Program-made: the position numbers and the translations under genes | In this document: positions 1 to 28,475 of the stretch, piece by piece | How positions within the stretch are numbered: position 1 is the first letter of the stretch | Layout: every line of letters begins with the position of its first letter | The notes under the pieces: generated by a model | The model's database searches: none | What the model saw: the letters and a program-made list of their open reading frames with translations, nothing else | Told to the model about the DNA's origin: nothing | Source: a virus | Length of the DNA stretch: 28,475 bases | IMG/VR virus record: IMGVR_UViG_3300047457_000120 | Span: 1 to 28,475 of that record | Strand: one strand, 5' to 3'

Positions 1-24
1 GTATATATATAATCTCTATAGAAA

Positions 25-129
25 GTAGTGAATGTAGTGACTATGTGACTATGTATGGCCTCCACGCTATCAAAAACGCAGATTTTTATAGTCACTACTG
101 AAATTTTGCAGTAACTATCAGTAACTATG
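25..129. repeat. Iteron-like direct repeats and 11-bp inverted repeat before the helicase
   Basis: This AT-rich leader contains several short repeats. GTAGTGA occurs at 25-31 and 34-40, GTGACTAT is in tandem at 37-44 and 45-52, and AGTAACTATS is in tandem at 110-119 and 120-129, running into the helicase start codon. GTAGTGACTAT (34-44) is an exact inverted repeat of ATAGTCACTAC (88-98), with a 43-base spacer. Such clustering fits an operator or a replication-initiator binding site next to replication genes. The role is inferred; the repeats are seen directly. Confidence 0.6.
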
Positions 130-1557
130 TTAAGACCCTACCAAACCAAGGCTATTGACCTGATGCGGACAAGTATTGCCGAGGGCAAAAAACGCTTGAT
201 TCTCTGCTCACCTACTGGAAGCGGCAAGACCGTCATGTTCACCTTTATGGTCGCAAGAGCCTTGGAGAAAGGCAAGCAGGCCATTATCTTCACGGACCGA
301 GTGGAATTGCTAAAGCAATCCAACGGTGCGCTGGACTTGTTTGGAATCAGGCCAACCCTAATCGAATCCAATAAGACCCGGCTTGACGTTTCAGGCAACT
401 GCTTCATCGCAATGGCCCAAACCTTCAGCCGTAGGAAGGACGCAACCGAATACACGGACCTGCTGAACCGTATGGACTTGGTTATCATTGACGAGGCCCA
501 TAAACAAACCTTTAACCCATTGCTGACCTATATCAACCCAAATGCCGTGGTAATCGGGGCAACCGCAACCCCTTTGCGTAGAGGGAATCAGGAGTGCCTA
601 TCCAAGTTCTATGAGGTGCTTCATGTTCCAGTTCAGGTGCAGGAACTGATACAACAAGGATATCTTGCCAGTCCTGTAACCTATGGCGTAAACCAAGACC
701 TTTCAGGAATCCGTATGAAGGGCAATGATTACGACACCGAGCAGATGGCTCTGCGATTTAGTGAGCGCAAGGTATTTGACGGCGTTGTCCAAAACTATAC
801 GAAAATATGCAAAGGCAAGAAGGCCATCGTGTTTGCCAGTAACATCGCATCAAGCAAAGAGGTTTGTGCCGCTTTGCAGGTTGCAGGCCATAACGCCCGG
901 CATGTGGATGGTGACATGGGTAAGCAGGACCGAGCCGATGTACTGGCGTGGTTCAAGCATACACCCGATGCTATCCTGTGCAACTGCGACCTGATGACCA
1001 CAGGCTTTGACGAGCCAACCATCGAAGTCGTTATCCTGTACCGGGCAACTGCCAGTCTACCCCTGTTCATGCAGATGGTGGGCCGTGGTTCTCGTGTCAC
1101 CCCGACCAAGAAGGAATTTACCATCCTTGACTTTGGGAACAACGTGCAGACCCATGGGTTTTGGCATGACCGTCAAAATTGGTCGCTCAAAAAGAAACGC
1201 AAGAAGAAATCCGCTGGCGTTGGCGGGGCGAAAAACTGCAAGGGATGCGATGCTCTTATTCCTGTTGGAGCGATGGTCTGCCCACATTGCAAATACGAAT
1301 ACCAACGCAAGCCAAAGGAACAGGGCGAAATAGTGGACTTACACCTAATGAGCAAGGCTGAAGCGATGCAAGTGGCTAAGACCAGTACAATGTGGCAGAA
1401 GGCACAACTGGCCAAGGCCAAGGTAATTTCGCCTTATTGGGTGCTTCACAACCATTGCAAGACCAAAGCCGAAGCCTTGGAGTTTATTGCTTTTATGGGA
1501 TGGAAGCCGGGATGGGCATACCACAACAAAAACCGATTCAAAATTCTGCAATCATGA
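127..1557 (+). CDS. DEAD/DEAH-box superfamily 2 helicase with C-terminal zinc ribbon
   Basis: An ATP-dependent DNA helicase/translocase of the SF2 type (UvsW/RecQ/SSL2-like), probably used in phage DNA replication or recombination. Motif I is PTGSGKT (residues 29-35), motif II is DEAH (122-125), motif III-like GATATP is at 144-149, and motif VI QMVGRGSR is at 316-323. A CxxC...CxxC zinc ribbon follows (Cys371, 374, 385, 388) after a lysine-rich stretch. The length of 476 residues is normal for phage SF2 helicases. The ATG at 127 lies inside the tandem AGTAACTATS repeat. The stop overlaps the start of the VRR-NUC nuclease by four bases (ATGA), so the two are probably co-translated and act on the same DNA structures. 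The family call is firm; the exact role is inferred. Confidence 0.93.
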   Translation: MLRPYQTKAIDLMRTSIAEGKKRLILCSPTGSGKTVMFTFMVARALEKGKQAIIFTDRVELLKQSNGALDLFGIRPTLIESNKTRLDVSGNCFIAMAQTFSRRKDATEYTDLLNRMDLVIIDEAHKQTFNPLLTYINPNAVVIGATATPLRRGNQECLSKFYEVLHVPVQVQELIQQGYLASPVTYGVNQDLSGIRMKGNDYDTEQMALRFSERKVFDGVVQNYTKICKGKKAIVFASNIASSKEVCAALQVAGHNARHVDGDMGKQDRADVLAWFKHTPDAILCNCDLMTTGFDEPTIEVVILYRATASLPLFMQMVGRGSRVTPTKKEFTILDFGNNVQTHGFWHDRQNWSLKKKRKKKSAGVGGAKNCKGCDALIPVGAMVCPHCKYEYQRKPKEQGEIVDLHLMSKAEAMQVAKTSTMWQKAQLAKAKVISPYWVLHNHCKTKAEALEFIAFMGWKPGWAYHNKNRFKILQS

Positions 1558-1880
1558 GCGAGTTCAAGATTCAAGCCGAGTGCTTCCAATGGCATTGGAA
1601 CAACTTCCCCGACCAGCGTGGCCGATTGTTTACCGTAAACAACAACGCACCGAATGCCTATGCAGGCAGCGTGATGAAGGCAATGGGCGTGGTTGCTGGG
1701 GTCAGCGACATGATATACCTATCCGATACTGGTGCGGTGTTCTTGGAGTTCAAAGCCCCGAAGGGCAAGCAATCCCTGTCGCAGAAGTGGTGGCAGGGAG
1801 TCGTGGAGGCAGTTGGCTACAAATATGTAGTCATCAGAAGTGTGGAAGATTTCCAAAGGATATTGGATGAATGTTCCTAA
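1554..1880 (+). CDS. VRR-NUC domain nuclease
   Basis: A 108-residue single-domain nuclease of the VRR-NUC branch of the PD-(D/E)XK superfamily, the type often paired with phage helicases and thought to cut branched DNA. The catalytic signature is visible: GVSD at 49-52, then the hydrophobic strand AVFLEFKAPKGKQS with Glu65 and Lys67, followed by QKWWQ. An upstream in-frame start at 1392 would place 54 residues inside the helicase gene. The ATG at 1554, overlapping the helicase stop as ATGA, gives the usual length of a stand-alone VRR-NUC protein and is preferred. Its role beside the helicase in replication-fork or Holliday-junction processing is inferred from context. Confidence 0.88.
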   Translation: MSEFKIQAECFQWHWNNFPDQRGRLFTVNNNAPNAYAGSVMKAMGVVAGVSDMIYLSDTGAVFLEFKAPKGKQSLSQKWWQGVVEAVGYKYVVIRSVEDFQRILDECS

Positions 1881-1888
1881 CTTGTGTA

Positions 1889-1896
1889 TATCTTTG
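1889..1896 (+). promoter_or_regulatory. Bacteroidota-type -7 box TATCTTTG before the methyltransferase
   Basis: TATCTTTG matches the TAnnTTTG consensus of Bacteroidota primary sigma promoters and sits 20 bases before the ATG at 1917. A TTGG at 1863-1866 is a weak candidate -33 element, since the spacing is longer than usual. It argues for the ATG at 1917 rather than the in-frame GTG at 1884, which would lie upstream of the transcription start. Confidence 0.5.
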
Positions 1897-1916
1897 CTAA
1901 ACCTAAACCAAATAGT

Positions 1917-3002
1917 ATGAAACATAGGTTTCCATATAACTGGACCTTAAAAGATGCGATTTTTACCAAAGACAAAGGCACGGTATTTAGTTGTTTTGCA
2001 TGTGGTGGTGGTTCTACAATGGGATATAAGTTGGCTGGTTTTGATGTGCTTGGTTGTAATGAGATTGACCCTAAAATGATTGATGCATACAAAATTAATC
2101 ACAATCCTAAATATGCTTATTTAGAACCAATTCAAACATTCAAAATGCGAGAAGATTTACCAAAAGAACTTTACGAACTTGATATTTTGGATGGGTCACC
2201 TCCTTGCAGTAGTTTTTCAATGGCAGGAAATAGAGAAAAAGATTGGGGCAAAGAAAAATTATTTAGAGAAGGTCAAGCCGAACAAGTTTTAGATACCTTG
2301 TTTTTTGATTTTATTGATTTGGCAAAAAGGCTACAACCAAAAGTAGTAATTGCTGAAAACGTAAAGGGATTGCTTTTAGGTGAAGCAAAAGGCTACGTAA
2401 GGAAAATTTATAGGGAATTTGATTTAGCCGGTTATTATGTACAACATTGGCTTTTGGATGCCTCAAAAATGGGAGTACCACAACACAGGGAAAGAGTGTT
2501 TTTTATTGCATTGCGTAAAGATTTAGCCGCTCTATTTATGGAACAGGTTGATATGTTTACAATGTTGCCTAAATTAAAACTTGAATTTAATGAACCTCAA
2601 ATACCTTTTAAGCAAATTGATGAATTTCACATTGAAATTGATGACTATTCAATATGTCCAAGTTATATGAAATGTCTGGAAATTTGTGAAGAAGGCAAAA
2701 GTTTTAGTACGGTTCATCATAAAGGAATGCTGCATAATGCATATAGGGTAAATAGAAATAAACCTATTTCTACAATAGTTGCACATAACGACGGAACAGC
2801 TTATCATTATAAACATAATCGAAGATTAATAAAAAACGAATTTTGCCAAGCAGGCACATTTCCCTTAGATTATGCTTTTAATAAATTAAGACCAAATTAT
2901 TTAATAGGAATGAGTGTTCCGCCTGTAATGATGGCACAAATAGCTGAGCAGGTATATGAACAATGGCTATCAAAAATCAATCACCAAACCCTAAACCCAT
3001 GA
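1917..3002 (+). CDS. DNA (cytosine-5) methyltransferase
   Basis: Transfers a methyl group from SAM to carbon 5 of cytosine in a specific DNA site. In phages this usually protects DNA from host restriction. Motif I is FSCFACGGGSTMGY (about residues 24-37), motif IV is GSPPCSSFS with the catalytic Cys97, motif VI is AENV with Glu147, motif VIII is QHRER (189-193), and motif X is a GMSVPP variant of GNSVPP near the C-terminus. At 361 residues it is a full single-chain enzyme. I chose ATG 1917 because a TATCTTTG promoter box lies just upstream. The gene is visibly richer in A and T than its neighbours and has its own promoter, so recent acquisition is likely. The target site cannot be read from the sequence. 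No restriction endonuclease gene lies beside it, so it is probably an orphan enzyme. Confidence 0.95.
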   Translation: MKHRFPYNWTLKDAIFTKDKGTVFSCFACGGGSTMGYKLAGFDVLGCNEIDPKMIDAYKINHNPKYAYLEPIQTFKMREDLPKELYELDILDGSPPCSSFSMAGNREKDWGKEKLFREGQAEQVLDTLFFDFIDLAKRLQPKVVIAENVKGLLLGEAKGYVRKIYREFDLAGYYVQHWLLDASKMGVPQHRERVFFIALRKDLAALFMEQVDMFTMLPKLKLEFNEPQIPFKQIDEFHIEIDDYSICPSYMKCLEICEEGKSFSTVHHKGMLHNAYRVNRNKPISTIVAHNDGTAYHYKHNRRLIKNEFCQAGTFPLDYAFNKLRPNYLIGMSVPPVMMAQIAEQVYEQWLSKINHQTLNP

Positions 3003-3151
3003 AACCAACCCCCACCGATTTCCGCCGCTGGCAAATCCACATCCGCAAGGAATGCCTCAACTGTCAACGCCCTGACCATGCCGAAACCATTTCCCCTTGG
3101 AAGGTGAATTGGGTGCTGCTCGGCCATGTCCTCAACGCTAAAAAAGCCTAA
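2999..3151 (+). CDS. Small hypothetical protein with CxxC motif
   Basis: A 50-residue basic protein I do not recognise. It contains CLNCQ, a CxxC pair in the N-terminal half (a possible half zinc-binding site), followed by HAETISPWKVNW. The ATG at 2999 overlaps the methyltransferase stop as ATGA, which supports translation. Base composition switches abruptly here from the AT-rich methyltransferase to the GC-richer phage background, so this gene belongs to the phage core rather than the imported segment. It is followed three bases later by another small gene. Function is unknown. Confidence 0.55.
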   Translation: MKPTPTDFRRWQIHIRKECLNCQRPDHAETISPWKVNWVLLGHVLNAKKA

Positions 3152-3154
3152 GCC

Positions 3155-3340
3155 ATGACGTGGACACGACTTACCAAATACACGATGCCGATTCCAATGG
3201 AAGAGGTATTCCTCGCCCTCGAAGACGGCAACTACGCAGTTGGATGGCTGACCAAAGGGCAAATCACCTTCACCAACATCCATGGCGAAGCGTGGTGGAC
3301 GCATGAAGTAACCGCTTGGATGTATCCTAAAAAGCCATAA
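3155..3340 (+). CDS. Small hypothetical protein, loosely DUF551-like
   Basis: A 61-residue protein rich in Trp and Tyr. The order of a leading Trp, a MP pair, a short strand with LEDGNYAVGW, and a closing WWTHEVTAWMYP resembles the small DUF551-type phage proteins that end in a THWMPLP-like motif. The resemblance is loose and no function is known for that group. It lies three bases after the preceding small gene and two bases before the DnaA-like gene, in one packed operon. A weak family hint only. Confidence 0.6.
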   Translation: MTWTRLTKYTMPIPMEEVFLALEDGNYAVGWLTKGQITFTNIHGEAWWTHEVTAWMYPKKP

Positions 3341-3342
3341 CC

Positions 3343-3669
3343 ATGACCCCAGCACTCATCAACCATATCGTTGACACCACCGCAATGGTACTCGGAATTA
3401 GCCGAGAAGCCATCTGCTCCAGTTCCCGAAAGCGGGCCAACGTCATAGCCCGGAACATCATCACCGACGTTGCCTACAACGACTTCCTGTTCAAGTACCA
3501 CGAAATCGGGGCAGTCCTCAAGCGCAACCACTCCACGCTGATAAAAAACAAACTCTCCTACGAGCAGGACATCATCGCAACCCCTGAAATCAAGTACATC
3601 CGCAGACAAGTTTTACACAATGCTCAAGATTTTTTGTTAAATCTTTACGGAGGCTATAATTCTAAGTAG
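3343..3669 (+). CDS. DnaA domain IV-like DNA-binding protein
   Basis: A 108-residue protein resembling the C-terminal duplex-DNA-binding domain of DnaA. The key feature is HEIGAVLKRNHSTLIKNK (residues 53-70), which matches the DnaA signature in which an IG...L.R.HST segment forms the helix-turn-helix contacting the DnaA box. The upstream part (VLGISREAICSSSRKRANVIARNII) matches the first helices of that domain, including the basic helix. There is no AAA+ ATPase domain, so it cannot act as a full initiator. It may bind DnaA-box-like sites as a regulator, a host DnaA competitor or a phage origin-binding factor. The family resemblance is good; the role is inferred. Confidence 0.75.
   Translation: MTPALINHIVDTTAMVLGISREAICSSSRKRANVIARNIITDVAYNDFLFKYHEIGAVLKRNHSTLIKNKLSYEQDIIATPEIKYIRRQVLHNAQDFLLNLYGGYNSK
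3634..3660 (+). promoter_or_regulatory. Possible promoter for the 3671-3760 RNA element
   Basis: TTGTTA (3634-3639) and TATAAT (3655-3660) are separated by 15 bases inside the end of the DnaA-like gene. The pair resembles a general sigma-70 promoter more than the Bacteroidota consensus and would start transcription near 3667, just before a structured intergenic region. Weak evidence on its own. Confidence 0.25.
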
Positions 3670-3670
3670 G

Positions 3671-3760
3671 TGCGACTTAGGTCGTCGGTCAGCCCCCGAT
3701 AATAGGCAAGACCGTGAGATTCGGACGGGGGGGTGCTTCAGTGCATCCCCCTATTTTTTT
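3671..3760 (+). ncRNA. Candidate structured RNA ending in a terminator
   Basis: The intergenic stretch can fold into successive elements. A small hairpin pairs CGAC (3673-3676) with GTCG (3681-3684). A longer stem pairs CGGTC-A-GCC (3686-3694) with GGC-AA-GACCG (3705-3714). Its loop contains CCGA (3696-3699), which can pair with TCGG (3721-3724) to make an H-type pseudoknot. The final hairpin is the terminator at 3728-3760. A CCCCC run (3693-3697) could alternatively pair with the terminator's G run, giving an attenuator-like switch. It could be a small RNA or a regulatory 3' UTR. Pairing was judged by eye only. Confidence 0.35.
3728..3760 (+). terminator. Rho-independent terminator after the DnaA-like gene
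   Basis: Nine base pairs form between GGGGGGTGC (3728-3736) and GCATCCCCC (3743-3751), with one G-U pair and a six-base loop. The tail is TATTTTTTT (3752-3760). It ends the early small-gene operon and sits immediately before the promoter box of the sigma-like gene. Confidence 0.88.
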
Positions 3761-3763
3761 GCA

Positions 3764-3771
3764 TACCTTTG
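3764..3771 (+). promoter_or_regulatory. -7 box TACCTTTG directly before the sigma-like gene
   Basis: TACCTTTG is a perfect TAnnTTTG box and ends only three bases before the ATG at 3775. Transcription would start at or very near the start codon, so the mRNA would be leaderless or nearly so. No clear TTG -33 element is seen at the expected distance. Confidence 0.55.
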
Positions 3772-3774
3772 CGT

Positions 3775-4326
3775 ATGCAGTCAGCCGAAACCGTAATCCT
3801 TGACCTCTACCGTTCAGGCGAAATCAAGAAGGCTTGCATCACCATCACGGGCGGCGACCCGCTTTGGAGGGATTTGGAGCAGGAATGCGTACTTATCCTG
3901 CTGGAAAAAGACCCCGCCAAGATTCTGCAAATCCAATCCCAAGGCTACTTCAAGTTCTATGTGGTGCGTCTGCTCCTGAACCTGTACCGTGGCAAGAATA
4001 ACCAATTTGCGCAGAAGTACCGCCATCACGACATCACCGAGGAAATCGACCCGAATGCTGATATGACCCACGAAGAGTACAGTTCGCTGGTTGACGATAT
4101 GTGGGCGATTGCCGAATCGGAGATGGATTCGTGGGCCAAGGAGGGGGCGTTCCCCTACGACAAGGAACTGCTGAAACTTCACATGGCTACCGGGAATATG
4201 AAGAAACTATCCCGTGACACAGGCATCCCCTACCGCTCGGTCATTTATTCCATCGAGCAAGCCAAGGCCAAAATCAAAGCCGCAATTCTATTAAAACATG
4301 GAAACACTACTGATATTACTCGTTAG
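3775..4326 (+). CDS. Sigma-70-like (ECF-type) transcription factor, putative
   Basis: A 183-residue protein with the two-part plan of a small sigma factor. Residues 32-83 (DLEQECVLILLEKDP...YFKFYVVRLLLNLYRGKNNQFAQKYR) resemble region 2, with an aromatic and basic helix. Residues 131-168 (ELLKLHMATGNMKKLSRDTGIPYRSVIYSIEQAKAKIK) form a region-4-like helix-turn-helix. Proteins like this in Bacteroidota phages are often annotated as sigma-like. ATG 3775 is preferred over an upstream in-frame start at 3733, which lies inside the terminator. The gene has its own terminator-flanked promoter, and four similar promoter-like elements precede late units, so it is a candidate late-gene sigma factor. It might instead be a DNA-binding protein of another kind. 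Confidence 0.6.
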   Translation: MQSAETVILDLYRSGEIKKACITITGGDPLWRDLEQECVLILLEKDPAKILQIQSQGYFKFYVVRLLLNLYRGKNNQFAQKYRHHDITEEIDPNADMTHEEYSSLVDDMWAIAESEMDSWAKEGAFPYDKELLKLHMATGNMKKLSRDTGIPYRSVIYSIEQAKAKIKAAILLKHGNTTDITR

Positions 4327-4546
4327 TTCCCTGACCGCCCTCGCCATTGCCGAGTACCACGTCCTGCCGCAAGTTTGGTATCGCACATGGCTGGGAAGGC
4401 ACAAACCGTTTTCCTGCGTCACTTGCCTTTCATTTTGGGTAGCAGCCCTGCTGGCTCTTCCTGTTTTCGGTTATATCCTCGCCCCCGTTTGCGGCCTCGC
4501 CTCGGCAGGGCTTACCGTTGTCATTCTGCAACTGACCAACCGATGA
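4298..4546 (+). CDS. Small membrane protein, hypothetical
   Basis: An 82-residue protein with two hydrophobic segments: one at the N-terminus (LLILLVSSLTALAIAEYHVL) and one near residues 46-78 (FWVAALLALPVFGYILAPVCGLASAGLTVVILQL), long enough for one or two spans. Between them is RTWLGRHKPFSCVTCLSFW with a CxxC pair. It overlaps the end of the sigma-like gene by 29 bases in another frame and overlaps the next gene by four bases (ATGA), so it lies in the same transcript. Similar small membrane proteins with a CxxC before the second span occur in Bacteroidota phages without a known role. Not a clear holin, given its distance from the lysis genes. Confidence 0.65.
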   Translation: METLLILLVSSLTALAIAEYHVLPQVWYRTWLGRHKPFSCVTCLSFWVAALLALPVFGYILAPVCGLASAGLTVVILQLTNR

Positions 4547-4806
4547 CCCAAGCCGAATACTTACTTGCGGTCAAGCACCGCCACTATTGGGAGCAATACC
4601 AAGCCGCCCTGTTCATGCGGCTATCCCCGGAAGCAGTCCACGACTTGCAGACCATCCTTGTTGCTCACGGCAGGCCGAACACAAATTGGTGGTGCGCTGA
4701 CTGCGTAAAATCTGCACTTCAATACATTTACGAACAGGCCGACCAATTCGCCCAAGCCAATCAGCAGACCGTTACCCATGCCCTTACCAACCCCCCAAGC
4801 GAATGA
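4543..4806 (+). CDS. Hypothetical protein
   Basis: An 87-residue soluble, mostly helical protein that I do not recognise. The central WWCADCVKSALQYIYEQADQFAQANQ has a CxxC pair and a helix pattern. ATG 4543 overlaps the preceding stop as ATGA, and this start is preferred over an in-frame upstream start at 4375 inside the membrane-protein gene. The 3' end overlaps the next gene by 29 bases. It sits just upstream of the packaging genes, so a role in packaging or head assembly is possible but not shown. Confidence 0.6.
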   Translation: MTQAEYLLAVKHRHYWEQYQAALFMRLSPEAVHDLQTILVAHGRPNTNWWCADCVKSALQYIYEQADQFAQANQQTVTHALTNPPSE

Positions 4807-5245
4807 AACCAGCGACCAGTTCCTCGGTCGTTGCATGACCAATGCCGCAACCAATGCAGAGTTCCCTGATGTCCAGCAACGCCTTGCGGTATGCGGCAAC
4901 ATCTACGCCAACCACAAGCGACAGGCATTTGAATCCTATGCTGACTATGGGGAAGGAGTACGCAACAACGCCAAGCGGGGGATTGAACTTAACGAGCGTA
5001 ACGGCAATAAGTGTGCAACCCAAACGGGCAAGGTCAGGGCGCAGCAACTCGCAAGCGGTGAAGCGATTTCCCTTGCGACCATCAAGCGGATGCACTCCTA
5101 CCTTAGCCGGGCAGAAACCTACTACGACAACGCTGACAGTACCAGCGACTGCGGCTATATCTCCTATCTCCTTTGGGGCGGCAAAGCGGCCCTTGGATGG
5201 TCAAGGAATAAACTCCGAGAACTTGGCGAACTCGACGAAGGCTGA
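4778..5245 (+). CDS. Conserved phage protein upstream of terminase
   Basis: A 155-residue protein with two recognisable parts. Residues 10-48 (SDQFLGRCMTNAATNAEFPDVQQRLAVCGNIY) look like a small phage domain with the pattern F..RCM......FPD..QR.AVC. Residues 58-150 (GVRNNAKRGIELNER...RAQQLASGEAISLATIKRMHSYLSRAE...GYISYLLWGGKAALGWSRNKL) match a short conserved domain found fused to or near portal and protease proteins in many phages. No enzymatic motif is evident. The ATG at 4778 overlaps the previous gene by 29 bases. The family resemblance is from memory and the molecular role is unknown; a link to head assembly or packaging is inferred from where these domains usually occur. Confidence 0.7.
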   Translation: MPLPTPQANETSDQFLGRCMTNAATNAEFPDVQQRLAVCGNIYANHKRQAFESYADYGEGVRNNAKRGIELNERNGNKCATQTGKVRAQQLASGEAISLATIKRMHSYLSRAETYYDNADSTSDCGYISYLLWGGKAALGWSRNKLRELGELDEG

Positions 5246-5270
5246 CACGGAAGCGCAGAAGCAGGCGAGG

Positions 5271-5411
5271 ATGGATTCGCTGATGATGGTCATCACGACC
5301 CTCTGCGACTGCATTGGTGCGGTGGATGAATCCAATTCGCCCAACGCTTTTGCGGTCAAGATGAAAATCGTGGACAAGATTGATTCGCTCATAGACAAAA
5401 TCGAATACTGA
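5271..5411 (+). CDS. Small hypothetical protein before terminase
   Basis: A 46-residue helical protein (MDSLMMVITTLCDCIGAVDES...VKMKIVDKIDSLIDKIEY). The reading frame stays open far upstream but is out of frame with the preceding gene there. ATG 5271 is the first ATG after that gene's stop. A TTG at 5223 would add 16 residues and overlap the stop of the preceding gene, and cannot be excluded because the added sequence (KADTEAQKQAR) looks protein-like. The stop overlaps the small-terminase ATG by one base, which supports translation of this frame. Function is unknown. Confidence 0.5.
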   Translation: MDSLMMVITTLCDCIGAVDESNSPNAFAVKMKIVDKIDSLIDKIEY

Positions 5412-5827
5412 TGGGAGCAGGAAGACCACGGACATTTGCGACACCCCAAGACCTTTGGGATGAGTTTACCGAATACTGCGACAAAACCAAGGAACGGCCC
5501 ATCATCGTAAAGGATTGGGTAGGGCCAAAGGCTATCGAGGTTTATCGGGAGAAGGAAGCCCCGCTGACCATGGAGGGGTTTAGGTTGCATCTTTGGGATA
5601 AAGGTATTGCTGATGGAGGAAAGGAGTATTTTCTTAATCGCACAGGAGCATACCAAGAATTTACCACGGTCTGCTCCCGCATAAAGGAATCCATCCGAGC
5701 CGACCAAATCAAGGGAGGAATGGCGGGCATCTACAACCCCTCCATCACGCAGCGACTGAACGGTTTGGTCGAAAAGCAGGAAACGAGCATCACGATAGAG
5801 CAGCCGTTGTTCGGCGATGGAGTTTAA
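5411..5827 (+). CDS. terS: Terminase small subunit (DNA-packaging protein)
   Basis: A 138-residue DNA-packaging protein that recognises phage DNA and recruits the large terminase. The N-terminus MGAGRPRTFATPQDLWDEFTEYCDKTKE is typical of small terminases of the Gp3-package type. It has a GRPR basic tip followed by a helix, then a helix-turn-helix-like middle (APLTMEGFRLHLWDKGI) and a helical C-terminal half (residues 72-124) that would oligomerise. The stop overlaps the large-subunit ATG by eleven bases, as in most phage packaging pairs. The start overlaps the preceding stop by one base. The call rests on the sequence pattern and on its position immediately before the large terminase. Confidence 0.85.
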   Translation: MGAGRPRTFATPQDLWDEFTEYCDKTKERPIIVKDWVGPKAIEVYREKEAPLTMEGFRLHLWDKGIADGGKEYFLNRTGAYQEFTTVCSRIKESIRADQIKGGMAGIYNPSITQRLNGLVEKQETSITIEQPLFGDGV

Positions 5828-6995
5828 GTACACCACGGCCATCAAGAAGATTCGGGCGATGAAGGCCCGGAAGAAAGTCATACAGGGCGGAACGAGTGCG
5901 TCCAAGACCTTCGGCATCCTTGCGGTCCTGATTGACCATGCGGCTCGCCATCCAAAGTCCGAGATTTCGGTAGTGTCCGAATCCGTGCCTCACCTACGCA
6001 GGGGTGCGATTAAGGACTTTGCCAAGATTATGCAATGGACCCATCGTTGGGTTCCCGACAGGTGGAACAAGACGCTCCTGCAGTACAATTTCGCCAACGG
6101 TTCAACAATCGAGTTCTTCTCTGCTGATTCCGAGGCTCGCCTCCGAGGTGCAAGGCGGCAGATACTCTACATCAACGAGGCCAACAACATTGACTTCGAT
6201 TCCTACTACCAGTTGGCCATCCGTACAAGTCAGGAGATATACATTGACTTCAACCCAACGCATGAGTTTTGGGCGCATACGGAAGTCCTTCCCGAAACGG
6301 ATGCAGAGTTTCTGATTCTTACCTACCAAGACAACGAGGCCCTGCCTGATACGATTCGCAACGACATCGAACTGAACCGAACCAAAGCCGAGTCATCCGC
6401 CTATTGGGCCAACTGGTGGAAGGTGTACGGATTGGGGCAGGTAGGAACGCTCCAAGGTGCGATTTACGGCGATTACACGGTTGTCGAGGGTATTGACCCA
6501 TCCACGATGAAGTTCGTTGCCTACGGCCTCGACTGGGGGTTCAGCAACGACCCTACGGCATTGGTCGCAGTTTATCGCAGGGGCGATGACCTGTTCATCC
6601 ACGAACTGCTCTACCATCGAGGGCTGACCAACTCCGACATCGCCACAAGGCTGAAGGAGTTCGGCATCACAAGGGCATGGGAAATCGTCGCCGATTCCGC
6701 AGAACCGAAGAGCATCGAGGAAATCTACCGCTTGGGGTTCAACATCAAGCCTGCATCCAAAGGCCCTGATAGCGTCAGGCAGGGGATAGACATCGTCAAG
6801 CGTTTCAACCTGCACGTCACAAAGGATTCCACGAACCTCATCAAAGAACTCCGCTCGTACACTTGGGCCACGGATAAGGATGGGAAGGATACAGGAGTGC
6901 CGATTGATTCGTACAACCACGCCTGCGATGCGCTCCGCTATGTGGCCCTCAACAAACTTGCAGTCAGCAACTCAGGGAAGTACTTGGTGGTGTAA
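5817..6995 (+). CDS. terL: Terminase large subunit
   Basis: The ATP-driven DNA-packaging motor and headful/cos nuclease, which acts at the portal vertex. It belongs to the PBSX/Terminase_3 group. The N-terminal ATPase has a Walker A variant GGTSASKT (24-31) and a Walker B ILYINEA (116-122) ending in the catalytic Glu. The C-terminal RNase H-like nuclease shows three acidic positions: YGLDWGF (Asp239), VADSAEP (Asp293) and HACDALRY (Asp371). At 392 residues it is slightly short but complete for this group. It overlaps the small subunit by eleven bases. The portal is about 14 kb downstream instead of adjacent, which is unusual. Confidence 0.96.
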   Translation: MEFKYTTAIKKIRAMKARKKVIQGGTSASKTFGILAVLIDHAARHPKSEISVVSESVPHLRRGAIKDFAKIMQWTHRWVPDRWNKTLLQYNFANGSTIEFFSADSEARLRGARRQILYINEANNIDFDSYYQLAIRTSQEIYIDFNPTHEFWAHTEVLPETDAEFLILTYQDNEALPDTIRNDIELNRTKAESSAYWANWWKVYGLGQVGTLQGAIYGDYTVVEGIDPSTMKFVAYGLDWGFSNDPTALVAVYRRGDDLFIHELLYHRGLTNSDIATRLKEFGITRAWEIVADSAEPKSIEEIYRLGFNIKPASKGPDSVRQGIDIVKRFNLHVTKDSTNLIKELRSYTWATDKDGKDTGVPIDSYNHACDALRYVALNKLAVSNSGKYLVV

Positions 6996-7000
6996 CTTTA
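6993..7000 (+). promoter_or_regulatory. Weak -7-like box TAACTTTA before the 29-residue peptide
   Basis: TAACTTTA differs from TAnnTTTG in the last base only and ends five bases before the ATG at 7006. No -33 element is seen at the spacing found elsewhere in the window. It may drive the glycan cassette separately from the terminase operon. Confidence 0.3.
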
Positions 7001-7005
7001 CCCCC

Positions 7006-7095
7006 ATGAACCTCGAATCCTTCCTTGATTTGCTTTTGATTTTTGGCAGATTCGCCCTGTTATTGGTCTTGCTTTTTGCAATCGCTTCCCTATGA
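7006..7095 (+). CDS. Short single-span membrane peptide, hypothetical
   Basis: A 29-residue peptide, MNLESFLDLLLIFGRFALLLVLLFAIASL, consisting almost entirely of one hydrophobic helix (residues 6-29) with a single central Arg. The ATG follows a TAnnTTTA box by five bases, and the stop overlaps the next gene's ATG (ATGA), which favours a real gene over chance. A toxin-like or holin-like peptide or a membrane anchor for the adjacent glycan enzymes are possibilities. Nothing in the sequence decides between them. Confidence 0.45.
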   Translation: MNLESFLDLLLIFGRFALLLVLLFAIASL

Positions 7096-7751
7096 AACTA
7101 ATCCACTACTATCACGTTTATTGCGGAGGCGGCGGCCAATGGCAACTCATTCTCAACCAACACATGATGGCCCTGTGCAATTACGGCCTCATCGAAAAAC
7201 TTGACGAGATTCGGGTGGGCATCGTTGGTCCACCAGAGCAGCGCAAAGCGGTCAAGGAAATACTTGACAATTCGCTGATAAAAGACAAGATAAAGGTTGT
7301 CGTTACTCGCACCAATTCCTACGAGCAGGCGACGCTGACCGAAATGTACAAAGCCTCCCAAGACGAGGATGCGGCGTACCTGTACGCTCACACCAAGGGA
7401 AGCAGCGACCCATCCCTCATCAACCAACTATGGTGCAGGTCCATGATATTCTTCAACGTCGTCGCTTGGGAGCGATGCCTTGCAGAACTGGAGAAGGTCG
7501 ATTGCGTTGGTGCGTATTGGCTGACCAAGGAAGAGTTCCCCCAAATCGCTGACCACAATAACCCTGACGGCTATCCCTACTTCGCTGGCACATTTTGGTG
7601 GGCCAAGTCATCCCACATCCGGGAACTCGGCGAACCCGTGCGTGAACACCGCTGGCAGGCCGAGCATTGGATTGGGAAGCGGGAAGGGATGACGGTCTAT
7701 AACTCCTGCAAGGGATGGCCTGCGCCTGATAAATTCGTGATAACCTTTTGA
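7092..7751 (+). CDS. Glycosyltransferase-like protein
   Basis: A 219-residue protein resembling small glycosyltransferases of the kind seen in surface-polysaccharide clusters and in giant or aquatic phages. It has HVYCGGGGQWQLILNQH at the N-terminus, AAYLYAHTKGSSDPS in the centre (residues 95-108; a YLHTKG-like motif) and YFAGTFWWAKSSHIREL near residues 163-179 (an AGNFWWA-like motif). The C-terminus has HRWQAEHWIGKREG. These motifs are shared with proteins annotated as rhamnan-synthesis-F-like or GT2-like transferases. It starts the cassette with a methyltransferase and a second GT. Substrates may be sugars on virion proteins, phage DNA bases or host surface glycans; none can be chosen from sequence. 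The call is moderate. Confidence 0.65.
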   Translation: MKLIHYYHVYCGGGGQWQLILNQHMMALCNYGLIEKLDEIRVGIVGPPEQRKAVKEILDNSLIKDKIKVVVTRTNSYEQATLTEMYKASQDEDAAYLYAHTKGSSDPSLINQLWCRSMIFFNVVAWERCLAELEKVDCVGAYWLTKEEFPQIADHNNPDGYPYFAGTFWWAKSSHIRELGEPVREHRWQAEHWIGKREGMTVYNSCKGWPAPDKFVITF

Positions 7752-7753
7752 CC

Positions 7754-8338
7754 ATGCAAGACAAAGAACTTATTGACATCCTCAACGAGTTAGACCTCAA
7801 CGGTGCTGACTACGTTGGAGGCACGGACAAGGCCAACGGTCACAACTACACCAGCACATACGCTCGGTTTCTGCAACAGATGCGAGCCGACCCCATCAAC
7901 TTTGTGGAGATAGGCGTTTGGCACGGCGGGTCGATGGCGATGTGGTGCAAGTATCTACCCAAGGCCAAGTTCCTGTTCTTTGACATTGCCAACCAAGTCA
8001 AGCCAAAAGCCGACCAGCATATTGACTGGAATCGCTCACACCTTCACATCGCATCGGCCTACACCCCCGAAGCCGTGCAATACGCCAAGGACTATTTCAA
8101 GAACGGCATTGACTTCCTCTTGGATGATGGCCCACATACGCTTGATTCTATGCTTGACTGCGTTAAGTTGTACGCCCCCTTAATGAACCAAGGCGGTGTG
8201 CTGATGATTGAAGATGTGCAAAGCAAGGACTGGTTTGTGCAATTATCAGCAGTAGCACCAAGCGGGGTTTTGTTTGAGGCTATTGACCTGACTGCATCGG
8301 GGCGATACGATGACCTCATTGCGGTTTATCAATTTTAG
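7754..8338 (+). CDS. SAM-dependent class I methyltransferase
   Basis: A 194-residue Rossmann-fold methyltransferase similar to the Methyltransf_24/CmcI-like group found in polysaccharide clusters. Motif I is FVEIGVWHGGSMAMW (residues 50-64), the acidic end of strand 2 is FFDIAN (75-80), and FLLDDGPHTLDSM (121-133) with a DDGPH metal/SAM pocket and GGVLMIEDV (147-155) follow. I chose ATG 7754, two bases after the preceding stop, over an in-frame TTG at 7748. Flanked by two glycosyltransferase-like genes, it probably methylates a sugar on the same glycan, but this is inference. It lacks DNA-MTase motifs (no DPPY or PC). Confidence 0.8.
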   Translation: MQDKELIDILNELDLNGADYVGGTDKANGHNYTSTYARFLQQMRADPINFVEIGVWHGGSMAMWCKYLPKAKFLFFDIANQVKPKADQHIDWNRSHLHIASAYTPEAVQYAKDYFKNGIDFLLDDGPHTLDSMLDCVKLYAPLMNQGGVLMIEDVQSKDWFVQLSAVAPSGVLFEAIDLTASGRYDDLIAVYQF

Positions 8339-8340
8339 CG

Positions 8341-8991
8341 ATGAAAGTCCCTGTCATCATCAACAACCGCAACCTGCTGACATGGCCCAAGGCAATGGTC
8401 AGGGATTTGAGCAAGTGGGAGGGAATTGGTGACATTTACATCGTGGACAACGGCTCAACGTACGAGCCGCTATTGGAATGGTACGCAACGAAGCCGTGCG
8501 AGGTCATTTCGCTGGGAGTGAACGCAGGCCATCAAGCACCGTGGCTTTGCGGCTTGGTGCAGAAACTTGGTGAGCCTTACTACGCCGTAACCGACCCTGA
8601 CCTTGACCTGTCTAAAACCAGCAAGCAAACCATCGTGCGATGCGTTGAATGGTTGCAGGAATTTCCGTTTGTTGGAAAGGTTGGACTTTCGCTTCGCTGG
8701 GATGACGTATCTCCAAGGTCATCGTACTACACCCACGTCAATACCTACGAGGCACAACGGCAGAAATCATCACGCATAGTCAAAGCGGCAAAGGTTGACG
8801 TAGCCATCGACACCACGTTTGCGGTGTACAACAGGTCCGAATACTTCATCGGTGGGGTATCTCTGCTGGAATCCGCAAGGCATATACCTTGGTATTATTC
8901 CGAAAAAGAACGCAAGGCTGACAAGGAGTTCAGTCAGTACCTTGCATCGGCGTCGGCGGCATCGTCTTACAAAACATTCCTGAACTTATGA
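8341..8991 (+). CDS. GT-A fold glycosyltransferase (GT2-like)
   Basis: A 216-residue glycosyltransferase. The N-terminal PVIINNRNLLTWPKAMV and IYIVDNGST (residues 32-40) form the GT2-type nucleotide-sugar binding strand, and VTDPDLDL (83-90) contains the DxD-like metal-binding motif. The conserved NAGHQAPW follows the GT2 strand pattern. Later residues (VDVAIDTTFAVYNR, RHIPWYYS) fit the acceptor side. It starts two bases after the methyltransferase stop and its stop overlaps the tail-chaperone ATG by four bases, so the glycan cassette is embedded in the late transcript. Expression with tail genes suggests it modifies virion proteins or lysis-stage host glycans. The fold is firm; the substrate is unknown. 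Confidence 0.82.
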   Translation: MKVPVIINNRNLLTWPKAMVRDLSKWEGIGDIYIVDNGSTYEPLLEWYATKPCEVISLGVNAGHQAPWLCGLVQKLGEPYYAVTDPDLDLSKTSKQTIVRCVEWLQEFPFVGKVGLSLRWDDVSPRSSYYTHVNTYEAQRQKSSRIVKAAKVDVAIDTTFAVYNRSEYFIGGVSLLESARHIPWYYSEKERKADKEFSQYLASASAASSYKTFLNL

Positions 8992-9554
8992 AACTCCAAG
9001 ACCTGACCATCGACCAATTCCAGCGCATTGCCGCCTTGGAACTATCCCCTGCCCTCAATGACGCGGACAAGCGATTGGGCGTGGTTGCGATTGTGGAGGG
9101 AGTGGATGTCGCTATTGTCAGGGATATGCCTGCTACGTCGCTAACTAAGCGATACAAGGAGATAATCAAGGAGTGGAACGAACTGCCTGCACTCGCTTAC
9201 AAGCGCAAGTTCAAAGCAGGGGGCAAGTGGTGGATTCCGACTGTGTTCACGGATGAACTCACCGCAGGGCAGTTGATTGACCTGATGGAGATGAATACCA
9301 CGGACGAGCGGCAGTTGGTGCAGAACCTGCATCGCATCATGGCGACCCTGTGCAGGGAGGCCGCTTGGCTTGGATGGTTTTCGAAGAAGTACGATGGGGC
9401 AGCTCATGCCGAGAGGGCTGAACTCATGAAGAAGCACGCCAAGATTGGCGATGTTTGGGGGGTGGTCAGTTTTTTTTTGCTAAGTTCCGAGAGTTACTTG
9501 CAAATTTTGAGCGACTATTCCAAGCACCTGACGAAGAAGGCAGCGGACCAGTAA
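8988..9554 (+). CDS. Tail assembly chaperone, short (unshifted) product
   Basis: A 188-residue helical protein located upstream of the tape measure in the position of lambda-G-like tail chaperones. The sequence has DLTIDQFQRIAALELSP at the N-terminus and a helical core (LIDLMEMNTTDERQLVQNLHRIMATL). The key evidence is a run of nine T residues at 9470-9478 within codons AGT-TTT-TTT-TTG, followed by a second reading frame (to 9733) that lacks a good start of its own. This is the G/GT arrangement in which a fraction of ribosomes slip -1 to make a longer protein. Such chaperones bind the tape measure during tail-tube assembly. Family assignment is by context and architecture, not by strong sequence motif. 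Confidence 0.7.
   Translation: MKLQDLTIDQFQRIAALELSPALNDADKRLGVVAIVEGVDVAIVRDMPATSLTKRYKEIIKEWNELPALAYKRKFKAGGKWWIPTVFTDELTAGQLIDLMEMNTTDERQLVQNLHRIMATLCREAAWLGWFSKKYDGAAHAERAELMKKHAKIGDVWGVVSFFLLSSESYLQILSDYSKHLTKKAADQ
9470..9478 (+). promoter_or_regulatory. T9 slippery site for -1 ribosomal frameshifting
   Basis: Nine consecutive T residues hold the heptamer T-TTT-TTT (9470-9476) in register with the zero frame (xxT TTT TTT). A -1 slip places the ribosome on TTT GCT AAG and continues to 9733. The site is near the 3' end of a tail-chaperone-like gene, where programmed -1 frameshifting is conserved among tailed phages. Confidence 0.7.
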
Positions 9555-9733
9555 CGAACCCGCTTGCAGGCTACGGTTGGCTCATGGTCGTTTGGAGGAT
9601 GGCCAATAAAGACGTGCTGAAATTTGACGCAATCTTTGCGATGAAGGCGGTGGAGTTTTTGAACTACGCCCTGCTGATTCACGACATCTTGGAGGCCGAG
9701 AGGCAAGAGGCAGAGCGGATGAGGCGCAGATAG
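9476..9733 (+). CDS. Frameshift extension of the tail assembly chaperone (GT-like part)
   Basis: This -1-frame segment adds about 85 residues (FAKFRELLANFERLFQAPDEEG...RQEAERMRRR) after residue 163 of the zero-frame protein, giving a fusion of about 248 residues. The frame is open from before the T9 run, and its sequence is protein-like (FRELLANFERLF, WRMANKDVLKFDAIFAMKAVEFLNYALLIHDILEAER), with a charged helical end. Its only upstream ATG-like start (9455) falls inside the chaperone gene just before the run, so separate initiation is less likely than frameshifting. By analogy with lambda GT, the long form would recruit tail-tube subunits to the tape measure. Confidence 0.65.
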   Translation, partial: FAKFRELLANFERLFQAPDEEGSGPVTNPLAGYGWLMVVWRMANKDVLKFDAIFAMKAVEFLNYALLIHDILEAERQEAERMRRR

Positions 9734-9752
9734 GACACTTTGCTGACCGGGT

Positions 9753-9760
9753 TACATTTA
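9753..9760 (+). promoter_or_regulatory. Weak -7-like box TACATTTA before the tail-completion gene
   Basis: TACATTTA sits 13 bases (first base to A of ATG) before the start at 9766, the same -7-to-start distance as the boxes before the genes at 15808 and 26097. A TTTG lies at 9739-9742, but the spacing is shorter than in the other four elements, so this may be a degenerate copy. Confidence 0.35.
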
Positions 9761-9765
9761 CCAGC

Positions 9766-10434
9766 ATGGAAACCAAAGTTCTCGCCAAGTTCGGAAGCGG
9801 TAGCATGAAGGAGGTAAACCTTGCAGACCTCCAAGCCATTGGTGTAACCGTAGGCCCGAAGGGTAAAGGCGTTGACCCACGGCAGCAGGTGCTGATTGAT
9901 TGGGTAAAAAATATCATTACTCTTGCCACAAAAAATTTGCTTACGGGTCGAGAGGACGGAAAGGATGTGAACGCTAAGGGAACGCTATCGGCAAGCCTTG
10001 CGGTTGACCCAATCCCATTGACCGCAGAAAAAATTGCTGTTAACCTTCTCGCCAATCCATACTGGAAGTTTGTGGACCGTGGTGTGAAAGGCACGGTCAC
10101 TTCAACACGCTCCCCAAACTCACCATTCTCATTCAAAAAGAAAGGCGGCGGTAAAAGCGACCAAGTTGGTCCAATGACACAAGCCATTGCGGACTGGATT
10201 ACCGACAAAGGCATTTTGGTCACTCCGACTTATTCCCGTGAGAAAAAAGCCATGCGTACGGTACAAGAGCAGAAACTTGAAGATGCAAGGTCTATAACCT
10301 ACTTTGTGCGCAGGCGTGGTTTGTATGCAACCAATTTCCTATCCAATGCTTTAACCAATGAGCAGATTGACGTTTTAATAAACACAATTTCCGAGGTGCT
10401 GGGCAAGCAGGTTAGTTTATCTACCGAAAAATAA
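9766..10434 (+). CDS. Putative tail-completion / HK97 gp10-like protein
   Basis: A 222-residue protein in the tail module. The segment NLLANPYWKFVDRGVKGTVTSTRSPNSPFSFKKKGGGK (about residues 95-130) resembles the gp10-like minor tail protein pattern in which an aromatic-rich YxxFVxxG motif precedes a flexible basic loop. ITYFVRRRGLYATNFLSNAL near the C-terminus fits the helix at the ring interface. The N-terminal half is helical (LIDWVKNIITLATKNLL). Similarity to gp10 is loose; homologs in Bacteroidota phages are usually called hypothetical. A role at the head-tail or tail-terminator ring is an inference from the motif and location between the chaperone and the tail proteins. Confidence 0.5.
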   Translation: METKVLAKFGSGSMKEVNLADLQAIGVTVGPKGKGVDPRQQVLIDWVKNIITLATKNLLTGREDGKDVNAKGTLSASLAVDPIPLTAEKIAVNLLANPYWKFVDRGVKGTVTSTRSPNSPFSFKKKGGGKSDQVGPMTQAIADWITDKGILVTPTYSREKKAMRTVQEQKLEDARSITYFVRRRGLYATNFLSNALTNEQIDVLINTISEVLGKQVSLSTEK

Positions 10435-10437
10435 TTT

Positions 10438-11667
10438 ATGGCAATATCAGTCCTTTCGGGTTCGCCCCAAGCAGCGACCCCCGTGTACAACAAGATGCTC
10501 TTCAAGGTCAGCGGCTCGCTGACGAGTGCGACCAATTACCGCTACGTCTGCGATGTGAAGGACGCAGCAGGAACGACCACGCTGGCAAGATTGAAGTGCG
10601 ACAAACTGCCGACTACCAACTACGGTTTCTTTGATGTCAGCAGGGTCGTTGAAACGCTGATTGCGCCAACCGTTCCAACACTAACGCAAGCGGGCTTCGC
10701 TGACCATGCGGGGTTTTATTCGGGGTACAGGCTGACCTTCATGGAAGAGTACGGCAGTACCCCTGTGGTGCAGACAGGAACGACCACGAATGTGACGGGG
10801 AACATCGCCTTTGCAGGAAACTTGGAGCAGTTGGAATTGGCTGATTGGAGTGGAGGGGTGTATTTCCCTCCTGCACCATTGACCGCAAACACAGGGAAGG
10901 CGCTTACAACCACACAAGGTGGAACGAGCGTAATTAATGCGGTTGCGGTGGTTTACGCTAATTCTTACGCTTATCTATGCTACGGCAAAGGCTCGGCAAA
11001 TACGACAAACGCCGTGAGGGTGCGATACAGGGATGCAAGCAATGCCGTCACACGGGAGTTCTTTGTGAGCGAGGGAGCTGCAAGCGGAAGCACTATCGTC
11101 CGCTTTGGGTCAGGACCGATGAACCTCAACGCCTTGACTTCGGCACAATGCTCGGATGGCTTGGCAGGGTCTGCAAGTTTCCCCATCAGCGAGGGTGCAG
11201 GTTACTCCGTCGAGCCGATTGACACTCTAAACACGGGAATCCCTTACTACGCCGTGTACTATCGCATCGGCCCATGCCAGCGATTCAACTCGCAACCCGT
11301 TCACTTCGTCAACAAATACGGCGGGATAGATTCGTACACCTTTACCCTCAAGAACCGCAAGCGAGCCAACGTGCAGCGAGATACCTTCGGCTACAACTCG
11401 GACGTATATGCTACCCTCACCTACGACAAAGTATGGGCAGGGTCGTTTGACTATGTGTATGCGCTCAACTCCGATTGGCTGACCGATGCAGAATCGGAGT
11501 GGCTCATTGAGATGGTCCGAAGTGGGCAGGTATGGCTTGAGATTAACGGCCAACTTGTGGAAGGCGTGGTCAACGCCAACCAGTATCAATTTGTAACCAG
11601 ACGGAACGACCAACTCCAGCAGTTGCAGATTGAGATTGCCGTGGCCTACAAGAACAACATCCTATGA
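10438..11667 (+). CDS. Conserved phage structural protein, tail module
   Basis: A 409-residue protein rich in Thr, Ser, Gly, Ala and Tyr with beta-strand character throughout, typical of virion components. The N-terminus (ISVLSGSPQAATPVYNKMLFKVSGSLTSATNYRYVCDVKDAAGTTTLARLKCDKLPTTN) has a domain like those of Bacteroidota tail proteins that precede the hub. It is followed by a Gly/Thr-rich middle and a C-terminal part (SDWLTDAESEWLIEMVRSGQVWLEINGQLVEGVVNANQYQFVTRRNDQLQQLQIEIAVAYK) that looks like a distal-tail (Dit-like) arm. The stop overlaps the hub gene's start by four bases. Probably a distal tail or baseplate protein; this is inferred. Confidence 0.6.
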   Translation: MAISVLSGSPQAATPVYNKMLFKVSGSLTSATNYRYVCDVKDAAGTTTLARLKCDKLPTTNYGFFDVSRVVETLIAPTVPTLTQAGFADHAGFYSGYRLTFMEEYGSTPVVQTGTTTNVTGNIAFAGNLEQLELADWSGGVYFPPAPLTANTGKALTTTQGGTSVINAVAVVYANSYAYLCYGKGSANTTNAVRVRYRDASNAVTREFFVSEGAASGSTIVRFGSGPMNLNALTSAQCSDGLAGSASFPISEGAGYSVEPIDTLNTGIPYYAVYYRIGPCQRFNSQPVHFVNKYGGIDSYTFTLKNRKRANVQRDTFGYNSDVYATLTYDKVWAGSFDYVYALNSDWLTDAESEWLIEMVRSGQVWLEINGQLVEGVVNANQYQFVTRRNDQLQQLQIEIAVAYKNNIL

Positions 11668-12197
11668 GCGTAACCTTAATCGCTTACCCGCTGAACGATA
11701 GCAACGTCGAAGTGCCTTATGTTCTTGACACCATGGGCGGCACGGACGTGGCCATCACCTACTCCATTTCCGACATTGAGGACGTAACCAAACGTAGGGG
11801 GTCGTTCAGCAAAACCATCACCCTGCCGAACACTCCGACCAACGAGAAGTGCTTCGGGTTTGCGTACAACATCCAGTCCTTTGTCGGTGGCTTTACTCCG
11901 AACAAGAAGATAAGGGCGGCGATGTGGGAGGATGGGGTGCAGGTGTTCAGCGGAGTGCTGCAACTGCTATCCATGGCTAAGACGAGGGGAAGGGTCACCT
12001 ACGAGGTTGGCCTGTTCACCGATGACGTGGGGCTGTATCAAGCCATCGAGGGCAACCTCCTTGTGAACACGGCAGGCGTGACCGGGATGAACCACACGCC
12101 AACAAGCGGACACGTCAGCGGAACTTGGACTGCAAGCGGTGCGACATCGAGTGGCTACGTCTATGGGGTGATTGTGCGGTTGGATTTAGCGACTTAA
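11664..12197 (+). CDS. Tail hub-like protein, N-terminal part (frame changes near 12168)
   Basis: The frame opens with VTLIAYPLNDSNVEVPYVLDT and continues with ITYSISDIEDVTKRRGSFSKTITLPNTPTNEKCFGFAYN. The D-x-x-KRxxxFSKTxxLP motif is widespread in Bacteroidota phage structural proteins thought to form the tail hub. It then has KIRAAMWEDGVQVFSGVLQLLSM, like the first domain of baseplate hubs. The frame ends prematurely after SGYVYGVIVRLDLAT. The -1 frame carries the obvious continuation (GFSDLTQGNLIAGWWQLGPSIYVKKMVDLIF). The two frames meet around TATGGGGTGATT (12162-12173). One extra G there would join them into a protein of about 740 residues. This is either a homopolymer error, a true disruption, or an unusual programmed frameshift. 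Confidence 0.6.
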   Translation: MSVTLIAYPLNDSNVEVPYVLDTMGGTDVAITYSISDIEDVTKRRGSFSKTITLPNTPTNEKCFGFAYNIQSFVGGFTPNKKIRAAMWEDGVQVFSGVLQLLSMAKTRGRVTYEVGLFTDDVGLYQAIEGNLLVNTAGVTGMNHTPTSGHVSGTWTASGATSSGYVYGVIVRLDLAT

Positions 12198-13885
12198 CTC
12201 AAGGAAATCTTATCGCAGGTTGGTGGCAGTTAGGGCCAAGCATCTACGTCAAGAAGATGGTGGACCTAATTTTTACCCAAGCAGGGTACAGGTACTCATC
12301 CAACTTCTTCAACTCGGCAACCTTCGGCAAGTTGGTGCTACCCTATGCGGCAGGAACTATGCCCGTCAACCTTTCGGGGTCAAACGTATTCGCTCAAACT
12401 TCTGGAAGTGGTAATGCGTATGGAACAACTTTTACTAAAATGTCGTTTCCAAAAGACACTCCTGCACCTTTTTACGATAATTCGGGATATTGGATTGCAT
12501 CGTCAAGCACTTTTGTAGGTCCATCTTTGCCTACAAGATGGAACGTTAGTATCACTTTTTATGGATTAACTACAACACCAATTAATCGCAATGACATAGG
12601 TACGATTAGATTGTATGACATTGACGCAAGCGGAACAATAGCACAAGGGAATATCACGATTCCACAAGGAAGCGGAACGGTTGCAGTTTTTGAAAATATA
12701 CAGGTTGGGGCAAGTCAAAGGATAGTCGTTGAATATAAAACCAACTATAATGCTTTAGCATCAATTACTTCAGGAACAGTTCAATGGACTTGCCTTGAAA
12801 ATCCCACAAGCATCGGAATATTAGATATGCGTACTGCATTGCCCGCCGATGTCAAACAAAGCGACCTCCTGCAAGATTTGCAGAAGATGTTCAACCTACA
12901 CATCATGGCTGATGCCCAAGACCCGAAACTCCTGTACATCGAGCCTTGGGTGGACTTCTATGCTTCGGGTTCGGTGGATTGGTCGCAGAAAGCGGATGAG
13001 AATGCAGAGCAGATTCTCACCAACGGCGACCCGAACGCAAGTACCAATTTAATTTTCAAATACAAGGACATGGGCGACTATTTGTCCAAGACCTACAAAC
13101 AGTCCTACCCGCTCGCCAAGGAAGGCTATGGCGGCAAACTATTTCCGACGCAAAATTTCTACGGCAAGGGCGACAAGGTCGTGGAAACCTCATGCGGCAC
13201 GCTTATACCAGCGTCATTTGCTTCCGATAAAATCTTAGGTCGTACTTGGGATTTGGAAGGCACTCGTTTGAGCGGAAGTATAAAGACATTGCAGACAGGC
13301 TACCGAATCGCTCAATACAATTTAATTTCAAATCAAACGCCTTGGCTTTATTGGTACGCTGTTGATACTGGCGTTGCGGAATCTATTTCGCAGACAAAAT
13401 TGCCCTTCGTCAGCCACATCGACAACCCCTACGCCCCGACCTTTGACCTTGCCTTTGAGATTCCTCGCTTGGTGTACTACAATGCAGTCAACGCAAGCGG
13501 CAGCACTGTCAACTACACGAACAACAACCTGTTCAACAAGTATTGGAAGAACTACGTCAACGAAACGGTCAGCAAGGAAGCCCTGCAGTTGGAACTCACC
13601 ATGATGCTATCCTCGGTGGACATTTACCAACTTGACTTCCGCAAGCCGATTTATTACGGCGGCATCCGTTGGAGATTGCTCGAAATTCGTGACTACCTCG
13701 TTGGGCAGATGAAGCCGTGCAGGGTGACGCTACGCCGCATCCTGAACCTTGCTGAATTTGCGCCTGTGACCAACGTGCCGATTGCAAACGACCCCGCATT
13801 CCTGTACAACGGGCCGATTACCAGCGACCCATCCGACCCGAACTACGAACCACCCGTAAACCCTGAACTACCCTCCGAAGGATAA
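12167..13885 (+). CDS. Tail hub-like protein, C-terminal part (out of frame with N-terminal part)
   Basis: A segment of about 570 residues in the -1 frame relative to the preceding piece. It begins with GDCAVGFSDLTQGNLIAGWWQLGPSIYVKKMVDLIFTQAGYRYSS, which continues the hub family pattern. The middle (roughly 12390-12830) is visibly richer in A and T and contains Ser/Thr/Gly-rich strands, suggesting a replaced module. The rest includes LPADVKQSDLLQDLQKMFNLHIMADAQDPKLLYIEPWVDFY and a Pro-rich tail (DPSDPNYEPPVNPELPSEG). The only start upstream in this frame is a TTG at 12125, whose first residues do not look like protein, so independent initiation is doubtful; the first ATG is at 12257. The stop is three bases before the tape-measure ATG. 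Confidence 0.6.
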   Translation, partial: GDCAVGFSDLTQGNLIAGWWQLGPSIYVKKMVDLIFTQAGYRYSSNFFNSATFGKLVLPYAAGTMPVNLSGSNVFAQTSGSGNAYGTTFTKMSFPKDTPAPFYDNSGYWIASSSTFVGPSLPTRWNVSITFYGLTTTPINRNDIGTIRLYDIDASGTIAQGNITIPQGSGTVAVFENIQVGASQRIVVEYKTNYNALASITSGTVQWTCLENPTSIGILDMRTALPADVKQSDLLQDLQKMFNLHIMADAQDPKLLYIEPWVDFYASGSVDWSQKADENAEQILTNGDPNASTNLIFKYKDMGDYLSKTYKQSYPLAKEGYGGKLFPTQNFYGKGDKVVETSCGTLIPASFASDKILGRTWDLEGTRLSGSIKTLQTGYRIAQYNLISNQTPWLYWYAVDTGVAESISQTKLPFVSHIDNPYAPTFDLAFEIPRLVYYNAVNASGSTVNYTNNNLFNKYWKNYVNETVSKEALQLELTMMLSSVDIYQLDFRKPIYYGGIRWRLLEIRDYLVGQMKPCRVTLRRILNLAEFAPVTNVPIANDPAFLYNGPITSDPSDPNYEPPVNPELPSEG

Positions 13886-13888
13886 ACT

Positions 13889-15790
13889 ATGGCAGACGTA
13901 ACCAAAGAAATTGCCCTCAAAGTCGTCGCCACCGATGCGACAGGGCCAGCACTTGAATCGCTTGAAGACAAACTCAACGCCGCCAAAAAGCGGATGGTTG
14001 AACTCGCTGCGGCGGGTCAGCAGAACACCGAGGAATTTATTCGCCTTCAACAAGAGGCTGGAGAGTTCAAGAGAACGATTGAAGGCGTTGAGCAATCCGT
14101 TGATTCCGTTGCAAAATCAGGCACGGAGGGGATGCAGTTATTTGGCGAAGCAGTTACCGCCGTTACCGCTGGGTTTACCATTGCTACATCGGTAACCGCT
14201 TTATATGGCGAAGAGAATGAGGCATTGCAGAAGGGTATTATGCGGGTACAGTTAGCAATGGAAATTCTGCAAAGCATAACCGCACTTGTCGCACTCACTA
14301 ACAAAAGCAGCGCATTAAGCACTACCGCAAATCGCATCGCATTGTCGCTTTATGACAAGACCGTCAAAGGGACAACCATTTCTTTGAAGGCGTTCAAGGT
14401 CGCTCTTGCTACGACAGGGATTGGATTAATTGCAGTTGGTGCTGCTCTTGCTTATGAGAATTGGGACAAACTTCGCCAACTCCTTGGACTTCCTCCTGAC
14501 AACTCTAAAGCCATTCAAGCATTGGAGCGTGAGATTGCGGTGTTGGAAGCAATGGGAACGAGCGTTGAATTGCTCAATGAAAAGAGAATAACCCTTATTA
14601 ATCTGCAAGCCGAGCAGATGAAAGGGCAGGAAAAACTCAATAAACTTAACGAGATAGATGTCTTAAATGCGTCAAATAGTTTAAGAATCAAAACTGCCAA
14701 TGTGGCTTTAGATGAAAAAAGCATTGAGGTCACGCAGCAAGAATTAGAATTGCTACTGCAAAAAGCAGGATATTATGCAAATGTAGTCAAAGAAAGCGAA
14801 AAACTTGAAACTGCTACAAAAACTCTTACATTAACCAGTGAATCCAGTTTTTCGGAGATAATAAAAAAAGCGCAAGAATTACACAAAGAGCAGACCGACA
14901 ACTACAAAGCACGAAGGGCTTTGGCTCAAAGCGAACAAGAACAACAAGCGATTGATGCTGAAGAGGCGATGCGTTTGCTTAAACTTCAAAACGACTTAGA
15001 AAAAAGTTTGATTGAAATAAAGGGAAGAGATGCGGAAGAATTTAACGATTTTTTTAGAAAAGAAAGAGATACCGAATTAAACGCTCTTGAATACGAAGCA
15101 AGTCAAAAAACTTTGCTACTTCAAAATGAAAGGGCAACAAAATTGGCTGAAGCGGCATTGGCTCTTGGGGATACGGAAGATTTTCGCAAAAAGCAGTTGG
15201 AGATTAATCAACTTTACGATGACCTCGAAACAACTCAAGATGAGATAACTGCTGAAAAAAGGAAGGAATTAAAAAAACAAGAGCGTGACACAACTCTCAA
15301 GTTTGCCAATGAAGCGTTCACAGGTGTTCTCGGATTCATCGCTGCAACTCAAGGACAGTCTGAGGCTGATGCTCGCAAGGCGTTCAATCTTAACAAAGCA
15401 GCGGGTATTGCTGATGCGACCGTCAACACCTTCCTCGGTGCTTCACAGGCTTTGCGTGACCCAAAACTTCCGACATTGGCCAAAGCCTTTGCAGTTGCGG
15501 GAATTATCGCATCAGGTTTGACGCAGGTCCGCAAGATTGCGGCAACGCAGTTCAAATCATCGGGAGGTGGTGGAGGTGGAACAGGGCCAAGCGGCAACAT
15601 CGTACCAAGTGGCGGAAATCAAACGCCTGCGCCTCCCGTGTTCAGCAACCCCAATGTCACCGACCTTTCAGGATTTGGTGGAGGCCAAGGCCAAGCCAAC
15701 CAACCCATGCGAGCCTATGTGGTCGAGCGTGACATCCAGCAAACCACGAGCAGGGTGCGCCGTTTGTCCGAATTTGCAACATTAGGATAA
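13889..15790 (+). CDS. Tail tape measure protein
   Basis: A 633-residue protein that sets tail length and is ejected during DNA entry. The N-terminus (EIALKVVATDATGPALESLEDKLNAAKKRMVELAA) is a coiled coil as in tape measures. A hydrophobic stretch lies at 171-189 (VALATTGIGLIAVGAALAY). Long charged coiled coils cover about 195-470. The C-terminal part has TGVLGFIAATQGQSEADARKAFNLNKAAGIADATVNTFLGASQALRDP, a glycine run, and a closing AYVVERDIQQTTSRVRRLSEFATLG that matches Bacteroidota phage tape measures. It is short for a siphovirus tape measure, implying a short tail. The gene is AT-richer in its middle third. No lytic transglycosylase domain is seen. Confidence 0.9.
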   Translation: MADVTKEIALKVVATDATGPALESLEDKLNAAKKRMVELAAAGQQNTEEFIRLQQEAGEFKRTIEGVEQSVDSVAKSGTEGMQLFGEAVTAVTAGFTIATSVTALYGEENEALQKGIMRVQLAMEILQSITALVALTNKSSALSTTANRIALSLYDKTVKGTTISLKAFKVALATTGIGLIAVGAALAYENWDKLRQLLGLPPDNSKAIQALEREIAVLEAMGTSVELLNEKRITLINLQAEQMKGQEKLNKLNEIDVLNASNSLRIKTANVALDEKSIEVTQQELELLLQKAGYYANVVKESEKLETATKTLTLTSESSFSEIIKKAQELHKEQTDNYKARRALAQSEQEQQAIDAEEAMRLLKLQNDLEKSLIEIKGRDAEEFNDFFRKERDTELNALEYEASQKTLLLQNERATKLAEAALALGDTEDFRKKQLEINQLYDDLETTQDEITAEKRKELKKQERDTTLKFANEAFTGVLGFIAATQGQSEADARKAFNLNKAAGIADATVNTFLGASQALRDPKLPTLAKAFAVAGIIASGLTQVRKIAATQFKSSGGGGGGTGPSGNIVPSGGNQTPAPPVFSNPNVTDLSGFGGGQGQANQPMRAYVVERDIQQTTSRVRRLSEFATLG

Positions 15791-15801
15791 GTCCTACATC
15801 T
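15773..15801 (+). promoter_or_regulatory. Late-type promoter: TTTG ... TACATCT before the head operon
   Basis: TTTG (15773-15776) and TACATCT (15795-15801) are separated so that TTG and TA are 21 bases apart, and the ATG at 15808 is 13 bases after the TA. The upstream half, GAATTTGCAACA, is also present at 26059-26070 upstream of the holin with the same spacing. The unit it starts ends in the terminator after the major capsid gene. Confidence 0.55.
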
Positions 15802-15807
15802 CCCCGC

Positions 15808-16401
15808 ATGGAACTTCCTGTTTACCGAATGACTGTGGACGAGGTGGACGAAGGCGTGCAATTCGTGGCCCTCGTTGATATGCCTGCGATTGAAAAGCCC
15901 TTCCAAGCCTTCGCCAAGACCCCGCAACGCTTTGCTGAAACTGGAGAGCGCAGGGTGCTGACTGGGCCGCTGATGCTTGCCGACACCCCCATCTTTCGCA
16001 AGGATGACACCTACGGCGAGTATTATGTCGTATTCGACAAGGCGACCATCCGCAAGATTGTCCAGAAGTACTTCAAGCAAGGCAACCAGCACAATGTCAA
16101 CGCTTACCACAACGCCGAACTTGATGGCGTGTTCATGTTCGAATCCTACATCACCGATGCAGAGCGTGGCGTAATGCCTCCCAAAGGATACGAGGACACT
16201 CCCGACGGGTCTTGGTTTGGCTCGTTCAAAGTCGAGAACGACGAGGTGTGGGATAATCGCCATGCCTTCAAGGGTTTTTCGGTGGAAGGCTTGTTCGGGA
16301 TGAAGAACACAGGAACTGAACTGGAGGTCGCACTCGCTGGCCTTGCAGATGACTTAACCGCTTTTTTGCAACATATCCAACCAACCTACAAATCCCAATA
16401 A
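15808..16401 (+). CDS. Head maturation protease, XkdF-like (Peptidase_S78_2)
   Basis: A 197-residue protease that would cleave scaffold and capsid proteins in procapsid maturation. It follows the XkdF pattern: RRVLTGPLMLADTPIFRKDDTYGEYYVVFDKATIRKIV (residues 48-85), then NVNAYHNAELDG with the candidate catalytic His101, then PDGSWFGSFKVENDEVW and HAFKGFSVEGLF with the candidate catalytic Ser158. At 197 residues it is the usual length for this family. It lies immediately before the scaffold-like and capsid genes, as expected. The catalytic assignments are by analogy with the S78 family and were not aligned. A start at ATG 15808 fits the late promoter box upstream. Confidence 0.85.
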   Translation: MELPVYRMTVDEVDEGVQFVALVDMPAIEKPFQAFAKTPQRFAETGERRVLTGPLMLADTPIFRKDDTYGEYYVVFDKATIRKIVQKYFKQGNQHNVNAYHNAELDGVFMFESYITDAERGVMPPKGYEDTPDGSWFGSFKVENDEVWDNRHAFKGFSVEGLFGMKNTGTELEVALAGLADDLTAFLQHIQPTYKSQ

Positions 16402-16404
16402 TCT

Positions 16405-17037
16405 ATGAATCTAAAATCAGCCATTGAAACTCTGCGGACCGAACTCCGCAAGTTCACAAGCCAAAAGCAAGCCTTCGCCGACTACAAGTTGGCCGATGGC
16501 ACGGTCATCCGTGTGGACGGTGACCTCGTTGCAGGAACTCCCGTGTATGTCATCACCGAAGACGCAACTCTGCCCGCTCCCGATGGAGAACATCAAGTCG
16601 AGGGCGTTGGCGTAGTAAAGACCGAAGGTGGCAAGATTACCGAAGTCGTTGTTGCCGAGGCCCCTGCCGCTGAAGTTGCAGCACAAGAAGTTGAAATCGA
16701 GGTTTCCCCGGAAGGCGAAGCACCCGAAGCCCCTGCTGCTGCTGGTGTAGGCTTGACCCCCGAAGCCGTGCAGGAAATCGTTGCCAAGCACCTTGCCGCC
16801 ATCGTTGAAGAGATGAAGGCCGCAATGGAGGTGGAGATGGGCAAGATGAAGGAGAAAATGGCATCCTTTGCCTCGCAAATGGAAACCATGACCGACATCG
16901 TCGAGAAGGTCGCCGAACTTCCATCCGAAGCCCCCAAGCCAACCGCATCCGCTATCGTGGAGCAACGGAAGGCCGCAACGCAGCAGAACTTCAACGCACT
17001 CGCACAAGCAATCCAAAACCTAAAAAAATCTAACTAA
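16405..17037 (+). CDS. Scaffold-like head protein
   Basis: A 210-residue acidic protein between protease and capsid. The N-terminal part (residues 25-83) has the pattern YKLADGTVIRVDGDLVAGTPVYVITEDATLPAPDGEHQVEGVGVVKTEGGKITEV, seen in scaffold-like proteins of Bacteroidota phages. An Ala/Glu/Pro-rich linker follows (84-114). The rest is helical with a coiled coil (about 117-172, EIVAKHLAAIVEEMKAAMEVEMGKMKEKM). No enzymatic motif is seen. A scaffold role, cleaved by the preceding protease and lost at maturation, is the best reading. The stop is 23 bases before the capsid gene, with no promoter or terminator between. Confidence 0.75.
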   Translation: MNLKSAIETLRTELRKFTSQKQAFADYKLADGTVIRVDGDLVAGTPVYVITEDATLPAPDGEHQVEGVGVVKTEGGKITEVVVAEAPAAEVAAQEVEIEVSPEGEAPEAPAAAGVGLTPEAVQEIVAKHLAAIVEEMKAAMEVEMGKMKEKMASFASQMETMTDIVEKVAELPSEAPKPTASAIVEQRKAATQQNFNALAQAIQNLKKSN

Positions 17038-17060
17038 CCTTAACCCCCAAAAACAAAGCC

Positions 17061-17999
17061 ATGAGTTATTCATTTGTTGCACCGCTGACTACCTATACCG
17101 AGCAGCAGCGTTTGCCCCTCATCACCAAAGCCGTGTTCTCGGCTCGTTCGGCATCCTTGTTCACCAAGCAAGTTGGTATCAAGTCAGCCGCCGCTCTCAA
17201 CCTGATGGACACCGATGCCGCTATTGCAAGCGGTGATTCTTGCGGATGGACTTCTTCAGGAACCACAACCTTCACTCAGCGGAATATCACCGTTGGTCGC
17301 ATGAAAATCCAAGAAGAACTTTGCCCTCGCTCTTTGGAGCAGTACTGGATGCAATCCCAGTTGACCGCAGGGTCATCTTACGACGGTGTTCCTTTCGAGC
17401 AGGCGTTCTCCGAGCAGAAGGCTCTCCGCATCGCTGAGGCCTTGGAGAACGCTATTTGGCAGGGTAATGCCTACTTTAGCGGTATCAATCAACTGCTGAA
17501 TGCCGCTTCGGGTTCTACAGTTCTTGCCAACGCTTCCTCTACCACTTGGACTCCAGTATCTGCTTCCGTTGGTATTACAACTTCCAACGTCATCAGCATC
17601 TTCGACAAGGTGTACAATGACATCCCACAGGCCATCTTGACCCGCAACGACCTCGTAATCTTCTGCGGTTGGAATAACTTCCGCACCTTGATTGGCGCAA
17701 TGAAGTCGCAGACTGGTGTCATGTACAATCAGGTGGACTTGCAAGGCATGGCTGACGGTGACATCATCTACCCCGGAACAAACGTCCGTGTAGTTGCAGT
17801 TCCCGGCTTAACTGGTACTAACCGCATCGTTGCAACCTACCTCGGCAACTTGTTCTACGGAACTGATTTGCTTTCGGACGAAGAACAGTTTTCCATCTGG
17901 CATTCAATCGATAACGACTCTATCCGTTGGCAGGCAGCCTTTAAGGCTGGAGTGAATTTTGCCTACGGAGATATGATGGTTGACTTCAAATTGGCCTAA
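17061..17999 (+). CDS. Major capsid protein, HK97-fold type
   Basis: A 312-residue protein in the position and pattern of HK97-fold coat proteins. The N-terminus (SYSFVAPLTTYTEQQRLPLITKAVFSARSASLFTKQVGIK) lacks a long delta domain because scaffolding is separate. Further on come EELCPRSLEQYWM, the spine-helix-like EQKALRIAEALENAIWQGN and the axial-domain segment LVIFCGWNNFRTLIGAMKSQ. The C-terminus is typical (GTDLLSDEEQFSIWHSIDNDSIRWQAAFKAGVNFAYGDMMVDFKLA). It is preceded by the scaffold-like gene and followed by a strong terminator, consistent with being the most highly expressed gene. No crosslinking Lys/Asn pair can be identified by eye. Confidence 0.9.
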   Translation: MSYSFVAPLTTYTEQQRLPLITKAVFSARSASLFTKQVGIKSAAALNLMDTDAAIASGDSCGWTSSGTTTFTQRNITVGRMKIQEELCPRSLEQYWMQSQLTAGSSYDGVPFEQAFSEQKALRIAEALENAIWQGNAYFSGINQLLNAASGSTVLANASSTTWTPVSASVGITTSNVISIFDKVYNDIPQAILTRNDLVIFCGWNNFRTLIGAMKSQTGVMYNQVDLQGMADGDIIYPGTNVRVVAVPGLTGTNRIVATYLGNLFYGTDLLSDEEQFSIWHSIDNDSIRWQAAFKAGVNFAYGDMMVDFKLA

Positions 18000-18005
18000 G
18001 TGTAA

Positions 18006-18036
18006 GGGGGGAGGGCAACTTCCCCCCGCTTTTTTA
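18006..18036 (+). terminator. Rho-independent terminator after the major capsid gene
   Basis: Stem of seven pairs between GGGGGGA (18006-18012) and TCCCCCC (18021-18027), eight-base loop, then GC and a run of six T. It ends the head operon that starts near 15801. Confidence 0.88.
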
Positions 18037-18067
18037 TTCTTACAACTCTTAAAATAAAATATACACT

Positions 18068-18598
18068 ATGTCTTGTTCGCTCACTACAGGGTACGCCCTC
18101 GGATGCCGAGATTCTATTGGCGGCATCAAAGCAATTTATGTCCAAGCCTTCAACACCACAGGCTCCGTGAACACCAACGGCAGCGGAACGGTGACTGGCT
18201 TTACAGGCTACGCATCAGGCTCATTCTTCGAGTACGACCTGACCAAAGCCACTTCGTCCATGACCGAAACGCTCAACGCATCAGTAGAGAACGGAACCCT
18301 GTTCTACACTCCTGAGGTTACCTTCACCATCAACAAGCTGCAGGTTGCCGTCCGCAATGAACTGCGCCTCTTGGCTCGCAACCGTGTGATTGTCATCGTC
18401 CAAGACAACAACAGCCGCTATTGGTTGCTCGGTGCTGACAACGGATTGGAAGCTACCGCTGGCACTGCTGGAACTGGCACTGCATTCGGTGACAGGAGCG
18501 GCTACGAGATGACCTTGTCGGGCATGGAAACAAACCCGATGTTGCTCATCCAAAGCACAACATTCTCCGCTTCCGCAACGCAAATCAGCGGTTCGTAA
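18068..18598 (+). CDS. Major tail tube protein, putative
   Basis: A 176-residue protein with the look of a tail-tube subunit. It begins SCSLTTGYALGCRDSIGGIKAIYVQAFN, has strand-rich middle segments (FFEYDLTKATSSMTETLNASVENGTLFYTPEVTFTINKLQVAVRNELRLLARNRVIVIVQDNNSRYWLLGADNGLE) and a C-terminal GTAFGDRSGYEMTLSGMETNPMLLI. The NGLE...G..GDRSGYE-LTLSG-E pattern matches Bacteroidota phage tube proteins. The gene stands alone between two strong terminators, so it is transcribed as its own unit, in line with a high copy number in the virion. The tube assignment is by pattern; no structural search was possible. Confidence 0.78.
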   Translation: MSCSLTTGYALGCRDSIGGIKAIYVQAFNTTGSVNTNGSGTVTGFTGYASGSFFEYDLTKATSSMTETLNASVENGTLFYTPEVTFTINKLQVAVRNELRLLARNRVIVIVQDNNSRYWLLGADNGLEATAGTAGTGTAFGDRSGYEMTLSGMETNPMLLIQSTTFSASATQISGS

Positions 18599-18645
18599 GT
18601 ATCTTTGACCTGCGGGCCTCATACCCCGCTTTGGTTTAGTGGACT

Positions 18646-18680
18646 GGGCCATCTCGAAAGGGGTGGCCCTTTTGTTTTTA
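18646..18680 (+). terminator. Strong terminator with GAAA tetraloop after the tail tube gene
   Basis: Ten pairs form between GGGCCATCTC (18646-18655) and GGGGTGGCCC (18660-18669), including two G-U pairs, closed by a GAAA tetraloop. The tail is TTTTGTTTTTA (18670-18680). The promoter box of the next gene overlaps its last two bases. Confidence 0.9.
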
Positions 18681-18686
18681 TCTTTA
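18679..18686 (+). promoter_or_regulatory. Weak -7-like box TATCTTTA before the GT4 gene
   Basis: TATCTTTA begins in the terminator's T-tail and ends four bases before the ATG at 18691. It mirrors the arrangement at 3752-3775, where terminator, -7 box and start codon also abut. The last base deviates from TAnnTTTG. Confidence 0.4.
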
Positions 18687-18690
18687 CGCC

Positions 18691-19764
18691 ATGAGAATCT
18701 GCATCGTTTACAACGCCCATCCAACGGGCTGCTCGTTCTACCGCCTTGAGATGCCGAACGCCTACCTCGGCGACAACTACACGGAGTTTGACTACGTCTG
18801 CGTGGACAACATCGCCAACGTCAAGGATGAGGACTTAAAGACGGTCGATATTTGGCTATTCAATCGCTTGTGGTGTCAAGGTACGCTGGAGCAAATTCGT
18901 GGCGTGTACAAGGCTCTAACGGCGTTTGGAGCGAAGGTCATCTTGGACTTGGATGACTACTGGGTGCTGGAATCGGGGCATATTATGTATCGGCATTACC
19001 TGTCCACCAAATTGGATGAGCAGATTCGGGAGCATATCCGCTTGGCTGACCATGTGACCACCACGACCGAACACCTCGCCCAAAAGATTCGCCTGCTGAA
19101 CAAGAACGTGACCATCCTGCCGAATGAACCCTACGAAGCGTATCAGCAGTATCAGGCCAATCCTGACGAAGAGCCTGAGAAAGATAAGTTTAAGATTGGA
19201 TGGTTTGGCGGGGCGCAACACCAAGAGGACATCGCTCTGGTGGAGCATTCGTTCGGCTTGCTTGCCCATGACAAGTCGCTGGATGGGAAGTATAAGATTT
19301 ATCTCGGTGGATGGAACGAGAACCCTGTTTATGTGGACTACGAGAAGATGCTATCCTGCCGGGGGCTGAACAAGAACTACGGCCGAATCCAAGCCGCTGA
19401 CATCTACTCCTATGTAGGTGGCTACAACTTCATCAACGCAACGATTGCACCCCTGCGAGATACCAAGTTTAACCGCCTGAAATCGGAGTTGAAAGTCGTC
19501 GAGGCAGGTTGGATGGGCAAGGCGATAATAGCATCCGAAACCATCCCCTACACGGACATCTTGGTCCACGGCCACAACGGTCTGCTGATACCTTACGGCA
19601 AGAAGGATGCGTGGTACAAGGCCGTCCGCAAGTTTATTAACGAGCCAGACTACGCCAAAGCCTTGGCCGTGCAGTTGTCCAAGGACGTGCGGGAACGCTT
19701 TGACATCAGCAAGACGGCAGAGCGCAGAGCCGAACTGTACCGAAGTATCGGGCGCAAATTGTGA
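18691..19764 (+). CDS. GT-B fold glycosyltransferase (GT4/group 1)
   Basis: A 357-residue nucleotide-sugar glycosyltransferase. The N-terminal Rossmann domain starts MRICIVYNAHPTGCSFYRL and includes VILDLDDYWVLES (83-95). The C-terminal domain opens with FKIGWFGGAQHQED (167-180) and contains SELKVVEAGWMGKAIIASETIPYTDILVHGHNGLLI (265-300), in which Glu271 and the H-NGLL strand match the donor-binding EX7E-type region of GT4 enzymes. With two other GT-like genes and a methyltransferase at 7092-8991, it makes four putative glycan enzymes among structural genes. Acceptors could be virion proteins or host glycans; not resolved. It is placed downstream of the tail-tube terminator with its own weak promoter box. 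Confidence 0.9.
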   Translation: MRICIVYNAHPTGCSFYRLEMPNAYLGDNYTEFDYVCVDNIANVKDEDLKTVDIWLFNRLWCQGTLEQIRGVYKALTAFGAKVILDLDDYWVLESGHIMYRHYLSTKLDEQIREHIRLADHVTTTTEHLAQKIRLLNKNVTILPNEPYEAYQQYQANPDEEPEKDKFKIGWFGGAQHQEDIALVEHSFGLLAHDKSLDGKYKIYLGGWNENPVYVDYEKMLSCRGLNKNYGRIQAADIYSYVGGYNFINATIAPLRDTKFNRLKSELKVVEAGWMGKAIIASETIPYTDILVHGHNGLLIPYGKKDAWYKAVRKFINEPDYAKALAVQLSKDVRERFDISKTAERRAELYRSIGRKL

Positions 19765-19787
19765 AATTCGGGCGCATCCTACATTTG
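19759..19787 (+). promoter_or_regulatory. Late-type promoter: TTGTGAAATTC ... TACATTTG
   Basis: TTGTGAAATTC (19759-19769) and TACATTTG (19780-19787) form a complete two-part element whose -7 part fits the Bacteroidota consensus exactly. The same 11-base upstream sequence occurs at 24103-24113 with identical 21-base spacing to its TACATTT box. The ATG at 19796 follows. Confidence 0.65.
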
Positions 19788-19795
19788 AGAATAGG

Positions 19796-20194
19796 ATGAT
19801 ATACCTATCCCCCAATACCACGAACACTATCGTCGTCACTTGGACGCAGCGAGCGTCTTCGGGCGACCGCTACATCTTGCGGCTGACCAACATCGCTAAG
19901 AATGTCAGCACCGACTTCACCCTGCTCAAATCGGCCAACCTTTCGAACTACACCGAACGCTATGACAAATTTTCGCTTGCCGTGGGGTCGCTTGAAACAG
20001 GCTCGTATCGTTACGAAGTTTACGATACCAATAGCACGGTTAGTGCAGCCGTTGCGGTGGTTGAAACGGGCTTGGCGTATGTACAGGTAGTCAGCCTCAC
20101 ATTCAACACCTACGCCAATACCATCACCTACCAACCCTATGCGGCGAGTGCCGTCGGGGTATTCGATTCAACCTTTGACCCATCCTTCGCATGA
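19796..20194 (+). CDS. Putative virion surface protein (beta-sandwich)
   Basis: A 132-residue protein starting MIYLSPNTTNTIVVTWTQRASSGDRYILRLTNIAKNVSTDFTLL, which reads like an Ig/fibronectin-type sandwich. Strand-like Thr/Ser/Val segments continue to the end. Small proteins of this pattern in Bacteroidota phages lie near portal or fibre genes and are thought to decorate the virion. The ATG 19796 is chosen because a matched promoter element ends eight bases before it; an in-frame start at 19607 lies inside the GT4 gene. It overlaps the next gene's ATG by four bases. The fold guess is by eye and weak, but coding is well supported. Confidence 0.65.
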   Translation: MIYLSPNTTNTIVVTWTQRASSGDRYILRLTNIAKNVSTDFTLLKSANLSNYTERYDKFSLAVGSLETGSYRYEVYDTNSTVSAAVAVVETGLAYVQVVSLTFNTYANTITYQPYAASAVGVFDSTFDPSFA

Positions 20195-20745
20195 GCGTAC
20201 AAACTCGCACCCAGTTGCAGGCAAGTGCCGCAACCATCACCAACGAAACCGCCGCAGGGGCGAACACCGCTGCCCGTGTGGGTGGTCTATTCGACGACCT
20301 TGCCGATACCGCAACCCTTGACCGAGAGCGGGGCGTTGCGAACCTTTATCTTGATACACCTACCAATTGGACACCAACCCAAGGCCAAGCCGTCAAATTA
20401 ACGTCTGCGATGAAGTTGGGTGTTTTGTCAACTTACAACTTTACCCGCACAACCACGGCCATAACCTACACAGGCACGACGCAGGCGATGCTTCGGGTGT
20501 CGGTGAACATGGTCATTTCGCAGGTCAATAGTGCGCAAATAAAAATCTACATCGCCAAGAATGGCACAATCATTGCCCAATCCATGGCTGACCTTACGCT
20601 ATCGCACGACAACGGCCATGCGGTCTTCACCGAAACGGTACTGCAAGGCACGGACAATGCAGAGTTCTCGGTGTACATCAACGCTGTTGACCATTCGGAT
20701 GCCATCACGATTTCGGCTCTCACCTTTACTGTACAGACAATATGA
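20191..20745 (+). CDS. Putative head-fibre or tail-fibre protein with jelly-roll-like C-terminus
   Basis: A 184-residue protein with two parts. The N-terminal section (SVQTRTQLQASAATITNETAAGANTAARVGGLFDDLADTATLDRERG) matches a short oligomerisation/anchor segment common in Bacteroidota phage fibre proteins. The C-terminal part (residues 75-184) runs as alternating strands (AITYTGTTQAMLRVSVNMVIS...AQIKIYIAKNGTIIAQS...DNAEFSVYINAVDHSDAITISALTFTVQ), in the style of trimeric C1q/TNF-like jelly rolls in phage head fibres. It is coupled by ATGA to both neighbours, the surface protein and the portal, suggesting a portal-vertex or capsid attachment. The role is inferred from pattern and context. Confidence 0.65.
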   Translation: MSVQTRTQLQASAATITNETAAGANTAARVGGLFDDLADTATLDRERGVANLYLDTPTNWTPTQGQAVKLTSAMKLGVLSTYNFTRTTTAITYTGTTQAMLRVSVNMVISQVNSAQIKIYIAKNGTIIAQSMADLTLSHDNGHAVFTETVLQGTDNAEFSVYINAVDHSDAITISALTFTVQTI

Positions 20746-22997
20746 GCAGTGTAAAGCAATCCTTTACCCAATGGTTGGGTATTGAACACAAAGTGCCAGT
20801 CATGTTGGAGAACAAAGCGGGCAAGTACATCACTTACGGGGCGTTCAACGAGTACCCATATTACCTGCTGGACAACTACCGCCGCAGTTCAAAGCATAAC
20901 GCCATAGTTAACGGAAAAGTTAACTACATCGTGGGTGGTGGCTGGAAGGCAGGCGATAAGATGACCGTAGAGCAGCAAGCACGTTACGCCAAGTTCTTTG
21001 ACGGATTGAGCGAGCATGACGACCTGAACGACATCACCGAAAAACTTGTCCTTGATTTGGAAATCTTCAACGGCTTTGCGGTCTGCGTCCATTGGAACAA
21101 GATGGGAACGATTGCGAAGATGGAACACGTCCCCTTCGAGAAAATCCGCGTGGACAAGGAAGAACGGATGTTCCAAGTGGCCGAGTGGTACAATGACGAC
21201 ATGGTGCAACTGTTCCCGAAGATTGGCGATGTCGAGAAAATCCCTGCCTTTGACCCTGACAACCGAATCGGCAAGCAGTTGTTTTATTACCGTGTCTATG
21301 CCGCTGGCGTGAAGTCCTATCCCCTCCCCGAATACATGGGAGGGTTGGCTTGGATTGAAGCGGACGTACAGGTGGCAAACTTTCACAATAACAACCTGCG
21401 CAACAACTTTTGGGGCGGGTACTTGATAAACTTCAACAACGGCATTCCGACCCCTGAAGAACAGGGCGATATTGAACGTCAAATCAAGCGCAAGTTTAGC
21501 GGTACGGACAACGCTGGAAGGTTCGTGGTAACCTTCAATGACGATGTCAGCAAAGCCCCAACATTGGAACCGCTCACACCGAGCGACATGGACAAGCAGT
21601 TTGAGATCCTCAACAAAGCGATCCAACAGGAGATCTTCATCTCGCACAGGGTAGTGAATCCGATGCTATTCGGCGTGAAGACGGAAGGACAACTTGGTGG
21701 CAGGCAGGAATTGGTGGAGGCTTACGAGTTATTCAAGGCCACCTACATCAACGACCGTGTGCGCAAAGTTGAGCGGATGATAAACTACTTGGGCTCGTTC
21801 AACGGCGTGGAGGGGATGGAACTGATTCCTGTTGAACCGATTACGGAGCAGTTAAGCGAAAACGCAATGATTCAAGCAATGACCCCTTCAGAACTGCGTG
21901 AGAAGGCTGGCTTGCCTCCGATTGAAATCAAGACCGAGAGCAGCGTGCAGGATGTCATCACGGCCATCAATAGCCTCTCTCCACTCGTTGCAAACAAGGT
22001 GCTGGAGGCAATGTCGCCCAATGAAATTCGTGCGCTTGTATCGCTTCCTGCGAAGCCTGAAGGACAAGGTCTTGCACCTGATATGGCAACCGAAGTAAGC
22101 CCCGAACCAACTGCACCGCAAGGCTTGGCCTCCAACGACAACATCAAGAAGTTGTCGGGCCGTGAGTACCAAAACCTCATGCGTATCGTGCGGCACTATG
22201 CACAGGAAAAGATTACCTTGGAGATGGCTCGCACCATGCTATCCGCTGGATTCGGATTAAGCGCAGAGGAAGTCAATACCTTGCTCGGAGTTCAGGAACA
22301 GAAGTTCAGCAACCCGACCGAACCGTGGTGGGGTGAGGAAGATGACGAGAGCGACCTTGGATGGGGTGACGAGGAGTACAAGGTGTTGGAGGTGGTCGCC
22401 AGTAAGTTTGGAAGCAACGCAGACGACTATGTGGTGATGCATAGCAAGCCTATGCGCTTCGATTCCGATTTGGACACGCAAGTACGCCAAGCCTTCGCCG
22501 AATTGGGCGAGGAAGAGAAAGAGTTGGACGAGAAAATTGTAGCCTACCGCAAGAAGAACCGTGACGCAAGCGTGGAGGAAATGGCCAAGGAGTTCGGGGT
22601 CAGCAAGGCGAAAATCGCAAAGCGTGTGGCGTACTTGATTAACAAAGACCGCTACCCCATCGCAAGGACCGTGGACCAAATCGGCAAGGAAGGCGCAAAG
22701 CCAACGGCAGAGCCTGTACTGGAAGTCCGCTACAAATACGCATGGGCCGCAGGGTTCAGCGACAAGGACAAGCGCACAAGCCGTGAGTTCTGCAAGGTCA
22801 TGATGGACTTGGCTGACCAAGGCAAGGTGTACACCCGTGACGACATCGACGGCATTTCTTCCATCATGGGCTATTCCGTTTGGAATCGCCGTGGTGGTTG
22901 GTATCACACGGCAAGCGGAGTGAATCGACCCCAATGCAGGCACGTTTGGGAGCAGCAAATCGTCATCCGCAAAGGCAATAAAATAAGCAAAGCATGA
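20742..22997 (+). CDS. Portal protein with C-terminal minor-head-like extension
   Basis: A 751-residue protein. Residues 1 to about 400 are portal-like: YPYYLLDNYRRSSKHNAIVNGKVNYIVGGGW at the N-terminus, DLEIFNGFAVCVHWNK, and FISHRVVNPMLFGVKTEGQLGGRQELVEAYELFKATYIN in the ring core. After an Asp/Glu-rich linker (about 540-570) comes a helix-turn-helix-like segment (SVEEMAKEFGVSKAKIAKRVAYLINKDRY, about 611-639). A last domain (about 663-751) has RTSREFCKVMMDLADQGKVYTRDDIDGI...RRGGWYHTASGVNRPQCRHVWEQQ, which matches the C-terminal domain of Mu gpF-like minor head proteins. So the portal appears fused to a minor-head module. Most portals are 400-550 residues. The portal call is firm; the fusion is seen in sequence and its role is open. 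Confidence 0.88.
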   Translation: MSSVKQSFTQWLGIEHKVPVMLENKAGKYITYGAFNEYPYYLLDNYRRSSKHNAIVNGKVNYIVGGGWKAGDKMTVEQQARYAKFFDGLSEHDDLNDITEKLVLDLEIFNGFAVCVHWNKMGTIAKMEHVPFEKIRVDKEERMFQVAEWYNDDMVQLFPKIGDVEKIPAFDPDNRIGKQLFYYRVYAAGVKSYPLPEYMGGLAWIEADVQVANFHNNNLRNNFWGGYLINFNNGIPTPEEQGDIERQIKRKFSGTDNAGRFVVTFNDDVSKAPTLEPLTPSDMDKQFEILNKAIQQEIFISHRVVNPMLFGVKTEGQLGGRQELVEAYELFKATYINDRVRKVERMINYLGSFNGVEGMELIPVEPITEQLSENAMIQAMTPSELREKAGLPPIEIKTESSVQDVITAINSLSPLVANKVLEAMSPNEIRALVSLPAKPEGQGLAPDMATEVSPEPTAPQGLASNDNIKKLSGREYQNLMRIVRHYAQEKITLEMARTMLSAGFGLSAEEVNTLLGVQEQKFSNPTEPWWGEEDDESDLGWGDEEYKVLEVVASKFGSNADDYVVMHSKPMRFDSDLDTQVRQAFAELGEEEKELDEKIVAYRKKNRDASVEEMAKEFGVSKAKIAKRVAYLINKDRYPIARTVDQIGKEGAKPTAEPVLEVRYKYAWAAGFSDKDKRTSREFCKVMMDLADQGKVYTRDDIDGISSIMGYSVWNRRGGWYHTASGVNRPQCRHVWEQQIVIRKGNKISKA

Positions 22998-23575
22998 AGG
23001 CACTATTCATAAGCGAACAAACCCTGCTCGACAATAGCGTAATCAACGAAAACGTATCCTTCACGCAGATACGGCCAACCATCGTGAAGGTGCAGGAGAT
23101 GCGGATTCAGCCTATCGTAGGCTCTGCCCTGTACAACGAAATGGTGGGGCAAGTGGTGAGCGGCACAACCACGGCCTTGAACAACACGCTCTTGGAGGAC
23201 TACATCCAACCCGCCATGGTGCAATGGTTGTATTACGAACTCCCGATGGTCTTGGCGTTTAAGTACATGAACAAGGGCATGGTCCGCCGTACCAGCGAGG
23301 AATCTTCGCAGATGAGCATGGACGAGATTACCCGGCTCACGGACAAAGTCAAGAACGATGCAGAATGGTACTCGGAGCGCATCACCCGCTACCTGATGGA
23401 GAACCGCACCGACTATCCCCTGTTCAACTCCCCTCCTTCGGCCTTGGATACGATATACCCGAACGGCACGAATTACAATACTGGCATGGCCTTGGATGCA
23501 ATAACCCTGCGTCGTGGTGCTGGCTTGGACCGCCCTTGGCCTTACGGATACGACCCTTACTGCAATAACTGCTAA
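22994..23575 (+). CDS. Head-tail connector protein, DUF6712-like
   Basis: A 193-residue helical protein. MKALFISEQTLLDNSVINENVSFTQIRPTIVKVQEMRIQPIVGSALYNEM and the helical core VQWLYYELPMVLAFKYMNKGMVRRTSEESSQMSMDEI follow the pattern of the DUF6712-like Bacteroidota phage connectors that take the place of gp6-type adaptors. The C-terminal tail is Gly/Pro/Tyr-rich (WPYGYDPYCNNC). It overlaps the portal stop as ATGA, which is where a connector is expected. It would bind the portal ring and lead to the tail-completion proteins. The call rests on pattern plus location. Confidence 0.8.
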   Translation: MKALFISEQTLLDNSVINENVSFTQIRPTIVKVQEMRIQPIVGSALYNEMVGQVVSGTTTALNNTLLEDYIQPAMVQWLYYELPMVLAFKYMNKGMVRRTSEESSQMSMDEITRLTDKVKNDAEWYSERITRYLMENRTDYPLFNSPPSALDTIYPNGTNYNTGMALDAITLRRGAGLDRPWPYGYDPYCNNC

Positions 23576-23617
23576 CTATGGGCGCACACGCTAAAAACAT
23601 CTTGAAACTACAGGCTT

Positions 23618-24121
23618 ATGTCATGGATAAAAATAAAGCAAGCACTCCTGAACCTTGCAAACAGTCACCCGCAGGTGAACTCGTTCGGAACGGGCGACCC
23701 GTTGGCGATAGGAACGGACAACACGATAAACCTGCGAACCCCAAGCCGTGAGCGAATCGTCTATCCACTCGTGTTTGCAGACGTGCAGTCAGCGACTACG
23801 GATGCGGGTACTCTTAGCCTTGTGGTGGGGGTCTATTTCTCTGACAGGGTGGAATCCATTGCCTCGATGGGCGGCGTGGTTTCGGGCAGTCCGACATTGG
23901 GTTGGCAGGATAACGAGGACGAGGTTCTAAGCGACCAACTGCAAATCGCTCAGGACTTCATTAGCTCGCTTACAAACGACCCAAGCCAAGAATGGACGCT
24001 AAGTACCTCCGTGTCGCTTACACGCTTCGTAGAGAGCCGAGATGACCGCACGGCGGGATGGCAGGCTACCATGACCTTTGAAATACCATACGGCCATTCC
24101 GTTTGTGAAATTCCTACTTAA
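23618..24121 (+). CDS. Putative head-tail joining / tail-terminator protein
   Basis: A 167-residue protein beginning MSWIKIKQALLNLANSHPQVNSFGTGDPLAIGTDNTINLRTPSRERIVYPLVFADVQSA, which fits the small Bacteroidota phage protein that follows the connector. Strand-rich sequence follows (TLSLVVGVYFSDRV, WTLSTSVSLTRFVESRDDRTAGWQATMTFEIPY), like a tail-terminator or neck ring protein. It lies 42 bases after the connector stop. An alternative overlapping ORF at 23578-23751 is less convincing. No enzymatic motif is visible. The functional label is inferred from order (portal, connector, joining protein). Confidence 0.65.
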   Translation: MSWIKIKQALLNLANSHPQVNSFGTGDPLAIGTDNTINLRTPSRERIVYPLVFADVQSATTDAGTLSLVVGVYFSDRVESIASMGGVVSGSPTLGWQDNEDEVLSDQLQIAQDFISSLTNDPSQEWTLSTSVSLTRFVESRDDRTAGWQATMTFEIPYGHSVCEIPT

Positions 24122-24131
24122 AATACATTTA
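24103..24131 (+). promoter_or_regulatory. Late-type promoter: TTGTGAAATTC ... TACATTTA
   Basis: TTGTGAAATTC (24103-24113) and TACATTTA (24124-24131) repeat the element at 19759-19787 with the same 21-base spacing. The ATG at 24148 follows 16 bases after the box. It overlaps the end of the preceding gene. Confidence 0.65.
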
Positions 24132-24147
24132 CCCTAAAGCAACCAAA

Positions 24148-24423
24148 ATGCCTACTCCAATTCTACAACAAATGCTCGGCCAAGGCGGTACGATGCAATT
24201 CATTGACGCTGCCGTATCGGGCGCAAACTTTGACTTTATCGTAGTCAACACGGCCGCAACCTTCACAACCCTCACAGGTACTGGTGGCGAGAACCTGCTG
24301 ACCGCCTACTCATTGAGCGGCAAGTCCGTATCTGCGGGCATCGTCATCAGCGGTCGCAACGGCGGCAAGATTACTGCGGTCACTCCTTCGGTCGGAAGCG
24401 TCATCGGTTACACCTTCCTCTAA
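24148..24423 (+). CDS. Small virion-associated protein, hypothetical
   Basis: A 91-residue Gly/Thr/Ala/Val-rich protein (MPTPILQQMLGQGGTMQFIDAAVSGANFDFIVVNTAATFTTLTG...GIVISGRNGGKITAVTPSVGSVIGYTFL) with repeated strand-like stretches. It resembles small beta-rich virion proteins, such as tail-fibre connectors or decoration proteins. It has its own two-part promoter and is two bases from the next gene, so it leads the tail-fibre operon. Function is not known; virion association is inferred from composition and operon. Confidence 0.65.
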   Translation: MPTPILQQMLGQGGTMQFIDAAVSGANFDFIVVNTAATFTTLTGTGGENLLTAYSLSGKSVSAGIVISGRNGGKITAVTPSVGSVIGYTFL

Positions 24424-24425
24424 CC

Positions 24426-24599
24426 ATGCTGATAGGATACGGTTACGGCTATCCAATAACCACCCTGCAAGGCGGTGGCTTATCGGCATCTGCTTGGTCG
24501 GCGTTCAACTCCCGTGCTGATGCGGATGGAGCGGCCACGGCAGAGGCGGCGGTAAGCGGTTGCCTGTTCGGTCGCTTTGCTACGATTTACAACTTCTAA
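24426..24599 (+). CDS. Small Gly/Ala-rich protein, hypothetical
   Basis: A 57-residue protein beginning MLIGYGYGYPITTLQGGG, followed by LSASAWSAFNSRADADGAATAEAAVSGC and ending LFGRFATIYNF. It is only two bases after the preceding stop and two bases before the receptor-binding gene's ATG, and the frame is clean, which supports coding. The composition suggests a structural peptide, perhaps linking fibres to the tail. No family is recognised. Confidence 0.55.
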   Translation: MLIGYGYGYPITTLQGGGLSASAWSAFNSRADADGAATAEAAVSGCLFGRFATIYNF

Positions 24600-24601
24600 G
24601 A

Positions 24602-25822
24602 ATGCCGACACCTTCCCTCCTGATAGTACCCGCACGCTTCAAGTCGGGCAAGTTATACTCCCAAATCCCAACCAGCGGATCAGGTGACTTCACGGTAACC
24701 CGTGCGACTGCGGCAACCCGTGTGAATGCGAGCGGCTTCATTGAATCGGTTGCGAGCGGAATACCAAGGCTGGACTACTTCGCCAGCGGTGGAACGGTTG
24801 GTTGTCCTGCGCTTTTGGTTGAGCCGAGTGGGAGTAATGTATTGTCATACTCCGAGGAATTTACCAACGCTGCGTGGACCAAAAATGCGATGACGGTTTC
24901 AACAGGGACAACGGCTGCTTTTACCGCTCCCGACGGAACAACGAATGCTGATAAGATTATTGCAACAACCGCAAGCGGTGTAGCTCACAGCCTTCAGAGG
25001 ACAGGCTTTGCAAGTGCCGCCTATACTTTTAGCGTGTTTGCAAAAGCTGGTGAAGAATCGGTTATTAGTTTATGGTTAAGAAGCAATTCTGTTGGAGCTG
25101 CATTTAATTTGGTTAGCGGAACAGTCAGCAACATTACAGTCACTTCTGCGAGAATTGAAAATTACGGGAATGGATGGTATCGTTGTAGTGTTTATGATTC
25201 TACAGCTGGCACAACAGCGTCTGTATATGGTAGAACTGGAGGAGGTTATACTGGAAATGGAGTAGATGGCTTCTACTTATGGGGCGCACAACTCGAAACA
25301 GGCTCCGTCGCCACCTCCTACATCCCCACAACCACCGCAGCAGTCACCCGCAACGCCGATGTTGTTTCGGTAACTGGTGCAAGTGGTAGTATCGGGCAGA
25401 CGGAGGGAACGATTTATGCGGAGGTGAATGTTAGAAATTGGGTGTCTAATTTAAGGATATTGTCTATATCTGACGGAACCTCTAATAATCATGTTACTTT
25501 AATAAAAGGTAGTACCGAAAACACTTTAAGGCTGATAAGCAGGCTGTCAAATGTATTGCAGGTTTCAATTCAATCATCTGCATTAACGGGGAATACATTT
25601 AAAATAGCTGCGGCATATGCTAATAACGACTTTGTGTTATATATCAATGGAGCGCAAATTGGAACAAACAATACCGCTTTGTCACCTGCTTGCTCTAATG
25701 TTTATTTAGGAAGCATTGAGTCAGGAGCTGGAACATCCGCACTCAACGACCGCATCCGTGCCGCTGCTCTCTACACAACCCGCCTAACAAACGAACAACT
25801 CGCAGCCCTAACAACTCCGTAA
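24602..25822 (+). CDS. Receptor-binding-type tail protein with carbohydrate-binding-like and LamG-like domains
   Basis: A 406-residue virion protein for host recognition. After an N-terminal region (GDFTVTRATAATRVNASGFIESVASGIPRLDYF...CPALLVEPSGSNVLSYSEEFTNAAWTK), the beta-rich domain (about residues 90-255) has the widespread tail-fibre pattern (TFSVFAKAGEESVISLWL, GNGWYRCSVYDS, GFYLWGAQLETGSVATSYIPTTTAAVTRNADV). The C-terminal part (about 270-406) looks like a LamG/concanavalin-like sandwich (TIYAEVNVRNWV, FVLYINGAQIGTNNTALSPA, RIRAAALYTTRLTNEQLAAL). I chose ATG 24602, two bases after the preceding stop, over an upstream start at 24560 in that gene. Two stretches are visibly AT-richer, in line with swapping of receptor modules. 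Confidence 0.82.
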   Translation: MPTPSLLIVPARFKSGKLYSQIPTSGSGDFTVTRATAATRVNASGFIESVASGIPRLDYFASGGTVGCPALLVEPSGSNVLSYSEEFTNAAWTKNAMTVSTGTTAAFTAPDGTTNADKIIATTASGVAHSLQRTGFASAAYTFSVFAKAGEESVISLWLRSNSVGAAFNLVSGTVSNITVTSARIENYGNGWYRCSVYDSTAGTTASVYGRTGGGYTGNGVDGFYLWGAQLETGSVATSYIPTTTAAVTRNADVVSVTGASGSIGQTEGTIYAEVNVRNWVSNLRILSISDGTSNNHVTLIKGSTENTLRLISRLSNVLQVSIQSSALTGNTFKIAAAYANNDFVLYINGAQIGTNNTALSPACSNVYLGSIESGAGTSALNDRIRAAALYTTRLTNEQLAALTTP

Positions 25823-26085
25823 TGGCTACATTCCGCAAGTTCGCATTCCCATCGCAGAAGGTTGCAGACCAGTTGCTGCAATCCCTGCAACCGCTTGACA
25901 CGGCAGTTCCGCTCGGAGAACTGGACGGCTTGATTTGCTTTGACATACTCTTCCAAGACGCTTGCCCTGCATCGCTCAACGCTTATATCGTGTGGCCAAA
26001 GCCTTGCGGGGTGCATTCCTTCCTTGGTTGGGATGAGCAATACGAGGCAGACTACCAAGAATTTGCAACACCCAATACGAAATAA
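25822..26085 (+). CDS. Hypothetical protein downstream of the receptor-binding gene
   Basis: An 87-residue protein (MATFRKFAFPSQKVADQLLQSLQ...ICFDILFQDACPASLNAYIVWPKPCGVHSFLGWDEQYEADYQEFATPNTK) that I do not recognise. Its ATG overlaps the receptor-binding gene's stop (TAATG), so it is translationally coupled. Proteins in this place are often fibre-folding chaperones or small baseplate parts, but no motif supports either. Its 3' end contains the upstream half of the holin promoter element. Confidence 0.6.
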   Translation: MATFRKFAFPSQKVADQLLQSLQPLDTAVPLGELDGLICFDILFQDACPASLNAYIVWPKPCGVHSFLGWDEQYEADYQEFATPNTK

Positions 26086-26090
26086 CATCT
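26062..26090 (+). promoter_or_regulatory. Late-type promoter: TTTG ... AACATCT before the holin
   Basis: TTTG (26062-26065) is followed by AACATCT (26084-26090); TTG to the box is 21 bases, and the box to ATG 26097 is 13 bases, as in the element at 15773-15801. The shared GAATTTGCAACA (26059-26070) is an exact 12-base match to 15770-15781. The first base of the box deviates. Confidence 0.45.
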
Positions 26091-26096
26091 ACCATC

Positions 26097-26324
26097 ATGC
26101 GACTATTCCGCAAGCGTAACCCCGACAAACCCAACCTTATGCAATCAGCAATCATCGCTCTTCTTCGCCATCTACTCACCTTCATCGGTGGTACACTCGT
26201 AGCCAAAGGGTTACTTGACGCAACTGCTTTGCAGGAAATCATCGGTGCATTAATCACCTTGCTATCAGTTGGTTGGATGGCTGTAGAGAAAGTAAAGGCT
26301 AAACCCGAAGTTCCCAAGGCGTGA
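26097..26324 (+). CDS. Holin-like membrane protein (Pam3 gp28-like)
   Basis: A 75-residue protein with a basic N-terminus (MRLFRKRNPDKP) and two hydrophobic segments. LLRHLLTFIGGTLVAKGLL (about 23-41) and LQEIIGALITLLSVGWMAVE (about 45-64) fit a two-span class II-like holin, and the RHLLTFIGG...EIIGALITL pattern resembles the Pam3-gp28 type. It would open the inner membrane to end the lytic cycle. It has its own late-type promoter and its stop overlaps the next start (GTGA). The partner endolysin is on the opposite strand about 1.3 kb away. Confidence 0.75.
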   Translation: MRLFRKRNPDKPNLMQSAIIALLRHLLTFIGGTLVAKGLLDATALQEIIGALITLLSVGWMAVEKVKAKPEVPKA

Positions 26325-26596
26325 ACTTAATCGAAACGACCATCATCGGCACGGTCAGCGCAATCGTTGGCGGTGCAGTCGCTTGGCTCACCAAGGGCAA
26401 GTTCACGGCGGATTCCCTGCAGGTGAAGCAAGCCCAAGCGGTGCTGGCGATGTGGCAGGCTACGGCCGAAGCACAAAACAAAGAGTTAACAGAATTACGC
26501 AATGAGTTATTAGTTTTGCGTCAACGGATTGAGTCATTGGAAAATACTATCCATATACTTGAATCCGAAAACGCATCACTAAAAGCCATGCAATGA
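26321..26596 (+). CDS. Spanin-like protein (N-terminal anchor plus coiled coil)
   Basis: A 91-residue protein with GTG start overlapping the holin stop as GTGA. An N-terminal hydrophobic segment (ETTIIGTVSAIVGGAVAWL, residues 5-23) is followed by a long coiled coil (residues 35-91; ELTELRNELLVLRQRIESLENTIHILESENASLKAM). This is the plan of an inner-membrane spanin (Rz-like), which disrupts the outer membrane at lysis in Gram-negative hosts. No lipoprotein partner (Rz1-like) was recognised by eye. The role is inferred from architecture and its position after the holin. Confidence 0.65.
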   Translation: MNLIETTIIGTVSAIVGGAVAWLTKGKFTADSLQVKQAQAVLAMWQATAEAQNKELTELRNELLVLRQRIESLENTIHILESENASLKAMQ

Positions 26597-27477
26597 TTCT
26601 ACCACTAACCAAGCATTCCCGCAACATCCACGAAGTCACCTGCCAATCGGGGCAGGAGTTCCTTCTTATCTCCGACCTGCACTGGGATAATCCCCATTGC
26701 GACATGGGTCTACTGACCAATCACCTTAAGGAAGCACAACGCAGAAACGCAGGAGTCATCGTCAACGGTGACTTTTTTTGTTTGATGCAAGGCAAAGGCG
26801 ACCCACGCAGGAGCAAGGAGGACATCCGCCCGGAACACAACAATGCCCGCTACTTGGATTCCATCGTCAACACGGCGGTGGAATGGTTTGCGCCTTACGC
26901 CAAGAACCTGCTCCTGCTCGGCTACGGCAACCACGAAACCTCGATAATCCACCACCAAGAAACCGACATTCTACAACGATTCACCAGCACATTGAACTAC
27001 GCCACAGGGTCAGCAGTTGAAGTTGGTGGGTACGGCGGCACGATGGACATCCGTGTCCAACACGACCCTCTGCGGTCCAAGAACTTCGTCGTGCATTATT
27101 TTCATGGCGCAGGGGGGGGAGGAATCATCAGCAAGGGAGTAATTGCCGATTCACGCATATTGATGACCACCGAAGGCTACGACCTCACATGGATGGGCCA
27201 CGTCCATGAACTATACTATCATCAAAATATCATTCACCGCTATGACCGTGCGACCAAGACCCTCATTCAAAAGCCTGTTCACCAACTGCGTACTGCGACT
27301 TACAAAGAGGAATGGGATGGCGGGTACATGGGATTTCACACTGAGCGAGGCCGAGGCCCGAAGCCTCTGGGAGGCTATTGGATGAAACTCGAAACGAGCA
27401 GGAACGGCAGCAAGGACAACAACGGCCCTGAAGTGCAAGTCCACGCAACCTTCACCCCTGCGGATAGGTTGTACTAA
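26593..27477 (+). CDS. Calcineurin-like metallophosphoesterase
   Basis: A 294-residue enzyme of the MPE superfamily with two-metal active site. The signatures are in order: SDLHWD (27-32, Asp28 and His30), NGDFF (58-62, Asp60), GYGNHET (110-116, Asn113 and His114), VHYFHG (167-172) and MGHVHE (201-206). The usual substrates are phosphodiesters, including DNA ends and cyclic nucleotides; the specific one cannot be read here. It lies in the lysis region, overlapping the spanin-like stop by four bases, which is not a standard phage position. Possible roles include nucleic-acid processing, or counter-defence such as breaking cyclic nucleotide signals; that is only a hypothesis. Confidence 0.9.
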   Translation: MILPLTKHSRNIHEVTCQSGQEFLLISDLHWDNPHCDMGLLTNHLKEAQRRNAGVIVNGDFFCLMQGKGDPRRSKEDIRPEHNNARYLDSIVNTAVEWFAPYAKNLLLLGYGNHETSIIHHQETDILQRFTSTLNYATGSAVEVGGYGGTMDIRVQHDPLRSKNFVVHYFHGAGGGGIISKGVIADSRILMTTEGYDLTWMGHVHELYYHQNIIHRYDRATKTLIQKPVHQLRTATYKEEWDGGYMGFHTERGRGPKPLGGYWMKLETSRNGSKDNNGPEVQVHATFTPADRLY

Positions 27478-27576
27478 TTTAGGGAATCAACTCACCAGTA
27501 TCACCCACAAAAGAGAGATTATTTCCCATAAGTAGCCAAAACCGCTACCTTTCGCAAACTATTCCTCCTGCTGACC

Positions 27577-27595
27577 TGTACGATTCCTTCGTACA
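27577..27595. repeat. Perfect 7-bp hairpin between convergent genes
   Basis: TGTACGA (27577-27583) and TCGTACA (27589-27595) form a perfect stem with a five-base loop, immediately beyond the minus-strand amidase stop at 27597. There is no T tract on either side, so it is not a typical intrinsic terminator, but its location between converging genes fits a transcription-ending or mRNA-stabilising hairpin. The 27478-27596 gap has no other feature I can see. Confidence 0.45.
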
Positions 27596-27596
27596 A

Positions 27597-28022
27597 CTAA
27601 CCCTCCTGCGTGTCGGAGGCAGTCAGGTACAGGTAGCCGTACTCTTTCTCTGCTGAAAATTGAGGGCAAGCCTTGGTCACTCCGGGGAAATCCCTGTGTC
27701 CGCATATGCGAGCCGTTGGGTACTTCTTCAGCCATTCCAACAGTACCCCTGCAATCGCTTGCCTCTGCTGGATGGAACGGTCATCCTTGTCCTTGCCGCC
27801 AATATAACTGACGTGCAGGCTTGTTGAATTATGACCCCGCACCCCGTTGGTGATGGCCGAATCGGGAGCGAGTTGCACGATGTTCCCGTTGGATTCAATG
27901 ATTTTGTGGTAGCCCACGGACTTCCACCCAAGGGCTTCCTTCCAGTACTTGCGGATGGATGCGATGGTGGTGTTCTTCGGTGTGGCCGTGCAATGGACGA
28001 CAAGGTGGGTTATTTGGCGCAT
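27597..28022 (-). CDS. N-acetylmuramoyl-L-alanine amidase (endolysin, Amidase_2, T7-lysozyme-like)
   Basis: A 141-residue endolysin that cuts the amide bond between MurNAc and the first peptide residue in peptidoglycan. It matches Amidase_2: ITHLVVHCTAT (His10 as zinc ligand), GWKSVGYHKII (Tyr38, His39), GHNSTSLHVSYIGG, ICGHRDFPGVTKACPQF (His109, Lys117, Cys119 as zinc ligands and catalytic Lys). At 141 residues it is close to T7 lysozyme in length and has no cell-wall binding domain. No signal peptide is seen, so it would depend on the holin. It is transcribed on the minus strand after a small gene, away from the holin and spanin genes. Confidence 0.93.
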   Translation of the reverse strand: MRQITHLVVHCTATPKNTTIASIRKYWKEALGWKSVGYHKIIESNGNIVQLAPDSAITNGVRGHNSTSLHVSYIGGKDKDDRSIQQRQAIAGVLLEWLKKYPTARICGHRDFPGVTKACPQFSAEKEYGYLYLTASDTQEG

Positions 28023-28024
28023 GG

Positions 28025-28276
28025 CTATTCTTCGGGGTTTAGCAGATAGTAGTAGTCAATGGTATGGTCCTCGTCGTTGGGCAATCCTGACGCATTCACG
28101 CCCTCAACGTTACTCCATTGGGCTTTGGCAGGGTCGTAGCCCAGCAGGTCGCAGGCACGCCTGTACTCGCACAGGAGGACGTGGTTCTCTTCGAGTTCTT
28201 GGGCGGATATGGATATCATAAGCCGCTCCAAGGCGTTTGTGAGGGCTTTTGCGGGTCGAGTGGAGTGGTAGGTCAT
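28025..28276 (-). CDS. Hypothetical protein upstream of the amidase
   Basis: An 83-residue acidic protein I do not recognise (ALERLMISISAQELEENHVLLCEYRRACDLLGYDPAKAQWSNVEGVNASGLPNDEDHTIDYYYLLNPEE). The first half is helical and the C-terminus is Asp/Tyr-rich. It is followed on the minus strand by the amidase with a two-base gap, so they form one operon under the TAAATTTG box at 28281-28288. It may be a regulator or antiholin-like partner, but no motif supports this. Confidence 0.6.
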   Translation of the reverse strand: MTYHSTRPAKALTNALERLMISISAQELEENHVLLCEYRRACDLLGYDPAKAQWSNVEGVNASGLPNDEDHTIDYYYLLNPEE

Positions 28277-28280
28277 GGTG

Positions 28281-28288
28281 CAAATTTA
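28281..28288 (-). promoter_or_regulatory. Minus-strand -7 box TAAATTTG before the amidase operon
   Basis: On the minus strand TAAATTTG matches TAnnTTTG and lies four bases upstream of the ATG of the 28025-28276 gene, again giving a very short leader. No clear -33 box is seen at 21 bases. Confidence 0.5.
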
Positions 28289-28332
28289 TACCCTTTAGGT
28301 TCTAATTATGGCGAAAATTAGGAATTTATACC
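28283..28332. repeat. 10-base direct repeat AATTTATACC spaced by 40 bases
   Basis: AATTTATACC occurs at 28283-28292 and 28323-28332. The first copy overlaps the minus-strand -7 box, so the pair could be an operator, with protein bound on the same helical face. The 28277-28426 region has no coding frame that I trust; it also contains an A9 run (28352-28360). Confidence 0.4.
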
Positions 28333-28396
28333 GCATCGGGTGCAATGCCATAAAAAAAAATTTGACGCAAGAGGTCGCAAAAAGGAAGACCCGTTG

Positions 28397-28404
28397 TAAC
28401 TTTG
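28397..28404 (+). promoter_or_regulatory. -7 box TAACTTTG before the last gene
   Basis: TAACTTTG fits TAnnTTTG and lies 30 bases before the ATG at 28427. No good -33 box was found at the spacing seen for late units. It faces away from the minus-strand amidase operon, so this is a divergent promoter region. Confidence 0.45.
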
Positions 28405-28426
28405 TCGGACACTAAACCACAAACCC

Positions 28427-28475
28427 ATGAACAAACTCGAACGCTACTGCGACGCAATAATGCTCGTAGTCACCT
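28427..28475 (+). CDS. Start of a plus-strand gene, truncated at window edge
   Basis: The frame begins MNKLERYCDAIMLVVT and is cut off by the window end, so it cannot be identified. The ATG follows a TAACTTTG box. This is the first gene of the next plus-strand unit, likely early or regulatory in view of its divergent position relative to the amidase operon. Confidence 0.4.
   Translation, partial: MNKLERYCDAIMLVVT

Follow-up and report, generated by a model that had tools for sequence, protein, structure and literature searches.

A predicted RNA gene with an invariant core precedes a sigma-like gene in a group of uncultured phages

What occupies the short gap between a DnaA-like and a sigma-like gene in the genome of an uncultured phage, and does it serve the gene that follows or act elsewhere? 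The DNA analysed, a virus record from IMG/VR, is 28,475 bases long and is here referred to as the window. Its terminase is ~51% identical to the terminase of Flavobacterium psychrophilum phages, on which basis the phage host is probably a member of the Bacteroidota. The gap (3670-3774) is preceded by genes for a helicase, a methyltransferase and a 108-aa protein similar to DnaA domain IV (Bac_DnaA_C; 3343-3669; Pfam PF08299, E 2.6e-9), homologs of which were found. An ECF-sigma-like gene (3775-4326) adjoins it on the 3′ side, and the terminase genes (5411 and 5817) are found further downstream; the gap itself is at the junction of the early and late regions. The features of the gap and its flanking genes are all on the plus strand. 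An earlier note had described the 105-base gap as holding a compact structured RNA, with CCGA (3696-3699) and TCGG (3721-3724) as partners in an H-type pseudoknot and a C5 run at 3693-3697, and the coordinates of the gap and of these three motifs were confirmed.

The comparison with related phages argues that the gap holds an RNA gene, predicted to give a non-coding RNA of ~90 bases. Homologs were collected among IMG/VR contigs in searches with the DnaA-like protein, the RNA core and the sigma-like protein. The element is present in ~80 related contigs, with 24 distinct cores and 49 distinct full sequences. Its core, GTCGGTnAGC..CGATAA..GGC..CCGTGAGATTCGG (3684-3724), is the same in 27 distinct aligned sequences and unvarying across all carrier contigs; the 5′ hairpin and the terminator vary. 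Mean identity in the core is 87% vs 54% at the third codon positions of the sigma gene (nine diverse members), and the proteins encoded by the upstream ORF are 19-93%, mostly 30-60%, identical among members. Moreover, a covariance model of the element, which matches the window at 3665-3760 (109.8 bits), scores carriers at 82-111 bits and non-carriers at no more than 21 bits, the latter match being on the terminator. A search for variant cores in which the CGG/CCG arms were left free gave none, with chance matches in L334 and L335 only; L330-L333 were likewise chance matches. A small peptide encoded by the element was rejected since in-frame stops and a 1-nt difference in length between the types break every reading frame.

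Promoters in Bacteroidota carry TAnnTTTG at -7 and TTTG near -33 (PMC7366714). A predicted promoter of this type (3634-3664) is contained within the 3′ end of the DnaA-like ORF, where TTG (3634-3636) is followed by N20 and TAATTCTA (3657-3664) or, in an alternative register, by N18 and TATAATTC (3655-3662). The box in the window is itself weak; near-perfect or full matches occur in several homolog lineages, and the homolog promoters include TTG-N20-TATCTTTG, TTG-N20-TATTTTTG and TTG-N18-TATATTTG. The mean score over 42 distinct upstream regions is 6.19 of 8, compared with 3.73 for shuffled regions (maximum 4.24 in 200 sets). In the N20 register, A3668 would be the first transcribed base and the predicted RNA would extend from there to the T-run (3668-3760; ~90-93 nt), its ends being set by the promoter register and the terminator. 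Judged by its sequence, the element thus has a promoter and a terminator of its own, as a phage small RNA gene would. The TATAAT-like sequence at 3655, from which the earlier note had started a transcript, is present; as a sigma-70 promoter it was rejected, however, because it is without a TTGACA (-35) partner (3 other promoter-like sites were counted vs 4.2 expected), and the Bacteroidota-type promoter is found instead.

The folding energy of the whole element in the window is lower than that of most shuffled sequences (z -2.05; 8 of 200 shuffles were as good), while the core without the terminator folds no better than shuffled (z -0.15). In 27 homologs, z averages -2.4 when the terminator is included and +0.30 when it is left out. 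The folding-energy signal is that of the terminator and says nothing for the remaining element, such that the expectation of a fold better than shuffled holds for the whole and fails for the core alone. Compensatory changes among homologs, which the earlier note had proposed to look for, were found in the 5′ hairpin and the terminator. In the hairpin P1 (CGAC-UUAG-GUCG; 3673-3676 paired with 3681-3684), the arms CGAC/GUCG are replaced by CUAC/GUAG or CUGC/GCAG. These GC/UA and AU/GC double changes affect two pairs (in 12 and three sequences, respectively); a U-G wobble and a broken pair occur once each, and 99% of the cells are paired. The intrinsic terminator, with its stem at 3727-3752 and T-run at 3754-3760, is as strong as had been claimed, and its stem exists in at least five unrelated sequences among the homologs, every one of them paired. 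Hence, compensatory change preserves secondary structure in P1 and the terminator, and not in the core. An alternative hairpin over P1 (AAGU/ACUU) was discarded, as it is lost in L128 and L145. Collectively, the homolog alignment, the P1 covariation and the promoter score support the view that the element encodes a compact, structured RNA (~90 nt) and has both a promoter and a terminator to itself.

How the core itself folds is less constrained. Candidate helices are P2 (CGG 3686-3688 with CCG 3712-3714), P3 (GCC 3692-3694 with GGC 3705-3707) and P4 (CCG 3712-3714 with CGG 3722-3724, enclosing the 7-nt loop UGAGAUU), in addition to the candidate CCGA/UCGG pseudoknot (3696-3699 with 3721-3724), which has base pairing potential. 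P2, P4 and the pseudoknot are in part mutually exclusive, and covariation offers no choice among the four pairings because the paired bases are invariant. The pair extending P4 (48-62) is kept in 18 cases vs 13.8 by permutation (P 0.02, uncorrected for relatedness), and the extension of P2 is not kept beyond permutation; for this reason the data lean towards P4 with its 7-base loop. The pseudoknot is possible; three of its four pairs never vary and the outer pair is missing in 13 of the 27 sequences. Pair 40-62 covaries in count but is positioned outside any helix, and it was read as a lineage effect. T-loop patterns are known in tRNA and riboswitches, and UGAGA in the P4 loop fits the pattern, a resemblance only.

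In every contig with room for it, the core is found 85-93 nt upstream of the ECF-sigma-like gene and nowhere else. The locus position, together with the Foldseek matches of the downstream product (see below), supports the earlier placement of a small RNA directly upstream of a sigma-like gene. The DnaA-like gene is the usual upstream neighbour; in L180 its place is taken by a methyltransferase gene. Close relatives without the RNA exist, one sister group keeping the terminator only and another having neither. The sister group L144-L179 has retained the -7 box of the sigma gene along with the intrinsic terminator, and lacks the RNA. The genes flanking the junction are closely similar in L250, which carries the element, and L252, which does not. 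When 135 sigma genes are placed on a tree, parsimony gives 17 changes of the presence label, at least six of them on well-supported branches, with bootstrap values that are not fully settled. Recombination between phages can produce a patchy pattern of this kind on the sigma tree, and the interleaving of carriers and non-carriers suggests allele swapping by recombination at the junction. In its distribution the element resembles an accessory cassette, a point in favour of a stand-alone RNA gene.

The gene that follows encodes a protein of 183 aa and is the first of the late region. Its AF2 model has a mean pLDDT of 62.6, and the best Foldseek matches, at prob 0.99 but E 0.02, are to ECF sigma factors; Pfam and NCBIfam profile searches gave no sigma match, and the product is therefore called sigma-like on the strength of its modelled fold. 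Several hundred relatives are present in IMG/VR (466 loci, tblastn), there was no match among 50,697 phage records, and the protein falls into no profile family. A -7 box, TACCTTTG (3764-3771), is positioned 3 nt 5′ of the start codon and is seen with or without the RNA, with a mean of 5.0-5.6 of 6 matches in the RNA-carrying, terminator-only and RNA-less classes. The -33 TTG at a spacing of 17-21 nt is mostly missing, and in the L182 group the -7 box has decayed to CATCTTTA. An ideal sigma promoter in the RNA-less relatives was considered and dropped, the spacing there being 22 nt. In all classes, the -7 box is only 2-3 nt from the ATG, GTG or TTG start codon, a distance that implies a leaderless or nearly leaderless sigma-like mRNA. 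The window also has a perfect 6-bp inverted repeat at 3761-3778 (GCATAC-CTTTGC-GTATGC), which spans the start codon of the sigma gene as well as the TACCTTTG box and is only partially conserved among the homologs.

What might such an RNA do? The reading that we prefer, with confidence that falls a little short of even, is an independently transcribed, stand-alone phage small RNA that acts in trans via its invariant core. In this scenario, a promoter of the host house-keeping-sigma type, contained in the last part of the upstream gene, would drive the ~90-nt RNA, the transcription of which would end at the intrinsic terminator. P1 and the terminator stem would be generic stabilising end structures, free in sequence as long as they stay paired. 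The working part would be the invariant middle, which includes the loops CGAUAA and UGAGAUU and would most likely bind in trans to a single conserved partner, either a protein or an RNA, of the host or the phage. The conserved non-coding unit, the P1 covariation, the terminator, the promoter-like sequence and the patchy presence are read from the sequence; production of the RNA, its ends and its action in trans are what we infer from them. An independent small RNA is favoured by the -7 box of the sigma gene, which persists whether or not the RNA is there: with its own box behind the terminator in either case, the sigma-like gene need not depend on the RNA promoter. A leader is favoured by the constant position of the element ahead of the sigma gene, which a free-standing, trans-acting gene would not need. 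Other points against a stand-alone RNA are that the core folds like shuffled sequence, that no target in the phage genome exceeds chance, that the -7 box has decayed in the L182 group and that the -33 element is mostly missing.

We rank the stand-alone small RNA somewhat ahead of its main rival, in which the RNA is the 5′ leader of a sigma-led late operon: transcripts from the promoter at the close of the early region would halt at the terminator, and a factor, or the core itself, would permit read-through, in the manner of lambda 6S/tR′/Q or HK022 put. This is a possible reading, to which we give a minor though substantial share of belief. It would explain why the element always precedes the sigma-like gene, even in L180 with its methyltransferase gene upstream, and why it is situated between the early and the late regions, ahead of the terminase genes. 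Moreover, the order is lambda-like, with a promoter that overlaps the end of the gene before it, then a short RNA, a terminator and the late genes, and the put RNAs are ~70 nt long, structured and protein-independent (PMC9378689). However, base pairing between core and terminator is not conserved: with an invariant core and a terminator stem that is free to vary, there is no conserved antiterminator pairing. Relatives also manage without the RNA, some with the terminator alone and some with neither, and the -7 box of the sigma gene is found behind the terminator in all classes. The same comparison bears on the switch proposed in the earlier note, a classical attenuator or riboswitch in which the C5 run (3693-3697) pairs with the G-run of the terminator to give two mutually exclusive folds. 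The window has both runs and the pairing can form, but in most homologs the C run is replaced by CCTACGA, and the terminators of several lineages, for example GGAAGCCGGG or AGGGTCAGC, are without a G run. The C and G runs do not co-occur, and an antiterminator pairing that is conserved was not found, the core being invariant while the terminator arms differ freely; we regard the switch as the least probable of the readings considered.

Two further explanations do without a functional RNA. The conserved unit could be DNA, to which the DnaA_C-like protein might bind or which might serve as an origin or recombination site. GATAA is complementary to TTATC (half of a DnaA box), the gene for a DnaA domain IV protein adjoins in most contigs, and an inverted repeat could also be preserved by a cruciform. 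We consider this unlikely: the RNA-less relatives retain the DnaA-like gene and L180 has the element without that neighbour; P1 is free in sequence with pairing kept and has one U-G wobble, unlike a protein site; and a promoter and a terminator on the same strand frame the element. The gap could also be a spacer with a terminator that merely ends the upstream transcript, as the energy signal comes from the terminator alone and one sister group keeps the terminator only. Yet the conserved part is the core and not the terminator, and the core is invariant over sigma genes with only ~40-70% third-position identity, which makes a plain spacer very improbable.

Searches of databases and the literature suggest that the RNA family is new. 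Rfam 15 gave no match at the gathering threshold; P31 and ceN80, which came up in a search to E 10, are both on the opposite strand and were put down to chance. Two pattern scans of GTDB gave 0 and 53 matches, all 53 of which are inside coding DNA and without P1 or terminator. Among 395 Bacteroidota genomes, no match was obtained with the covariance model or the sigma alignment, in a search that had no positive control. For antisense targets in the phage genome, the best score was 30.5 vs 29.5 ± 3.2 for shuffled RNA, which is no excess over chance. The open-licence literature gave no description of the family. It appears to be new as a family; its kind, the short terminated phage RNA, is already known.

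In behaviour, HK022 put RNA and the lambda late leader are the closest models. The lambda leader (6S RNA, pR′-tR′) with Q is alike in that a promoter at the end of the last early regulatory gene gives a short terminated RNA ahead of the late operon. It is ~194 nt long and is not known to be an invariant structured RNA; here, no Q relative was identified and the RNA is dispensable in close phage relatives. HK022 put RNA suppresses termination in cis without a protein, via the zinc-binding domain of the RNA polymerase beta′ subunit (PMC9378689). putL and putR are short, structured, sequence-constrained phage RNAs behind a promoter and before a terminator and operon, as is predicted here. They are, however, ~70 nt long with two consecutive stem-loops and act on distant terminators of the early operons, whereas here the terminator is 2-3 nt from the core. 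The size is similar, the only well-supported stem is P1, and no match in sequence or structure was seen. In a more speculative reading, to which we give a small chance, the RNA might be a put-like, protein-independent regulator of RNA polymerase or a decoy for a conserved host factor, the first such in Bacteroidota phages, situated at the early/late junction and exchanged as an RNA cassette. Phage "moron" units are similar cassettes with their own promoter and terminator, present or absent between otherwise neighbouring genes, but the morons described are mostly protein genes and the element here is non-coding. To our knowledge, very little is known about small RNAs in Bacteroidota phages. Small RNAs of the Bacteroidota themselves, for example in B. 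thetaiotaomicron (PMC7366714), share the TAnnTTTG promoter with TTTG at -33, the short RNA and the intrinsic terminator; unlike these, the element has no sequence match in the 395 Bacteroidota genomes or the GTDB scans.

The RNA is thus one without an Rfam entry in which a candidate 13-base hairpin (CCG-UGAGAUU-CGG) never varies. Should the RNA act in cis, it would reveal how these phages turn on their late genes; if in trans, the invariant core points to a conserved host partner. Closely similar phage pairs with and without the RNA make its effect directly testable. Elsewhere in the window, the covariance model has a second, weak match at 17995-18038 (16.8 bits, E 0.74), just 3′ of the ORF 17061-17999, which is likely another intrinsic terminator. 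In the portal-like ORF 20742-22997 (751 aa), residues 563-642 weakly match the phage sigma-factor family phrog_351 (E 0.0034), possibly as a fused C-terminal domain.
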